NCBI RefSeq assembly: GCF_000518085.1
Contig: NZ_JACX01000008.1
Location: forward strand, 1-64,000
Length of the DNA stretch: 64,000 nt
Source of the DNA: Bartonella grahamii ATCC 700132
Lineage (GTDB): Bacteria > Pseudomonadota > Alphaproteobacteria > Rhizobiales > Rhizobiaceae
Direction: 5' to 3'
Each line of letters begins with the position of its first letter. Position 1 is the stretch's first letter. The notes under the pieces were generated by a model. It searched no databases. It was not told the DNA's origin and was given only the letters and a program-made list of their open reading frames with translations. Both the position numbers and the translations under genes were made by a program. Shown here one piece after another: positions 1-64,000 of this stretch.

Positions 1-2
1 AA

Positions 3-173
3 AATGAAGAACCCAAAGAAGGCACTGCTGAGTATAGCAAATGGCAAGAGGCAATGGAGCAAGCCAAGGGCAAAGCTGAGGTTATTATAGCAAAACAACG
101 CCATGGTCCGACAGGAATCGTCCCACTGGCATTTCAATCGGATTTTACACGCTTTAGTGATTTGGAAAAATAG
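3..173 (+). CDS. dnaB: Replicative DNA helicase DnaB, C-terminal end (5' partial)
   Basis: The reading frame is open from the window edge and stops at 171-173. The last residues include RHGPTGIVPLAF followed by FTRF, which is the conserved C-terminal end of the RecA-like domain of DnaB helicases. DnaB unwinds the chromosome ahead of the replisome. Only about 56 residues are inside the window, so Walker motifs cannot be checked. The call rests on this C-terminal signature alone. Confidence 0.85.
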   Translation, partial: NEEPKEGTAEYSKWQEAMEQAKGKAEVIIAKQRHGPTGIVPLAFQSDFTRFSDLEK

Positions 174-207
174 GAGCAGAAAAATGCGTTAAAGGGAGCT
201 TTAAATA

Positions 208-262
208 CCCTTTGAAAGGCATTTGAAGACCCTTTGAGAACATCTTTAAAACTCTTTGAGAA
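208..262. repeat. Imperfect tandem repeat, about 22 bp unit
   Basis: Two adjacent 22-base units both begin CCCTTTGA, and a third partial unit begins CTCTTTGAGAA. They lie directly downstream of dnaB, in a spacer with no gene. Confidence 0.5.
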
Positions 263-274
263 AAAATAAATTGG

Positions 275-318
275 TACAAAACCTAGTGGCAAATTATACA
301 AAACCTGCTGGCAAGCTA
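275..318. repeat. Two-copy 22 bp tandem repeat
   Basis: Two adjacent copies begin TACAAAACCT and differ at a few positions (AGTGGCAA against GCTGGCAA). A looser ACAAGCTACA stretch follows. The repeat lies between dnaB and the tRNA. Confidence 0.6.
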
Positions 319-367
319 CACAAGCTACAGCTACAAATAAGCTAAAACTACACAACAAAAAAAGTAA

Positions 368-444
368 TGGTAGCGGAGGAGGGATTTGAACCCCCGACAC
401 AAGGATTATGATTCCTCTGCTCTAACCTACTGAGCTACTCCGCC
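368..444 (-). tRNA. tRNA-Met (anticodon CAT, elongator type)
   Basis: The minus strand folds as a full cloverleaf of 77 nt with encoded CCA. The acceptor GGCGGAG pairs with CTCCGCT, and the D stem is GCTC/GAGC. The anticodon stem GAGGA/TCCTT encloses the loop ATCATAA, giving anticodon CAT, and the T arm is GGGGG-TTCAAAT-CCCTC. The initiator hallmarks (C1 mismatch with A72, three G-C pairs in the anticodon stem) are absent, so this is not fMet. The acceptor lacks C4-G69 / C5-G68, which favours elongator Met over lysidine-modified Ile2. Confidence 0.92.
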
Positions 445-601
445 AAAATAAGCAATCATAATTGTAAAGAATTACATCTTTTGCGGATATAAGGGGTAGA
501 ATAGTAAGATGTCAAGCATCGTTTTTAAGCTTTTCTCTTGTCATTCTATTTTATCCTCGATATGTAAAAGTGTAATTTTATATGATAAAGTAAGGTAAGG
601 C

Positions 602-1564
602 ATGAAAATGGTGCCACGTGTAGCGGTTTTAGGATGCGGTCATTGGGGTGAAAATCATATACGGACACTCCACTCTCTCGGGGCTTTGGCAGCAGTCTCT
701 GATATTGATAATGATCGTGCTGCTAGTTTTGCAACGATGTATGGTGTAGAGCTTGTTACACCAGATGATCTTTTTACGCATCGAGATATTGATGCGCTGG
801 TATTAGCACTGCCGCCACAATTGCATACGCAAAATGTGCTCCGTGCTGTTAAAAATGGTAAAGATGTTTTGGTGGAAAAACCAATAGCCTTGAATGTTTC
901 TGATGCTAAACGCCAAGTTCAGGAGGCTGAGGCTTATGAGCGAGTTTTTATGGTGGGCCATATTTTACGTTTTCATCCGGCTTTTGAAAAAATGTGTGAA
1001 TTGGTGAAAAATGGAGAAGTGGGAGATGTGCGATATATTTATTCTCATAGATTAGGCTTTGGGAAATTTCACACACACAGCGATGCTTTATGGGATCTTG
1101 CGCCTCATGATCTCTCAATGATTTTGGCGTTGACAGGGTGTGAACCTTCCGAAATTCGCGGTGAGGGGGCTGCTGTCGTTGATCAGATTTCTGATTTTTC
1201 TCATATTCATATGACTTTTCCAAATGGTGTGCGTAGTCATCTTTTTACTTCACGCTTGAGTTCTTATCGTGAGAGACGTTTAACTGTTGTTGGAACAAAA
1301 GCTATGCTCGTTTTTGATGATATGGAACCGTGGAGCCGTAAATTGGCAATGCACCATTTTGCCGTTTGGAAAGAAAATCAAGAGTGGGCTTTTAGCATGG
1401 ATGAGCTGAATTATATTGATGTTTGTGAAGATTTGCCGCTTACTTGCGAATTACGGCACTTTCTTCATTGTATTGAAACGCGTCAATCACCTCGTACAAA
1501 TGGTGATGATGCTATTGCGGTTTTACGGATTTTAACAGCTGCTGGTGTCAATTATGATAGATAA
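602..1564 (+). CDS. Gfo/Idh/MocA-family sugar oxidoreductase (WlbA/WbpB-like)
   Basis: A 320-residue NAD(P)-dependent dehydrogenase. The N-terminal Rossmann motif GCGHWGENH is near residue 11. The family signature EKPIAL is near residue 98, where Lys of EKP is the usual catalytic and cofactor-contacting residue. The HDLSM segment near residue 168 matches the family's second catalytic region. WlbA/WbpB members oxidise C3 of a UDP-HexNAcA sugar so that a DegT aminotransferase can add an amine, and exactly such an aminotransferase follows 49 bp downstream. The pair probably makes an amino sugar for LPS or another surface glycan. The exact substrate is inferred. An upstream ATG, three codons before the alternative start, was kept. 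Confidence 0.8.
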   Translation: MKMVPRVAVLGCGHWGENHIRTLHSLGALAAVSDIDNDRAASFATMYGVELVTPDDLFTHRDIDALVLALPPQLHTQNVLRAVKNGKDVLVEKPIALNVSDAKRQVQEAEAYERVFMVGHILRFHPAFEKMCELVKNGEVGDVRYIYSHRLGFGKFHTHSDALWDLAPHDLSMILALTGCEPSEIRGEGAAVVDQISDFSHIHMTFPNGVRSHLFTSRLSSYRERRLTVVGTKAMLVFDDMEPWSRKLAMHHFAVWKENQEWAFSMDELNYIDVCEDLPLTCELRHFLHCIETRQSPRTNGDDAIAVLRILTAAGVNYDR

Positions 1565-1613
1565 AAGAGATAGGTAGCGCTTTTGCATTCTTGTGATGAT
1601 CAATGGAGTTAAT

Positions 1614-2732
1614 ATGCAATTCATCGACCTTGGGGCGCAGCGTGCGCGTATTGAAGATAAAATTAATTCTGCAATTGCACATGTGGTCGCTAGTGGTAAG
1701 TATATTTTGGGACCAGAAGTAACAGAATTTGAAGAGAAATTGGCAGAATATCTCGGCGTTAAACATGTGATTGCATGTGCTAATGGAACAGATGCTTTGA
1801 AGATGCCTCTTATGGCTAAAAATATTGGTCCAGGGGATGCTGTGTTTTGTCCTAGTTTTACATTTTCAGCAACGGCTGAAGTGGTTGCTTTAGTGGGGGC
1901 TAAGCCTGTTTTTGTTGATGTTTTACCTGATACATTCAATATTGATGTTGAAAAACTTTCTCACGCTATCGAAATGGTAAAAAAAGAGGGAGGTTTAAAG
2001 CCAAAGGCTATTATTGCTGTTGATTTATTTGGGCTTTCTGCTGACTATGTGCAAATTGCTCAAGTGGCAGCAAAGGAAAATCTTTTTGTAATTGAAGATG
2101 CTGCTCAATCTATGGGTGGAAGAAGCGGTAATACTATGTGCGGTGCTTTTGGTGATGTGGCTGCTACAAGTTTTTATCCTGCAAAACCATTAGGATGTTA
2201 TGGCGATGGAGGCGCTATGATGACCAATGATGATCATTTTGCAGAACTTTTACGCTCTATTTTGTTTCATGGTAAAGGTGAAACGCAATATGATAATGTA
2301 CGTATTGGCATGAATTCGCGCTTAGATAGCATTCAGGCTGCAATTTTACTAGAAAAGTTTGCGATCTTTGAAGATGAAATGGAAAAGCGTGTAGAAATTG
2401 CTCAACGCTATTCCAATGGCTTAAGAGATATTGTTACAGTTCCAGAAATAGGAGAAAATATTCGTTCTGCTTATGCACAATATACGATTAAGGTAAAAGA
2501 ACGTGATAAATTAAAAGATTTTTTACAAAAAAATTCTATCCCTACAATGATTTATTATAAAACTCCTTTACATCAACAGCCAGCTTATAAACACTTTCCT
2601 TATATAAAAGATTCCCTTTCTGTTTCAGAGTCTTTAGGAGAGTGTGTTTTAAGTTTACCAATGCATCCTTACTTGACACAAACGGATCAGGATATGATTA
2701 TCCAAAAAATAAGAGATTTTTATCACTCTTGA
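1614..2732 (+). CDS. DegT/DnrJ/EryC1/StrS-family sugar aminotransferase
   Basis: A PLP-dependent aminotransferase of 372 residues. Family landmarks in order are FIDLGAQ at the N terminus, ACANGTDAL (phosphate-binding), PSFTFSATAE, IEDAAQSMG with the PLP-ring Asp, and SFYPAKPLG. The Lys of SFYPAKPLG is the predicted Schiff-base residue, followed by GDGGAM. The start at 1614 is preferred over the in-frame ATG at 1593 because GGAG lies 6 bases before it. It forms an operon with the dehydrogenase upstream. WlbC/WbpE-type enzymes aminate the 3-keto product of that dehydrogenase. The sugar made is inferred, not seen. Confidence 0.85.
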   Translation: MQFIDLGAQRARIEDKINSAIAHVVASGKYILGPEVTEFEEKLAEYLGVKHVIACANGTDALKMPLMAKNIGPGDAVFCPSFTFSATAEVVALVGAKPVFVDVLPDTFNIDVEKLSHAIEMVKKEGGLKPKAIIAVDLFGLSADYVQIAQVAAKENLFVIEDAAQSMGGRSGNTMCGAFGDVAATSFYPAKPLGCYGDGGAMMTNDDHFAELLRSILFHGKGETQYDNVRIGMNSRLDSIQAAILLEKFAIFEDEMEKRVEIAQRYSNGLRDIVTVPEIGENIRSAYAQYTIKVKERDKLKDFLQKNSIPTMIYYKTPLHQQPAYKHFPYIKDSLSVSESLGECVLSLPMHPYLTQTDQDMIIQKIRDFYHS

Positions 2733-3058
2733 GAGCGTATTTTTATCCTTAAAATTATGGTCAAAGCTCTATTGGTGACTCATCTTAGAAGTTACCTTTT
2801 GTTAGAGTGTGTGACCAATGTTTTTGGTATTATTTGCTTTCTAGGACCTATGAAATGTTGTCCTTTAGGGCGGTGATATGATTAGCAAGTGGAATCTGCT
2901 AGACAAGAAGATGCCTTTTAACAGAATGGTATGGGTTAAGAAACCTTGTCCTTTAGCTTAGCAAGAAAGTCACGTTTAATAAAAAGGATTTGGGTTATGA
3001 AAGTTACAATGAACCTTTGTTGGTTTTACTCTTCATTCAAGGTGTTTTAAAAGATAAC
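2733..3058. other. Spacer without a gene
   Basis: An AT-rich spacer of 326 bp between convergent units (the aminotransferase on plus, the envelope operon on minus). No coding frame, RNA gene or clear terminator was seen. Confidence 0.6.
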
Positions 3059-3325
3059 TTATTTAACGGGGCTTTTGGAGAGACAAGTGATTTTTTTGCG
3101 AATACGTGATGCGAGGTCATTTTTGCTTTTTGATTTTTGAATCAATGTATTGATGGGTGATGTATTCCCCTCTTGTAGCGCTATTTGAGCTGCCAATGTT
3201 GCTGCAAGTTCTTTTGTTTCTTCACGGAGTTCTTCCAGCAATTGGTGGTTAGCAGTCGTGTCAAGCTCATGAGTTTGGATTTTTTGTAAACGTTGCTGAT
3301 AGTGTGCGATTTTTTCACGCATCAT
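3059..3325 (-). CDS. Small hypothetical protein, helical
   Basis: An 88-residue charged protein, rich in Glu, Lys and Gln, with leucines spaced as in a coiled coil over residues 1-55 and a basic tail (RIRKK). No family is recognised. Its ATG overlaps the end of the upstream membrane-protein gene by 11 bp, a layout that usually means translational coupling. It is the last gene of the eipA operon on the minus strand. It could also be the displaced C-terminal half of one longer coiled-coil membrane protein if an ancestral frameshift separated the two. Confidence 0.55.
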   Translation of the reverse strand: MMREKIAHYQQRLQKIQTHELDTTANHQLLEELREETKELAATLAAQIALQEGNTSPINTLIQKSKSKNDLASRIRKKITCLSKSPVK

Positions 3326-3701
3326 TTTTCTTTCCTTTGAAAGTGTGTATTGTGGCGATATTTTGTTTGATTGCTATCGCTTCTTTGGTGAGAGTGTCTT
3401 GTGTGGGGAGGCATAGCCGATAAAATTGTTCTGTTATTTGGCTCAGTTGTATTTTTTGTTGGGCGTATTTTTTTTGCAAAAACTCGTACTTTTGTTGGTT
3501 GTTTGCTAATTCTACAGCATGTTGTGCACGAAGAAAATCTTGATTTGCTTCTATTTCCGCGAGTGATAATGGCATTTGCGCACAAACATCTTTATACGCA
3601 AAATGAACGGCTTTACGCCAAATAAAAGGAGACAAAAGCACCAGTACCCAAGAAGTGAAAGCAACTCCAAGAATAAAAAAAAGAAACGATTGAATAAGCA
3701 T
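3315..3701 (-). CDS. Small membrane protein with coiled-coil tail
   Basis: 128 residues: one strong hydrophobic segment near residues 3-24 (including LIQSFLFFILGVAF), then a Gln/Lys/Ala-rich helical region from about residue 45 that reads as a coiled coil. The start at 3701 is chosen because AAAAGGGG lies 5 bases upstream; a TTG further upstream is less likely. It sits 27 bp after the EipA gene and overlaps the next gene, so the three form an operon. No known family was recognised. An inner-membrane-anchored envelope role is inferred from the neighbour. Confidence 0.6.
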   Translation of the reverse strand: MLIQSFLFFILGVAFTSWVLVLLSPFIWRKAVHFAYKDVCAQMPLSLAEIEANQDFLRAQHAVELANNQQKYEFLQKKYAQQKIQLSQITEQFYRLCLPTQDTLTKEAIAIKQNIATIHTFKGKKNDA

Positions 3702-3728
3702 AATACCCCTTTTCAAATAAGAATACGT

Positions 3729-4325
3729 TTAAAACGGATTCCATGTCGGTCTAGGTGTTAATTTTAAATATCCTATATTGATACCAAGGCGTGCGCCGAT
3801 TCCTGTACGTATTGGGATTAACAAGGTATTATGGTATTTGAGGACATGAAAACCAACACCTGCAATTAAATAGGCCGAACCTGAAATACCACCATAGCGT
3901 TTCCATAAATTATTTATGCTATTAAGGTTGTAAACTAAGATCATTAAACGGGAGCCTTGGCCACCAAAATCCCATCCTACTGAGGGACCTTGCCAAAAAA
4001 CTTTATGTTGACCATAGCTTTTGGTAAAAACCTTTCCTTCGCCATAGGTTAATCCAGCAAAAAAGGCACCAGAAGCTTCTTCTCCTAAAATATAGGCATT
4101 GGGATAACCGTATTGTGAAAAAATATTTTGAATTGCAACAGCCAGACCACTAGCTGTTTTTCCAAAAAAAAGATGACCAGAATCAATAATTTCTTGGAGT
4201 GAATAATGGGGTTCGTTTTGCTCTATTGGTTGTAGTTGAGCATGTGCAGTGTTTATGGTGATGAATAAAAGGAGGATTAAAGATATAATATTTTTGTACC
4301 AGTATTTGAGCAGAGAGAGAGCCAT
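3729..4325 (-). CDS. eipA: DUF1134-family envelope protein EipA
   Basis: 198 residues with a cleavable signal peptide (hydrophobic run ending in NTAHA, about residues 8-29). The Gly-rich DUF1134 domain follows, with segments YGEGKVFT, GPSVGWDFGGQG and YLIAGVGFHVL. In Brucella the family member EipA is a small periplasmic beta-barrel protein needed for envelope integrity. The start at 4325 is preferred over 4388 because GGAG precedes it at normal distance and the signal peptide then sits at the N terminus. It is first in an operon with two small membrane or coiled-coil proteins. Confidence 0.85.
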   Translation of the reverse strand: MALSLLKYWYKNIISLILLLFITINTAHAQLQPIEQNEPHYSLQEIIDSGHLFFGKTASGLAVAIQNIFSQYGYPNAYILGEEASGAFFAGLTYGEGKVFTKSYGQHKVFWQGPSVGWDFGGQGSRLMILVYNLNSINNLWKRYGGISGSAYLIAGVGFHVLKYHNTLLIPIRTGIGARLGINIGYLKLTPRPTWNPF

Positions 4326-4541
4326 GAAGTTTTCTCCTTTTATTAGTGATAAACAAAAAGATAATATTAGAATTTTCATTCTATTCAAATAAAAAATAAG
4401 ATATAAGGTTATTTAAATTCTTGAATTTATTTCTGAATTTTTTTTAGCATGATTGTTAATGTTTCCTATTATGCATCAGATATTAAGAGTTTTTCTTTAA
4501 AATAAAGTTTGTTTTTTTGAATCTAGGAGTTTTCAATCATT

Positions 4542-5180
4542 ATGACGTTAGATATTTCTTTGAATCCTACGGATCTTGCTGCTTTGCTTTGTAGTCGTAT
4601 TTGCCATGATTTGATCTCACCTGTGGGGGCTATTCAAAATGCAATGGAGCTTTATGATGAAGGAGGAGCTGAAGAAGATGCTTTACAATTGGTGCGTTTA
4701 TCCGTTGCGAGTGCTGCTGCACGTCTACAATTTGCGCGATTGGCTTTTGGTTTTGCTGGTGCAAGTGGAGGACAAATAGATACACGGGCTGCAGAGCAGG
4801 TTGCTCAACAATATATGAAAGAAGAAAAAGCAACTTTAAAATGGCAAGCTTCTTCTTTATTGTTACCAAAAGATGAAGTTAAACTTTTGCTTAATTTATT
4901 ATTGATTGCAAACGCAACAGTTTCTCGTGGTGGTGAAATTGTTGTTATGATTTTGCAAGAAGAAAATAAACGCTCTTTTCGATTTGAGGTTTTCGGTAAA
5001 ACTCTCCGTATACCCCCTCATTTTCTTGCGTTATTTCGTGGAGAAGTTCAAGAAGAGCTTATTGATGCACATGTCATCCAATTTTATTACACAATGTTAC
5101 TTTCTCAGATGACAGAGATGAAAATAAATATTGATGAAAATGATCATTGTATTGTTTTAGAAAGTGTAAAAAAGCTTTGA
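4542..5180 (+). CDS. chpT: Histidine phosphotransferase ChpT
   Basis: 212 residues. The phospho-accepting His lies in the segment LCSRICHDLISPVGAI near residue 22, as in the DHp-like helix of ChpT. A degenerate ATPase-like C-terminal domain follows (KDEVKLLLNLLLIANATVSRGG). In Caulobacter and Brucella, ChpT passes phosphate from the hybrid kinase CckA to CtrA and CpdR. Here it converges on the ctrA gene, separated by 224 bp that hold a terminator hairpin. A GGAG-like SD precedes the ATG. Confidence 0.93.
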   Translation: MTLDISLNPTDLAALLCSRICHDLISPVGAIQNAMELYDEGGAEEDALQLVRLSVASAAARLQFARLAFGFAGASGGQIDTRAAEQVAQQYMKEEKATLKWQASSLLLPKDEVKLLLNLLLIANATVSRGGEIVVMILQEENKRSFRFEVFGKTLRIPPHFLALFRGEVQEELIDAHVIQFYYTMLLSQMTEMKINIDENDHCIVLESVKKL

Positions 5181-5351
5181 AATAAGAGAGAAGCGCTTAA
5201 GCCGTGTTGGGAAAAGTGGCTTCGATTGAACTTATGAGCAATAGGGTTATATATGTAAATTCTGTGTGGTTACTTCTTAAGCTTTAAGCGCTTTCTATAT
5301 GAGATTCTTGGTGTGCGAGTTTTCTACTTTTAACAGAGAACAGATCTCGGG

Positions 5352-5384
5352 AAAAAATCTCGGCCCGCTACACTCCGAGATTTT
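5352..5384 (-). terminator. Rho-independent terminator of ctrA
   Basis: On the minus strand a perfect 10-bp stem, AAAATCTCGG / CCGAGATTTT with an 11-nt loop, runs into a T6 tract. It starts 21 bp after the ctrA stop. On the plus strand only a T4 tract follows, so it may also act weakly for chpT. Confidence 0.75.
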
Positions 5385-5404
5385 ACAAAGTGCATGTTCA
5401 TTGC

Positions 5405-6106
5405 TTAAGCGGTTTTTCGTACGTTCTCTTCAACTGGATCACGTAATACATAACCACGTCCCCAAACTGTATCAATGTAATTTACACTAGAAGAGACTGC
5501 TTCCAATTTTTTCCGCAATTTACAGATAAAAACATCGATAATCTTTAGTTCTGGTTCATCCATTCCACCATAGAGATGATTGAGAAACATTTCCTTGGTA
5601 AGGGTGGTGCCTTTGCGTAAAGAGAGAAGCTCTAGCATTTGATACTCTTTTCCGGTTAAATGAACGGGGCGCCCTGCAACTTCGACGGTTTTTGCATCAA
5701 GGTTAACAGTGAGATCACCGGTAACAATAACCGATTGTGCATGTCCTTTAGAACGACGAACAACTGCATGGATACGTGCAATGAGCTCATCCTTATGAAA
5801 AGGCTTTGTCATATAGTCGTCAGCTCCAAAGCCAAAACCACGGACCTTGTCTTCAATGGCATTCATACCAGAAAGGATTAGGACAGGAGTTTTTATTTTT
5901 GCCAACCTTAGAGTCCGCAAGACATCATACCCTGACATGTCAGGCAAATTCAGATCAAGCAAAATGATATCATAATCATAGAGTTTTCCTAAATCGATAC
6001 CTTCTTCACCCAGATCAGTGATATAAACATTAAAGTTAGCTGACTTTAACATTAACTCAATGCTTTGAGTAACTGCTCTATCATCTTCAATTAATAATAC
6101 GCGCAT
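5405..6106 (-). CDS. ctrA: Cell-cycle master response regulator CtrA
   Basis: 233 residues, OmpR/PhoB type. The receiver domain shows the acidic pocket (IEDDRA), phospho-acceptor Asp in [10 protein letters not shown] near residue 51, the conserved Ser/Thr in ILSGM, and Lys in MTKPF near residue 105. The winged-helix domain carries [16 protein letters not shown] and [12 protein letters not shown], which is characteristic of CtrA. The start MRVLLIEDD at 6106 is preferred to the upstream ATG at 6133. CtrA controls division, DNA replication and motility genes in alphaproteobacteria. Its partner ChpT and inhibitor SciP are both within 2 kb. Confidence 0.96.
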
Positions 6107-6269
6107 TTTAGATCCCTCACTTCGCTCCTTCACGAATCATAAGGAGCATTTCTATTTTATAATCAGTTAGCAAAGCCACTGTTATAAAAACAATTCATGA
6201 AATCAAACACTTATAACAAAGTGTTTATGTATATTTCAGTAGTACGCGTAACAATCACTACTAAATTCC

Positions 6270-6288
6270 CCACTATCCATGATAGTGG
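6270..6288. promoter_or_regulatory. Palindrome with adjacent CtrA-like half-site upstream of ctrA
   Basis: Perfect 8-bp arms CCACTATC / GATAGTGG around CAT, 164 bp before the ctrA start. The next bases make GTTAACCAC on the opposite strand, close to the CtrA half-site TTAACCAT. A second TTAA at the standard 7-bp spacing was not found. Regulatory meaning is inferred. Confidence 0.35.
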
Positions 6289-6670
6289 TTAACAAAATAT
6301 TTTTATTTTTGAAAGAGGCTACAAAATTATTTTAGAAAAATCGCATATTTTTTAACATAATAAAAAAGAAGGGCTTTTTCTATAAACTTTAACTTAAAAA
6401 AAATTGTAAAAGAGCATTATAAATTACTTTTTTACAATTTCAGTGTTTGTTTACTGAGCTTTAAATCTCTTCATTTTATAATGTGGGGAAAAGTAAAGAA
6501 ATAGTTATTGCTCTTTAAAGCAGATTGTATTTTCAGACGCTTTAATGAAAGGCGAAAATTATTATAATTTCAAGTCAATAGACTGTTTTTGTCGGATAGA
6601 CATATAACTAAAAGATATTTATTGGGTGTAAATGCGAGTTTTGAGTTGGCGCAATCAAGGAGTAGTGAGT

Positions 6671-7057
6671 ATGAAGCCACGAGAAAATATGGTGCGATTG
6701 AGGATGTTTCAAGTGCGTGGAAAACGCCGTGAAATTGCACAGCTTGAGATGATGATCGCAGAATTTGAACGAATGGTGTTAGAGCTGGAAGCACAGATTA
6801 CTCATGAAGAACGTAAATCTGGAAACAATGATGTTCACCATTTTGCTTATTCTGCTTTTGCGCGTGCAGCGCGGCAAAGACGTGATAATCTGATCAATTC
6901 AATTCGTGATTTACAGCTTCAAAAAACAAACGCTGAAATTGCTCTCCATGAAGCTAATACAGAGCTGCAACGTGCACAGCTTTTGGAAGCACGAGAAAAG
7001 AAGATTGCTGCGGATGATGAGGATATTTTGATTCAATCTAATTCAATGGTTGGCTAA
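6671..7057 (+). CDS. FliJ-like coiled-coil protein
   Basis: 128 residues, almost all helical. The pattern RLRMFQVRGKRREIAQLEMM at the N terminus, followed by long heptad regions, matches the FliJ-like chaperone found next to ctrA in Rhizobiales. The start at 6671 (MKPRENM) is chosen because AAGGAG lies 8 bases upstream; ATG 6632 has no SD. In flagellated relatives FliJ helps flagellar export. No other flagellar gene is in this window, so its role here is uncertain. It is divergent from ctrA across a 564-bp spacer and convergent with sciP. Confidence 0.7.
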   Translation: MKPRENMVRLRMFQVRGKRREIAQLEMMIAEFERMVLELEAQITHEERKSGNNDVHHFAYSAFARAARQRRDNLINSIRDLQLQKTNAEIALHEANTELQRAQLLEAREKKIAADDEDILIQSNSMVG

Positions 7058-7126
7058 TTTAACGGTTGGATGATAAAAGCAATTATTGAAAAATCCATTC
7101 TTTTAGATTTATCTTTTGGGTATAGT

Positions 7127-7175
7127 ATAAAACAGCCAAATTTTTATCAAATTTGGCTGTTTTATAAGTTTTTTT
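7127..7175. terminator. Strong bidirectional terminator
   Basis: A perfect 17-bp stem starts ATAAAACAGCC and closes GGCTGTTTTAT around a 5-nt loop, followed by a T7 tract on the plus strand; the A-rich left side gives Ts on the minus strand. It lies between the convergent fliJ-like and sciP genes and should stop transcripts from both. Confidence 0.9.
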
Positions 7176-7203
7176 ATGTTATCGAATCGTAATCAATGGC
7201 AAT

Positions 7204-7479
7204 TTAATGCCTGTAGTTTTGAATCTTGGTCGTTCGTAATCCCGCTAAACCGTGTTCATCGATCAAACTTTGCCATGAAAGAAATTCTTCTACAGTCAAA
7301 GTATAACGTTGGCACGCTTCGTCAAGACTTAACAATCCACCTCTGACAGCCGCAACAACTTCAGCTTTGCGACGAATCACCCAGCGTCGTGTTGTTTGCG
7401 GCGGTAGGTCGGCAATTGTAAGCGGACTTCCATCTGGCCCAATAACATATTTCATTTGTGTTTTTATCAAATTGGTCAT
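7204..7479 (-). CDS. sciP: CtrA inhibitor SciP (DUF1153)
   Basis: 91 residues, nearly all DUF1153. Conserved stretches are KYVIGPDGSPLTIADLPP, RRWVIRRKAEVVAAVRGGLL, the helix-turn-helix containing DEACQRYTLTVEEF, and GLAGLRTTKIQ. In Caulobacter SciP binds CtrA and blocks its recruitment of RNA polymerase. AGAGGA lies 5 bases before the chosen ATG; an inner ATG (MKYVIG) is possible. Linkage to ctrA and chpT supports the function. Confidence 0.92.
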   Translation of the reverse strand: MTNLIKTQMKYVIGPDGSPLTIADLPPQTTRRWVIRRKAEVVAAVRGGLLSLDEACQRYTLTVEEFLSWQSLIDEHGLAGLRTTKIQNYRH

Positions 7480-7524
7480 TCGTATCCTCTACCTTTAGTC
7501 AAGGACTTGATTCGTTTATAGAGC

Positions 7525-7822
7525 ATGAAATTTAAAAAAGAGCTAAACACGCTGAAAGAAAAAATTAATAAAGTGATTGGGAACGTAAAAAGAAGCTTAA
7601 GTGAAGTGTGTAGAAGAGCTTCTTGTAATATTTTTCAGATTTTAAAAAGAGCAAAAAAGGTTTTCTCCCAAACGATTGCCATTATGCCTTATTTCTATCA
7701 TTCTTTTTTTGTTTGCAGCAGCCTTTAAGAAAGTAATGCCTATGGTTGTGGAAAAGATAAAAAAACAATATAAAGACAATCAATCGTGTAAAAGTGCTGA
7801 AGAGCGTACATCAAAATGTTAA
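7525..7822 (+). pseudogene. Frameshifted small membrane-protein gene
   Basis: The first frame (from ATG 7525) encodes a basic helical N terminus MKFKKELNTLKEKINK and would end at 7728 after a nonsense tail. The +1 frame, entered after the A6 run at 7653-7658, instead reads into a convincing transmembrane segment (LCLISIILFLFAAAF) and a charged tail ending TSKC with a stop at 7820-7822. Joined, the two make one roughly 99-residue protein with a single membrane span. A one-base indel in the A6 run explains the break. It could be decay, phase variation or a sequencing error. No family is recognised. Confidence 0.55.
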
Positions 7823-7867
7823 CATATGGGTAGCCATTAAACAGAGCATTAAATAGAGAATGAATAC

Positions 7868-9097
7868 ATGTTTTTAAACAGTCTTGATTTACCAGGACAA
7901 CCTGAGGATTCTCGCATTGTTGTTGCAATGTCGGGAGGGGTTGATTCATCGGTTGTTGCAGGTCTTTTGAAAAAGGAAGGGTATAATGTTATTGGCATTA
8001 CGTTGCAGCTTTATGATCACGGGGCAGCAACGCATCGGGTGGGGGCATGTTGTGCAGGACAAGATATTGAGGATGCTCGCCGCGTAGCAGAAACATTAGG
8101 AATACCGCATTATGTTCTTGATTATGAAAAGCGTTTTCGCGAAGCTGTTATTGACCCTTTTGCAGAAAGCTATGCTCATGGAGAGACACCAGTACCATGT
8201 ATTGCATGTAATCAAACGGTTAAGTTTGCTGATTTATTAGCAACAGCACGTGAATTGGGGGCAGATGCTTTGGCTACGGGACATTATATTCGTTCGCGTT
8301 CCCACGGAGCGCATCGAGCACTCTTTCGTCCTCTCGATAATGATCGTGATCAGAGTTATTTTCTCTTTGCAACGACACAAGAACAGATTGATTATTTGCG
8401 TTTTCCACTTGGTGACCTTCCAAAAGCCCGCGTTCGTGAAATGGCAGCAGAAATGGGATTTGTGGTTGCCAATAAGCATGATAGTCAGGATATTTGTTTT
8501 GTTCCACAAGGAAAATATTCAGATGTTATCGCAAAACTGCGCCCAGAAGCCGCTAATCCTGGCGTTATTGTCCATATTGATGGAAAGATTTTAGGTAAAC
8601 ATTCGGGAATTGTTAATTATACGGTTGGTCAACGTCGTGGTATTGGGGTGTCAACGGGTGAAGCGCTTTATGTAGTTTATCTCGATGTGGAAAATGCACG
8701 TGTTATTGTTGGACCGCGTGAAATGTTAGAAACGCATAAGCTTTTTTTACGTGATGTGAATTGGCTTGGTGATGAGTCGTTAGATAAATTTCCTTCTCAA
8801 GGTATTGAGGTAGCTGTAAAGGTGCGTTCAACGCGTCCTCCTCACCTTGCGCGCTTACATTATAAAGAAGGTATTTTTTCCGTTGATTTATTGGAATGTG
8901 AAAATGGTGTGGCACCAGGGCAAGCTTGCGTTCTTTATGATGGAAATGGTCATGAGGCGCGTATTCTTGGGGGAGGATTTGTAACACATTCAGAACGTGC
9001 GGCCGATACTGAAATGATGTTGAAGCGCGTTTTATGTAATCTCGAAACAAAAGATTCTGTTTCCTCTGAACTAAAACAACAGCTTCATAAAACATAG
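7868..9097 (+). CDS. mnmA: tRNA-specific 2-thiouridylase MnmA
   Basis: 409 residues. The PP-loop ATP motif AMSGGVDSS is near residue 20. The catalytic Cys of [11 protein letters not shown] is near residue 108, and the second Cys of [11 protein letters not shown] near 208. The C-terminal beta domain contains [10 protein letters not shown]. MnmA puts sulfur on U34 of tRNAs for Lys, Glu and Gln, taking it from the IscS relay. It is a single gene with a short leader and is followed by a long hairpin. Confidence 0.96.
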
Positions 9098-9236
9098 TCA
9101 ATTGATTTATAACGATAATTTTTAACCTTAAACTTGAATGAGAGACTTCCAGAAGGTTTTTTCATTGAGAGTTTGTTTTATGATTGGATCCATCAAAATT
9201 ATGTCTTTTGCACGTCATGAGCGGGGTTAGGGTGTG

Positions 9237-9284
9237 GAAAGCATTGATAAGAAAAATATAAAATGTTTTTTAATCAATGCTTTC
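9237..9284. terminator. Long inverted repeat between convergent genes
   Basis: Perfect 12-bp arms GAAAGCATTGAT / ATCAATGCTTTC with a 24-nt AT-rich loop, midway between mnmA and the methyltransferase, which converge here. There is no clear T tract on either strand, so a terminator role is only likely from position. Confidence 0.4.
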
Positions 9285-9369
9285 AAATGCTAGGGAACAG
9301 CAACATTATTGGGACTGATGGATAACATACAACATCGGATATGTTTTACAACTTAAAGTGTTATCATTT

Positions 9370-10179
9370 TTAGTGGTCAAAGTTGATAAAATGGGCAAGT
9401 GCAATACCTGAGGCTGTGGCAACATTAAGGCTGTCAAAACCGTTAGTCATGGGAATACGTAAAGTTTTTGATTGTTGTAGTATATGGGTCGGTAAGCCAT
9501 CGCCTTCTGTTCCAAAAATAAGTGCCATTCTTTTAGTTTTGTTGGCTTGCTTGAGAGTGTGTGAAGCAGAAGGGGAGAGTGCATAAAGATGAAAGTTTTT
9601 ATCCTTTAGAGCAGCTATAATGTCATTTATATCAGCGTTTTGCGTATAGGGTACTTTTAAAGCAGCGCCGGCAGAAACTCTTATTGATTTACGATAAAGT
9701 GGATCGCATGAGGTTTTGTCGACAATAATGCCATTACTGGCAAAGGCTGCTGCATTACGAAAAATTGATCCCATATTATCGTGATTCGAGATACCACATA
9801 AAACAAGAATCAAAGCTTTTTCTGGAAGATGTTGTAGAAAACTTTGTAAGGATGGCAGTGTTTTGCGTTTACCAATACCCAGAACACCACGATGAACATG
9901 GAAGCCGGTGATATTATCCATGACTTTTTGTGGAACACAATAAATGGGACATAGAGGCTGTGTTTTTTCTAAAAGCGGTAGAAGTCCAGAGAGACGGTTT
10001 GCTACGATGAGCAGTGAGATGGCAGAAAAATCTTTCGAGTGCAGTAAAGCGGACAATGTTACTTTGCCTTCAGCAATAAATTGATGTTGCCGTCCAACAA
10101 GATCTTTTTCACGGATATTATGATAGGCTTTTAGGCGTGGATCATCTGTTTTATTGATTGTTATGATATTCAAATGCAT
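9370..10179 (-). CDS. SpoU/TrmH-family RNA 2'-O-methyltransferase
   Basis: 269 residues. The SPOUT knot motifs are present: motif 1 GISNHDNMGSIFRNAAAF, motif 2 LIFGTEGDGL, motif 3 IPMTNGFDSLNVATASGIAL. The N-terminal FIAEGKVTL region matches the RNA-binding substrate domain of RlmB/TsnR-type enzymes. It methylates a ribose 2'-OH in rRNA or tRNA using SAM. The exact target cannot be told from sequence. It stands alone, convergent with mnmA. Confidence 0.88.
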   Translation of the reverse strand: MHLNIITINKTDDPRLKAYHNIREKDLVGRQHQFIAEGKVTLSALLHSKDFSAISLLIVANRLSGLLPLLEKTQPLCPIYCVPQKVMDNITGFHVHRGVLGIGKRKTLPSLQSFLQHLPEKALILVLCGISNHDNMGSIFRNAAAFASNGIIVDKTSCDPLYRKSIRVSAGAALKVPYTQNADINDIIAALKDKNFHLYALSPSASHTLKQANKTKRMALIFGTEGDGLPTHILQQSKTLRIPMTNGFDSLNVATASGIALAHFINFDH

Positions 10180-10287
10180 GCGAGATTTTTAGTGCTTTTT
10201 TCTTATGATTTCCAGATGTTAGAATTTATTTTATTTAAAAAAAAGAGATAAAAAAACATTATTTTAAAACTTATGGTAGAATTTATG

Positions 10288-10314
10288 TTGACAATATACA
10301 ACCATAGGTATAAT
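10288..10314 (+). promoter_or_regulatory. Consensus sigma-70 promoter for small RNA
   Basis: Perfect -35 TTGACA (10288-10293) and perfect -10 TATAAT (10309-10314) with a 15-bp spacer, two bases short of the ideal 17. The predicted start of transcription is near 10321. No coding gene begins downstream for 600 bp, but a structured, terminator-ended segment does. Confidence 0.65.
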
Positions 10315-10320
10315 ATAAAA

Positions 10321-10453
10321 ATACTGGTACGGAATCATATATTTTTCTCGTATCGGGTGCAGTGTCTTGGGTCCCCGCTATTTCCCAAGTTCTGTATGCC
10401 CTTAATTTCTAAGGGAAAAGAATCTGGGTCCCCAATGCCCAGATTCTTTTTTT
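10321..10453 (+). ncRNA. Candidate small RNA, three stem-loops with C-rich loops
   Basis: About 132 nt from the promoter above to a T7 tract. Hairpin 1: CTTGGG / CCCAAG (10366-10389) with a loop starting TCCCC. Hairpin 2: CCCTTA / TAAGGG (10399-10415). Hairpin 3: an 11-bp stem AAGAATCTGGG / CCCAGATTCTT (10418-10448), also with a loop starting TCCCC, running into Ts as a rho-independent terminator. The GGGTCCCC module is thus used twice. C-rich loops can pair with purine-rich ribosome-binding sites, so a trans-acting regulator is plausible. No known family was recognised. Confidence 0.65.
10418..10453 (+). terminator. Rho-independent terminator of the small RNA
   Basis: An 11-bp perfect stem AAGAATCTGGG / CCCAGATTCTT with a 9-nt loop, followed by a T7 run. 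It is the 3' end of the RNA candidate. Confidence 0.85.
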
Positions 10454-10940
10454 GAGGGTATCACTGTTCTTCTTTTTTATATCTCAATTTTTTAGTAAAT
10501 CATATTTTAAAATGCGGTTGACCTGTAAGGTTACAGTAGAGTGCTAAGATATTTTTCTAAGGTGCAAAGATGGCTTATAGATGGGTTATAATGCGCATCA
10601 TAAGACTGAAAAATAATGCATGATCTTGATACATTTGAGCAAAAAAGTTTTTCATTTATGAGATGTGAGATGGCTTTAAGTTATTCAGAAAACGATTAAT
10701 AATGAAGGTGATGTGTTTGATTGCTCTTGGGAAAGCTCTTTGTTTATTCTGTTCCTCTCTTCTTCCTTTATTGATTCTATTCGTGTAACTGAGCAGTTTT
10801 TACGATAATAATGTGAGCTGAAGCGTTTATTGTATGCTGAAGCTTCTGTAATATTGAGGAAATATTGTCGATATGCCAAAAGTATAATTATATGGTTGAA
10901 AATATTAATCCCTTATTTCGTGAAGAAAAGGATGAGGTTC
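10454..10940. other. Spacer without a gene
   Basis: AT-rich, between the small RNA and the cation-efflux gene. No coding frame with a credible start, no RNA fold and no repeat was recognised. Confidence 0.5.
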
Positions 10941-11849
10941 ATGGATGTAAAAATCAATATACAAAGCTTAACTTTATACTCTATTTTTATTGCGTGTATT
11001 GTTTTTGCTTTGAAATATTGGGCATATCACATCACAGGTTCGGTTGCACTTTATTCTGATGCATTGGAATCAATAGTTAATATTCTTGCGTCATTGGCAG
11101 CATGGTGGGCTGTTAAAGTGAGTATGAAGCCAGCGGATCAGGATCATCCCTTTGGGCATCATAAAGCAGAATATTTTTCCGCAATTCTTGAAGGGATACT
11201 CATTATTATTGCGGCAATTGTTATTTTAAGAGAAGCATGGATAGCTCTTTCTACCGTTCAATTATTGCAGAAGCCTGGAATATGGCTTGTTATTCATCTT
11301 ATTGCAACTGTTATAAATTGTATGTGGGGAATGGTCCTTATTTGGCAGGGAAAACATCATCGCTCACCGGCTCTTAAAGCTGATGGAGTCCATTTTATAA
11401 CAGATGTTTTTACTTCGCTTGCAATTTTAATTGGTCTGATTGCTGGTTTTGTAGGAGGATGGGGAGTTTTAGATCCAATTTTAGCGATAATCGTTGCCGT
11501 TAATATTCTCTTGCAGGGATGGAAGGTGATTAGAAATGCTGTTCAGGGGTTAATGGATGTCGGCGTTGAATTGAATGAAAGCATGCGGATTCGGGAGCTG
11601 ATTTCTGCAAATGCATCTGGTGCGCTTGAGGTTCATGATTTACGAACGCGTGTTGCTGGGAGGGTTACTTTTATAGAGTTTCATTTGGTTGTGCCTGCTG
11701 TAATGCAGGTAGGAGAAGCACATAAAATTTGTGATAAAATCGAAGGTGTTCTTCAAAAAGAATTTGATAATGTGCGTATTTCTATTCATGTCGAGCCTGA
11801 AGATGAGGCAAAATTGCCTCCCGGTACAACGGTGGTACCTTTTATATAA
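10941..11849 (+). CDS. Cation diffusion facilitator (CDF) family transporter
   Basis: 302 residues with about six membrane segments and a soluble C-terminal domain. The metal site in TM2 reads SDALESIVN, the HPFGHHKAEYF loop follows TM2, and the TM5 site reads ADGVHFITDV (HxxxD). The C-terminal part ending FDNVRISIHVEPED is the ferredoxin-like cytoplasmic domain. Such proteins export Zn, Fe or Mn in exchange for protons. The start at 10941 is favoured because AAAAGG lies 10 bases before it; other in-frame ATGs lie upstream (10830, 10932). Confidence 0.9.
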   Translation: MDVKINIQSLTLYSIFIACIVFALKYWAYHITGSVALYSDALESIVNILASLAAWWAVKVSMKPADQDHPFGHHKAEYFSAILEGILIIIAAIVILREAWIALSTVQLLQKPGIWLVIHLIATVINCMWGMVLIWQGKHHRSPALKADGVHFITDVFTSLAILIGLIAGFVGGWGVLDPILAIIVAVNILLQGWKVIRNAVQGLMDVGVELNESMRIRELISANASGALEVHDLRTRVAGRVTFIEFHLVVPAVMQVGEAHKICDKIEGVLQKEFDNVRISIHVEPEDEAKLPPGTTVVPFI

Positions 11850-12789
11850 AAAGATTTTTTTTCAAATTTCCTGTCATGTTATGGAGATTGTTTTTTATGA
11901 TGGGGCGATTCATACCTCTCGAAAATACAATGAATCTCTTTCGTTGATTTAATTTTTGCATCAATCAATTATAAAAGGTTAAACAGAGTATTTAAGGCAA
12001 GATTTATTCTATTTCGTTAAAATACTGTCATTTAAGGTGGGGGGAGATAAGGCATATAAAATTTGATCTATTAAGTGTTTTTAGAGTGTGGAGTAAATAT
12101 TCAAAATAGGGCTTGCCGATGTATTCTTGTGTAAGTGAATCTCATGAAATGGTTAGCCGCTTAAATTCACTTAAGAGAACGGATTGTTTACAGACTGTTG
12201 GGAGTAGATGTTTCGTTTCTTAGGGCAAAGAAGAATGAAGCTTTCGTAATAAGTTTAATGAGATTTAATTATAAATTTTATATATTATAAATTTTATATA
12301 AAAGTTATGAATAGAATTTTAAAGTTTGTGATCATAGATCAATCATTATTGTTGCTAATAAATGTGTTATTCTATCGATAAAATGTGTTCTGTTTTAAGT
12401 GTTCTTTATTGCATGAAGGATAGGGGACTCATTAAAGAATGAAAAAACAAAAAATAATGCTCATATCTCTACTCTTTAAAGGATATTATTGTCGTTGCTT
12501 TAGAAAATCGCAAAGCTGGACTAAAGAATGATGCTAAAGATAGATACTGGTTTTTAATTGATGCCTTCATATTTTGATTTCAATCTAGCATCAAAAATTT
12601 TACAATGACGCGTACAGTACTGGTGCATCCTAATCATAAATATGCTGCTATATCAGAGCTATTTTAATGTATAGACAACAAGAAAAAGCAAAGACTTTAT
12701 GAGGAAAATAATGCTATAAAGTCAAAAATTTATACACAATAAATTAGAGAGATAGATCGAATTTTTATAAAATACTTTATGAGACAACA
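11850..12789. other. Non-coding, decayed spacer
   Basis: About 0.9 kb, very AT-rich. A short open stretch near 12470-12560 reads DIIVVALENRKAGLKN and looks like gene debris, but stops follow at once and no family was recognised. No RNA gene was seen. Confidence 0.5.
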
Positions 12790-12960
12790 ACCAAACATAT
12801 CTGGCTTTACTTTTACTTATTTTTACAAACGTTCGTTTATGTCTTTTGCGTTATATTCGTAAAGATCAGATTAGCGGTTATCTATAGATAACTCTTGGTT
12901 GAGAATATGAAAGGAAAGCGTGATACTATAGTAGAATTTTGCCTGTCTTTATCGTTTAAC
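12790..12960 (+). pseudogene. Relic of a tyrosine-recombinase (integrase) gene
   Basis: With frame jumps this reads VRLCLLRYIRKDQI, then LWITLG-like and ERK residues. It resembles the segment after the catalytic Arg in P4-type integrases (R-x-x-E-L-R, then ...LW.IPGE.MKGKR). The same DNA recurs at about 44800-44985 with roughly 70 percent identity by eye. It is too short and broken to be functional. Confidence 0.4.
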
Positions 12961-13097
12961 CAGTAAAAGTGATCACAAATCTGTGATTTCGTCACAAGTG
13001 ATTTTATCATACCTATAAACGAAGTTAGATGTTTACCTGAATAACTACAGTATATATTTTAAGAATAGAGAAGATATTTCATATCACTATGATGTTA

Positions 13098-13934
13098 TTA
13101 AAGAGCTCTTAAAACAATGATTCCTGGTGTTTTTGCAACATAATCCATAAAAGGAGAATCAACGACTTTTTCGTTTGCTTTTCGTGAAGAAGCATTTCTT
13201 AACATTGGACCTTTATCTGTCATGATAAAGAAGCCCACGTGTGTTACATCCAATCCAGCAAGTTTTGTATAAATACCAATAAAATCACCAGACTGTAAAC
13301 GACCTATAACCTCCTCATTAATAAAGTTGCTTGGAATATATGTTATCGTGCGTTTCACAACTGGCAACCCAGGTAGATAGCTTCCACCATCAGCTTTTTT
13401 GTTGAGATATTTTTCTATTTTTACCGCATGGGGACTTATTTCAGCGGTAATATCAGTGGCGAGTTTATATTCTCTATAAGCCCAGTCTGTAAAAAAATGT
13501 TTGCGATTTAAAAAATGAACATTACCTTTAATATAACGCGTTTTTATGACGTTATTTATGAATTCTGTTTGGGATGTTGATTTGCGCAATGCTTCAACAT
13601 AATCCAGATAAGTGAAGCAATCTAAGCCTCTAAAATCAATAATCAGTTTTTCTGGTGTATTTTCTGAGCCATGTAACATATTTGCTTGGTAAGGTGTCCC
13701 TAAAAAAGCTTCAGAAAGAAAGTCAATTACTGCCCCTTTTTCCTGATAATTTGTTTCTGAACGTTTTTTGAGAAGAGCATTTAATTTATTTAGAGTATAG
13801 GGATCTAGGTTTACGTTGGTTGTTTGTTGTGTTTCTATTTTGTTTCCTAAAATACTCTCTTGTGAATCAGAATCCTGAACATCACATCCTGTTACCAATA
13901 TTAAAATGAGAACTAATAGGGATATTTTTCGCAT
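13098..13934 (-). CDS. DUF1460-family lipoprotein, amidase-like
   Basis: 278 residues. A lipoprotein signal MRKISLLVLILILVTGC with lipobox VTGC is at the N terminus. DUF1460 marks are FRGLDCFTYLDYVEAL (the Cys is the predicted nucleophile of this NlpC/P60-like fold), GDFIGIYT, VTHVGFFI with the predicted His, and LRNASS. The family is described as N-acetylmuramoyl-L-alanine amidase-like, acting on peptidoglycan fragments in the periplasm. The start could also be 13946, four codons earlier. A Fur-box-like sequence lies 68 bp upstream. Confidence 0.78.
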   Translation of the reverse strand: MRKISLLVLILILVTGCDVQDSDSQESILGNKIETQQTTNVNLDPYTLNKLNALLKKRSETNYQEKGAVIDFLSEAFLGTPYQANMLHGSENTPEKLIIDFRGLDCFTYLDYVEALRKSTSQTEFINNVIKTRYIKGNVHFLNRKHFFTDWAYREYKLATDITAEISPHAVKIEKYLNKKADGGSYLPGLPVVKRTITYIPSNFINEEVIGRLQSGDFIGIYTKLAGLDVTHVGFFIMTDKGPMLRNASSRKANEKVVDSPFMDYVAKTPGIIVLRAL

Positions 13935-13946
13935 TCTATACACCAT

Positions 13947-14681
13947 TTTTGCATTAACAATTCATGACTAACTATTTCTAAAAGTGCTATTTTTAAATGC
14001 GTATCATGATTATCATTAGATTTAACGGTAGCATATAATCATTAAGAGCATCAATGAATATAAAGATATAATCATGGTTTTTAAGGTTACACAAATTGCA
14101 AGCAATATGAATAGTTTCTAAGATTATAGAATCAAAGAATATTTCTCTATAATATACTTATTTTTTAAATAAAATGATTGTCAGATAAATACTTTTAAAA
14201 ATATGATGAGCTTTTTATGTTGTTAAGCTGTTCGGGTGATGCTGCTTTAACCTTATAGCACATTCTGAGGGTGAGAAAAATTTTTAAGAGCTTATCATTA
14301 TAAAAGATTTCAATTGCTAGAGGATATCTAACGTATCAAATGGAATTGAGATTCCTGAAAACGGTGGTATGAAAAGAGGAAATGATGTCTGATAAAATCC
14401 ATCATAATGTCTCTAAAACTATTGGAAATACTCTGTGTTTCATGAAATTTTGTTTATGAGTTGGTCGCACAAATATTTTATTCGTATAATGCAAAAAAAT
14501 ATTTTTATGCTTTGACAATGATATATCAATTAAAGATATACTAATTAAAATGTAATTTTATATTTTTATCTTGACTCTTACTTAAATTTTTACTTTGTTA
14601 TTATTTTATATGTGACAAGTATATGGTATAGAATACTTTTAAAAGGAAAAGGGAGTAAAAAGATAGCGGGGGAGTAATTGT
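13947..14681. other. Spacer between divergent genes
   Basis: 0.7 kb, AT-rich, between the lipoprotein gene and the MFS gene. Apart from the Fur-like box at 14002-14020, nothing recognisable was found. Confidence 0.5.
14002..14020. promoter_or_regulatory. Fur-box-like 19-mer
   Basis: TATCATGATTATCATTAGA matches the palindromic Fur consensus GATAATGATTATCATTATC at 15 of 19 positions, with an unbroken core ATGATTATCATTA. It lies upstream of the DUF1460 lipoprotein gene. In Rhizobiales metal control is shared by Fur/Mur, Irr and RirA, so which protein might bind is unknown. Confidence 0.4.
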
Positions 14682-14756
14682 ATGCGTAAAATAGTGTGTA
14701 TGTTATGCAAGACCAAATGCTCAATCCGAATTTTGTTCAGCGTGGGCTCGTTTTAG
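14682..14756 (+). CDS. Possible leader peptide for the MFS gene
   Basis: A 24-codon frame starting ATG 14682, 8 bases after a strong SD (GGGGGAG). It encodes MRKIVCMLCKTKCSIRILF and a few more residues, stopping at TAG 14754-14756. It overlaps the start of the efflux gene in another frame. The efflux gene itself has no clear SD, so its translation may be coupled to this leader. It could equally be chance. Confidence 0.3.
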   Translation: MRKIVCMLCKTKCSIRILFSVGSF

Positions 14757-15925
14757 TGTTCATCACTTTATTGTTAGATATTCTTGGCATTGCGATTATT
14801 TGTCCTGTTTTGCCTGAATATTTTTCTCAATTAACTGGAAAAGATGTCAGTACATCTTTTGTAGAAAGAGGAAAATTACTTGCAGCTTATTCAGTGATGC
14901 AGTTTTTGTTTGCTCCTGTTATTGGCAATCTTTCTGATCGTTATGGTCGTCGTCCTATTTTGCTTCTCTCTATTATCTGCTTTGCTCTTGATAACCTCAT
15001 ATGTGCTATAGCATGGAGTTATTCTATGTTATTTATCGGGCGTCTTTTGTCAGGGATGAGTGGTGCTAGTTTTGCAACTTGTACAGCTTATCTTGCGGAT
15101 ATATCCGATGATAAAACCCGTACACGCAATTTTGGTCTGTTAGGCGTTGCATCCGCATTGGGGTTTATTTTAGGATCGTTTATTGGTGGTTTTTTAGGTC
15201 AGTTTGGTCCGCGTATTCCGTTTTATTTTGCTGCTGGTTTTTCACTCATTAATTTTATTTTTTCTTGGCTTATGCTTCCAGAAACTCTTTCTCTATGGAA
15301 TAGGCGCTTTTTTGATATTAAGCGGGCAAATCCCTTAGGTGCTTTTTGGCACCTGAAACAATATCCGATGGTTCTTTGGGTGTTATTGGTCTTTTTTCTT
15401 TATTGGTTTGCGGAATCTGTATGGTTAAGCATTTGGTCTTTCATTGCAAAAGAACGCTATGATTGGAGTTCTTTTTCTATTGGGCTCTCCTATAGTGTTT
15501 TTGGGATAGGCCAATTTATTGTAGTTGCTCTCATTTTGCCTTATTTTTCTAAACGATGGAGTGATTGGCATATTGTTATAGTGGGGCTTTTGTTTGCCTC
15601 CGTTGCTATGCTAGGCTATACATTCGCAACGCAGGGGTGGATGGTTTATATGGTTTGTGCGTGTACAATGCTTGAATATCTTGTTCATGCACCTATACGT
15701 GCTATTGCTTCAGCGCAGGTACCAACAAATGTACAAGGAGAACTGCAAGGAGCGATGACATCTGTTATTTCGTTAAGTTTAATATTTGGTTCTGTTTTTT
15801 ATGTGTTTCTTTTTGAATGTTTTACAGATAAAAATGCACAGTTTTATTTTTCTGGTGCTCCTTTTGTTGGAGGCTTTTTTCTTCTTGTCGTTGCGACAGT
15901 TATTTTTGTCTTGCGGGTACGTTAA
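14705..15925 (+). CDS. MFS drug-efflux transporter, TetA(TCR)-like
   Basis: About 406 residues with 12 predicted membrane segments. The MFS loop 2-3 signature GNLSDRYGRRPIL is near residue 75. RLLSGMSGASFATCTAYLADI near residue 110 matches the TetA/TCR branch. These are proton antiporters for tetracycline-like or other drugs. Starts at GTG 14696, ATG 14705 and ATG 14717 are all possible and none has a good SD. Resistance cannot be assumed, since chromosomal TCR-like proteins often transport something else. Confidence 0.85.
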   Translation: MQDQMLNPNFVQRGLVLVFITLLLDILGIAIICPVLPEYFSQLTGKDVSTSFVERGKLLAAYSVMQFLFAPVIGNLSDRYGRRPILLLSIICFALDNLICAIAWSYSMLFIGRLLSGMSGASFATCTAYLADISDDKTRTRNFGLLGVASALGFILGSFIGGFLGQFGPRIPFYFAAGFSLINFIFSWLMLPETLSLWNRRFFDIKRANPLGAFWHLKQYPMVLWVLLVFFLYWFAESVWLSIWSFIAKERYDWSSFSIGLSYSVFGIGQFIVVALILPYFSKRWSDWHIVIVGLLFASVAMLGYTFATQGWMVYMVCACTMLEYLVHAPIRAIASAQVPTNVQGELQGAMTSVISLSLIFGSVFYVFLFECFTDKNAQFYFSGAPFVGGFFLLVVATVIFVLRVR

Positions 15926-16896
15926 TTTGTTGAGGAGAGCTGGTACGTACTATTTTGCTAAAGAATGCACAAGATAAACAAAATGCATCATTTTATAGGT
16001 AAAAAGTTTTTTGTGATATTGTTTGTATAGTAGAGTCCGTATTTTTTCTGTTGCTTGCAAATTAATATTCAGTGCTAATGCAGCAGCATATTGAAAACAA
16101 AGATTAAAATGTATCTGCGTTAGATGTATTAGTACTGTGCAAACAATTCCAAATTTTATATGGCAAGTTGGAAGTAAAATATTGCGTATATTTGTTTGCA
16201 TCACCTCTGGAATCAAAAAAACTCATTTTGGAAGAATATAAAGTTGTAAAATTGAAAAACCGTTTCCTGTTTTGCCATCACTTTTTTATTCGGCTTTACA
16301 GCTTTCAAAACCATCTACGGTAATATCTTTTTAAAAGTAGAGATTTGTTGCATGGTCTCACACTTTAGTTTTTTTATTCTTTAATAGGAATTATGCTTCT
16401 CATGCAAAATAGAATGCTTAAAATTGTATTGTGAATCTAATACTTATTTGAAGGAATAGCTTTCAATGTGTTTGCGCTAATTTCATGATAGTGCCAATAA
16501 AGAATATAAGGTAAAAGTCACTGTCAATGGTATAAGATCTGCTGTACACTACTTGCTTTACGTATATAAAAGATGCAGCACCAAACATTCACTTTGCTAG
16601 TTTCTAATGTTCCGATAGCTCTGAGCTCTTGGTACGGTTAGGTGCTTTACTCTTTTTAAAAATGTTTTTTATCGACACACTTATCTTGCTTAGGGGGAAG
16701 CCAATGATTTTGATGAATACAATTCTAAGAGGAGAGGTCATGAGAAAAATTCAAGTTATTCAGTGCTCTCATCTTAGTTGCAAAATGATAAATAATAACA
16801 CTTATTCAATAAGTTGTAGGTATACAAATAATATAGTTGTGTATGGGAAGATGATATAATTTAAAGGAGAGAAGCTAGAAAGTGAGATATTTTATT
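15926..16896. other. Spacer without a convincing gene
   Basis: Nearly 1 kb, AT-rich, downstream of both the MFS gene and carA, which converge on it. A 39-codon frame at 16740 has a good SD (AGGAGAGG) but no recognisable product. No terminator or RNA was seen. Confidence 0.5.
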
Positions 16897-18093
16897 TTAA
16901 GATATTTTTTTATAATTCATAATGAGATCACAGAAATGCTGAAAGAGGTAGTGGCTATCTTGTGGTCCAGGAGAAGCTTCGGGGTGATATTGAACAGAAA
17001 AAACTGGTTTTCCAATGATTCGAATACCACAGTTTGAACCATCAAAGAGAGAAATATGTGTTTCTTGAACATGTTGTGGTAAAGAGGCAGAATCTACGGC
17101 GAAACCGTGATTCATCGATACAATCTCAACTTTTCCAGTGTTGAGGTCTTTAACTGGGTGGTTGGCACCATGATGTCCTTGGTGCATTTTCACGGTTTTT
17201 GCACCAACCGTAAGAGCAAGAAGTTGGTGACCAAGACATATTCCAAAAATTGGTAAATTATGATCAATTAATGTTTTGATCGTTGGAACGGCATATTGAG
17301 CCGTAGCTGCGGGGTCCCCTGGTCCATTAGAAAGAAAAACGCCATCAGGGTTCATTGCTAGAATTTCTTTTGCAGTTGTGTGGGCAGGTACAACAGTAAT
17401 GCGTGCTTTTTGTGTTGCCATAAGGCGAAGAATATTGCGTTTAATACCATAGTTAATTGCAATGATATGAAGATTGTGCACATTGTTTGTACCGTATCCT
17501 TTATTCCAACTCCATGGTTTTTCATCCCATTGCATTGATGATTGAGATGTCACGTCTTTCGTAAGGTCAAGATTGACGAGACCGTGCCATTTTTGCGCAC
17601 GTTTCTTTAATGAAGGAATATCAAAAATTCCATTAGAATCATGTGCAATGACAGCATTTTGCGCACCTTTTTCACGAATAAGAATTGTGAGCGCACGTGT
17701 ATCAATACCACAAAGTGCAATAATTTTACGCGTTTTAAGCCATTGATGAAGATTTTCATTGGCACGATAATTTGAGGGATGTGTAATGTCTGCCTTGAAA
17801 ATAGCGCCAACAGCACCATGACAATTGAGAGGGGAGAGATCTTCAATATCTTCGCTATTTGCCCCTACATTTCCTATATGAGGAAAAGTAAAATTAACGA
17901 TTTGTTGTGTGTATGACGGGTCTGTGAGGATTTCTTCATAGCCTGTGATGGCGGTGTTAAAACACACTTCAGCTTCAGCAATACCTGTAGCACCTGCTCC
18001 TTTGCCTTCAATAACGGTTCCATCAGCTAAGACTAAGAGGGCTGTAGGTTTTTTGATACTCCAAGGGTGGCTGAGTGAAGTCGTTTGTATCAT
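16897..18093 (-). CDS. carA: Carbamoyl-phosphate synthase small subunit CarA
   Basis: About 398 residues. The N-terminal CPSase domain carries FNTAITGYEEILTDPSY. The C-terminal class I glutamine amidotransferase has VFLSNGPGDP, the nucleophile Cys in FGICLGHQLLAL, and His/Glu in VQYHPEASPGP. CarA splits glutamine and feeds ammonia to CarB for carbamoyl phosphate, used in arginine and pyrimidine synthesis. An extra ATG lies five codons upstream (18108). carB is not in the window. It is divergent from the YqeY gene. Confidence 0.96.
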   Translation of the reverse strand: MIQTTSLSHPWSIKKPTALLVLADGTVIEGKGAGATGIAEAEVCFNTAITGYEEILTDPSYTQQIVNFTFPHIGNVGANSEDIEDLSPLNCHGAVGAIFKADITHPSNYRANENLHQWLKTRKIIALCGIDTRALTILIREKGAQNAVIAHDSNGIFDIPSLKKRAQKWHGLVNLDLTKDVTSQSSMQWDEKPWSWNKGYGTNNVHNLHIIAINYGIKRNILRLMATQKARITVVPAHTTAKEILAMNPDGVFLSNGPGDPAATAQYAVPTIKTLIDHNLPIFGICLGHQLLALTVGAKTVKMHQGHHGANHPVKDLNTGKVEIVSMNHGFAVDSASLPQHVQETHISLFDGSNCGIRIIGKPVFSVQYHPEASPGPQDSHYLFQHFCDLIMNYKKIS

Positions 18094-18350
18094 AGTATGT
18101 ATCCACAATTTATTCTCTGAAAGGTATAATGATCAACTTTACACAAAAATCATACCTTTAACAGATGCTGTGTATATTATTCTGGTAATGTTTCGCTTGA
18201 AATAGGCAGTATAAGTACATTCCATGAAGAGGTAAAGTCTTGTTTTAGCTTTTCGAAGATCGAGTCCTTAATTATTTTTTTATCCTTCATTGCAAGATGG
18301 ATAAAGATTGGTTAAAAGGCTTTTTTTCTTGAACAAAATTGGATAAATTT

Positions 18351-18803
18351 ATGTTGCGTAACCAGATTGATGGGGCACTTAGGGCTGCTTTGAAAGCGCA
18401 AGATAGTGCGCGTCTTGCTACACTTCGTTTAATGAATGCTGCAGTTAGGGATCGTGATATTCTTTATTATGATCAAGGGAAGTTAGAAGTGGATGATCAG
18501 CAGATACAGTCTGTTTTCACTAAAATGCTTCAACAGCGTGAGGAATTGATGCGAGTCTATAAAGAGTCTGGTTGCCTAGAATTGGCAGAGAGAGGACAAG
18601 CAGAAATAGAAGTTATTCGTGAGTTTCTTCCTTATCAACTTAAGGAGATGGAAGTAGAACAGGTTCTCTGTGAAGCTTTAGCACAAACAAAAGCTGAAAA
18701 ATTACGCGATATCGGTAAGGTGATGGCATGGCTTAAGGAACGGTATGCGGGGCAAATGAATTTTTCTAAAGTGTGCAATAGTCTTCGTAAGAAATTGCAA
18801 TAG
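18351..18803 (+). CDS. GatB/YqeY domain protein
   Basis: 150 residues, helical. Landmarks are LRNQIDGALRAALKAQDSAR, LRLMNAAVRDRDI, FTKMLQQREELMRVYKESG and EFLPYQL, all typical of YqeY, which resembles the C-terminal domain of GatB. The family has tRNA-related proposed roles but no proven reaction. The ATG at 18351 is preferred over a TTG at 18339. In related genomes it sits between carA and dnaG, as here. Confidence 0.9.
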   Translation: MLRNQIDGALRAALKAQDSARLATLRLMNAAVRDRDILYYDQGKLEVDDQQIQSVFTKMLQQREELMRVYKESGCLELAERGQAEIEVIREFLPYQLKEMEVEQVLCEALAQTKAEKLRDIGKVMAWLKERYAGQMNFSKVCNSLRKKLQ

Positions 18804-19478
18804 ATCTTATTAATTCAAGGGGATTGGAAAATATTTTTTATTGTGCTTCGCCTTTGTAAGTCAGTAGGATGTTGATAAATATCATTTACCTTGTACATAT
18901 ATACTATTATCAAAAAATATTTTTTTAAAATAAACGAATCTTTTTTGGAGCTCATAGGGCAATAAAAACATCTTTTATGTATTATATTTTCTGTTTTTCA
19001 AAGCTGTTAGATCATTAACACAATAAAAAAATTATAGAGTCTCTACTTAAAAAAAATCTATTGTCTGCACTGTTAAAAATTTTAAAATAGGATGATTAAG
19101 CTAATTGATACAGATTTCCAATTTTGGGGAGTGTGTTGTTATCTTTTTTGCTGTTTCAAAGCATTTTTTTGATAAAGAGTTGCCGTATTTTTTAGAGTGG
19201 TGATTATTCGGTAAGAAATTTAAATGTAGATGATATTTATAATATGGTGCGTATCTTCTTAATTCAAGCGCTGGTTTTAATGATAAGAAAATCAGAACTT
19301 TAAAACGTTTTTTCTATAGAAGACATTATTAAGCTGAGTTGATGAAATGAAAAGATATTTTTAAAATAAGTCTTTGTTTGTAATGTGTTTTGAGCTGATT
19401 TTGAAATTCTTTTCTCTGCTTAAATCCCTTATAAGCTATATAAAATCTATAAATTATGCAGAATAAAATGAGTAACCT
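18804..19478. other. Spacer without a gene
   Basis: 0.7 kb, AT-rich, between the convergent YqeY and ubiC genes. No coding frame, fold or repeat was recognised. Confidence 0.55.
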
Positions 19479-19985
19479 CTATTTGTGGGGATACAGTGGT
19501 GAATCTGTTAAAAATAGTTCAGTTAGCAACAATGGCTTACCCGTTAACCGTAAACGGGAACGGCGTGCCCATAGCACACCTTGTTGACCAATATGAATGT
19601 AATCGCGGGTTAATTGGTCATGGTTAAATAAATAATGTCCTAGAGGTACAGTTCCCAAATGCATCAAGGCTTGATTGTGTAGGAGGGTTTCTTGTGGAAT
19701 TACAGTGCGTCCAAAAAGCCAAGGTTTATTATCTCCCATCAATATGATTTCGCGTAGCCAATAACGCGCACTTTCGGGGAGATGCTCTGCTTCGTCTGTT
19801 AATTTATCTCGCGTAATAAAACATTCGCGTTGTGGTTGAACTTGGAGGCAGGTACAATATTTTTTTAATCGAAGCGTCATTGAACCCGATTCCATGAGCC
19901 AATCGCGAATATTTTCTGGTATTGGAGGATTTTGATCAGAGAGCCACTTTAGAGGTGGTAAGATGGAATCTTCAAGATCAGACAT
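19479..19985 (-). CDS. ubiC: Chorismate pyruvate-lyase UbiC
   Basis: 168 residues, the usual UbiC length. Motifs follow the enterobacterial enzyme: [78 protein letters not shown] and [11 protein letters not shown]. The conserved Arg in REI, the Gly of LG and the Glu in LTELFL correspond to product-binding residues. UbiC removes pyruvate from chorismate to give 4-hydroxybenzoate for ubiquinone. GGAG lies 7 bases before the chosen ATG. No other ubi gene is adjacent. Confidence 0.9.
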
Positions 19986-20829
19986 CATTTTACTCCACAT
20001 TTAAAGTCTTATTCCATATGTTATGTTGGACGAACTAAAATAAATAGCTCTATTGTAATACAAGGAGTATAAAAGCAGCAAGATTTTAACAGGAAGATAT
20101 CAAAGGTCTTTAAAAGAAGATATGCGGAAAATACATATTATAGGATCATTTTCATTAAAAAAGCAAAATAAGGTATTATGTTTTATTCAAGACGCTTTCA
20201 CACAATGCATTACGGAAATTTCTTTATCGCATGAGAGCAATGGGAAAAATGTTTTGTGCTTTAAAATTCGTTTGTAACGCATATAAAAAATCATCTATGT
20301 AAGATGATATAAAGAGGAAGCTTTAAGAGAAACAAAACTTTATTTTATACTTTGGAAAGTGAAGAGATATTCAAACCTTTTGAATTGAGATGTAAAGAAG
20401 ATCGTATTCTTTATAATAAATAATTTTATAGTAATACATATATTCTTGAAAACTTTAAAATAGATTATATTATTTAAATTGTAATAAATTACTTCGTATT
20501 ACAGAATGTGTAGTCATTTTATAATAAAGTTATATTCATATGTATTTATAGTATATCTACTTTAGATATTCTTTTATTTAACAGATTAGAAAAAATTTCT
20601 TTATCATTTTTTTCTTACCTTCTCTCTTTACTTCTTAAGAATGCAAAAGAGCTCTTCGATTTTTTCGGTAAAAAGGGTATTGTTGATGAAGTGTATAGGC
20701 GTTAAGTGCTGTGCGGTAGAATCTTTAATCATCGTTAGTGATTTTTGTAACCTTATGGATTGTTATTACAGTGAGATGAGCTAGATTTGCGCACACGGTA
20801 CAAAAATAAGTTCGTATTTCGTTAAAATA
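19986..20829. other. Spacer without a gene
   Basis: 0.85 kb, strongly AT-rich. No open frame of note or RNA gene was recognised; the folded segment that follows is listed separately. Confidence 0.5.
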
Positions 20830-21033
20830 ACGCAACATATCTCTCCTGATATGCGTAAGTTTATATAGGTATGAAAGGGTGCGTTATAAAGGTTTTTACT
20901 GCATTTCGTTTTAAAATACGACGATGGTGTATGCCCAAAATCGCAGATTAAGCATCTCACCATCATATCAAAACTGGTAACAACGAGTTACAGGGAAATA
21001 TTTCAAACTTTTCTAGTTGTTTCCCAGTTTTTT
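20830..21033 (+). ncRNA. Possible structured RNA or 3' untranslated region
   Basis: Three hairpins in a row on the plus strand. CATATC / GATATG (20836-20853) has loop TCTCCT. GATGGTG-TGC / GCA-CACCATC spans 20923-20964. A long stem at 20972-21029 ends in a T6 run. No protein gene on the plus strand leads into it. The loop TCTCCT resembles anti-Shine-Dalgarno loops. The last hairpin may instead just end the glsB-type gene on the minus strand. Confidence 0.3.
20972..21033. terminator. Terminator-like hairpin downstream of the GlsB-type gene
   Basis: AACTGG...CAAC pairs with GTTG...CCAGTT, with T6 on the plus strand and T4 on the minus strand. It lies 41 bp past the stop of the minus-strand GlsB-type gene. 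Confidence 0.5.
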
Positions 21034-21069
21034 ATTGAATCCCTAAAAAGGTGTAAAAAAATAAATGCT

Positions 21070-21321
21070 CTATGATCGAATTTTTTGTCCTATCCATATA
21101 AGAATACAGGCTCCTATAAAACCTGAAATAAGATAGCCAAGCCAACCAGCAAAACTTACACCTAAAAGACTAAAAAGAAAGCTTGCTAGCGCAGCGCCAA
21201 TGATCCCTAAGATGATATTTAACAATATTCCTGTTTGGCTTTTCATAATATACTGTGCAGCCCAACCTGCAATCCCGCCGATAATAATAGCTGCAATCCA
21301 ACCGATGTTTGCATCTTCCAT
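21070..21321 (-). CDS. GlsB/YeaQ/YmgE-family small membrane protein
   Basis: 83 residues with three hydrophobic segments rich in Gly. GWIAAIIIGGIAGWAAQYIM and the central LLNIILGIIGAALASFLF are diagnostic of the 'transglycosylase-associated' family. Despite the name no enzyme activity is known; members are often stress-induced. A strong SD (GGAGGG) is just upstream of the ATG. It is a single gene. Confidence 0.9.
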   Translation of the reverse strand: MEDANIGWIAAIIIGGIAGWAAQYIMKSQTGILLNIILGIIGAALASFLFSLLGVSFAGWLGYLISGFIGACILIWIGQKIRS

Positions 21322-22183
21322 GATACCCTCCTTTGCCTGAACTTAAACTGTAACTAGAGTAAACTTTATAAAAATCAAGATTTATCCCTTTTTTATCCAG
21401 TGGAAAGGATATTTCTGTTAGAAATTTTACTTATTATTTTCCTTTATATTAAAATAATACTTACATTTATATCATAATAATACTTAACAAGTATAAATAT
21501 ATAACACATTTTAATTTATAAATAAATTAATTAGTTGAGAAAATATGAATAAAAGAAGAAAATATTAGTTAAAATGCTTTAAGAAGTCATAAAGTTTATT
21601 TATAAGCTTTTTTAATCTCTCTCTTAAGTTTAAAAAAACAATTGTGATTAAAGCAATAAGTAAAATGGATATTTAAAAGTTTGGAGCTTGCCAATTGATA
21701 TCAATGATGTTTGAAATGAAATTAAAACTGTTGTGTTGACACGTTATAGAATGGCTGCATAGGTTGAGCCTCTACCAATCTTGATATAAATGTTGCATTT
21801 TTGTGGAGTTTTGCATTCCTTATAGAGTATTTCTGTTTTTGCTGCTACTGTGGGGCAATTCCTTTTTACAAGGCGAGTTTAGGTTGGAACCATTATACTC
21901 TTGACTTTCTCTTTATGTGTTTAACAGTCTTGGCTTTGAGATGATTAGGCATTTTTACGTCTTTCTTCAAGAGTTCTATTCTACATGCTGCTTTGTTTAT
22001 AATGTGCAAGCAAATGACTTTGAGTAATTCATCATGAATAGATTTTAAATGAAAGAAATTTACGATGAAGAAAGCTCATTTAAATTGTCAAATAACAAAA
22101 TATTTTAATTAAATCAATATCTTGATCATATTCAAAATTGAGTAATCGATATGATGTATTTCTTATTCAAGTTATTTAAAAGT
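21322..22183. other. Spacer holding a dispersed-repeat copy
   Basis: 0.86 kb without genes. The part from about 21890 to 22105 belongs to a degenerate repeat family also found in the spacers near 38.9, 42.5, 45.1 and 47.3 kb. Confidence 0.5.
21890..22105 (+). repeat. Degenerate dispersed repeat, copy 1
   Basis: Best-conserved stretch: CATGAATAGATTTTAAATGA, then AAGAAATTTACGATG. It matches the copy at 42465-42705 but ends earlier. This copy is the most diverged on the plus strand. Confidence 0.4.
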
Positions 22184-23875
22184 TTAAGGTTTTTCTGTTT
22201 GTTCTTCAGCAGGGTTGCGTAGGCGAGAACTTTGAAGAAGTCCCTGTTCTTCTAAAATGGGGTAGATCATTGAGGTCAAAAGAGAGTTGATTTGTTTGAG
22301 GTCGCGGACAGTGTCGAGATGAAGACTGGATGATTCTACATTTTTGAGATCCCCTTCACGCAAACGTTTAAAATGTTTTAAACTCATCTCCTTTTCTAAG
22401 TTTCGTAGTTGATCTTTTTTTTGTACCAATAGGTGTGCAGTGTGTGTATCACGTGAGACGAGAACGTTAAATGCTATGTGCGCGTTGGCTAGTACAATGG
22501 CGTGGAAACGAAGGAGATCATTCCAGCCCTCACTGCTGAACTGTAAACCTTTTTGTTGTTTCTTTTTAACCAGCATCAGCATATTATGAATAATGATATC
22601 GCCTGCTTGGTCTAATTTTATACAGGCGCCTAGAAGTTCTTGCGTTTGAAGAGCTTCTTCGTCAGATAATTTTTGTCCCGCTAATCGTGCAAGATAAAGT
22701 TTGATGGCGATATGTTTTTTGTCCAATATGGTGTTGAGTTGGTTGAGTTCACGAATAATATTGGGATCAGGATTTTCATAAAGTCCCATGATTTTTTCTA
22801 GCATGATGTCTACAAGATCACAAATATGAATGACTTCACGCATGACATTTGAGAGAGCGAGAGAGGGGCGTTCAAGCACACTGTCATCAAGAGCTGTTTG
22901 ATCCGATAAATTGAGCGTTTTGTCGGCTTGCGTTTTTTTTGCACTTATATGAACAATTTGAGTGGTTAATTTTAAAACCCATTTTGAAAGCGGTATTCCA
23001 GCAAGGAGAATGAAAACATTAAAAATAATGTGGGCGTTGATCACTTGAGTAGGGGCGTTATTGCCAAGCCATGTGATGGGAGGGCGAAAGGAGATAAATA
23101 AGATAAGTACAAGGATTGAACCGGCCCCACGCATGAGTAAATTTCCTAAGGGAACGAGGCGGGTATTAGGAGAGGCGTTGCGCGTTAAAAGTGGAGCTAT
23201 AAGAGAAGAGCCAAAGTTGACACCAAGAACCATGACAACACAGAGTTGTGTATGGATAAGATCGTAGTTGGCAAAATTGACCAGCAAAATGATTCCTGCA
23301 ATGGATGAATGTAAGAGGTAGGTTAAGCCAGCCGCCAACAAAAAAGTGGAAACAGGATCGGTTGAAAGATAACGAATGATGCTAGGCAAAATTTCGCTTT
23401 CACGTAAAGGTTCTGTCGCTGTACTTATCATCTCTAAAGATAAAATTAACAGAGCAATACCGATGATAATACGTCCTATTTGACGCCACTCACGTTTTTC
23501 TGTTGTCATGAAGATACAAGTGCCAATTAAAAGACAAAGGGGCACAACAAGTGTGAGATCATAGGTGAGAATTTTAACAACGATTGCTGATCCTAATTCT
23601 CCTCCGCGTACAGCCATAAGTCCCGCTACTCCAGAGACAAAACCAGATTCAACGAAAGAACCAACAAGGAGCGTTATTGCTGTAGAGCTTTGTAAAATCA
23701 TTGCTGTAAAAAGCCCAAAACTTACCGCAAACAATGGTTTTGAAATGACGTGGCACATTTTATATTTAAGTCTGTCACCATAGGCGCGTTCAATTCCTGT
23801 GCGCACCATGCGTGTGGCCCAGAGAAGTAAAGAAATAGCGCCGGCAAGATGAAGGAGTACCAATGAACCATTCAT
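22184..23875 (-). CDS. Na/Pi-cotransporter family protein with PhoU-like tail
   Basis: 563 residues. About eight or nine membrane segments fill residues 1-310. They include the paired signature motifs LQSSTAITLLVGS near residue 61 and LLHSSIAGIILLV near 187, typical of NptA/YjbB transporters. The C-terminal 220 residues are helical and PhoU-like (LNTILDKKHIAIKLYLARLAG). The YjbB branch is linked to phosphate export. It lies 70 bp upstream of nothing on its own strand; the MscS gene precedes it and they may be co-transcribed. Confidence 0.88.
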   Translation of the reverse strand: MNGSLVLLHLAGAISLLLWATRMVRTGIERAYGDRLKYKMCHVISKPLFAVSFGLFTAMILQSSTAITLLVGSFVESGFVSGVAGLMAVRGGELGSAIVVKILTYDLTLVVPLCLLIGTCIFMTTEKREWRQIGRIIIGIALLILSLEMISTATEPLRESEILPSIIRYLSTDPVSTFLLAAGLTYLLHSSIAGIILLVNFANYDLIHTQLCVVMVLGVNFGSSLIAPLLTRNASPNTRLVPLGNLLMRGAGSILVLILFISFRPPITWLGNNAPTQVINAHIIFNVFILLAGIPLSKWVLKLTTQIVHISAKKTQADKTLNLSDQTALDDSVLERPSLALSNVMREVIHICDLVDIMLEKIMGLYENPDPNIIRELNQLNTILDKKHIAIKLYLARLAGQKLSDEEALQTQELLGACIKLDQAGDIIIHNMLMLVKKKQQKGLQFSSEGWNDLLRFHAIVLANAHIAFNVLVSRDTHTAHLLVQKKDQLRNLEKEMSLKHFKRLREGDLKNVESSSLHLDTVRDLKQINSLLTSMIYPILEEQGLLQSSRLRNPAEEQTEKP

Positions 23876-23945
23876 GATACTTTATTCTTTCTCTGTTGTT
23901 ATGAGTATGTTTGCCTCAAAATTGATAAATTAAAGTTTATCGTTT

Positions 23946-25178
23946 TTATTTCGTTTTTGCTTTTAATACTTGATTAAAATCATAACCGCTTGGATTTTGA
24001 AAAACCTTTAGACCAAAACAGGGAAGAATGGAATAAAGGTGATCAAAAATATCACCTTGAATTTGTTCGTAGTCTATCCAAACGGTGGTGTTCGTAAAGC
24101 AATAAATTTCCAATGGTAAACCATTTTCTGTAGGAGGTAATTGCCGTGCCATAAAGGTCATATTAGGGTTGATGTTTATATGTTGTTGTAGATAAGCAAA
24201 AACATAAGCACGAAAAGTTCCAATGTTGGTTAAACGGCGCGTATTGGCTAAGACATCATGATTTTTATCTAATTGAGCGTTCCATTGGTCAATTTCTGCT
24301 AATTTTTGCGTGAAATAATTTTCTAATAAATTAAATCGGGAAAGATATTTTTGTTCTTCTTCTGTGAGAAAATGGATACTTGATTGATCAATAAAAAGGG
24401 AGCGTTTGATGCGTCTTCCACCCGATTCTTGCATTCCACGCCAATTTTTAAAAGGGTCGGTCACAAGTTTACGGATAGGAACTGAGGTGATGGTGTTGTC
24501 GAAATTTTGAACTTTAACAGTATGCAGGGCAATTTCAATAACATCACCATCGGCACCGAGATTGGGAATTTCAATCCAATCACCAACGCGAACCATGTCA
24601 GTGGATGAAATTTGAATACCGGCAACGAGAGAAAGAAGCGTATCTTGAAAAATTAACATGAGAACCGCGGCCATTGCACCAAGACCGGAGAAAAGAATAA
24701 GAGGGGAGCGGTCAATCAATGTAGCGACCATTAAAACTGTCGCAACAGCAAAAAGTGCAATTTTAGCAATTTGAATATAACCTTTTATTGGTTTTAACCG
24801 TGCTGTTGGTCGTTGTTCGTAGAGGATGTTAATGACATTCAGACAGGCAGAAATTGTCAGAACAACAAAAAAGATAATGAAGGCGTTAGCAACATTACCG
24901 ATGACAGTACTGAATGCATTGGGCAATGTTGGTATAAAATTAACACCAACCGAAATAATAAAGGCTGAAATGATATCCGCTATGTATTGAATAGCATTAT
25001 TAATATCGATCGTTGTATTTTTGGGGAGAAAAGAAGAGAGTTTTTTGGCTCCGTGAATAAGTAATTTTCTTCCTAGAAAGTTGACTAAAAGGGCAAATAT
25101 AGTAAGAATAATAAGCCAAGAAATAGCCTCTAACCACGGATGTTGAACAATAAATTCGATCACTTTTCCACTCTCCAT
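23946..25178 (-). CDS. MscS-family mechanosensitive channel, YbdG/MscM-like
   Basis: 410 residues. Several N-terminal membrane segments are followed by the pore helix and beta domain FQDTLLSLVAGIQISSTDMVRVGDWIEI, the MscS hallmark near residue 180. GDVIEIALHTVKVQNFDNTI then leads to the C-terminal part. Length and the insertion after the beta domain match YbdG. It should open under membrane tension to release solutes. It is divergent from dnaG and 70 bp ahead of the phosphate transporter gene. Confidence 0.88.
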   Translation of the reverse strand: MESGKVIEFIVQHPWLEAISWLIILTIFALLVNFLGRKLLIHGAKKLSSFLPKNTTIDINNAIQYIADIISAFIISVGVNFIPTLPNAFSTVIGNVANAFIIFFVVLTISACLNVINILYEQRPTARLKPIKGYIQIAKIALFAVATVLMVATLIDRSPLILFSGLGAMAAVLMLIFQDTLLSLVAGIQISSTDMVRVGDWIEIPNLGADGDVIEIALHTVKVQNFDNTITSVPIRKLVTDPFKNWRGMQESGGRRIKRSLFIDQSSIHFLTEEEQKYLSRFNLLENYFTQKLAEIDQWNAQLDKNHDVLANTRRLTNIGTFRAYVFAYLQQHININPNMTFMARQLPPTENGLPLEIYCFTNTTVWIDYEQIQGDIFDHLYSILPCFGLKVFQNPSGYDFNQVLKAKTK

Positions 25179-25298
25179 TTCTAAAATTATATGCAGTTAA
25201 GAGTTTAAAATTTTACAACTACTTAAGAGGAAGTATTGGAATTATGCTCTAAAGTCGTTAAATATGCAAAAAAGAATTTTCAAACTCTGTGAGAGATA

Positions 25299-27236
25299 AT
25301 GCGTTTCCCGCCCGATTTCCTTAATGAACTGCGTACTAGACTCCCAATTTCAACAGTGATTGGTCAACGGGTGGATTTTGATCCTCGAAAAAGTAAGCCT
25401 TCACGGGGAGACTTTTGGTGTTGTTGTCCATTTCATGGTGAAAAAACGCCAAGTTTTCATTGTGATGATCATAAAGGGCGCTATTATTGTTTTGGTTGTG
25501 GTGTAAGTGGAGATATTTTTACCTTTTTGTGTGAGCTTGATGGATTGCACTTTTCAGAAAGTGTAGAGCGTTTGGCTGATTTTGCGGGAATGAAACTCCC
25601 TATTTTGGATTCACAAAGTCATAAACGTCAACTGGAAAAAGCTGAGCTTTATGATGTGATGAAAATTGCTACAGATTTTTTTCAATATAATTTACGCGAT
25701 AAAGGAGGTGTGCAAGCACGTCGTTATTTGGATGCACGTGGTGTGACACCAGAGCTCGTAGAGCGTTTCCGCATTGGTTTTGCACCGGTAAGGCGTACAG
25801 CTTTGAAAGAAGCTTTGAGTGCACGGGGCATTTCAATAAAGCAAATGGAAGAATGTGGACTTCTCACAGTGCGTGAGGGGAGTGCGGATTCTTATGACCG
25901 ATTTAGAAATCGCATTATGTTTCCTATCGAAGATTTGCGCGGACGTGTGGTGGCTTTCGGAGGGCGTGCATTAGAGAAAGAGACACGAGCAAAATATCTC
26001 AATAGCCCTGAAACAGTGCTGTTTCATAAAGGAAATATACTTTATAACGCGGTAGCAGCTCGCAAAAACAGTCGCTTTGTTGGCGATGAAAAAAATCATT
26101 CACTCCTTGTTGTTGAGGGGTATATGGATGTTATTGCATTGACTAAAGCTGGTTTTGAAGGAGTTGTAGCGCCCTTAGGGACAGCATTAACGGAAGCGCA
26201 AATTGAGCTTTTATGGCAGATGGGGAAGGAGCCCATTTTGTGTTTTGATGGTGATGATGCTGGTTTAAACGCTGCTTTTCGTGTTGCTGATCGTGTGTTG
26301 CCTCTTTTAAAGGCTGGGGTTTGTGTACGCTTTGTTTTGTTGCCACAAGGAAAAGATCCTGATGAAATTGTTTGTGCTGGTGGAGCACAACTTTTTTCTT
26401 CTTTTTTGCAAAAAGCAATTCCTTTGAGTGAGCTTTTATGGTGGCGAGCTACCTATGGAAAGCATTTTGAAACTCCAGAGACACGAGCAGCGCTAGAAAA
26501 ACAACTAAAACAACAAATTTTTACGATTAAGGATGAAGATGTCCGTCGTTATTATTTGCAAGATGTAAAAAAACGCCTTTTTGATTTTTTTCGTCCCTCT
26601 TTTTCGAAAAAAAAGGGAGAAGGGCGATATGATCAATCTTCATCAAATAGGATCTTTAAAGATCAATCCTTTTCTTTGTTAGCAAATTCTGAAATAGTAC
26701 GAAATTCTTCGCAATCTATTCCTTTGCGAGAAGCAGTGATTTTACTCACTTTAGCTTACTATCCTGAGTTGTGGTATGAAAATTTTGAAATTCTTTCTGA
26801 GTTAGAATTAAAAAATACTCAATTGATGTGCTTTCATCAAGCTATGTTGGAAATTCTTGGGAATCAACAGCTTCATGATAAGGAGACGATGATTGCGCTC
26901 TTAGAAAAAAGAGGGCAAAAGGCTCTGTTAGAGCGTATGAAACATCTTGTGCAAAATATTGGTATGCGTATTATCTTTGGTAGAGCTTCTATAGAGGATG
27001 CACGTGCGATATTAAAACAAGCTGTCTACTTGCATCTTCAAGAACACCACCTACATAAGAGATTACAGGATATTAAAGAGCAACTTGTAGAAAATCCTAA
27101 GAGTGAGGTTTTTGATCTGCTTCGTGAGGTAAAAAATGAGCTGGAGCAGATGCAGGCAACAGAAGCGTTAATTGAAGGGTTTGGAAGTTGGTTGGATGAA
27201 AAAATAGACGGGAATACACAAGATACGATAAAATGA
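25299..27236 (+). CDS. dnaG: DNA primase DnaG
   Basis: 645 residues. The CHC2 zinc ribbon CCPFHGEKTPSFHC ... YYCFGCG is at about residues 41-66. The catalytic core includes RFRNRIMFPI and GRVVAFGGRAL. The TOPRIM glutamate is in LLVVEGYMDVIAL near residue 272 and the metal aspartates in CFDGDDAGL near 315. The C-terminal helicase-binding part is less conserved. It makes RNA primers for replication and is upstream of rpoD in the classic dnaG-rpoD arrangement, but a terminator separates them here. Confidence 0.97.
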   Translation: MRFPPDFLNELRTRLPISTVIGQRVDFDPRKSKPSRGDFWCCCPFHGEKTPSFHCDDHKGRYYCFGCGVSGDIFTFLCELDGLHFSESVERLADFAGMKLPILDSQSHKRQLEKAELYDVMKIATDFFQYNLRDKGGVQARRYLDARGVTPELVERFRIGFAPVRRTALKEALSARGISIKQMEECGLLTVREGSADSYDRFRNRIMFPIEDLRGRVVAFGGRALEKETRAKYLNSPETVLFHKGNILYNAVAARKNSRFVGDEKNHSLLVVEGYMDVIALTKAGFEGVVAPLGTALTEAQIELLWQMGKEPILCFDGDDAGLNAAFRVADRVLPLLKAGVCVRFVLLPQGKDPDEIVCAGGAQLFSSFLQKAIPLSELLWWRATYGKHFETPETRAALEKQLKQQIFTIKDEDVRRYYLQDVKKRLFDFFRPSFSKKKGEGRYDQSSSNRIFKDQSFSLLANSEIVRNSSQSIPLREAVILLTLAYYPELWYENFEILSELELKNTQLMCFHQAMLEILGNQQLHDKETMIALLEKRGQKALLERMKHLVQNIGMRIIFGRASIEDARAILKQAVYLHLQEHHLHKRLQDIKEQLVENPKSEVFDLLREVKNELEQMQATEALIEGFGSWLDEKIDGNTQDTIK

Positions 27237-27317
27237 TTCGCTTTTTTAATGCGAATCAGTCACTTAAATTTTAGACGAGGAAGTTTATGGGAGTGACATT
27301 TTCATAAAGATGGCAAT

Positions 27318-27357
27318 TAAATTTTAGGAAAAGCGGGTAAATTTTAGGAAAAGCGGG
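27318..27357. repeat. Perfect two-copy 20 bp tandem repeat
   Basis: The unit TAAATTTTAGGAAAAGCGGG occurs twice without mismatch. A partial copy (TTAAATTTTAG) sits at about 27264. It lies in the dnaG-rpoD spacer. Confidence 0.9.
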
Positions 27358-27411
27358 AAATTGGTTCTTACGATAGGGTACAGAGATTATCTCAGAAGGG
27401 CTGAGAGGTGT

Positions 27412-27443
27412 CGGGGAAACTTCTGGAGTTTTCCCGCGTTTTT
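27412..27443 (+). terminator. Rho-independent terminator after dnaG
   Basis: A 9-bp stem CGGGGAAAC / GTTTTCCCG (one G-T pair) with a 7-nt loop, followed by CG and T5. A smaller hairpin CTCAG / CTGAG at 27391-27405 precedes it. It implies rpoD has its own promoter further down. Confidence 0.65.
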
Positions 27444-27474
27444 GTCTGGATGTCAAGTTTGTCTGGATGTTAAG
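27441..27474. repeat. Two-copy 17 bp tandem repeat
   Basis: TTTGTCTGGATGTCAAG is repeated immediately with one change (C to T). It abuts the terminator T tract. Confidence 0.85.
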
Positions 27475-27566
27475 GCGTATACAAAATGTATTCTTTCCAA
27501 TAGTAATCTCTTAAAAGGAAGTATATATGAGAAATTATTGGTAGATTTTAGTGAGAGCAAAAAAAC

Positions 27567-27600
27567 TGGTCACATGGAAACTATGGTTACATGGAAACTG
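27567..27600. repeat. Two-copy 17 bp tandem repeat
   Basis: TGGTCACATGGAAACTA, then one more base-identical register TGGTTACATGGAAACTG (15 of 17). It ends 25 bp before the rpoD start and so lies in its 5' untranslated region. Confidence 0.8.
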
Positions 27601-27625
27601 TGAAGTGGTCGAGTGGAGTTATGGT

Positions 27626-29641
27626 ATGGCAACAAGGGTTAAACAGAAAGATAATGCAGAAGTAACAAGCCAAGCGAGTTTGGATGGTCCTCTTCTTGAT
27701 TTTTCTGATGATGCCATCAAGAAAATGATTAAACTTGCCAAAAAAAATGGTTACGTAACAATGGATGAACTCAATGCTGTTCTTCCTTCTGACGAGGTTA
27801 CATCCGAACAAATTGAAGATATCTTGGCGATGTTCTCTGAGATGGGGGTTAATGTTGTGGATGATGAGGATGAAGTTGAGTCTGAAAATTATGAAGAAGA
27901 AGTTACAGTAGAGGGTGGTGATTTAGTAGAAGCCTCTAGCCACGCAATTGCAACGACAACGAATAAACGCGAAGTAACAGATCGTACGGATGATCCCGTG
28001 CGTATGTATTTGCGTGAAATGGGAGCTGTTGAGCTTCTTTCACGGGAAGGTGAAATTGCCATTGCTAAGCGTATTGAAGCAGGGCGTGAGACAATGATTG
28101 CGGGACTTTGTGAGAGTCCTTTAACTTTTCAGGCTCTTATTATATGGCGTGACGAGTTAAAAGAACAGCGTATTCTTCTTCGTGAAATTATTGATCTTGA
28201 AACGACTTATGCTGGTCCAGAAGCAAAGCAGGCTCCTGTTATTGAGCGAAGTGAAGTGAATAAGACAGAAGAAGAAAAAATGTCTTCTGGTATACGTAAC
28301 ATGGGGGAGAGCGCAGGAGAGAGAAACATTGAAGATGATGAAGAAGAAGACGATGACGATGTTAACTTATCGCTTGCTGCAATGGAAAATGAACTTTGTC
28401 CTCAAGTTATGGAAACATTGGATTTTATTGCTCAAACCTATGTGAAATTACGAAAATTACAAGATCAGCATGTTGAAAGCAGTTTGGCAGAGCGTAAAGA
28501 GGGGGCCCTTACATCTTCTCAGAAGAAGAAATATATTCAATTAAAGGGTGAGTTGATTCAAGCAGTAAAATCTCTTTCTTTAAATCAAAATCGTATAGAA
28601 GCTTTGGTTGAACAGCTTTATGACATCAATAAGAGATTGATTCATAATGAAGGTAAGCTGAAACGGATTGCCAACAGCTATGGCATTGGCCACGAGGATT
28701 TTTTAAAAGAATACCAAGGGCGTGAATTGGACGCAGACTGGATGAATTATATTGCTGCTTTGCCTACACCGGGTTGGAGAGAATTTTCGATGCGTGAAGC
28801 AAAAGAAATCCAAAAACTGCGAAGTGAGATACAAAATCTTGCGCAAGAAACGGCTATTTCGATTGGTGAATTTCGTCGGATTGTTATGCAGGTGCAGAAA
28901 GGCGAACGCGAATCAACAATTGCGAAAAAAGAGATGGTAGAATCTAATTTGCGTCTTGTCATTTCAATTGCAAAAAAATACACTAATCGTGGTTTGCAGT
29001 TTCTTGATCTTATTCAAGAGGGTAATATTGGTTTGATGAAGGCTGTGGATAAGTTTGAATATCGGCGCGGCTACAAGTTTTCAACTTATGCAACATGGTG
29101 GATTCGTCAGGCTATTACACGTTCAATTGCTGATCAGGCGCGTACTATTCGTATCCCTGTTCATATGATTGAAACAATTAATAAAATCGTTCGTACATCG
29201 CGTCAGATTCTCCATGAAATTGGACGAGAACCAACACCAGAAGAATTATCTAGCAAGCTTTCTATGCCGTTGGAAAAAGTACGAAAAGTTCTTAAAATTG
29301 CAAAAGAACCCATTTCACTCGAAACGCCTGTTGGTGATGAAGATGATTCCCATTTAGGTGATTTTATTGAGGATAGGAATGCGTTATTACCAATTGATGC
29401 AGCTATCCAAGCTAATCTGCGAGATACGACAACACGCGTTCTTGCTTCATTAACACCGCGGGAAGAACGTGTTTTGCGGATGCGTTTTGGAATAGGGATG
29501 AATACAGATCACACGTTGGAAGAAGTAGGACAACAATTTTCAGTTACAAGAGAGCGTATTCGTCAAATTGAAGCAAAGGCACTTCGTAAATTAAAACATC
29601 CTAGCCGTTCACGAAAATTGCGTAGTTTTCTCGATTCTTAA
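27626..29641 (+). CDS. rpoD: Primary sigma factor RpoD (sigma 70)
   Basis: 671 residues. Region 1.1 is at about 20-90. Region 1.2 holds [18 protein letters not shown] near 127. An acidic non-conserved insert with DDEEEDDDD follows. Region 2 includes [33 protein letters not shown] and [10 protein letters not shown] (about 440-510). Region 4 is at the end with [17 protein letters not shown]. The start MATRVKQK at 27626 is chosen for the GTGGAG SD; the upstream in-frame extension to 27551 has no family match. It directs housekeeping transcription. Confidence 0.97.
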
Positions 29642-30220
29642 ATAAAGAAATTCGTGTGTATTTTAATAAATCCCTCTTTCTTCTTAATGAAGGGGAGGTG
29701 TGTCACATTGTACTTGGATGCTTTTTTGAGAAAATATGGGAAGAATTTGAATAATCCAGAAAGTTTACGATGTTTAATGTTTTTCTTAGCTTTTGAATTT
29801 TGTATTTCTCTTTCTGAAAATAACAGATGTAGGGTAAATACTGGTGTGGTAGTCATTTGAAAAAATGAACGAAAAACATTATCTTGCGTGTAGCGGCTCG
29901 TTTCTTAAGAAATAGGATCTATTAAGAGTAAACTTATATTGCAACATACGGACTTTTTGATGAGAAATGTGTATTCGTTGCGGAATTTTTTTATCATTTT
30001 AGGTGACGCATTTTATTCTTCGTCAGTTTATAAAGGAATGTTTCAATAGATTATGTTCATTTATATGCGCTATTTTTTGAATATTCTCTTTTTATTCAGA
30101 TAGATTTTAAGAAAACGGTTTAAAGCATACATTGAGTTGAATCTTTTTAAGAGACAGAAATAGATGAAATTATAGAAATTAAACGTTTCATTTTTATAGA
30201 TCGTCTTAATTAAAAAAGGT
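29642..30220. other. Spacer without a gene
   Basis: 0.58 kb, AT-rich, between rpoD and the YcgN-type gene. Short frames on both strands have no start signal or family. No clear rpoD terminator was seen. Confidence 0.5.
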
Positions 30221-30694
30221 GTGTCTGAGTTTATGAGTGGAGAGCTTCCCTTTTGGAAAGTAAAAAAATTAGAAGAGATTTCCATTTCTGAGTGGGAGAG
30301 CCTTTGTGATGGCTGTGGTCGTTGTTGTCTCCATAAAGTTGAGGACGATGATACGGGTGACCTTTATGCAACCAGTATTGCTTGTCGTCTTTTAGATGGG
30401 GAAACTTGTAGGTGTCGAGATTATGCTCATCGTAAATCAATTGTACCAGATTGTATATCGCTAGACATTACGACAGTTAAAACAGCGCGTTGGCTTCCAG
30501 AAAGTTGTGCTTATAGATTAATTTATGAGGGAAAAGATCTTCATTGGTGGCATCCATTGGTATCAGGAGATTGCCAGACAGTACATACAGCGCATATTTC
30601 TGCACGCGGACAGATAGAGGTTTACGAAGACGAATTATTATCTGAGGAAGATTATCTTCATCACATTACTGGTCTTCTATGTAAAGGCCAGTAA
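30221..30694 (+). CDS. YcgN-family cysteine-cluster protein (UPF0260)
   Basis: 157 residues. The N-terminal cluster LCDGCGRCCLHK and later CRLLDGETCRCRDYAHR and VPDCI give the CxxCxxCC-type metal-binding pattern of the family. The C-terminal segment SCAYRLIYEGKDLHWWHPL is also typical. The probable role is binding of iron-sulfur or zinc; the reaction is unknown. The start is GTG 30221 or ATG 30233; neither has a well-placed SD. It is convergent with the BP26-like gene, only 28 bp apart. Confidence 0.88.
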   Translation: MSEFMSGELPFWKVKKLEEISISEWESLCDGCGRCCLHKVEDDDTGDLYATSIACRLLDGETCRCRDYAHRKSIVPDCISLDITTVKTARWLPESCAYRLIYEGKDLHWWHPLVSGDCQTVHTAHISARGQIEVYEDELLSEEDYLHHITGLLCKGQ

Positions 30695-30722
30695 TATGAT
30701 TTTTTATACAACAGTTGGCGAC

Positions 30723-31466
30723 TTAATCGATCGCAAAGACGACAGTGACGCTCACATTATAAGTTAATTCACCACCTGCAAAATTTGTATTTTCGTAGCT
30801 TGCATCTGCTGCTCTACTCATGAGACGTGGTGTTGGGTGGTAGTAATCATCCCTTTCATTGATTTCAATAATTTTTCCTAATTTTAAATCGGCTGCTTGC
30901 GCTATCGTTTGCGCTTTTTCAATGGCTTCAGTAATGGCTTTTTTACGTGCTTCTTGATAAAACGGCTTTGTATCTGCGTTGGTAAAAGTAATGCCGTTAA
31001 CTGAATTAACACCTAGAGTCATCGCTTGATCAAAGATTTTACCAGCATTATTAAGATCACGAATGCGCACGGTTAAAGAATTTGAAACATGATAGAGTTT
31101 TTCATTATTCTTTTTTTCGTGGTGTTTATCAGAAGTCGACTGATAAATGGATAAACCTGATGTTTGCAAATCATTTGCTTGGATGCCATCGTTTTTAAAA
31201 GCTTTTATAATATCATTGATGGATTGATTATTGGAAGCTAATGCCTTTTGGGCAGTTTTGTCATAGGTAACAACGGCTAGATTAATAATTGCCATATCCG
31301 GTGCAGCTTGACTTTCTCCGATTGCAGTTACTGTAATAGTTGCATTTTTCATTTTATTTTCTTCAGCATAAGCACGTACAGTCAACGATGTGGCTAAGAG
31401 TGTAAATGCTAATATAACTGCTTTAACCAGAGAACCCTTCAGTGGTTGAATTTTCTTTTCTATCAT
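30723..31466 (-). CDS. BP26-like periplasmic immunogenic protein (SIMPL/DUF541)
   Basis: 247 residues. A hydrophobic N-terminal segment (about residues 15-34, ending VRAYAEE) is a signal peptide. The SIMPL domain includes ITVTAIGESQAAPDMAIINL, NDIIKAFKNDGIQANDLQT, YHVSNSLTVRIRD and ELTYNVSVTVVFAID. It closely follows the Brucella 26 kDa periplasmic antigen, which assembles into large channel-like rings. Its cellular job is not established. It is a single gene. Confidence 0.9.
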   Translation of the reverse strand: MIEKKIQPLKGSLVKAVILAFTLLATSLTVRAYAEENKMKNATITVTAIGESQAAPDMAIINLAVVTYDKTAQKALASNNQSINDIIKAFKNDGIQANDLQTSGLSIYQSTSDKHHEKKNNEKLYHVSNSLTVRIRDLNNAGKIFDQAMTLGVNSVNGITFTNADTKPFYQEARKKAITEAIEKAQTIAQAADLKLGKIIEINERDDYYHPTPRLMSRAADASYENTNFAGGELTYNVSVTVVFAID

Positions 31467-31638
31467 ATCTATACCTTTATATTTGTCAGTTAACTATTCT
31501 CTCATTTTTAAGAGTTCTTGTAAAGAAATTAGGGCACTGAAAAAAAAACCAATAGAAAAGAGAAAAAGATGGGTTATAATCTTCGTCAGCTCTTGTATCA
31601 TAGGGCATTTTAGTTTAGAGAGAAACAACCTATATATG

Positions 31639-31715
31639 GGGCCTGTAGCTCAATTGGTTAGAGCCAGCGGCTCATAACCGCTTGGTTGGGGGTTCGAGTC
31701 CCTCCGGGCCCACCA
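31639..31715 (+). tRNA. tRNA with anticodon CAT (Ile2-like or Met)
   Basis: A 77-nt cloverleaf with encoded CCA. The acceptor GGGCCTG pairs with CGGGCCC (one T-G pair), and the D arm is GCTC...GAGC. The anticodon stem is AGCGG/CCGCT with loop CTCATAA, and the T arm is GGGGG-TTCGAGT-CCCTC. The anticodon is CAT. The acceptor has C4-G69 and C5-G68, pairs recognised by the lysidine synthetase TilS in E. coli, so this may be tRNA-Ile2 reading AUA rather than Met. It lacks initiator features. Confidence 0.92.
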
Positions 31716-33363
31716 ATAGGGAAATGGCCAATAGAAAAATGGGTAGCTTATTAAAAATTTTGGGATTCTACCTTTTTCGTTTTTTTTATTTTCCTGTTTG
31801 TTCTAAAATCCTTTGTCATTGTTTGTTGCTGTTTTTTTCTATCAGTCGCTTTAATATAAAGTGATGGTATGTTTTTTAGTCTCATTAAAGAAGTGCTCTC
31901 ATTTGAAACATTGTAGCATTTGGATTAACTGATATGTGACGCTATTTACTTTCTTAATTCATATACTGTTTCGTACTTTTTCTGCATGATGTTCTTCATA
32001 AAATAGAAGGCTAAAAGCTTCATTGGATAAGTTTATTTATGCTTGTTCTGTAAATAAACAGATCCCAATAAAACCAATTTTAAAGATTGTATCTGTTTAG
32101 AACAAATGGCTCAAAAAACATTTAGTGTAAATTTGCTTTTTTCTGAGTGATGTTAATGTCTTTTAGATGTTCGAATAGCATTATCGTGATGAAAGGTTGT
32201 ATATAAGAGGATGTAATCCATAGGCGATCGTATGTATCATGGGGTCAACGATGATAACATTTGTTGATATTTTCTTTTTCCCAAGAGGAGTTCTATTTGA
32301 TTTTTGAGAAATATTGACGGTGGCGTGTTTTCTGAAAAGAATTTCATCAATTGTTCTTTGAAAAGTCAATTGAGTGATTGTTTCTATCGCTTTGCATCAT
32401 CCAGATTTTATTGTAATAAGCATTTTATTATTCTGTAAGAAATGTTTTCTATTATATTGGAAAATTCGTTAAAATGCCGTTTTCTGTCTTTGTGTATTTT
32501 TTGCTTAATGCTCAAATTATAGAGTTTTTATGTAATCCGAATTATTATTGAAGAGCAGAAGTCTTTTTTGATTTTACTCTCATAAGGGATTGGCAATATT
32601 TCGGTAAACCTAGCACTTTTTTGTATTACTAACATTTTTCTCGTATTGATTGTGTAGAGAGTTTTATTTTTGTTATGAGTTTTCTCTCTTATGAAAAATT
32701 ATTGGCAGAGAGGGTAATTTTTTTTTGGAAAAGTATACTTTTCTTCAAAATCATACTTTGAAAATATAATTCTTCATTTACAGAAGGGAATTTCTCTCTT
32801 GTTGTAAATCTGCAATACAATTTACGTACAAGGATTATGCGTGGTGATTCGTTTTATTTTTTAATAGTATCATTTTTGCTTATGGTAGAGACTTATATTA
32901 GTATTTACAAGGTGCGTTTAGAGGGGAGGTTACCTATAAACGTGTTACAGAGTTTTAGGTAGTGTGGCTCTGTTTATAAGAATTTATTCCTATAACATTG
33001 TTATATTCTTGCTTTGCAATATTGTTTAAAAAACATAGATGGTGCTATGTAGAATAAAATTGTGATATATTTTTTTTCAAAAAAGCTTTTTCGTGTTCTC
33101 TTATATAGAGTTCAGGAGTGTCTTCAGGGATATTTTCACATTAGTTTGTTATTGGTCCGAATCACAAGATATGCGTAACATTATTCGCATTTTTGATAGA
33201 TCATACCAATTTTCGTAAGAAGATCTGGATCGCGTGATGCTTTCTGTTTCACCATGGTACATGACTAATAGAACTTCATCTGATTTTGTAAAATAAGTTT
33301 GTACACAATTGCTTCCATACTGCCTATTGCAAATATTTTTTTCTAAGGTATGAGATATATTTA
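31716..33363. other. Long spacer with gene debris
   Basis: 1.65 kb, AT-rich. The only coding-like stretch is on the minus strand from about 33397 down to the stop at 33149-33151. It is open for some 80 codons and includes SDEVLLVMYHGETES, but has no ATG, GTG or TTG at its head. It may be a decayed phage-type gene next to the operator at 33364. The rest shows nothing. Confidence 0.45.
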
Positions 33364-33377
33364 AACGCTTTAGCGTT
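33364..33377. promoter_or_regulatory. Palindromic operator AACGCT-TT-AGCGTT
   Basis: A perfect 6-bp inverted repeat, 29 bp before the small plus-strand gene. The same core, ACGCT-AT-AGCGT, recurs upstream of the XRE regulator gene at 33847. Two sites of the same kind beside a regulator gene suggest autoregulated binding by that regulator. Confidence 0.6.
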
Positions 33378-33405
33378 ATATAGTTTGACTACATGGAGTA
33401 TGACT

Positions 33406-33588
33406 ATGAAGAATGATAAAAAATTTGAAACAACTTTATCTGATATTATTGTGAAATGGGAGTCTTTGTCGACGTCTCAAAAGCAAGCGATATTGGATAG
33501 AGTAGAAAATTCTACAGATTCTGCTCATTCAACAGAACATTTAAGGCTTCAATCTTCTTTTTATCTCCAGACGAAATCAAAGTTATGA
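33406..33588 (+). CDS. Small hypothetical protein beside XRE regulator
   Basis: 60 residues: MKNDKKFETTLSDIIVKWES then a helical, Ser/Gln-rich tail. No family is recognised. The ATG at 33406 is chosen; 33385 is another in-frame start. Its last 77 bases overlap the 3' end of the XRE gene on the other strand, so the two messages are complementary there. It carries the palindromic operator just upstream. It could be a small phage-type regulator partner or a toxin-antitoxin component, but there is no direct evidence. Confidence 0.45.
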   Translation: MKNDKKFETTLSDIIVKWESLSTSQKQAILDRVENSTDSAHSTEHLRLQSSFYLQTKSKL

Positions 33589-33826
33589 GTTTTAAGTCTT
33601 CATCGGAGATGTTGAAACCAGTTATTACATATATGGCACTAGCATTTCCCAGTGTGTTCAAAATAGCCATGAGTTTATCTACTGAAGGCCTCTTTCCTCC
33701 ATTTATCATTTGTTGGACGTAATTTTGTCCACAGCCTGCAGCTCTGCTTATTTCAATCATTGTTCGTCCGTCACTTTTAATCAATTCAACTAAGCGTTGG
33801 AACCAATCTTTTTCAGTCTTTGTCAT
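33512..33826 (-). CDS. XRE-family helix-turn-helix regulator
   Basis: 104 residues. The HTH spans about residues 21-45 (MIEISRAAGCGQNYVQQMINGG, followed by KRPSVDKLMAILNTLG), a Cro/CI-type DNA-binding fold. The C-terminal 35 residues are helical. A palindrome with core ACGCT-AT-AGCGT lies 21 bp before the start codon, which fits autoregulation. It sits in a prophage-like decayed island and overlaps the small plus-strand gene tail to tail. Confidence 0.8.
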   Translation of the reverse strand: MTKTEKDWFQRLVELIKSDGRTMIEISRAAGCGQNYVQQMINGGKRPSVDKLMAILNTLGNASAIYVITGFNISDEDLKLITLISSGDKKKIEALNVLLNEQNL

Positions 33827-33846
33827 TTTTAGACCTTTACATATTT

Positions 33847-33858
33847 ACGCTATAGCGT
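33847..33858. promoter_or_regulatory. Palindromic operator ACGCT-AT-AGCGT
   Basis: A perfect 5-bp inverted repeat upstream of the XRE gene, sharing its core with the site at 33364-33377. Confidence 0.6.
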
Positions 33859-34438
33859 TAATATTGCGTTGCGAATCCAGAATATATGATACAAGGAGCG
33901 TGAAAATATCCATGTGTAGCTCTTCGCTAATGAAGCATATAGAGTTGTTTTTAACTAATAACAAAATGTCCCCATACACTTTCAGATTCGAATCAATAAA
34001 AAATGGTTGCTTGGTTCCACGGTTGTGAAAAAATAAACGTGTATACCAGAAATGGCGATACACACTCGTATGTTTATGAGATTTCACTGTGATAGTATAC
34101 GTAGCAGCATTATAAATCAAGATATACCCCAACATCAGAATTTGTAAAAAAAATTCTGTGTTGAGGTGGTGTGTGAGTATAACGAAGCTTTAGAGCCTTA
34201 AGAGATAGGATAATGGCTGTAGAAAAAATGTAAATTCATAGGCAAAGAATACTGATTTCTCCTTTATTGTAATAAATTAGATCACTATCAGATGGTATAT
34301 TGTATATATGCGTTAAAAAATTTGAGAAATATCAAAAAAGTGATCTTGGATATTTTATTAAACAGGAAGGTAATCTGAGTCACATAGGTGGTTGTTTGGT
34401 AGGGTGTATACATTCGATCAATGCCATTACGGGGATAG
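33859..34438. other. Spacer in prophage-like island
   Basis: 0.58 kb. A 96-codon minus-strand frame (33845-34135) runs through the operator and has no SD or family match, so it is not called. A small hairpin CAGAATTT / AAATTCTG lies near 34136-34158. Nothing else was recognised. Confidence 0.45.
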
Positions 34439-34834
34439 GTGTGTTTTAAGGTAGCTGCAGTTTATAATGAAGTCTGTGTTTACAATGATATTGTTATTTA
34501 TAACAATGCATTAACATATGGTTGTGTAGTCGTTCGTAAGAATTTGCATGTTTATGAAAGATAAGAATTTTATAGTTATTCGAATATGAGTGGAGATGCA
34601 TATGTTTACGCTAATGCGGTCTTTTTTGATCAAGTTTTGAATGCTCAATGTATTGAATTTTATGGTGATACTCGTGATTATAGAAAGGCTCGAGTTTATA
34701 GTGATGCTTTAATTTATGGTGATGTAAAGATTTTTGGGAAGGCAAAATTTTACAGAAATGCTGTGCTTTGTGACACTGATGATTTTTGTAATAATGAAAA
34801 ACTTTCATATATAGCCGCATTCCCCATGGCGTAA
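34439..34834 (+). pseudogene. Hexapeptide-repeat (beta-helix) protein, broken by a stop
   Basis: One frame from GTG 34439 to the stop at 34832-34834 is interrupted only by TAA at 34562-34564. It encodes about 17 six-residue repeats of the form x-Y-G/N/S-D/N-A/V-x, such as CVYNDI, VIYNNA, YVYANA, RVYSDA and LIYGDV. This period-six pattern with aromatic residues suggests a left-handed or related parallel beta-helix. Similar repeat proteins are common in prophage-like regions of Bartonella. An internal ATG at 34586 could still give an 82-residue product. Confidence 0.6.
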
Positions 34835-34895
34835 AAAGGAAGATAGGAACGATTTGGGCAAGGCTTGTACGATTGCGTTGCGTCGTTAGTTTTAT

Positions 34896-35111
34896 TTGAC
34901 GTTCCTTATTTTTGTTTTTTGTGTCAATAAATGTGTCGCAAATAATTGGTGTAAGCGTGTAGATTTAGCTGCTTTCAGAGATTTTTTTGCGTCATTTATC
35001 AATGACTTTAATGGAGAAAATAAGAATGCCGAGAGTGATTGTTCACACTTGGAACATGCGGTTTATTGCATTCTTTTTTTGATTGAGGATGAAACAAATT
35101 GGTCAAGATGA
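34896..35111 (+). CDS. Possible small exported protein
   Basis: 71 codons: a short hydrophobic N terminus MTFLIFVFCVNKCVA resembling a signal peptide, then a polar Asp/Asn-rich body. There is no recognised family and the SD is poor. It ends 30 bp before the spanin-like gene, which is the main reason to keep it. Confidence 0.3.
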   Translation: MTFLIFVFCVNKCVANNWCKRVDLAAFRDFFASFINDFNGENKNAESDCSHLEHAVYCILFLIEDETNWSR

Positions 35112-35141
35112 TCACTTGAGCGACAATTAAGGGAGATCCAA

Positions 35142-35453
35142 ATGAGTGTAAACGAAATTTTATTGGGAGCAATGGTTGTTGTTTTGTTGTGCAGCGGGGT
35201 TATATTTCGGTTTTCTTTATATTATCGCAGTCAAGTGAAAGTTTTAAAAGATGAATCTAGAAGAATAAAGCATGAGTTTTTAAGAGATTCTATGAAGATG
35301 ACTGAAGAACGAGATAGAGCTATTAGAGAGCAAAGTATGGTGATTAAAAGACGAGACCAAGCAATTGAAAAACTGAAAAAACAAATTAAACAATATGAAA
35401 AAAATGAAAAGAAATATCAAAAAATGCTTAAATCTGAATATGATAAAGAGTGA
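35142..35453 (+). CDS. Small membrane-anchored coiled-coil protein (inner-spanin-like)
   Basis: 103 residues: a single membrane span near residues 6-28 (ILLGAMVVVLLCSGVIF), then a long, highly charged helix (REQSMVIKRRDQAIEKLKKQ) to the end. A strong SD (AAGGGAGA) lies 7 bases before the ATG. An N-in membrane anchor plus periplasmic coiled coil is the layout of phage inner spanins (Rz), which help break the outer membrane at lysis. No lysozyme or Rz1 partner is recognisable nearby, so this is only a structural resemblance. It lies in the prophage-like island. Confidence 0.5.
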   Translation: MSVNEILLGAMVVVLLCSGVIFRFSLYYRSQVKVLKDESRRIKHEFLRDSMKMTEERDRAIREQSMVIKRRDQAIEKLKKQIKQYEKNEKKYQKMLKSEYDKE

Positions 35454-35506
35454 TATGTATTCATATTTTGCATTAAAGGGCTTGGAAATGTGTTAGGAAG
35501 ATTGGA

Positions 35507-35689
35507 ATGACGAGAGAGATAAACTTTAATGAAGCCAATTATGGTGCTGATGGAGAGATTGTATTGAAAGAGAATATTCAAGTTTACTCTGATTTTATGA
35601 AAACATTTAAGTTTATAAGACAGAGCGCCTTTGATTATAAAATAAGAGGTTATGGTGATAAACCAGTTTATAGGTATGCTGGTTATTAA
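35507..35689 (+). pseudogene. Fragment of a hexapeptide-repeat protein
   Basis: 60 codons with repeat-like units QVYSDF, GYGDKP and VYRYAG after a non-repeat start MTREINFNEANYGADGE. It resembles the repeat pseudogene 0.7 kb upstream and is probably a second, truncated copy. It may still be translated. Confidence 0.35.
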
Positions 35690-36196
35690 AAAGCGCGTCT
35701 ATACAATCCAGTATGCTGGAAACAATTTTGCACGTTCCTTTTAGATATAAGGTATAAATGCTACGATAGTTTCAGCTAATATGTCTAAAAAATTGCATGA
35801 TAATAGAAAGAAAGAGATATTTGCTTTTTATGAAGATGAAATGGGTAAGTCAGTTATGATTATCAAATGCAGAAGAGGAATATGAGCATAAAAGATATTA
35901 ATATCTTGTAAAGTAATTATATTCTCATTGATAAATTATCTTTTCTTCATGTGTGTTTATTTTTTATGAAAAATACAAGACTTAAGAGACTTTCTTTTTG
36001 ATAAATGCTATAGAAACTTAAGTATGATTGAAAACAAACATAATAAACTGCAAGAATGTGATTGTTATTTGTGAGTATCAGAAATAACACAAAAACCTCC
36101 TCCCGCTGAGGGAAAAACGATCACTTTTTATTTGTCACAAAAGCAACTCACCATACCATTACACAAAATAAACGTTTGTTTTAATGGTAAAGAACG
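35690..36196. other. Spacer in prophage-like island
   Basis: 0.5 kb. A short frame from about 35779 (MSKKLHDNRKKEIFAFYEDE) looks like debris and soon stops. Nothing else was recognised. Confidence 0.4.
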
Positions 36197-36376
36197 TCAG
36201 GACTGTAGTTCTCTAATAAGAGCCTTATGTGTAATTTCTTTGATTTGTTCAATATTGACTAGAATATCTTGTTTTGTTGGATAACCTTTACTAGAAAAAG
36301 CAATTTTTTGTGCATCTCCTGAGATTAAACGCCAGTACCATTGATTGTGAACTCCTTGAAACACCTCAAAATACAT
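36197..36376 (-). CDS. DUF1508 (YegP-like) small protein
   Basis: 59 residues. MYFEVFQGVHNQWYWRLIS followed by KIAFSSKGYPTKQD and IEQIKE matches the single DUF1508 repeat, where the typical form is W-R-L, then I-a-S-s-e-G-Y. The start at ATG 36376 has AGGTGGGA just upstream; an upstream GTG is possible. Function is unknown. These small proteins often sit beside regulators or in mobile regions. Confidence 0.75.
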   Translation of the reverse strand: MYFEVFQGVHNQWYWRLISGDAQKIAFSSKGYPTKQDILVNIEQIKEITHKALIRELQS

Positions 36377-36768
36377 GCTTCCCACCTCATAAAATAGCTG
36401 ATAATTTTCAGGATAAATATTTAACTAATCCGTCTGTGAACACTAATGTATGTCTCTATAGGAAGTCGTCAATATATTCCCCTTAAATTTTCTGACCTTA
36501 AAAAATAATTTCTATGAGAGCTATTATTCTTTTAACAAGAAAAAAAATCTTGTCAATAAGATATGAATGAGAATTTTATACTATAAAATTATTTTTTTTA
36601 ATTTAAAGACACTATAATTTCATTTAAAATGCGAATGTTTTTATTGTCATTACAGAAATAAATTTTATAAATTATACAAAATTTCACCAGCATGGATAAA
36701 GTAAAAAATACTCTTCTCCATACTGGTAGAGTTTTATCATTTCTTGCTTTTTCTTTTGAAACAGACGT
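36377..36768. other. Spacer in prophage-like island
   Basis: 0.39 kb, extremely AT-rich. No gene or clear structure was seen. Confidence 0.5.
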
Positions 36769-37308
36769 TTATTGATTAGCTATAACCTCTTTTTGGGATA
36801 CGCTTCGAATGAGTAAATCAATGAATAAGCTAAGAGTATAAGAATTGGCCATTTTAGCTTTCATATCGATCAGAGAGGTTGTAGTCTTGGGGTTAAGTCC
36901 ATTTGATAAACCTTGTCTTGACAAATATTGCTGCAATTTTTCATAAGAACTGTCGATTTTTTCTTGATTCGGTTTTTCATTACGATCACTATTGGCAAGA
37001 GTTTCTTCTAGTCCTTCGATTTTTTTAATAAAATAATTCCAGTCAAAATCACCTTTTGTATATTCGGTGTCAAACATTTTTCCTTGTCCAGTTAAAAGCC
37101 AATTAATATTGACACCATATAACGTGCGGTATGTTTGTAAGACACTAAGATTGGGTTCTCTCTCTCCACGCTCATAAAAAGCAATGGAATTTTTTGTCAT
37201 GCTAAAATTTTTAGCTAAGGTTTCACGTGATGGATCGCCTAAAGCAAGACGTACATAACGTAAACGTTTTCCAAATATGGTTTTTGATTCAGTTTCAGGA
37301 CGTGCCAC
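36769..37308 (-). CDS. XRE-family phage-repressor-like regulator
   Basis: 179 residues. The N-terminal HTH is at about residues 12-66 (KRLRYVRLALG, RETLAKNFSMTKNSIAFYER, NLSVLQTYRTLYGVNINWLL), a CI/Cro-like DNA-binding domain ending in the common NWLLTG motif. The rest is helical with a possible coiled coil. There is no S24 peptidase domain, so RecA-triggered cleavage is not expected. It sits at the right edge of the prophage-like island. Confidence 0.82.
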   Translation of the reverse strand: MARPETESKTIFGKRLRYVRLALGDPSRETLAKNFSMTKNSIAFYERGEREPNLSVLQTYRTLYGVNINWLLTGQGKMFDTEYTKGDFDWNYFIKKIEGLEETLANSDRNEKPNQEKIDSSYEKLQQYLSRQGLSNGLNPKTTTSLIDMKAKMANSYTLSLFIDLLIRSVSQKEVIANQ

Positions 37309-37669
37309 GAATTATCTCCCTCAGTAAATCATCATGGTATAAATCATTAAATAATAAAAGCACACTATGTATTAATATTCTATGATATAATGTCAATATT
37401 TATAGCTTTAATTTCTTTTTATTTTTTTATTTTCGTGGATAGAAAGAAATCTTTCGCTTGTTGTATTGACAATTGATATTCATTTCAAAACAAAATTCTC
37501 TGTTTGCTACATTTGTCTCTTGCTTTTTTTGAGAGAATTTTCATGTAACTTTACCATATATATTCTATACACTTCTGCATCAATAGATGCAACTTTAAAG
37601 AGATGCAAACTTTGAATTTGGACTGGGTGTGTTTTAGATGAATGAGAAAATAAACTTTGAGGAATGATC
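37309..37669. other. Spacer between divergent genes
   Basis: 0.36 kb between the XRE repressor and the TerC gene. No manganese (yybP-ykoY-type) riboswitch pattern was recognised ahead of the TerC gene. Confidence 0.5.
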
Positions 37670-38722
37670 ATGGCCCTATTACGCTATTTTGGGTTTGCTT
37701 TTTTTTTCACGATTATTGGTGTCTTTTTAGGAGGGGTTATTGGTTGGTTTGAAACGGAAAGTATTACTGGTTTTCTTAAATATTTTTTTATTTGCTTTGT
37801 TTTAGGAGTTTTAGAAATTTCTTTATCTTTTGATAATTCTATTATCAATGCGCGTGTTCTTAGTAGAATGGATCCGTTGTGGCGTCGTCGTTTTCTTATA
37901 TGGGGCATTTTGATAGCTGTATTTGGGATGCGAATTGTTTTTCCATTATTGGTGGTTGTCGTTGCTGTTGGGATTAATCCAATTGCGGCAGTCAAATTAG
38001 CGATATGGGAACCACACCGATATGCTGAAGTTTTAACCGATGCACATATGGGGATTGCTGCTTTTGGAGGCACTTTCCTTATGATGGTTGGCTTAAAATA
38101 TTTTTTTGATTCTGAAAAAGAGGTACATTGGCTTAATGTTATAGAGAGACCTGCTCAAAAGTTTGGGGCGCTTGTTGGGATTGATATTGCAATTGTTTTG
38201 ATTTTGATCTTATTTGTTTCAGCTCAGATTGACACAGAAGATAAAATAACTTTTTTATTGGCAGCCCTTTATGGACTTTTGACCTTTATCGGTGTTGAAG
38301 TTGTCGGTCATCTCTTGGATACCCCTCAAAAGACTTTAACAACAGTAACTCACGGGGGAGTAGGGGCGTTTCTTTATTTAGAAGTTCTTGATGCTAGTTT
38401 TTCTTTCGATGGCGTGGTTGGTGCTTTTGCCTTTTCACACAACCTTTTTATTATTGCGATAGGTCTTGGTATCGGTGCATTTTACGTTCGTTCTATGACA
38501 ATTATGTTGGTTGAATCAGGAACATTATTGCATTATCGTTATTTGGAGCATGGGGCTTTTTATGCAATTTTGGTTCTTGCAGTGATTATGTATCTGCAAA
38601 CGATTATATCGGTTCCTGAAGTTTTAACAGGACTTGTAGGAGTCTGTATTATTGGAATGGCATTATATTCTTCGATTCGTTTTAAGCATCGTCAATTGGA
38701 TAAACATGTTGTGTCTAAGTAA
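37670..38722 (+). CDS. TerC/DUF475-family integral membrane protein
   Basis: 350 residues with about nine membrane segments. The DUF475 signature LGVLEISLSFDNSIINARVL is near residue 45, with the acidic pair E and D in the membrane. A second acidic site is in LEVLDASFSFDGVVGAFAFS near residue 240. TerC-related proteins are implicated in tellurite resistance and in manganese export. The start at 37670 has GAGGA about 7 bases upstream. It is a single gene. Confidence 0.88.
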   Translation: MALLRYFGFAFFFTIIGVFLGGVIGWFETESITGFLKYFFICFVLGVLEISLSFDNSIINARVLSRMDPLWRRRFLIWGILIAVFGMRIVFPLLVVVVAVGINPIAAVKLAIWEPHRYAEVLTDAHMGIAAFGGTFLMMVGLKYFFDSEKEVHWLNVIERPAQKFGALVGIDIAIVLILILFVSAQIDTEDKITFLLAALYGLLTFIGVEVVGHLLDTPQKTLTTVTHGGVGAFLYLEVLDASFSFDGVVGAFAFSHNLFIIAIGLGIGAFYVRSMTIMLVESGTLLHYRYLEHGAFYAILVLAVIMYLQTIISVPEVLTGLVGVCIIGMALYSSIRFKHRQLDKHVVSK

Positions 38723-39182
38723 TGGAGATTTCTTCTTTTCTCAGGCTTTTGTTTATCGCATATCTTTGAATAGAAAGAGGTCTTTTATGCAAAATAAAAT
38801 ACTATTCTATTTTATTGCTTATTTGCGTTTTTGTTTTAAAGTTGAGTCCATCGCATGATACTACTCATGAAGGGAATAGTGTACAATCTCTAAGGTGCTT
38901 TTTGACCTAAATTTAAGACAGAAAGCTGATGCTATACTTTTTACTAGCTTTCAATAGTATGACAAGCTCTTGCATCTAATGGTTCATAAGAAGTGTTTTT
39001 ACTGTTTTTTTGAATGATTTTTATTCATACATTGATTCTCTTTGTAACGTGTAGGAGAATGGTTTTGAAACAGGTTTGAAATGAGAGAATTTACGATATT
39101 CTAGACTCTCACTTAAATATGTGAAAAATAATTTATCCTTTATAAATCAGTATATTATAGTAGTAGATTAGAGAAGAATATT
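38723..39182. other. Spacer holding a dispersed-repeat copy
   Basis: 0.46 kb between the convergent TerC and pncA genes. Most of it (38925-39170) is a copy of the dispersed repeat. Confidence 0.5.
38925..39170 (+). repeat. Degenerate dispersed repeat, copy 2
   Basis: Shares with the 42.5-kb copy: AAGCTG at the head, TCAATAGT, AGTGTTTTTAC, GGTTTGAAATGAGAGAATTT, and TATAAATCA near the end. About 245 bp with gaps. Confidence 0.5.
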
Positions 39183-39791
39183 TTAAGAGACCATTAAAAG
39201 CTCTATACCAGCTTCGTTCATAGTTTTAAGCATAGTGTTTAGTGATCCGTTTACATCAATACCAGCACAGGCATTTAATGAAACACTGACTTTAAAACCG
39301 CATTGTATAGCGTGAAGAGCAGAAAATCCGACACAAAAATCAGTTGCTAAGCCACACATAATAAGCTTGGTAAAACCATGTTCTTTGAGATAAACTTGTA
39401 AACCTGTTGGTGTTTTTTGATCATTTTCAAGAAAAGCAGAATAGCTATCCATTTTTTGATTATAGCCTTTTCTAAGGATAAGTTGTGCTTTTTCTACTCT
39501 AAGAGATGGATGAAATTCTGCTCCTTTTGTTCCTCGTATGCAATGATCAGGCCAGAGTATTTGAGGACCATAGTCAAGAATGATGGTATCATAGGGCTTT
39601 TTTTCAGGATAGCAGGAAGCAAAGCTGCAATGGTTTTTTGGGTGCCAGTCTTGGGTTAAGATAACGTGGTCAAAATGATTTATGAGATTATTGACGGCGG
39701 GTAAAATAGCATCACCTTGTGGTACGGCAAGTGCTCCACCTAGTAAGAAGTCATTTTGAACATCAATGACGATTAAGGCTTTTTTTTCCAT
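39183..39791 (-). CDS. pncA: Nicotinamidase PncA
   Basis: 202 residues. The catalytic Asp is in LIVIDVQNDFL near residue 10. The metal site is DWHPKNHCSF. Lys of LRKGYNQ and the nucleophile Cys of GLATDFCVGFSAL near 155 complete the triad. It deamidates nicotinamide to nicotinate for NAD salvage. Two possible isochorismatase-family activities (nicotinamidase, pyrazinamidase) share these residues. It stands 46 bp after the hypothetical gene on the same strand and may be co-transcribed with it. Confidence 0.94.
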   Translation of the reverse strand: MEKKALIVIDVQNDFLLGGALAVPQGDAILPAVNNLINHFDHVILTQDWHPKNHCSFASCYPEKKPYDTIILDYGPQILWPDHCIRGTKGAEFHPSLRVEKAQLILRKGYNQKMDSYSAFLENDQKTPTGLQVYLKEHGFTKLIMCGLATDFCVGFSALHAIQCGFKVSVSLNACAGIDVNGSLNTMLKTMNEAGIELLMVS

Positions 39792-39837
39792 AAATATATT
39801 CCTATATGAGATGATCTTTTATCGTATTTTTAAAAAG

Positions 39838-40374
39838 CTATATTTCGTCTTGAAGTTTTGAAATGATTTGCTGAATATTGATATTATTTTTATAATTATC
39901 AAGCCAAAAGAGGGGGATGGATAAGTTTTTACAATTGGTTTTATAGTTTTTTACGAATTGTAACCACGTACCAATGGGAAGTGCACTGTAGTCATTTGTT
40001 GCTATGTGTTGATGCAAAGCTTTCATGATCATTGGGCTTGGGACGTCAGATCCCATAAGGCGGCGATCGTTTTGTAAACGTAATTTAAGCCATGTCAAGG
40101 CAAGGGGGGAAGACCATTGTTTCCCGTAGCAAAAAATCGATGAAAAAAGGGAAGGATTTTTTACTGCGTAATATAAAGCCCATAAAGCGAAAAAAGAAGG
40201 CGCATAGAGAATTGCTTTTCTTTTTGGTACCATATTACATTGATAAGTTGGTTTAATACGATAAAAATACAATGTTATATCTGGTATGGAAAAGAGAGGC
40301 AATGTTTGATAACAGGTTTCAGGTACAGCTAAAAAGATTTGCTTTTTGCTTTTTTGGGGGATGTTTTTTTGCAT
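39838..40374 (-). CDS. Conserved-looking hypothetical protein
   Basis: 178 residues, with no family recognised. It has a basic N terminus and a mid segment ILYAPSFFALWALYYAVKNP that is hydrophobic but probably buried rather than membrane-spanning. A Trp/Leu-rich core (SPLALTWLKLRLQNDRRLMG) and a polar C terminus follow. Codon use is like its neighbours. It is upstream of pncA in the same direction, so the two may share a transcript. Confidence 0.6.
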   Translation of the reverse strand: MQKNIPQKSKKQIFLAVPETCYQTLPLFSIPDITLYFYRIKPTYQCNMVPKRKAILYAPSFFALWALYYAVKNPSLFSSIFCYGKQWSSPLALTWLKLRLQNDRRLMGSDVPSPMIMKALHQHIATNDYSALPIGTWLQFVKNYKTNCKNLSIPLFWLDNYKNNINIQQIISKLQDEI

Positions 40375-40536
40375 TCAGGACCATACTGGGGCTTGTGAGA
40401 TTAGAAAAAATGTACCAATATAAAGTGAAAAGCTTTTGATACGATGTAAGTGCTATTTACTGTACAGTTTCAAAAAGCAAAAGCAGTTTTTTTCAAAATT
40501 CTAATCTTTAATATCGCACAATATAAAGAGAAATTT

Positions 40537-42186
40537 ATGGCACGTCAATTTATCTATCATATGGCTGGGCTTAACAAGTCTTACGGCAATAAAAAAGTTC
40601 TAGAAAATATTCATTTGTCTTTTTATCCAGATGCGAAGATCGGTATTTTAGGGCCGAATGGTGCAGGGAAGTCAACTATTTTACGTATTATGGCTGGGCT
40701 AGATAAGGAATATACGGGAGAAGCATGGATTTCTGAAGGAGCACGCTGTGGCTATCTACCACAAGAACCTTTGCTTGATGCGAGCAAAGATGTGCGTGGC
40801 AATGTGATGGAAGGTGTTGCAGATAAACAAGAAATTCTTGAGCGTTATAACGAATTGATGATGAATTATAGCGAGGAAACGGCTGATGAAAGTGCACGGC
40901 TTCAGGACATTATTGATAGTCAGAATCTTTGGGATTTAGAAAGTCAAGTGGAAATGGCTATGGCTGCTCTTGGTTGTCCGCCAGCCGATGGGGATGTAAC
41001 AAAACTTTCGGGTGGTGAGAAGCGGCGTGTTGCACTTTGTAAATTGCTTTTGTCAAAACCTGATTTGTTACTTTTGGATGAACCGACAAACCATTTAGAT
41101 GCTGAAACGACGGCTTGGCTTGAAAGGCATCTACGTGAATATCCTGGGGCTGTGCTTTTGATAACCCATGATCGTTATTTTCTCGACAATGTAACGGGTT
41201 GGATTTTAGAGTTAGATCGCGGGAGAGGTATTCCTTATGAGGGGAACTATTCTGCTTATTTGGGGGCTAAAGCCAAGCGTTTGGCTCAAGAAGGACGTGA
41301 AGAGGCAGCGCGTCAACGTGCTTTATCACGTGAGCAAGAATGGATCGCTTCTAGTCCAAAAGGGCGACAAGCAAAGTCAAAAGCTCGGATTAAGGCTTAT
41401 GATGAGTTGGTTCAAGCAGCACGTGAGCGTCGTCCTGGAGAGGCACAAATTATTATCCCTATTGGAGAAAGATTAGGACAGGTTGTTATTGAAGTTGATA
41501 ATCTCTCTAAAGCTTATGGTGAGCGTGTATTGATTGATTCTCTTTCTTTTAAACTTCCTGCTGGTGGTATTGTCGGCGTTATTGGGGCCAATGGTATGGG
41601 AAAGTCGACCTTGTTTAAAATGTTGACGGGACAGGAACAGCCCGATTCAGGTCAAATACGTATCGGTGAAACAGTTCACATGAGTTATGTGGATCAGAGT
41701 CGCGATTCCTTGGTGGGGAATAAAACTGTTTGGGAGGAAATTTCTGGTGGAAATGACATTATTAAATTAGGCAAATATGAGATGAATAGTCGCGCTTATT
41801 GCGGGGCTTTTAATTTCAAGGGGGCAGATCAACAGCAGAAGGTGGCAAATTTATCAGGAGGGCAGCGCAATCGCGTACATTTGGCGAAACTTCTAAAAGA
41901 GGGGGGGAATGTGCTTCTTCTTGATGAACCGACAAATGATCTTGATACTGAAACATTGGGTGCATTGGAAGATGCATTGGAAAATTTCGCTGGTTGTGCA
42001 GTTATCATATCGCATGACCGTATGTTTCTTGATCGATTGGCAACACATATTTTAGCCTTTGAAGGTGATGGCCATGTAGAATGGTTTGAAGGTAATTTTG
42101 CTGAATATGAGGCTGATAAAGTTCGTCGTCTTGGGGTGGAATCTCTTAATTCTAAGCATGCAAATTATAAACCTCTTACACGCTAG
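40537..42186 (+). CDS. ettA: ABC-F ATPase EttA (energy-dependent translational throttle)
   Basis: 549 residues with two ABC cassettes. Walker A motifs are GPNGAGKST near residue 39 and GANGMGKST near 355. Signatures are LSGGEKRRVALC and LSGGQRNRVHLA. Walker B is LLLLDEPTNHLD and LLLLDEPTNDLD. There is no membrane domain. The P-site tRNA interaction motif region with SPKGRQAKSKARIKAY is typical of EttA. It binds the ribosomal E site and gates entry into elongation by ATP/ADP ratio. The start MARQFIYHM at 40537 is preferred over the extended frame to 40450. Confidence 0.94.
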   Translation: MARQFIYHMAGLNKSYGNKKVLENIHLSFYPDAKIGILGPNGAGKSTILRIMAGLDKEYTGEAWISEGARCGYLPQEPLLDASKDVRGNVMEGVADKQEILERYNELMMNYSEETADESARLQDIIDSQNLWDLESQVEMAMAALGCPPADGDVTKLSGGEKRRVALCKLLLSKPDLLLLDEPTNHLDAETTAWLERHLREYPGAVLLITHDRYFLDNVTGWILELDRGRGIPYEGNYSAYLGAKAKRLAQEGREEAARQRALSREQEWIASSPKGRQAKSKARIKAYDELVQAARERRPGEAQIIIPIGERLGQVVIEVDNLSKAYGERVLIDSLSFKLPAGGIVGVIGANGMGKSTLFKMLTGQEQPDSGQIRIGETVHMSYVDQSRDSLVGNKTVWEEISGGNDIIKLGKYEMNSRAYCGAFNFKGADQQQKVANLSGGQRNRVHLAKLLKEGGNVLLLDEPTNDLDTETLGALEDALENFAGCAVIISHDRMFLDRLATHILAFEGDGHVEWFEGNFAEYEADKVRRLGVESLNSKHANYKPLTR

Positions 42187-42464
42187 AATTTCTTATCTTA
42201 TCTCAACGTTTTTGAAAAAATGGTGTATTTTATTGCATTTGTTATTTCATAAATAAAGTGTGTGTGTACTCTGTGGAAGTTTTTATTCATTGAAAATAGT
42301 AAGAGATACTTTATGAAATTACGACCTAGATAGGGTTATTCTACTCATGATATATAACCGACTATTGCTTGTAAAATTGCAATGAAAAGGAGGAGATGAA
42401 GAGTGTAGCACTATTTCTACAAATGCTCTAGTCATTGAGCATTATCATCTTTACTTAATAAAAA

Positions 42465-42705
42465 TGCAAGCTGGCACCATCATGTTATTTATTTTCTCTC
42501 AATAGTGTGCAGTTCTTGTTTTGAGATGGCTATAAAAAGTATTTTTATCCATATGTCTCCTCTGTTTATGAGCTGTAAGAGAATAATTTGGATTGATTTA
42601 TCATGAATAGGTTTGAAATGAGAAAAATTTACGGTACTCCGATGTTTTATTCAAGTTGAAAATGATGAATTGTTATTATAAATCAATGCATTATCATTAT
42701 AACGA
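42465..42705 (+). repeat. Degenerate dispersed repeat, copy 3 (best preserved)
   Basis: Key stretches in order: AAGCTGGCACCATCATG, TTTTGAGATGGCTATAAAAA, CATGAATAGGTTTGAAATGA, AAAATTTACG, GATGAATTGTTATTATAAAT, CAATGCATTATC. All have counterparts in the other copies. Confidence 0.55.
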
Positions 42706-42821
42706 GAAGCAGGGGGATAATCTGTTCGTTTTTTACAGTAGCCTATTTTTTTCATAGTATAATAAAATAGAGAGAACAAAATAGATGAGAATATGCGTTT
42801 TATGCTTGACTTTTTTTTCTG

Positions 42822-42835
42822 TAAACAAATGTTTA
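42822..42835. promoter_or_regulatory. Palindrome TAAACA-AA-TGTTTA at the ArsR-fusion promoter
   Basis: A perfect 6-bp inverted repeat, 22 bp before the start of the ArsR-methyltransferase gene. A TTGACT (42806-42811) lies just upstream as a likely -35. A repressor bound here would block the promoter, as is usual for ArsR proteins, so autoregulation is inferred. Confidence 0.45.
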
Positions 42836-42857
42836 TAGGAATGTTTAAGGGATAATT

Positions 42858-43796
42858 ATGAAAAAAAGTGCAAGTTTAGATGCAATGATTGTGCTGCTAA
42901 ATGCGGTCGCAGAAATAAACCATTTACGTGTTCTTACGCTCTTGCGTCATGAAGATTTAACAATTTCTGATTTTATTTTTATTCTTGATCAGTCGCAAGC
43001 GTGTATATCACGATATTTACGTTTGTTGTACGAAGCACGATTGATTGAGCGTTATCAGAAGGGAGATAGCCTTTATTTTAAGCTTTGTCATGATTTTTGG
43101 GGTAAAAACATTGTGATGGGTGTTCTTTCGGCTTTGCCAAAGCATGATATGTTGTTAGCGCATGATTTAGAACGTTTGAAGGATGTTAAAAAGCAGCGTC
43201 AAAAAACGAGGAAGAAGCATTTTTTACAAAATACGTTGCAATGGGATGTATTACGGTCATCCTATATGGCAGATCATGGTGTGGAAAACGCTTTACTTGA
43301 AATCATTGGCGATAAACCATTTCAAACGATGCTGAATATTGGAATAGGTGGAGACTCTGTCTTAAAATTGTTTTCTAATCTTTATACGGATGCGGTTGAA
43401 GTTGTGCTTGATAGCAATGTTTTTCACTTGTCTGTTGGAGATACAACTTTTGATTTAGTTATTCTTCATTGGGTTTTACATTTTCTTGAAAATCCTGAAA
43501 TGTTTCTTCATGAGATATCAAGTGTTTTGCGTCCTCATGGACGTTTATTGATTGTGGATTTTGGTTATCATGAAATTGAGTCTTCATATTCTGATCAAGC
43601 ACATATACGTTTTGGATTTTCGGCTTTACAAATAGAACAATGGCTTAAAAATACGGGACTTGTTCCAGAACAAACGGTTTGTCTTACTCCTATACAAAAT
43701 GAAAACAGTGAGAAGGGTATGGTTACGCTTTGGCTTGCTCGTGATCCGCGTTTATTAGTTGACGATATCAAAGATAAACAAGTCGATTTTGCATAA
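42858..43796 (+). CDS. ArsR-type regulator fused to a shortened SAM-methyltransferase domain
   Basis: 312 residues. The ArsR winged helix fills about 10-85 (LRVLTLLRHEDLTISDFIFI, QACISRYLRLLYEARLIERY). The methyltransferase half keeps LNIGIGGDSVLKLF (motif I, normally LDLGTGTG) and TFDLVILHWVLHFLENPEMF and LRPHGRLLIVDFGYHE. About 25 residues expected between motif I and this segment, including the acidic SAM-ribose region and the QGD loop, are missing. The protein is therefore shorter than usual, and SAM binding may be lost. Family members in Rhizobiales sit beside metF and are thought to sense SAM; metF is not next to this one. Confidence 0.8.
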   Translation: MKKSASLDAMIVLLNAVAEINHLRVLTLLRHEDLTISDFIFILDQSQACISRYLRLLYEARLIERYQKGDSLYFKLCHDFWGKNIVMGVLSALPKHDMLLAHDLERLKDVKKQRQKTRKKHFLQNTLQWDVLRSSYMADHGVENALLEIIGDKPFQTMLNIGIGGDSVLKLFSNLYTDAVEVVLDSNVFHLSVGDTTFDLVILHWVLHFLENPEMFLHEISSVLRPHGRLLIVDFGYHEIESSYSDQAHIRFGFSALQIEQWLKNTGLVPEQTVCLTPIQNENSEKGMVTLWLARDPRLLVDDIKDKQVDFA

Positions 43797-44799
43797 ATCG
43801 CGTTTGTTAACCTGCTTTATTCTCTGATTTTTCTTAAGGAATAGCGTAGAGATAAAACTTTATTCAATCATTGATAATCTATTGTTTTTTACATTTGTAT
43901 TATGTTTTTATATGAGAGTATTGGTGTTTTACAGGGGCTTGGTGGCTATGTACTGTGTAATGAAAGCACCTTCTATAGAGTTAAGCCTATGAGGATCGTT
44001 ATTTAAGGTGTCTTGATATCATATTTGTTTTATTAGCCAATATATTGATTTTTTAGACTTCAATGAGAGGCTCGAATATAGGAATATTTTTTCATTTCAA
44101 ATTTCCTGTTTCAGAATCCAAAAGAGTCTGTTTGTCTGTTACAAGAGAAGATATTTATCTAAATAATACCGTTTGTAAAAGGAAATACATATTTCTAAAT
44201 ATGAGAGCGGCGGCGATATGATGTAGTAGCGCACAATATAATATAGTGATGACTCATACCTTCATAAATGTCAAAAATGGTGGTACCCAATAGATCTTAC
44301 GATGTCTCTTTAAAACAGGTGCTTAGATAAGAAGTACCTTGGAATTTTTAGTGAGGGGTGCAAAAAGATGCCCTAAAAAGACGAAGGGGTAAAAGGGTAA
44401 GACAATGCATGATTTTCATTATTTAAAACACAGCGTTATGAGCGTGTTTGAAAGTCGTAAAGGCAAATGAAAGGGATGGTAAAGATGGCAATAGGTTTTT
44501 ATCTTTGGGCTTTTATGTTTCATTCAAAATAAATGATGGTTTTTTTAATATTACTCAAACAGACGTAAATATTTTTACTCTAATTGGGCATATAAAAGCT
44601 GGGACTGTTTACATGGTTCTCATTTGCTCTAGTCTTTACCTCAAGCATATTGCCATGTTAGGAGCAGGTGTTGATTTACAAGTAATAGCAAACGTAAAAG
44701 CTTGGTAGATGACGCCATAAAATTACTCATAAATTAGTAATGGATTGGAGTGATATTCTGAATTTTAAAAACATTTTGTACAACAATGGTTATAATAGC
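43797..44799. other. Long spacer without a convincing gene
   Basis: 1.0 kb. An 86-codon frame at 44448-44708 has no SD or family match and is probably debris. An AAACAC / GTGTTT inverted repeat surrounds 44427-44452. Otherwise nothing was recognised. Confidence 0.45.
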
Positions 44800-44985
44800 G
44801 TATCTGACTTTACGTTTATTTCTTCTTACAAGCATTCATATATGGCGTTCGTCTATGTGTTTTTCATTATATTCATAAAAATAAGATTGACGATAATCTA
44901 TGGATAGTCCGTGGCTGAAAGTAGAAAAGAAAAGCGTAATATTACACTAAAGTTTCGTATCTCTTTATCATGAGAAGTATGAAGG
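44800..44985 (+). pseudogene. Relic of a tyrosine-recombinase (integrase) gene
   Basis: With frame jumps it reads TLRLFLLTSI, VFHYIHKNKIDDNLWIV and KRK. This echoes the L-L-T-x-x-R ... I..N.W.IP..xMKxKR core of P4-type integrases. It shares about 70 percent of bases, by eye, with the relic at 12790-12960. It is not functional. Confidence 0.4.
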
Positions 44986-45089
44986 TTATTAAAAAGGTTA
45001 TTAAATAAGTCCATTTTTCTTGCCAAAAGTGATTTTTTCTTTTTATGCTTACCGCTCATTTTATGACGCAGCCCGTTAGTATAGCGTAA

Positions 45090-45290
45090 AATTGATAGGG
45101 CATCATCGTTTTATGTTTTTTATCCATATGCTTTTTCTTGTTTGTGATGTGCCATAGTATGGCTATTCATTGATTCAATGGACGAAGATTTAAAATAAGG
45201 GAATCTTACGTTCTTGAGATCTCTCATGTAAGTTGTAAAATGATGAGTTATGATTGTAAATCAATGCATTATTTACGTTAGAAGAACAGA
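45090..45290 (+). repeat. Degenerate dispersed repeat, copy 4
   Basis: Recognised by TTTTATCCATATG, GGACGAAGATTTAAAATAAG, AATCTTACG, TGTAAAATGATGAGTTATGA and TGTAAATCAATGCATTAT, matching the copy at 42465-42705. It directly follows the integrase relic. Confidence 0.45.
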
Positions 45291-46047
45291 CTATAACAAT
45301 TTTTGAGCATAGAAACTACTGTGTGTATTATTTTACGGGATCATTTAAATGATAGAGATTAAGAGAAACTGTCTGCATTGATCTCGGTTTATTATGTTAA
45401 AATGCGTTAGAGCCTGTTGGTTATTGTAAAATAGTTTATCGTTATTTGAAATGATTATAGGACGTGATTCGAAACAAATATCTTCAGAGTTCTCATTTTT
45501 TCATAAAATTAAGCTGTTTAAATTCTTCATTGATTGTTACATGAGAGATGCGACAATATTTTAATAATCATTTACAAAATTTTTTATGAAGATAGATAAG
45601 ATTTTATTTCTCTAAATTTATTGTTTTCTTGCAAGAAGATGTTTTTCATTTTTTACGGTTATTTATGTAAGATTTTAAAAATCTACATTTTTCTTTTTGT
45701 GGTGATTGCTGTTGGAAAAGTGATTCTACTTTTACATAGTTTGATTTTTATAGGGTGGATACGTAGAAATTACGGTTTTTTTAATTATGATCATCAGAAT
45801 TATGAAAGAAACTATTTAAAAGTTATAATGATCGTAGATTCTAATTGATGCTTCTTGAAATAAAATTGCTTCAAATTGGGTCATTTTAAACTTTTTTTGC
45901 CTAAATTTAAACATTTTTAAACAATTTATAACTCTTTTATGTTTTTTTGCGTAGAAGATGATAAGAATTTCTTGTTGTTTAAAGAATTTTATTCCATAGC
46001 AAGAATATTGCATCGGCTATCTTAGTGGTTGATGTGAGAGGACGATC
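45291..46047. other. Spacer without a gene
   Basis: 0.76 kb, AT-rich. A 75-codon frame at 45621-45848 has an oily N terminus but no SD and unusual composition, so it is not called. Confidence 0.45.
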
Positions 46048-46126
46048 GGGGAACCTCCTCCCCCCCCCCCGCGTGGATCCCCTAGATTGTCTGGCCTGAC
46101 TGAGGATTTCCTCAGTCAGGCTTTTT
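46048..46126 (+). ncRNA. Candidate small RNA with anti-Shine-Dalgarno loop (alpha-r14/cuckoo-like)
   Basis: Hairpin 1: GGGGAACC / GGATCCCC (one A-A mismatch, 46048-46082), enclosing a loop with TCCTCC and a run of 11 C. The bases CCTCCTCCC at 46054-46062 equal the anti-SD motif reported for the Rhizobiales alpha-r14 (cuckoo) sRNAs and related alphaproteobacterial sRNAs. Hairpin 2 is a 12-bp perfect stem ending in T5. No coding gene leads into it. The 5' end and promoter were not located, so the true RNA may start further upstream. Confidence 0.6.
46094..46126 (+). terminator. Strong rho-independent terminator
   Basis: A perfect 12-bp stem GCCTGACTGAGG / CCTCAGTCAGGC with a 4-nt loop and T5. 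It forms the 3' end of the small-RNA candidate. Confidence 0.9.
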
Positions 46127-46356
46127 ATAATTGTTTTAGGGGATGTTGTAGCGTGTTATTAGGGGGAAGTGTAAGATCTGTTATTGTTTCGCCTATACTA
46201 CCTAAATACATGGGGGGCAGGTCTTGTTGGGCAGATAGTGTTAGCGTATTCATTTTCAATAATTTGATTTTTCTTTATTGAGGCATCGTTGAATGCTATA
46301 AGGAGAATCATAAAAGGAATCTATGTTTGTGTTCTGTGATCTTTAGGTAAGAGATA

Positions 46357-46734
46357 ATGGAATCTTTTTCGCGTCGTATTGTTTTTATTTTATTTGTATT
46401 TTTTATTTTTGGCGCTGTATTTTTTGCTTCTCAAAGTAGTGCTGTTTATCAGTTTTTTTCCGGTCGCTCTTCTTTTTCTTCTCAGAAGCTTGATGTAACA
46501 GAGGAGGAGTTGTTAGAGAGATTGTCTGTATCTTTTCCAGATATTATCAAGCATCTTTCTAAGATGAGTCCTCAACAGCAAGAGTTGTTTATTGCGCAGC
46601 TGCGTCGTGATGTAATTGCGCTTGCTTTTAAAAGTGGTCAGAGTCGTGAGCAGGCTCACAAATCTGGTGAAACTGTTGCTATGGCTCTTTCAAAAGCGAT
46701 TTCTCGTCCTTCCATTGCTAATGCTTATTTTTAG
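46357..46734 (+). CDS. Hypothetical membrane-anchored or exported protein
   Basis: 125 residues. A hydrophobic segment at about 8-28 (IVFILFVFFIFGAVFFASQ) is a signal anchor or signal peptide. A helical domain LDVTEEELLERLSVSFPDII with MSPQQQELFIAQLRRDVIAL follows. No known family was recognised. Codon use and a plausible start support a real gene. It is isolated between long spacers, 230 bp after the small-RNA terminator. Confidence 0.6.
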   Translation: MESFSRRIVFILFVFFIFGAVFFASQSSAVYQFFSGRSSFSSQKLDVTEEELLERLSVSFPDIIKHLSKMSPQQQELFIAQLRRDVIALAFKSGQSREQAHKSGETVAMALSKAISRPSIANAYF

Positions 46735-48042
46735 CTGTTTTTTTAATCGCGCTTTTGGATTTTATTTTAAGCAGCAAGAGCTTTTCATGAATTGTTGAAA
46801 AGTCCGAGGAGATAATCAATTTGTAAGATAATTAGCAAAGTTTATCTTACTCAAAAGATAGGCAATCGGAGTATAAGGATAATGTTGCAATCATTGCAGG
46901 AGTGAAAGCAAGTCTGTCAAGGGTATTGGTCAAGTTAATTGCATTATCAATCGCTACAATGACAAAAGCAGTATTGACTATAATAAAACACGTTAATCGC
47001 ATTTTATATGCCAGTTGTTTTTTTATTTGATATGGGTAAATAAAAAAATTTTAAGGGATTTAGGCTTCCTTTGTTCTACGGATTTTAGGATATTTGTTCA
47101 TTTGTATGATTTCTGAAAATGAGGTGCAAGGCTGATAAGGTGATAGTTTGTGACAAAGAAAAAAATATTTGAATGAAGATGAGGGTTTATTTTTATTTAA
47201 AGGGCTTTGGGGGTATTGAGTTTTCTAACATTTTTCAAAAAACAGACAAAAGTAATTGTTAAGCTTTGTTGTAGGGACAAAGACGGATATAGTTTTTTTA
47301 GCATATTGTTTTATAATGATAATTTGTCATTTTCATATTGAGTGAGAATCTTAAGAATTGTAAAATTCTCTCGTTTTAAATTTATTCATGGTGAAAAAAT
47401 CAAAATTAGTTTCTTGTGCACTACAAGTGAGAGGCTTGTGTGGATAAAAGCTCTTTCAAAAGAAGAAGTAAAAAGCTTCTTTGAGGCATCTTGAGAGCTA
47501 AAAGTCTGTTGCAATCTTTTGAATTAGTAAAGAGTATGATGGTTTTAGTATATTTATGAATTTTTTATGCGCAATGATGGGAGTGGGGATTTTTTTATGA
47601 TTTGTTGGGGTTTTATCGGACATAAAGAGTGCTGTGGGTGTTTATTAACCAGAGAGAAGTGTTGATAACAGTTTATATTTTTTGTGAAACTTTTTTGATA
47701 TTGAGGATCTTCGGTAAAAAGATGTTCTTGTCTCTCTTTAAGATGCTATTTTTTTAATATAAAAATTGAGTGATACAATAGTGATAGCAGAAATTTACAG
47801 ATTATATCATTTTATTTAATACGCTATAAGATTAATTATAGTCTCTTTATTTTTTTTATTTTATGATATAGATAAATCTATAATTTGTGCATAAAGAGAT
47901 TTTCTTTTGTTGCAGAATTTTATCTTGAAATTGTCTTACTCTTTCCTTTTTCAAGCCGTTCTTTTGCTTTCTTTTTTTGTACAATACATTTGCAAATTAT
48001 TTGCAGCTAGAATTTGAGAATGTTTGAGTGAAGAGAGAGAAA
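46735..48042. other. Long spacer holding an inverted dispersed-repeat copy
   Basis: 1.3 kb without a gene. A reverse-strand copy of the dispersed repeat covers roughly 47310-47520. Otherwise nothing was recognised. Confidence 0.5.
47310..47520 (-). repeat. Degenerate dispersed repeat, copy 5 (reverse strand)
   Basis: Read on the minus strand it contains CACCATGAATAAATTTAAAA, GAGAGAATTTTAC, GATTCTCACTCA, and AAATTATCATTATAAAACAA. These align with the copies at 38.9 and 42.5 kb. Confidence 0.5.
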
Positions 48043-48552
48043 ATGCAATTTTTGAAAATCTTGTTAAATACAGCGTGTGCTGTATTTTTTGTAATTGATA
48101 TAAGTTGGACTCATAGTGTCTTAAATGTTGCGGAATCAGGAGAAGCTTCAGTAATTGTTGCTTCTAAGATTTCTGATCGTCCTTATGAGTTTCTTATTCA
48201 GAAACTTGCGAATAAATATAATGTTCCCGTTAATTTAGCACATGCTGTTGTAAAAGTTGAAAGTAATTATAAGGCAGGTATAAAGGGGGCTGCTGGCGAA
48301 ATAGGTTTGATGCAAATTAAACCCTCTACGGCACGAGGGTTGGGCTTTAGTGGTTCTGTACAGGATTTGTACGATCCTGCGACCAACCTTGAATATGGTA
48401 TGCGTTATTTGGCACGGGCGTATAAACTCAGTGGTGGAAGTACGTGTGGTACAATCCTTAAATATAACGCAGGTCATGCTGCAAAAAAAATGAATTCCAT
48501 TTCGGCGAAATATTGCGCAAAAGTGAAAACTTATCTGGCTTCATTAAAATAA
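48043..48552 (+). CDS. Lytic transglycosylase (SLT) domain protein
   Basis: 169 residues with an N-terminal hydrophobic signal segment (about 3-24). The SLT fold has the catalytic Glu in HAVVKVESNYKAG near residue 78, GEIGLMQIKPSTARGLG, NLEYGMRYLARAY and LKYNAGHA. It cleaves the MurNAc-GlcNAc bond of peptidoglycan in the periplasm. The start at ATG 48043 is chosen; a GTG lies five codons upstream. Small SLT proteins of this type also serve secretion systems, but none is nearby. It lies just upstream of rnpB and the dcw cluster. Confidence 0.88.
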   Translation: MQFLKILLNTACAVFFVIDISWTHSVLNVAESGEASVIVASKISDRPYEFLIQKLANKYNVPVNLAHAVVKVESNYKAGIKGAAGEIGLMQIKPSTARGLGFSGSVQDLYDPATNLEYGMRYLARAYKLSGGSTCGTILKYNAGHAAKKMNSISAKYCAKVKTYLASLK

Positions 48553-48636
48553 AAACATCTTTTTAGACAGGTTTGTTGTAAAATATTTTAAGAGGCTATT
48601 TTCACGGAGCAGAAAATGTTTTATAAATTAATGCGT

Positions 48637-49021
48637 CAGTCGGCTGGGCAGCCGCGCTTGTCTAATGCTAAAATGCGGCAGGTGAGGAAAGTCCGGGCTC
48701 CATGGAAAGACGGTGCCGGGTAACACCCGGCGGGGGTGACCCTAGGGAAAGTGCCACAGAAAGTAAACCGCCTATTTTTATAGGTAAGGGTGAAAGGGTG
48801 GAGTAAGAGCCCACCGCGCATTCAGTAATGAATGTGGCAAGGTAAACCCCACCGGGAGCAAGACCAAATAGAAATGACGTGCAAAATTTAATTTGCAGCC
48901 GATTTCCGGGCGAGTCATTCGGGTAGGTTGCACGAGGCGGATGGTAACATCCGTCCCAGATGAATGGTTGCCATGTAAAGTGTAAGCTTTACTCTACAGA
49001 ACCCGGCTTATAGGCCGACTG
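48637..49021 (+). ncRNA. rnpB: RNase P RNA (type A)
   Basis: 385 nt. The ends pair as CAGTCGGC / GCCGACTG (P1). Universally conserved parts are present: GAGGAAAGTCCGGGCTCC, CAGAAAGTAAACCGCC, GGTAAGGGTGAAAGGGTG, AGAGCCCACCGCG, GGTAAACCCCACCGGGAGCA and ACAGAACCCGGCTTATAG. It forms the catalytic part of RNase P that trims tRNA 5' ends. A short AAGATC / GATCTT hairpin at about 49050 could end transcription. Position upstream of rsmH is common in this order. Confidence 0.97.
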
Positions 49022-49288
49022 ATATTTCATGATGATACGCGATATTTTATAAGATCGATTATATGATCTTTTATGGAGTCTATGTGTTTGAAATGGACAC
49101 TTGAGCAAAGAGTATTTTAAAAAATTATAACATTTCTTTAAGTATAATGCGTTAGGATCTGTCTTGGGATAACTTTAGTTTTTTCGTTCATTGTGATTAA
49201 TATGAAAGTTGAAGGCTAGGTTACTCTAAAATCAGTTGCTATGAGAGAGCTGTTGATTTGAGACAGCATAACTTCAAGACGGATTATT

Positions 49289-50287
49289 TTGATAAAGCAG
49301 GATCAAAGAGCTGAACGCCATATTCCAGTGTTGTTGCAGCCAGTTTTGGCTGGGCTTATGCCATTGGTTGGAGCAAAAGTGATTGATGGCACCTTTGGTG
49401 CTGGTGGTTACACGTGCGCTTTGTTAAAGGCAGGGGCGGAGGTGATCGCTCTTGATCGTGATCCTCATGCTATTAGTGCGGGACAATCGCTTGTTGAAGA
49501 ATTTTTTCCACGACTTCGTTTGGTGCAAATGGAATTTTCACAGTTGGATCGCGTTGTTGAAGAGAAGGTAGACGCTGTTATTTTGGATATTGGTGTCTCT
49601 TCAATGCAGCTTGATGAAGCTGAAAGGGGATTTTCTTTTCAAAAAGATGGTCCATTAGATATGCGAATGGCTCAGACTGGTTTTACTGCTGGGGATGTTG
49701 TAAATCACTTAAAAGCAAGGGATTTGGCACGTATCTTTAAGATATTAGGAGAAGAGCGTTATGCGGGGCGAATTGCACGGATGATTGAAAAGCGTCGTGT
49801 TGTTCAGCCTTTTTTGCGTACAGGTGATTTGGCGTATGCTATCGAAGCGTTGATAGGACGTAAGCCGGGAGATCGTATTCATCCTGCAACACGTGTATTT
49901 CAGGCTCTTCGCATTTATGTTAATGATGAAATTGGTGAACTTGCACGTGGCTTATTTGCTGCTGAACGCATTTTGAAACCGGGTGGTCGTTTGGGTGTTG
50001 TCAGTTTTCATTCTCTTGAAGATCGTATGGTCAAAAGATTTTTTTCTTTTCGTTCAGGAGAGTGTATGAGATCACGCTATCTTCCTGAAATAAAAACGGC
50101 TCCAGCAACATTTTTCCCTTTGTTTAAAGGGGGGATAACTGCAAGTGAAGAGGAGTTACAGCAAAATCCTCGTTCACGTTCTGCGCGGTTGCGTATTGGT
50201 GTACGAACTGAAGCAGAGGCTCTTGCAGCAGATATGAAATTATTTGGTTTAGCAGAGATTGCCAGTTTTGAAGGCGGCAAGAAATGA
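49289..50287 (+). CDS. rsmH: 16S rRNA m4C1402 methyltransferase RsmH (MraW)
   Basis: 332 residues. It opens with [13 protein letters not shown], then SAM motif [12 protein letters not shown], acidic LDRDPHA, catalytic-region [18 protein letters not shown] and [25 protein letters not shown] and [15 protein letters not shown] follow. It methylates N4 of C1402 in 16S rRNA. The start is a TTG at 49289, since no ATG is in frame upstream before a stop. It is first gene of the dcw cluster here; mraZ, usually next to it, is absent from the 267-bp leader. It overlaps ftsL by 4 bp. Confidence 0.95.
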
Positions 50288-50688
50288 CAGTTTTTCGTAC
50301 ATTTGATATGATCTTAGTGATGATTATGATTTGTATGGCAGGTCTTACTTATAAAGTAAAATATGATGTTCAAAAACGAATGAACGAAGTTCGTCATCTT
50401 GAGCATGAAATTGCTGCAGCAAAAAATACGGTAAGTTTGCTTCGTGCTGAGTGGGCTGTGATGATAAGGCCTTCACGCATGCAAAAACTTGCAAAACGTT
50501 ATCAAAAAGAACTTGAGTTAGAGGTTATACAGCCGCGTCAAATCGTGGCGTTTAAAGATATTCCGGTACGGATACATGATCAAATTGAAGAAGTGATTAA
50601 ACAAAATATCTTGGAAGATAATCAGGATATTTTGACAAATAATCGGGCTTCTCAGATAAATGGTGTTGTCCAAAAAGGCGCGCAGTAA
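50284..50688 (+). CDS. ftsL: Cell division protein FtsL
   Basis: 134 residues. The cytoplasmic tail is very short, with one membrane span near residues 7-22 ([20 protein letters not shown]). A periplasmic coiled coil ([22 protein letters not shown]) follows. Sequence identity in this family is low, so position between rsmH and ftsI is the main support. FtsL scaffolds FtsB and FtsQ at the septum and activates FtsW/FtsI. It overlaps rsmH by 4 bp (ATGA) and touches ftsI by 1 bp, so translation is coupled. Confidence 0.88.
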
Positions 50689-52430
50689 TGAAATCGACTT
50701 TTTTATTCTCACAGAAGAAAAAGCACTTAAAGAATTCGTTGAATAATCATAATGTTTCTGTTCGTCGTCCTTATTCTAGTCGTCCACGTTTGCTTTTTTC
50801 GTTGTTCTGCTTTTTAATTTTATATGGCATCATGGGGGCTTGCCTTATTTCTTACGGGTTGGAAGGTGGACAGATTGAAGAAGCAAAGGGGCCAGGAGTT
50901 CTTCAATTGATGGCACGGCCTGATATTGTTGATCGTAATGGTCGTTTATTGGCAACAGATATTAAAACTTATTCACTTTTTGCTGAGCCACGACGTATTA
51001 TTGATGTGGATGAAACAATTGAATTGCTCTCAACAGTTTTGCCTGATCTTAATTGGCAGGAAACCTATAAGCGCTTAAAAAGAAAATCTGGTTTTTCTTG
51101 GATACAGCGTGGGTTAACACCAATGCAGAAGACGCAAATTATGGCTCTTGGTATACCAGGAATTGGTTTTCGAACTGAAATTCGTCGTTTTTATCCTGAT
51201 GGACCTGTAACTTCCCATATTCTCGGTATGGTGAATGTTGATAATCAGGGCATTGCAGGTATGGAAAAATATATTGATGATGCGGGGTTGAGTGCTTTAC
51301 GTGCCGCTGGTCTTGCCATGGAAGAATCATTAAAACAAGTTCAACTTTCGATTGATGTGCGTGTTCAGGCAATTGTTCATGATGAACTTATTCAGGCTAT
51401 GAAGCGTTATAGGGCAATTGCTGCAGGAGCTGTTATTTTAAATATACATACGGGGGAAGTTTTGGCTTTGGCATCACTACCAGATTTTGATCCTGGAAAT
51501 CCTATTGAAGCTTTAAAAAGTGATCGTCTCAATCGGATGACGGCAGGAGCTTTTGAAATGGGATCGATCATTAAAAGTTTTACGACAGCCATGGCTCTTG
51601 ATTCTGATATTTTTCATTTAAACAGTATTATTGATGCTTCAAAGCCAATAAAAGCAAGTAGTGGGTATACTATTCATGATTTTCATGGGAAAAATCGTCC
51701 CTTAACGTTATGGGAGGTTTTTATTTATTCCTCCAATATTGGTTCTGCTAAAGAGGCATTGGCGATAGGGATTGATAAACATCGTGGTTTTTTGCAAAAA
51801 CTTGGGTTACTGGATCGTCTTACAACAGAGTTGCCTGAAGTTGCCCATCCTATTGTGCCACATCATTGGAAGGATATCCATTCTATGACGATTTCTTTTG
51901 GGCATGGTATGGCAACAACACCTTTGCAAACAGCTGTTGGGGCTGCTGCTTTAATGAATGGTGGTTGGTTAATTGCTCCGACATTTTTAAAACGTACAAA
52001 AGGACAAACGTTGCACCATGCAAAACGGGTTTTGCAGGCTAAAACAAGTCAAAATATGCGTTACCTTTATAAATTAAATAGTGATATTGGTTCTGGACGT
52101 AATGCAAAAGTCGAAGGTTATCGTGTAGGTGGTAAGACAGGAACAGCTGAAAAAGTTGAAAATGGAAAATATTCTAAAACAAAAAATTTCAATAGTTTTC
52201 TTGCTGCTTTTCCTATTGATGATCCTGTTTACGTTGTTTTAACAATTATTGATGAACCAAAGCCTGCAGAAGGACAGCGTTCAGCAACAGCGGGGATGAA
52301 TGCTGGACCAATGCTTGCTAATATTGTTCGTCGCACAGCTAGTTTTCTTGGTGTAAAACCCGATTTTAAAAAAGAATATGAGCCTCTTTTAAGTAAAAAG
52401 AGCAATTCAAGTTTCGTTAAACAACGGTAA
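50688..52430 (+). CDS. ftsI: Septal peptidoglycan transpeptidase FtsI (PBP3)
   Basis: 580 residues. One membrane anchor is near residues 37-58. The dimerisation domain starts [14 protein letters not shown]. The transpeptidase domain has the nucleophile Ser in [13 protein letters not shown] near residue 295, the SxN motif in [11 protein letters not shown], and KTG in [10 protein letters not shown] near 481. It crosslinks septal peptidoglycan with FtsW and is the target of beta-lactams such as aztreonam. Coupled to ftsL upstream; murE begins right after its stop. Confidence 0.96.
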
Positions 52431-52431
52431 A

Positions 52432-53904
52432 ATGAATAAAAGGTGCATCGTTATGTTGTTTGGAACAGTTTTTACAGAATGTCTTGAAGATCAGAATCTT
52501 TCTTCAATGGAAATAACAGGAATCAGTGCAGATTCTCGACAAGTCTTGCCAGGCTATGTTTTTGTCGCTGTTCAAGGAAAAAAAAGTGATGGAAGACACT
52601 ATATAGATGATGCGATAAAGCGTGGTGCACGAGCAATTGTTACAGATTGTCATGCTGTTCTTGAGGATTTACCTGTTCCCATTTTACGTGTTTCTAATGT
52701 TCGTCATAGTTTAGCGTTGGCAGCTGCACGTTTTTACGGTTCTCAGCCTGAAACGGTCGTTGCTGTGACTGGTACAAGTGGTAAAACATCTGTTGTCTCT
52801 TTTATTCGGCAAATTTGGACTCATGTTGGATTTTGTGCTGCGAGTATAGGAACAGTTGGTGTTGTTTCTCCTAAACAGAATGTTTATGGTTCTCTCACAA
52901 CACCTGATCCGGTTGCCTTGCACCGTCTTCTTTGTGAAATTTCTCATGAAGGTGTGACGCATGCAGCCCTTGAAGCATCTTCGCATGGGCTTGATCAAGG
53001 ACGACTTGATGGAGTTCGTTTAACGGCTGGTGCCTTTACCAATTTAGGGCGAGATCACATGGATTATCACACGGGGGTAGAGGATTATTTGCGGGCTAAA
53101 ATGAAGTTGTTTGATACACTTTTGCCTGTATCTGCTCCCGCTTTGATTTTTGCTGATGATGTCTATTCACAAAAGGTTATTGATGTTGTTACACAAGCGC
53201 GCCGCCGTGTCTTGACAATTGGTCGTAAGGGGCAATTTATCACGATTAATCGTGTTGAACATCAACGCTCAAAACAGTGTATTGAGTGTCGTGTGGAAAA
53301 TAATATTTATACATTTGATTTGCCTTTGGCTGGAGATTTTCAGGTAGCCAATGCGCTTATGGCAGCGGGGTTAGCAATTGCAACGGGTGTTTCACCTCGT
53401 AAGGTTTTTTCTGCGCTTGAAACTTTGCAGGGGGCACCTGGGCGGTTAGAATTTGTCGGAAAGACAGAAAATAATGCGCCTGTTTATATTGATTATGCCC
53501 ATAAACCAGAAGCTTTGGAGCAGGTTTTGCTTTCTGTTCGTCCCTTTACACAAGGGCGTTTGATCGTTGTTTTTGGTTGTGGAGGAGATCGTGATCAAGG
53601 AAAAAGACCTTTGATGGGAAAAATTGCGGCGGATAAAGCGGATATTGTTATTGTAACGGATGATAATCCTCGCACAGAAATGCCAGAAAAAATACGCAAG
53701 GATATTTTACAGGCAGTGCCAACAGCAATAGAGATAGCAGATCGTGGTGAGGCTATTTCTTACGCGGTGGAGCTTTTGAAAGCTGGTGATACATTAATCA
53801 TTGCTGGAAAAGGTCATGAGGATGGCCAAATTATAGGGCAGACAACTTATCCTTTTTCAGATCGTCTGAAAGCGATAGAAGCTCTAGAGGACCGAAAGAA
53901 ATGA
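52432..53904 (+). CDS. murE: UDP-MurNAc-tripeptide synthetase MurE (meso-DAP adding)
   Basis: 490 residues. [14 protein letters not shown] sits at the UDP-binding N-terminal domain. The ATP loop is [13 protein letters not shown] near 108. The Lys region [15 protein letters not shown] and HMDYH follow. The C-terminal TDDNPRTE motif selects meso-diaminopimelate. It adds the third residue of the peptide stem. The first ATG lies 1 bp after the ftsI stop; ATG 52453 is an alternative with a better SD (AAAAGG). It overlaps murF by 4 bp. Confidence 0.96.
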
Positions 53905-55322
53905 CAGCTTTATGGGATAAGAAAGCACTTGTTGCTGCAATTAATGGTGTTGTAATGGGAAGCATGCCAGAAACTTTTTCTGGGGTTTCCATTGATAGCC
54001 GTACTCTTGCGGAAGGTGATATTTTTTTCTGCATTAAGGGGCATCATCTTGATGGTCATGATTTTGCTGCGCAAGCTTATGAACGAGGTGCAGGCGTTCT
54101 TATCGTTGCGGAACACCGTTTGAGGGATATGAAAAAAATATCTGCTCCACTTATTGTTGTTCCTGATGTTTTGCAAGCCCTAGAAAAACTTGCACAAGCT
54201 GCACGGAAACGTTCAAGAGCTAAGATTATTGCGATAACAGGATCGGTGGGAAAAACAACGACAAAAGAAACTTTGAAACAAGCACTTGCAATGACTGGGA
54301 ACGTTCATGCGAATCTTGCTTCTTTAAACAATTGCTGGGGGGTTCCACTCACTTTAGCGCGGATGCCTATAGAGAGTGATTATGGTATCTTTGAAATTGG
54401 CATGAATCATAGAGATGAAATTCGCCCTCTGGTCAAACTGGTTTGTCCGCATGTTGCTCTCATTACGCATATTTGTGCAGGACATATGGGTTTTTTCAAA
54501 AATCTTGAAGAAATAGCAAAGGCAAAAGCTGAAATTTTTGAAGGATTAGATGAGAAAGGCATTGCCATTTTAAATGCGGATAGTGATTTTTTTTCTTATC
54601 TCGTTCAAAAAGCAAAGAAATGCGGTGTAAAGAATATCTTAAGCTTTGGTGAGAGCAAAAATGCTGATTATCAAGCGCGAGATATACGTCTTCTAACTGA
54701 TCGTTCTTCTATGATTGTACGTATTAGGGAACGGGATAGGGAGGTTCAAATTGGTGCTCCCGGACGCCATATTGTGCAAAATAGTTTAGGGGTTATTGCT
54801 GCTTGTGATGCTATGGGAGTTGAGTTAGAGCCTGTTCTTCTTTCTTTTCGCCATTTTTCTTCTCAAAAGGGGCGAGGTGTTCGTTATCGACTGTCTTTAT
54901 CAAATGGGGGTGAATTTTATCTCATTGATGAAAGCTATAATGCAAATCCTGCTTCTATGCGTGCTGCGCTTGAGCTTCTTGCTACAGGACCAGTCGGGGA
55001 AGAGGGGCGGCGAATTGCTATTTTAGGAGATATGCTAGAGTTAGGGGAGTATAGTGAAAAGCTTCATCGTGATTTAATAAAGCCAATACGTCTTTCCGGT
55101 GCTAATCCGGTTTTTCTATTTGGTGAGGCGATGAAATCTTTAGTTAGTGATTTGTCTGCTGGTGTTAAGGTTCATTATGCTGAAAATATTGAGAAAATTT
55201 TATCTCTCCTTTTAGCAGAAATTTCTTCTGGGGATCTGCTTATGGTTAAATCATCCAATAGCCTTTGTTCATCAAATATTGTGACTGCATTGCTTGACCG
55301 CTATAAAGCGGTTTCTTCATAA
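53901..55322 (+). CDS. murF: UDP-MurNAc-pentapeptide synthetase MurF
   Basis: 473 residues. [20 protein letters not shown] fits the substrate domain. The ATP loop is [14 protein letters not shown] near 112. The Asn-rich [16 protein letters not shown] segment and [10 protein letters not shown] are MurF-specific. [13 protein letters not shown] is the conserved central motif, and [12 protein letters not shown] is at the C-terminal domain. It joins D-Ala-D-Ala to the tripeptide. Start ATGA overlaps the murE stop. Confidence 0.96.
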
Positions 55323-55343
55323 TTTTAAGAGGTTTTTTGTACC

Positions 55344-56414
55344 ATGATGCTGTTTTTTTCTTCGTTTAGTGATTGGCTTCCAGGTGTGAATGTATTTCGT
55401 TATATTACTTTTCGCACGATAGCGGCTATGCTTACTTCGGGGCTCATCGTCTTTTTGTTTGGACCTAGCATCATTGCTTCTCTTAAATTGCGGCAGGGTA
55501 AGGGGCAACCGATTCGTGCGGATGGTCCTCAAACACATTTTAAAAAGGCTGGAACACCTACAATGGGTGGATTGATGATTTTAACCGGCATTGTGGTATC
55601 GGCATTTTTGTGGTGTAATTTATCGAATATTTATTTTTGGGTATCGCTATTGGTTATGCTTTCTTTTGGGGCAATTGGATTTTATGACGATTATCTTAAG
55701 GTCACAAAACAAACAGACAAAGGATTTTCTGGGAAAGCACGGTTAAGTTTGGAGTTTTGTGTTGCCGCAATTGCTGCTTTTGTCATCCTACAAATTGGCT
55801 CATCTGGATTCGCTTTGCCTTTTTTGAAAGATTATCTTATCAATTTGGGCTGGTTTTTTATTCCTTTTTCTGCTTTTGTTATTGTCGCGACGGGTAATGC
55901 GGTTAATTTGACGGATGGACTTGATGGCCTTGCTATTGTTCCTGTGATGGTTGCAGCCTTATCTTTTGCTCTGATTGCTTATCTTTCTGGTAATATGAAT
56001 TTTGCTGATTATCTCCAAATCCATTATGTATCGGGAGCAGGTGAATTGGCTGTTTTACTGGGAGCTGTTGTTGGGGCAGGGCTTGGTTTTTTATGGTTTA
56101 ATGCACCACCTGCAGCTATTTTTATGGGAGATACTGGTTCGTTGGCTCTTGGAGGATTATTGGGGACTGTTGCAGTCGCTACGAAGCACGAAATTGTTTT
56201 GGCTCTTATTGGTGGGCTTTTTGTTGTGGAAGCTTTTTCGGTCGTTATTCAGGTTGGTTATTTCAAATTAACAAGAAAACGAGTGTTTCTTATGGCACCG
56301 ATACATCATCATTTTGAGAAAAAAGGCTGGACTGAAAGCCAAGTCGTGATACGCTTTTGGATTATTTCAATTGTTCTTGCTCTTATTGGTCTTTCAACAC
56401 TTAAATTGCGGTGA
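55344..56414 (+). CDS. mraY: Phospho-MurNAc-pentapeptide translocase MraY
   Basis: 356 residues with about ten membrane segments. Landmarks are [13 protein letters not shown], the Asp pair [36 protein letters not shown] and the [11 protein letters not shown] loop. It transfers phospho-MurNAc-pentapeptide to undecaprenyl phosphate, giving lipid I at the inner membrane. It starts 21 bp after murF, and murD follows by 4 bp. Confidence 0.97.
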
Positions 56415-56418
56415 GATT

Positions 56419-57813
56419 TTGATTTCTGTTGCGTGTTATAAAGGACAAAAAGTTGCTTTATTTGGATTAGGAAAGTCTGGACTAGCAACGGCACAAGCAT
56501 TGATGCGTGGCGGTGCAGAAGTGGTGGCGTGGGATGATAGTCCTTCAAGCGTGCAGATGGCTTTCCGGCACAATATTCCAACGCGAGATCTCCGTTATGA
56601 AGATTGGTCAGAATTTGTTGCATTGATTGTAGCTCCTGGAGTTCCTTTAAATTATCCTCAACCCCATTGGGTTGTTGAAAAAGCACGAAAAAAAAATATA
56701 GAAATTATCGGTGATATTGAATTATTTGTTCGTGCGCGCCAGCATTTTTTACAGCATTATGGTTTTTGTGACCAAGATGTTCCTTTCATTGCGATTACGG
56801 GGACGAATGGAAAGTCAACCACAACGGTTTTACTTGCGCATTTGTTGGAAAAAATGGGTTATGATGTGCAGGTGGGGGGGAATATCGGAAAGGCAATATT
56901 GACGCTTAAGCCATTTGTTAAAAAACGTATCTATGTGATTGAATGTTCATCATTTCAAATTGATCTTACACCCTCTCTTCAGCCGACCATTGGACTTTTA
57001 TTGAATTTAACACCTGATCATATTGATCGACATGGGAGTTTTGCCTGTTATGTGCAAACCAAAAGGCATCTGATTGCTCAGGCTTCACAGGCTTTTATTT
57101 CAGTTGATGATGCAGCTTGTAGGTTTTTATATCAACAGTTGCTTCATGAAGGGAAGAAAATTGGGGCAATTTCCAAGGATCATTTTGTTGAAAATGGTTT
57201 TTATGCAGATGGGACTAAGCTCTTTGCTGTTTATCAAGGACAGCGTCATATGCTTGCAGATCTGACGTCTATGACTGCTTTGCGCGGACGTCATAATGCG
57301 CAAAATGCCCTTATGGCATTAGCAACGTTGCAGGCTTTAAAAATAACCGATCCTTCTATGAACAAGCATTTAGCAAGTTATAAAGGGCTGGATCATCGTA
57401 TGCAGCAGGTGCGTAAAATGGGGGCGGTTTTGTTTATCAATGACAGCAAGGCGACTAATGCAGATGCAACAGCTCCTGCGCTTTCCACCTTTAATGATAT
57501 TTTTTGGATTGTTGGGGGACAGGCAAAAAAGGGAGGAATAGAGTCTCTTAGAAAATTTTTTCCTAAAATTCGTAAAGCCTATTTGATTGGGAGCGCGGCG
57601 GAAGAATTTGCTCGCACTATTGGATCTGCTTTTCCCTTTTCTATGAGCTTAACTTTGAAAAATGCGGTGCGTGAAGCAGCTGTTGATGCAATGGGTTGTA
57701 AGGAAAAAGAGGTGACGGTTCTTTTGTCACCTGCTTGTGCAAGTTATGACCAATTTAAAAATTATGAAATGCGAGGCGAAGAATTTGTCTCTTTTGTGAT
57801 GCAGTTACAATAA
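56419..57813 (+). CDS. murD: UDP-MurNAc-Ala D-Glu ligase MurD
   Basis: 464 residues. The UDP-binding N terminus is [18 protein letters not shown]. The ATP loop [16 protein letters not shown] is near residue 125. [15 protein letters not shown] and [10 protein letters not shown] follow, and [12 protein letters not shown] is near the end. A TTG at 56419 gives the usual N terminus ([14 protein letters not shown]); longer starts run back into mraY in another frame. It adds D-Glu to UDP-MurNAc-L-Ala. After it comes a 143-bp gap that may hold a promoter for ftsW. Confidence 0.95.
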
Positions 57814-57956
57814 AAAAATCATCAGTTATAAAAAAATATTTTGCGTTAAGACTCCAGAATCTTTTTTTGTGTAATTTAGTTTTTAAAGTGTTTGTTAAAT
57901 AGGCTGGGGAACCATATCACTTTAAGATAATTTATAAAATGGATAAGGTGGATACC

Positions 57957-59111
57957 ATGGTTACGCGTGCAGATAGAGATCCAATTGCTAATTGGTGGTG
58001 GACGATTGATCGCTCTATCTTTGCAGCTTGTTTAATTTTAATGGGAATTGGCATTATGCTGTCTTTTGCTGCCAGCCCTATTATTGCAAAAAAAATCGGA
58101 ATTGCTGATAGTTTTTATTTTGTTCGGTGGCATATCATTTTTAGCATTTCAGCATTTTTTACGATGGTTACCATTTCCTTTTTTTCGCTTTCTAATATTC
58201 GTCGTTTATGTGCTCTTTTGCTCATTGTAACGCTTGCTCTTATGGTTGCAACCTTATTTTGGGGTCCAGAATTAAAGGGAGCACGGAGGTGGATTCTACT
58301 ATTTGGTTTTTCTGTACAGGCTTCAGAGTTTATGAAGCCAGCTTTTGTGGTTATGTCCGCTTGGCTTTTTTCAGAACAGATACGCAGGAGGGGAATTCTG
58401 GGTTATACGTTAGCGATTCTACTTTATGCCATTTGTTGTGTGCTTCTGGTTTTGCAGCCTGATATTGGACAAACAGTTTTAATAAGTGCAACATGGGGGG
58501 GGCTGTTTTTTATTGCTGGTGTACCTCTTACCATTATTTTTCTCTTTCTCATTTTAGGCGTTGTAGGAATTATTTTAGCTTATCTTTTTCTGCATCATGT
58601 GCGCGAGCGTATCAATGGTTTTTTGACAGGTGAAGGGGATACGTTTCAAGTGGATGTAGGACGTGAGGCTATTTTGAATGGTGGTTGGTTTGGGCAAGGT
58701 CCTGGGGAGGGAACAGTAAAACGTATCATTCCTGATAGCCATACAGATTTTGTATTTTCCGTTGCTGCTGAAGAGTATGGTATTATTCTTTGTTTATTAA
58801 TTATGATGCTTTTTGGCTTTATCGTTATGCGTTCATTGTATATAGCCATGAATACACGTGATTCCTTTATACGTCTTGGTATTACTGGCATAGCAATGAT
58901 GATTGGCTTTCAATCAGCGATTAATATGGCCGTTAATCTTCACTTAATTCCTCCAAAAGGCATGACATTGCCTTTTATTTCTTATGGTGGTTCTTCGATG
59001 GTGGCGATTGCGTTTTCAATGGGCATTTTGCTCAGTTTAACACGTCGTTGGCCAGAAGCACGCCTTTCAGCTTTTTCTTCCTCTTCTGTCTTGGATACCC
59101 CTTATGAATGA
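57957..59111 (+). CDS. ftsW: Septal peptidoglycan polymerase FtsW (SEDS)
   Basis: 384 residues with ten predicted membrane segments. GARRWI and FMKPAFVVM fit the SEDS core. LQPDIGQTVLI holds the catalytic Asp region, and PDSHTDFVFSVAAEEYG and PPKGMTLPFISYGGSSMVA are signature segments. It polymerises lipid II at the septum with FtsI. The start at 57957 (MVTRADRDP) is favoured by AAGGTGG just upstream and by the usual N terminus; 57939 is also in frame. It overlaps murG by 8 bp. Confidence 0.95.
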   Translation: MVTRADRDPIANWWWTIDRSIFAACLILMGIGIMLSFAASPIIAKKIGIADSFYFVRWHIIFSISAFFTMVTISFFSLSNIRRLCALLLIVTLALMVATLFWGPELKGARRWILLFGFSVQASEFMKPAFVVMSAWLFSEQIRRRGILGYTLAILLYAICCVLLVLQPDIGQTVLISATWGGLFFIAGVPLTIIFLFLILGVVGIILAYLFLHHVRERINGFLTGEGDTFQVDVGREAILNGGWFGQGPGEGTVKRIIPDSHTDFVFSVAAEEYGIILCLLIMMLFGFIVMRSLYIAMNTRDSFIRLGITGIAMMIGFQSAINMAVNLHLIPPKGMTLPFISYGGSSMVAIAFSMGILLSLTRRWPEARLSAFSSSSVLDTPYE

Positions 59112-60240
59112 TAAAAAAGTTATTGCTTTGGTGGCTGGTGGTACAGGTGGACATCTTTTTCCTGCTGAAGCCCTTTCTGTTGAATTAAGGCAGCGTGGAT
59201 ATGATGTTCATTTAATGACAGATGAAAGAGCACGACCTTTTGTTCGCTGCTTTGATGAAGAGCATATTCATATCGTTTCATCGGCAACATTTACACGACG
59301 CCATCCTTTTGCTCTGATAAAGACGTTTTGGTCTTTGCTAAGGGGTATGGGGCAATCGTTGGCGTTGTTTTATAAATTACGTCCTGTTCTTGTTGGAGGA
59401 TTTGGAGGGTATCCGAGCTTTCCTCCTCTTTTTATTGCGTCCTTAACGAGGCGTGTAACATTTATTCATGAACAAAATGCTGTTATGGGGCGTGCCAATC
59501 GGGTGTTGGCAATTTTTGTGCGTGCAATCGCTGGTGGTTTGTTGTCGCCAAATGGCGCTTATGCTCATAAAATACTTTTGACGGGGAATCCTGTTCGTGA
59601 GGCTGTGTTGAAGGCGGCCAAAATTCCTTATCATCCCTCAACTGGTGAAGAGCCATTTCATTTTTTGATTTTTGGAGGTAGCCAAGGGGCTTCTGCTTTT
59701 TCACATATTGTTCCAGAAGCTATTGCTTTATTCGATGATAAGAACCGTAAACGTTTACGAATTGTGCAGCAAGTTCGAGGTGAAGCAGAAGGGTTGATCA
59801 AAATCTATCGTGATATGGGCGTACAAGCAGAGGTAGCTCCTTTTTTTGATGATATGGCTGAACGTATGGCACATGCCCATTTTATTTTGTCGCGCGCTGG
59901 GGCTTCATCTGTTTGTGAGATAGCGGTGATTGGTAGACCTGCTTTGCTTGTTCCCTATCCCCATGCTTTAGATCATGATCAGGCTGCCAATGCAGCTCTG
60001 CTTGCTCGTGTAGGTGGTGCGCAAATTGTATCAGAAAAAGATTTAAATGCACAAAAGCTTTTTTCTCTTTTAATGCACGCTTGTTGTGCGCCCCATTTAT
60101 TAGAAAAACAAGCGCTTTCTGCAAAAAAAGTTGGGCAACCTCATGCAACCCGTTGTCTTGCTGATATGGCTGAATCCTTAATTGCAGGGCGATTGTTGTC
60201 AGATATAAAAGAGGAGCTTTTTGATGAAAATGCCACTTGA
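59104..60240 (+). CDS. murG: UDP-GlcNAc transferase MurG (lipid II synthesis)
   Basis: 378 residues. The first glycine-rich loop is [16 protein letters not shown] near residue 12. [12 protein letters not shown] is conserved, and the second loop is [12 protein letters not shown]. The nucleotide-binding region is [21 protein letters not shown] and [14 protein letters not shown]. It is peripheral on the inner membrane and turns lipid I into lipid II. It starts inside the end of ftsW and overlaps murC by about 17 bp. Confidence 0.96.
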
Positions 60241-61651
60241 TATAGGCGTTATCCATTTTATCGGAATTGGGGGGATCGGTATGAGTGGAATTGCGGAGGT
60301 TTTTTATAATCTTGGCTATAAAGTTCAAGGGTCAGATCAAGTTGAGAGTGCAAATGTTGAACGTTTGCGGAGAAAAGGAATTAACGTTCATATAGGTCAT
60401 TGTGCTGAAAATTTAGGGAATGCAGAGGTTGTTGTTTTTTCTACTGCCGTTAAAAAAACAAATCCTGAGTATATTGCTGCAAAGGAAAGACATTTACCGC
60501 TTGTCAGACGTGCAGAAATGCTAGCGGAGCTGATGCGGTTTCGGCGTGCAATTGCGGTTGGTGGTACACATGGTAAAACAACGACCACATCAATGGTCGC
60601 AGCTCTTCTTGATGCTGGTCATTTTGATCCAGTGGTGATTAATGGCGGTATTATTAATGCTTATGGTACGAATTCTCGTACAGGAGATGGCGATTGGATG
60701 ATTGTTGAAGCTGATGAAAGTGATGGTACATTTTTAAAGCTGCCTGCTGATATTGCTGTTATTACTAATATTGACGCTGAGCATTTAGATCATTATGGAA
60801 GTTTTGATGCTGTGCGTGAGGCTTTTCGGCAATTCGTAGAAAATGTTCCTTTTTATGGTTTTGCTGTTTTGTGCCTTGATCATCCAGAGGTTCAGTCATT
60901 GGCGGGCCGTATTGATGATCGTTGGGTGATCACTTATGGTGCAAATCCACAAGCGGATGTTCGTTTTCTTAATCTTTCGATGGATGGTCAAAAAACGCAT
61001 TTTGATGTTCTTGTTCGCTCACGCAAAACAGGAAGAAAAATTGAGTTGAAAAATTTGCTTTTGCCCATGGCAGGACAGCATAATGTTGCTAATGCAACGG
61101 CGGCGATTGCTATTGCGCATGAACTAGGCATTTCAAATGAAGCTATAAAAAGGGGCTTAGCAGAATTTGGCGGAGTAAAACGGCGTTTTACGCGAACAGG
61201 AAGTTGGCGGGGTATTGAAATATTTGATGATTATGGACATCATCCTGTTGAAATAAAGGCTGTTTTGCGTGCAGCACGTGAGAGTGCAAAAGGGCGTGTT
61301 ATTGCGATTGCACAACCCCATCGGTATTCACGTTTGTATCATTTATTTGATGATTTTTCTGCTTGTTTTAATGATGCAGATACAGTGTTGATTACGCCCG
61401 TTTATGCGGCTGGTGAAGAGCCTATTGTAGGATTTGGTTCTCAAGAATTGGTAGAGCATATTAAAATGGCGGGTCATCGTGATGTGCGCTTGATACATAG
61501 TCTGGAAGATGTTGTGTCTTTTGTCTCAAAATTTGCTCAGGCAGAGGATTATGTTGTTTTTCTTGGTGCTGGCAATATCACACAATGGGCTTGTGCGTTG
61601 CCTCATCAATTAGCGGTATTGGATGGTCATGGTAAATTTTCAGCACATTGA
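60224..61651 (+). CDS. murC: UDP-MurNAc L-Ala ligase MurC
   Basis: 475 residues. [17 protein letters not shown] is at the N terminus, the ATP loop [15 protein letters not shown] near 107, and [10 protein letters not shown] plus [14 protein letters not shown] near 170-190. [12 protein letters not shown] and [15 protein letters not shown] follow. It adds the first stem residue, L-Ala. The ATG 60224 has AGGAG 7 bases upstream. Its end overlaps murB by 29 bp. Confidence 0.96.
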
Positions 61652-62606
61652 TGGTGAGGCGCTATTGGCGCAATTGCAACCGCTGTTGGGTGGCGTGAGA
61701 GGCAAACTTACACCTAATGTTGAAATGCGTAAGGTAACGTGGTTTCGCACGGGTGGGTTGGCAGAGCTTTTTTATCAGCCTGTTGATGAACAAGATTTGG
61801 CTCTCTTTCTTCAAAATTTGCCTGAATTTGTTCCTGTAACAATTGTCGGTATCGGTTCTAATCTTCTGGTGCGTGATGGGGGCGTTCCTGGTGTTGTGAT
61901 TCGTCTTTCGCCAAAAAACTTTGGGCAAGTGCAGCAAGTTTCTCCAAAAGGCTTTTTAGTTGGTGCTGGTACGGCGGATAAACATTTAGCTGTTGCCGCT
62001 TTAAAGGCAGGAATTGCAGGTTTTCATTTTTATCATGGTATTCCTGGTGCTCTTGGAGGAGCTCTCAAAATGAACGCGGGTGCGAATGGTATTGAAACCG
62101 CAGCGCGTGTTGTTGAGGTCTATGCGCTGGATCGTAAAGGGCAACGTCATATCTTGAGTTTGAAAGATATGCATTATTCCTATCGCCATTGTGATATTCC
62201 TAAAGATTTTATTTTTACAGCTGCTTTATTGGAAGGAAAACTTGGTAATAAAGATGATATTCGTGCTGCTATGGATGAAGTTTCCCTCCACAGAGAAACA
62301 GTACAACCCATTCGTGAAAAGACAGGAGGATCAACTTTCAAAAATCCTGAGAATGGATCTGCGTGGCGCGTGATTGATGAAGCAGGGTGTCGTGGTTTAC
62401 GGATTGGTGGCGCTCAAATGAGTGAAATGCACTGTAATTTTATGATTAATACAGGGCAAGCAACAGGATATGATCTTGAAGCATTGGGAGAAACAGTGCG
62501 TGCGCGTGTTTTTGCAAATTCAGCCCACCTTTTACAATGGGAAATAGAGCGTATCGGTCAATTTGAGCGTGGTCGAAGAGTTTCTCCTTTTGATCCATTT
62601 CATTGA
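61623..62606 (+). CDS. murB: UDP-N-acetylenolpyruvoylglucosamine reductase MurB
   Basis: 327 residues. The FAD-binding region is [27 protein letters not shown] and [18 protein letters not shown]. The catalytic Ser is in [15 protein letters not shown] and the Glu lies near the C terminus. [20 protein letters not shown] identifies type I MurB. It reduces the enolpyruvyl group to lactyl to form UDP-MurNAc. ATG 61629 is another possible start. Its 238-bp downstream gap holds a nested inverted repeat. Confidence 0.95.
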
Positions 62607-62678
62607 TTTATTGTTCACTAAAAAAGTGCAAATAAAAAATTGAGTCATTTCAAAGAGATAATAAAAAATTTCTATTAA

Positions 62679-62758
62679 GAATCAATAAATTAACAAAGAA
62701 TCTCTTGCATCAGGCTTTTGAGTCTGATTCATTATGCAAAATGCTAGGTTATTGATTC
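62679..62758. repeat. Nested inverted repeat between murB and ddl
   Basis: Perfect outer 10-bp arms GAATCAATAA (62679-62688) and TTATTGATTC (62749-62758) enclose an inner TTGCAT / ATGCAA pair. Inside that lies ATCAG / CTGAT. The result is an 80-bp folded element interrupting the otherwise tightly packed dcw cluster, 87 bp before ddl. It may be a mobile-element remnant or an RNA leader structure. Confidence 0.5.
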
Positions 62759-62844
62759 GCAAGGATAAACCTTGTTTTTCCTGTATGTGGTGCTGATGTA
62801 TTTTATATAGACTACATATAGTATGCGAAAGAGGGTGATTTATT

Positions 62845-63765
62845 ATGAGAGATAAACATATAGCTGTGTTAATGGGAGGTTTTTCTTCTGAACGGTCTGT
62901 AAGTTTATCTTCAGGGGCGGCTTGTGCTGATGTTCTAGAGGTGCAGGGGTATCGCGTGAGCCGCGTGGATGTTGACGCTCATATTGCTTCTGTTCTTGAA
63001 CAGTTGCAGCCTGATATTGCCTTCAATGCATTGCATGGTCCATTTGGTGAAGATGGCCGGATCCAGGGGATTCTTGAATATTTAAAAATTCCTTACACCC
63101 ATTCGGGTGTGATGGCATCCGCTTTGGCAATGGATAAGGGACGTGCAAAAATTATCGTTGCAAATGTTGGGGTTTGTGTTGCTCCTTCTCGTATCATGAG
63201 CCGCTTTGCTTTGGGACAAACGCATCCCATGGAGCCTCCTTATGTAATTAAACCTGTGTGTGAAGGATCAAGTTTTGGTGTTGTCATTGTCCAGGAAAAT
63301 GAAGCAGCACCGCCGCATAGTATTGGGGGAGCTGAGTGGGGGTATGCCGATGAGGTGATGATTGAAAAATATATTCCTGGTCGTGAATTGACTTGTGCTG
63401 TTTTGGGGAATGAAGTGCTGGATGTGTGTGAAATTCTTCCCGATAAACACTTTCCATTCTACGATTATGACTCGAAATATAAAACGGGTGGTTCTCTTCA
63501 CATTTGTCCTGCACAACTTTCACTAAATATTTACCAAAGTGTGCAAAGAATGTCTTTAGCAGCCCATCAGGCGATAGGGTGTCGAGGTGTTAGCCGTTCT
63601 GATTTTCGTTTTGATGAGAAAACGGGAGAATTGGTTTGGCTTGAAATTAATACGCAACCCGGTATGACATCGACGTCTCTTCTTCCTGATATTGCAAAAG
63701 CGAGCGGCCGTACTTACGGCGATATTGTTCAATGGATGGTGGAGGACGCATCATGTATGCGTTGA
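62845..63765 (+). CDS. ddlB: D-alanine--D-alanine ligase
   Basis: 306 residues, ATP-grasp fold. [17 protein letters not shown] is near the N terminus, with [28 protein letters not shown]-like [46 protein letters not shown] and [16 protein letters not shown] (Mg-binding). It makes the D-Ala-D-Ala dipeptide that MurF attaches. The dcw context favours the DdlB name. A SD-like GAGGG lies before the ATG. It overlaps ftsQ by 13 bp. Confidence 0.95.
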
Positions 63766-64000
63766 ATGTTAATAAAACAAATGTTCCGATGGAGGTGCTT
63801 TCAGTGCCGGCTTTGCCACGTCTTTATCGTCGTTTCCTCCGGTTTATGTTTGAGTTTGTTTTTGTCAATATTCATATTCCACGCCATTTCGGTTCTTTTG
63901 CGGTGGTATGGTTTTTCTTTGTTGCGGCTTTTTATGGACTTTCATCAAGTGGTCAGATGGCTGTGATCGTAAACACGATCATACTAGATAGTAGTTTTGT
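63753..64000 (+). CDS. ftsQ: Cell division protein FtsQ (3' partial)
   Basis: 82 codons to the window edge. [15 protein letters not shown] starts a cytoplasmic tail of about 48 residues with basic [10 protein letters not shown] single membrane span [15 protein letters not shown] follows, then the start of the periplasmic part. GGAGGA lies 7 bases before the ATG, which overlaps the ddl end by 13 bp. Position and layout identify FtsQ; the POTRA domain is outside the window. Confidence 0.85.

Follow-up and report, generated by a model that had tools for sequence, protein, structure and literature searches.

Positions 10288-10453 of the window, by which we mean the whole 64,000-nt stretch of DNA analyzed here (G000:C7:1-64000, from a genome of 2.2 Mb), raise the question of whether they harbor a genuine small-RNA gene and, if so, whether its product controls the genes beside it or acts on distant partners. 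An earlier sequence-only reading had described the locus as an orphan small-RNA gene with perfect promoter boxes, three hairpins followed by a terminator, and two identical C-rich loops. We examined the promoter, the fold, the conservation and the neighborhood of this putative small RNA (hereafter sRNA), compared it with known small RNAs and predicted its targets.

Promoter and predicted fold of the sRNA

Both promoter boxes turned out to be exact, as had been claimed: TTGACA occupies positions 10288-10293 on the plus strand, where it also appears in the alignment of the genus loci, and TATAAT lies at 10309-10314. The spacer between them is 15 bp and thus below the usual length; the promoter scan chose the overlapping TAATAT at 10311-10316, which gives a spacer of 17 bp, and the -10 region as a whole is annotated at 10309-10316 on the plus strand. 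The assertion that few spacers in the window have so clean a promoter held insofar as TTGACA-N14..20-TATAAT occurs once in the 64 kb (0.25 expected), but at least one occurrence was found in 19 of 100 shuffles, and on its own the promoter pair is only mildly unusual. Upstream of the -35 box, at 10270-10282 on the plus strand, the alignment of the 36 genus loci revealed a conserved element that reads CTTATGGTAGAAT here and CCTATGGTAGAAT or CCTTAGGTTGTAAAA in relatives. As judged by eye, a CTTATGGTAGAAT-like sequence also precedes some syntenic RNAs outside the genus. An LsrB/VtlR box (consensus GCAT-N3-TG-N3-T in the portions of PMC7486931 and PMC8844928 available to us) was considered for this element and discarded: by eye, none precedes the sRNA, while one is present before L157, a copy of the small RNA ar15.

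The transcript would extend from 10321, the 5' end expected from the promoter, to 10453 on the plus strand. Its predicted fold of -51.5 kcal/mol (z -6.9) was matched in stability by none of 200 shuffles and is strongly unusual. The minimum free energy fold gives exactly the proposed series of three hairpins and a terminator, all on the plus strand. Hairpin 1 (10324-10356) has a variable sequence and an A/U-rich loop. Hairpin 2 (10357-10397) consists of two stacked stems bearing the near-invariant loop UCCCCGCUAUUU (10372-10383), the proposed pairing or binding site, and is followed by hairpin 3 (10399-10415) and by the terminator (10416-10453), which comprises a hairpin at 10416-10450 with the loop CCCCAAU at 10430-10436 and a T-run at 10447-10453. 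A simple terminator scan did not list 10416-10453; the fold and the pair counts reported below do show a terminator there.

The motif GGGTCCCC occurs in the window at 10369, 10426 and 17312, where 0.22 copies were expected and none of 100 shuffles contained three, and the two copies 57 bases apart within the sRNA are beyond chance. The presence of a repeated C-rich module was therefore upheld, but its hosts are hairpin 2 and the terminator hairpin rather than hairpins 1 and 3. Its placement in loops was correct in part: the GGG of each GGGTCCCC copy sits in a stem, and only UCCCCGCUAUUU and CCCCAAU are exposed.

Conservation and covariation in Bartonella

Of 37 genus genomes, a DNA search matched the sRNA in 36; the 24 genomes representing other genera in the order gave no match. 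A covariance model built from related genomes, one of the checks proposed in the sequence-only reading, recovered it in the 37th genome (G003, E 7e-24) and in one further genome of the genus, G446. The sRNA is present as a single copy in the window's genome. All 35 named stretches bearing the core pattern belong to Bartonella, with the proviso that this pattern was built for a four-C loop and is blind to the five-C form; allowing two mismatches, the core occurred in 7 of 247 genomes, compared with 20 matches for a backwards control, and was uninformative.

We evaluated covariation on an alignment of 36 sequences, 35 of them distinct. In the stems, 17 of the 32 pairs had changed on both sides, namely 4 of 6 outer and 4 of 6 inner pairs of hairpin 2, 3 of 6 pairs of hairpin 3 and 6 of 14 pairs of the terminator. 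Such two-sided change affected 66 cells, as opposed to 18.3 in shuffles. Paired cells amounted to 96.1% (99.6% in the terminator) and to 36.0-60.5% after sliding the partners, a contrast biased in favor of the structure because the window's own fold supplied the latter. The number of paired cells, the numbers of pairs and of cells with two-sided change and the covariation score were each reached by none of 500 shuffles; a fifth measure, further pair types, was reached by 282 of 500. Hairpin 1 was left out of the pair counts because the alignment is poor there. Its sequence drifts freely, unlike the loop UCCCCGCUAUUU, which is nearly unchanged apart from one extra C in genomes bearing trpE(G) and one T fewer in L038. 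Despite the drift, all 36 genus sequences fold with a 5' hairpin and with both C-rich loops unpaired.

Stems drifting without compensation, the outcome that had been named as speaking against the proposal, are thus not what the relatives display. Taken together, genus-wide conservation and two-sided base-pair changes provide good support for regarding 10288-10453 as a small-RNA gene conserved in every Bartonella genome checked. This distribution and the almost unchanged 12-nt loop make the sRNA a promising candidate as core regulator of the genus.

Neighboring genes and relatives outside the genus

The sRNA lies between a divergently oriented gene for a SpoU/TrmH-type RNA methyltransferase (9370-10179, minus strand; PF00588, with the RlmB model TIGR00186 matching under its cut-off) and a downstream cation diffusion facilitator gene (10941-11849, plus strand; TIGR01297, PF01545). 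Where trpL-trpE(G) is present, it sits between the sRNA and this efflux gene. In eight Bartonella genomes and in three genomes of other genera (G354, G467 and G522), the sRNA precedes trpE(G), an anthranilate synthase gene (TIGR01815), and the efflux gene follows the latter.

A search for trpE(G) showed it to be absent from 17 of 25 genus genomes, including the window's own, all of which keep the sRNA. No remnant of the gene was detected in the window, the only such trace being a distant match to its glutamine-amidotransferase half at 16975-17406. G288, from another genus, was likewise negative for trpE(G) with E values up to 1e-100 and retains the sRNA as two tandem copies directly 5' of the efflux gene. 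The methyltransferase gene is fragmented beside the sRNA in several genomes and went undetected in the fetched flank of L018, L025 and L028, all of which lack trpE(G); the sRNA hence appears to outlast both neighbors. The term "orphan" is apt in that trpL-trpE(G) is missing here, but it obscures the fact that the sRNA is the upstream neighbor of that operon in relatives having it. Because Bartonella includes both trpE(G)-bearing genomes and genomes devoid of the gene, the simplest account would be that trpE(G) was lost on two separate occasions while the sRNA was retained. That the sRNA survived when the tryptophan operon next to it disappeared sets it apart from cis control, suggests that its targets should lie elsewhere and opens the question of distant targets to direct testing.

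Outside the genus, the covariance model search that matched 13 genomes included nine from other genera, of which we kept four (G354, G288, G467 and G522). Of the five others, G318 was dropped after reading and four matched terminator positions only. An earlier search had matched eight genomes, six of them outside the genus, and none of the six was accepted: L043, L044, L045 and L047 were judged to be chance or terminator matches and two were terminator-only. In the four genomes kept, CAGGC stems flank a C-rich loop, and the loops closely resemble UCCCCGCUAUUU.

Several further RNAs were noted at related loci. Tandem sibling copies with differing loops of the GGTTCTCCCCCCGCTATTTTCC and GGTTCCCCC type occur at L074 (7312-7670) and L075 (7428-7850), in the genera of G354 and G288. 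At L114, L115, L141 and L142, hairpin-rich, terminator-bearing RNAs lie 5' of trpL and are syntenic by eye; we treat them as candidates, too diverged to call homologues. The RNA at L076 matched the threonine leader at 27.4 bits, below the cut-off of 55.

Comparison with described small RNAs

Rfam contained no family matching the window's sRNA at threshold, with nine sub-threshold matches at E up to 10, and none matching six related loci at threshold. Elsewhere in the window, at 48636-49026, the same resource identified RNase P RNA (RF00010). rnTrpL is the trp attenuator RNA of rhizobia; the sRNA resembles it in its proximity to trpE(G) but differs in that it contains no Trp-rich peptide, the Trp-rich leader being separate and located downstream. 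Brt1-9 of Bartonella henselae are, like the sRNA, Bartonella-specific small RNAs, described in the part of PMC5387305 at hand as nine copies of 194-203 nt, each 5' of an HTH gene; in contrast, the sRNA is single-copy in the window's genome and has no adjoining HTH gene. A Rhizobiales survey (PMC3927594), as far as its text was accessible, lists RNA family models with representatives in Bartonellaceae. In the portions of the Bartonella small-RNA literature available to us, main texts without supplementary tables, neither this locus nor its distribution and its history with respect to trpE(G) is described.

The closest counterpart by description is BbsR9 of B. bacilliformis, which Wachter and colleagues reported as intergenic and shared by several Bartonella species (PMC7717549). 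BbsR9 binds the nuoF, gcvT and ftsH mRNAs in gel shifts; among its predicted targets, nuoF ranked first in TargetRNA2 and second in CopraRNA, while IntaRNA placed gcvT first and nuoF tenth (PMC7717549). In a comparison by description rather than by sequence, the sRNA shares with BbsR9 an intergenic position, a sigma-70 promoter, an intrinsic terminator, occurrence in several Bartonella species and nuoF as best partner. The traits of promoter, conservation and structure are common to other RNAs and are weakly diagnostic; the coincidence of a tested BbsR9 target with the best partner predicted here is the reason why the two may be the same. On the other side, gcvT, also a tested target of BbsR9, pairs weakly with the sRNA. 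The comparison of targets covers nuoF and gcvT; a motif test in 566 kb of B. bacilliformis (G009) recognized no ftsH. We regard the identity of the sRNA with BbsR9 as evenly balanced. The sRNA is of presumed trans-acting kind and has possibly already been named in one species. Should they be identical, BbsR9 would be extended to the whole genus and to neighboring genera, and its pairing loop would be named.

Predicted targets

The sequence-only reading had proposed searching for targets by matching the TCCCC loops to ribosome-binding sites. A broad action of this kind was not borne out. In a sample of 311 genes, drawn from 464 kb of the genome to which the window belongs, 7-nt loop complements occurred at 4 starts, compared with 8.2 expected with shuffled loops, and 8-nt complements at none, compared with 1.9; moreover, the start sites of this genome favor AAGGA. 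We therefore rejected a general anti-Shine-Dalgarno action. Single targets such as nuoF are plausible on the basis of the following predictions.

Targets were ranked with a home-made seed-and-accessibility score rather than IntaRNA. For the B. bacilliformis homologue of the sRNA, which occupies 1503-1643 on the minus strand of L020, nuoF ranked first among the 120 genes of a first set and first among a set of 433 genes, about 40% of the genome. The predicted pairing spans 22 nt including the conserved loop and covers the 22 bases immediately before the nuoF start, and one of 200 shuffled nuoF leaders attained the same score. When the leaders were widened and the seed was lengthened, nuoF ranked fourth of 433, and the first rank was taken by the sRNA's own antisense, located before the methyltransferase gene. 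gcvT ranked 9th of 120 and, with wider leaders, 100th of 433, and 45 of 200 shuffles equaled it by our own score, which makes for weak evidence. In the window's genome, nuoF ranked 15th of 43 and gcvT came last, with no interaction scored. When duplex energies were calculated without restriction, values as good were obtained in 177 of 500 shuffles for nuoF and in 59 of 500 for gcvT, and neither gene stood out from its shuffles.

In 18 genus loci inspected by eye, GGGG at most 12 nt from the nuoF start was present in none of the five genomes bearing trpE(G) and in 11 of the 13 lacking it. GGGG was present between -20 and 0 in ten of 302 genes sampled from the window's genome. The nuoF start of the window's species reads GGTGGGGT, and the predicted pairing between loop and nuoF was at least as strong as -20 kcal/mol in three of the 18 species of the genus. 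The lack of enrichment at start sites, together with the low ranks of nuoF and gcvT in the window's species, suggests either that targets are few and lineage-specific or that the loop binds a partner other than start sites.

The top rank of 43 in the window's genome went to AAGATAGCGGGGGA at 14660-14673, a near-perfect loop complement before an MFS transporter gene (14696) that matched Tet-like models under their cut-offs. Three near relatives retain no more of it than AGCGGGGG, and the site is absent in B. bacilliformis.

Proposed mode of action and alternatives

The sequence carries the features of a trans-acting base-pairing sRNA, that is, its own promoter, a terminator and a conserved unpaired region. 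We consider it probable that the locus encodes a stand-alone sRNA of four hairpins, possibly BbsR9, that acts in trans through its loop on a few G-rich starts. A sigma-70-type promoter and an intrinsic terminator would yield an RNA of about 130 nt; the loop UCCCCGCUAUUU, aided by its C-rich counterpart in the terminator hairpin, may pair with a few unusually G-rich translation starts and might thereby block ribosome entry. Its best computed partner in B. bacilliformis would be nuoF, and its targets would lie away from trpL-trpE(G), the operon it appears to have outlived. More tentatively, as a reading less likely than not, we propose that the sRNA represents a family outside Rfam whose members lie 5' of trpL-trpE(G) in several Rhizobiales, in some cases as tandem siblings, and that survived two separate losses of trpE(G). 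On this view, the 12-nt loop would recognize a rare G-rich start-site code rather than act as a general anti-Shine-Dalgarno sequence, and nuoF starts would have gained this code in the lineage now devoid of trpE(G).

Two alternatives place the function within the locus itself. The stretch could encode a small peptide: a 60-aa frame spans 10273-10455, and some start codon occurs in the transcript of all 36 relatives. These frames are, however, not conserved, since 3 of 36 genus loci have a frame of at least 50 aa at this place and the maximum frame length within the transcript varies from 6 to 41 aa, and the sequence changes fit the stems, so that we rejected the peptide reading as scarcely credible. 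The sRNA might instead act in cis, as leader or attenuator for trpE(G) or the cation-efflux gene; it lies 5' of both on the same strand, with a strong terminator at its end. Against this, a Trp-rich leader peptide of trpE(G)'s own was found in the gap between sRNA and trpE(G) in all five loci read, and a pattern scan of 32 further regions 5' of trpE(G) detected such a leader in every one. In addition, the sRNA persists without trpE(G), and the efflux gene starts about 490 nt past the terminator. A role as trp attenuator or trpE(G) leader was accordingly dismissed, and cis control in general appears improbable.

Two further alternatives accept a stand-alone RNA and differ in what it is or binds. 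To our knowledge, no protein partner of the sRNA is known; binding of a protein, or titration of another RNA, through the invariant loop would nevertheless agree with how rigidly this loop is kept in a constant structural setting and with the absence of enriched loop complements at start sites. The nuoF pairing in B. bacilliformis and the G-rich nuoF starts of genomes without trpE(G) speak for mRNA pairing, and we judge such binding as the main function to be rather unlikely, though the most serious competitor. A much smaller chance falls to the sRNA being a diverged anti-Shine-Dalgarno RNA of the AbcR (ar15) or NfeR1 (ar14) family, a disfavored reading. With AbcR1/AbcR2 it shares its occurrence in Rhizobiales, a similar size, exposed C-rich loops and, at times, tandem siblings (in G354 and G288), and UUCCC or CUCCCA appears in the terminator loops of some relatives; with NfeR1 it shares several hairpins and C-rich loops. 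Motifs and locus differ, however, and neither ar15 (RF02345) nor ar14 is among the nine Rfam matches at E up to 10. The AbcR motifs in S. meliloti, as defined in the portions of PMC5461406 and PMC8844928 available to us, are CUCCUCCC and UUCCCCUC (PMC8844928), and neither CUCCUCCC/CUCCCA nor UUCCCCUC/GUUCCC was found at the AbcR positions in the sRNA alignments. NfeR1 carries CCUCCUCCC in the unpaired part of each of its three hairpins, according to the text of PMC10746234 that we could consult, and the motif in this form is absent from the sRNA alignment. We rejected membership in AbcR/ar15, as ar15 matches over the cut-off lie at places other than the sRNA locus in five of eight genomes (G014, G354, G467, G299 and G332).

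We made two further minor observations. The ar15 copy over the cut-off in G014 is L157, whereas the window's genome holds a weakened ar15 candidate at L159 (G000:C6:69266-69382; 27 bits against a 40-bit cut-off) that keeps CCTCCCA and GTTCCC. In B. bacilliformis (G009:C4), the methyltransferase gene starts about 100 nt from the sRNA, and a long leader of this gene would be antisense to the 5' end of the sRNA.
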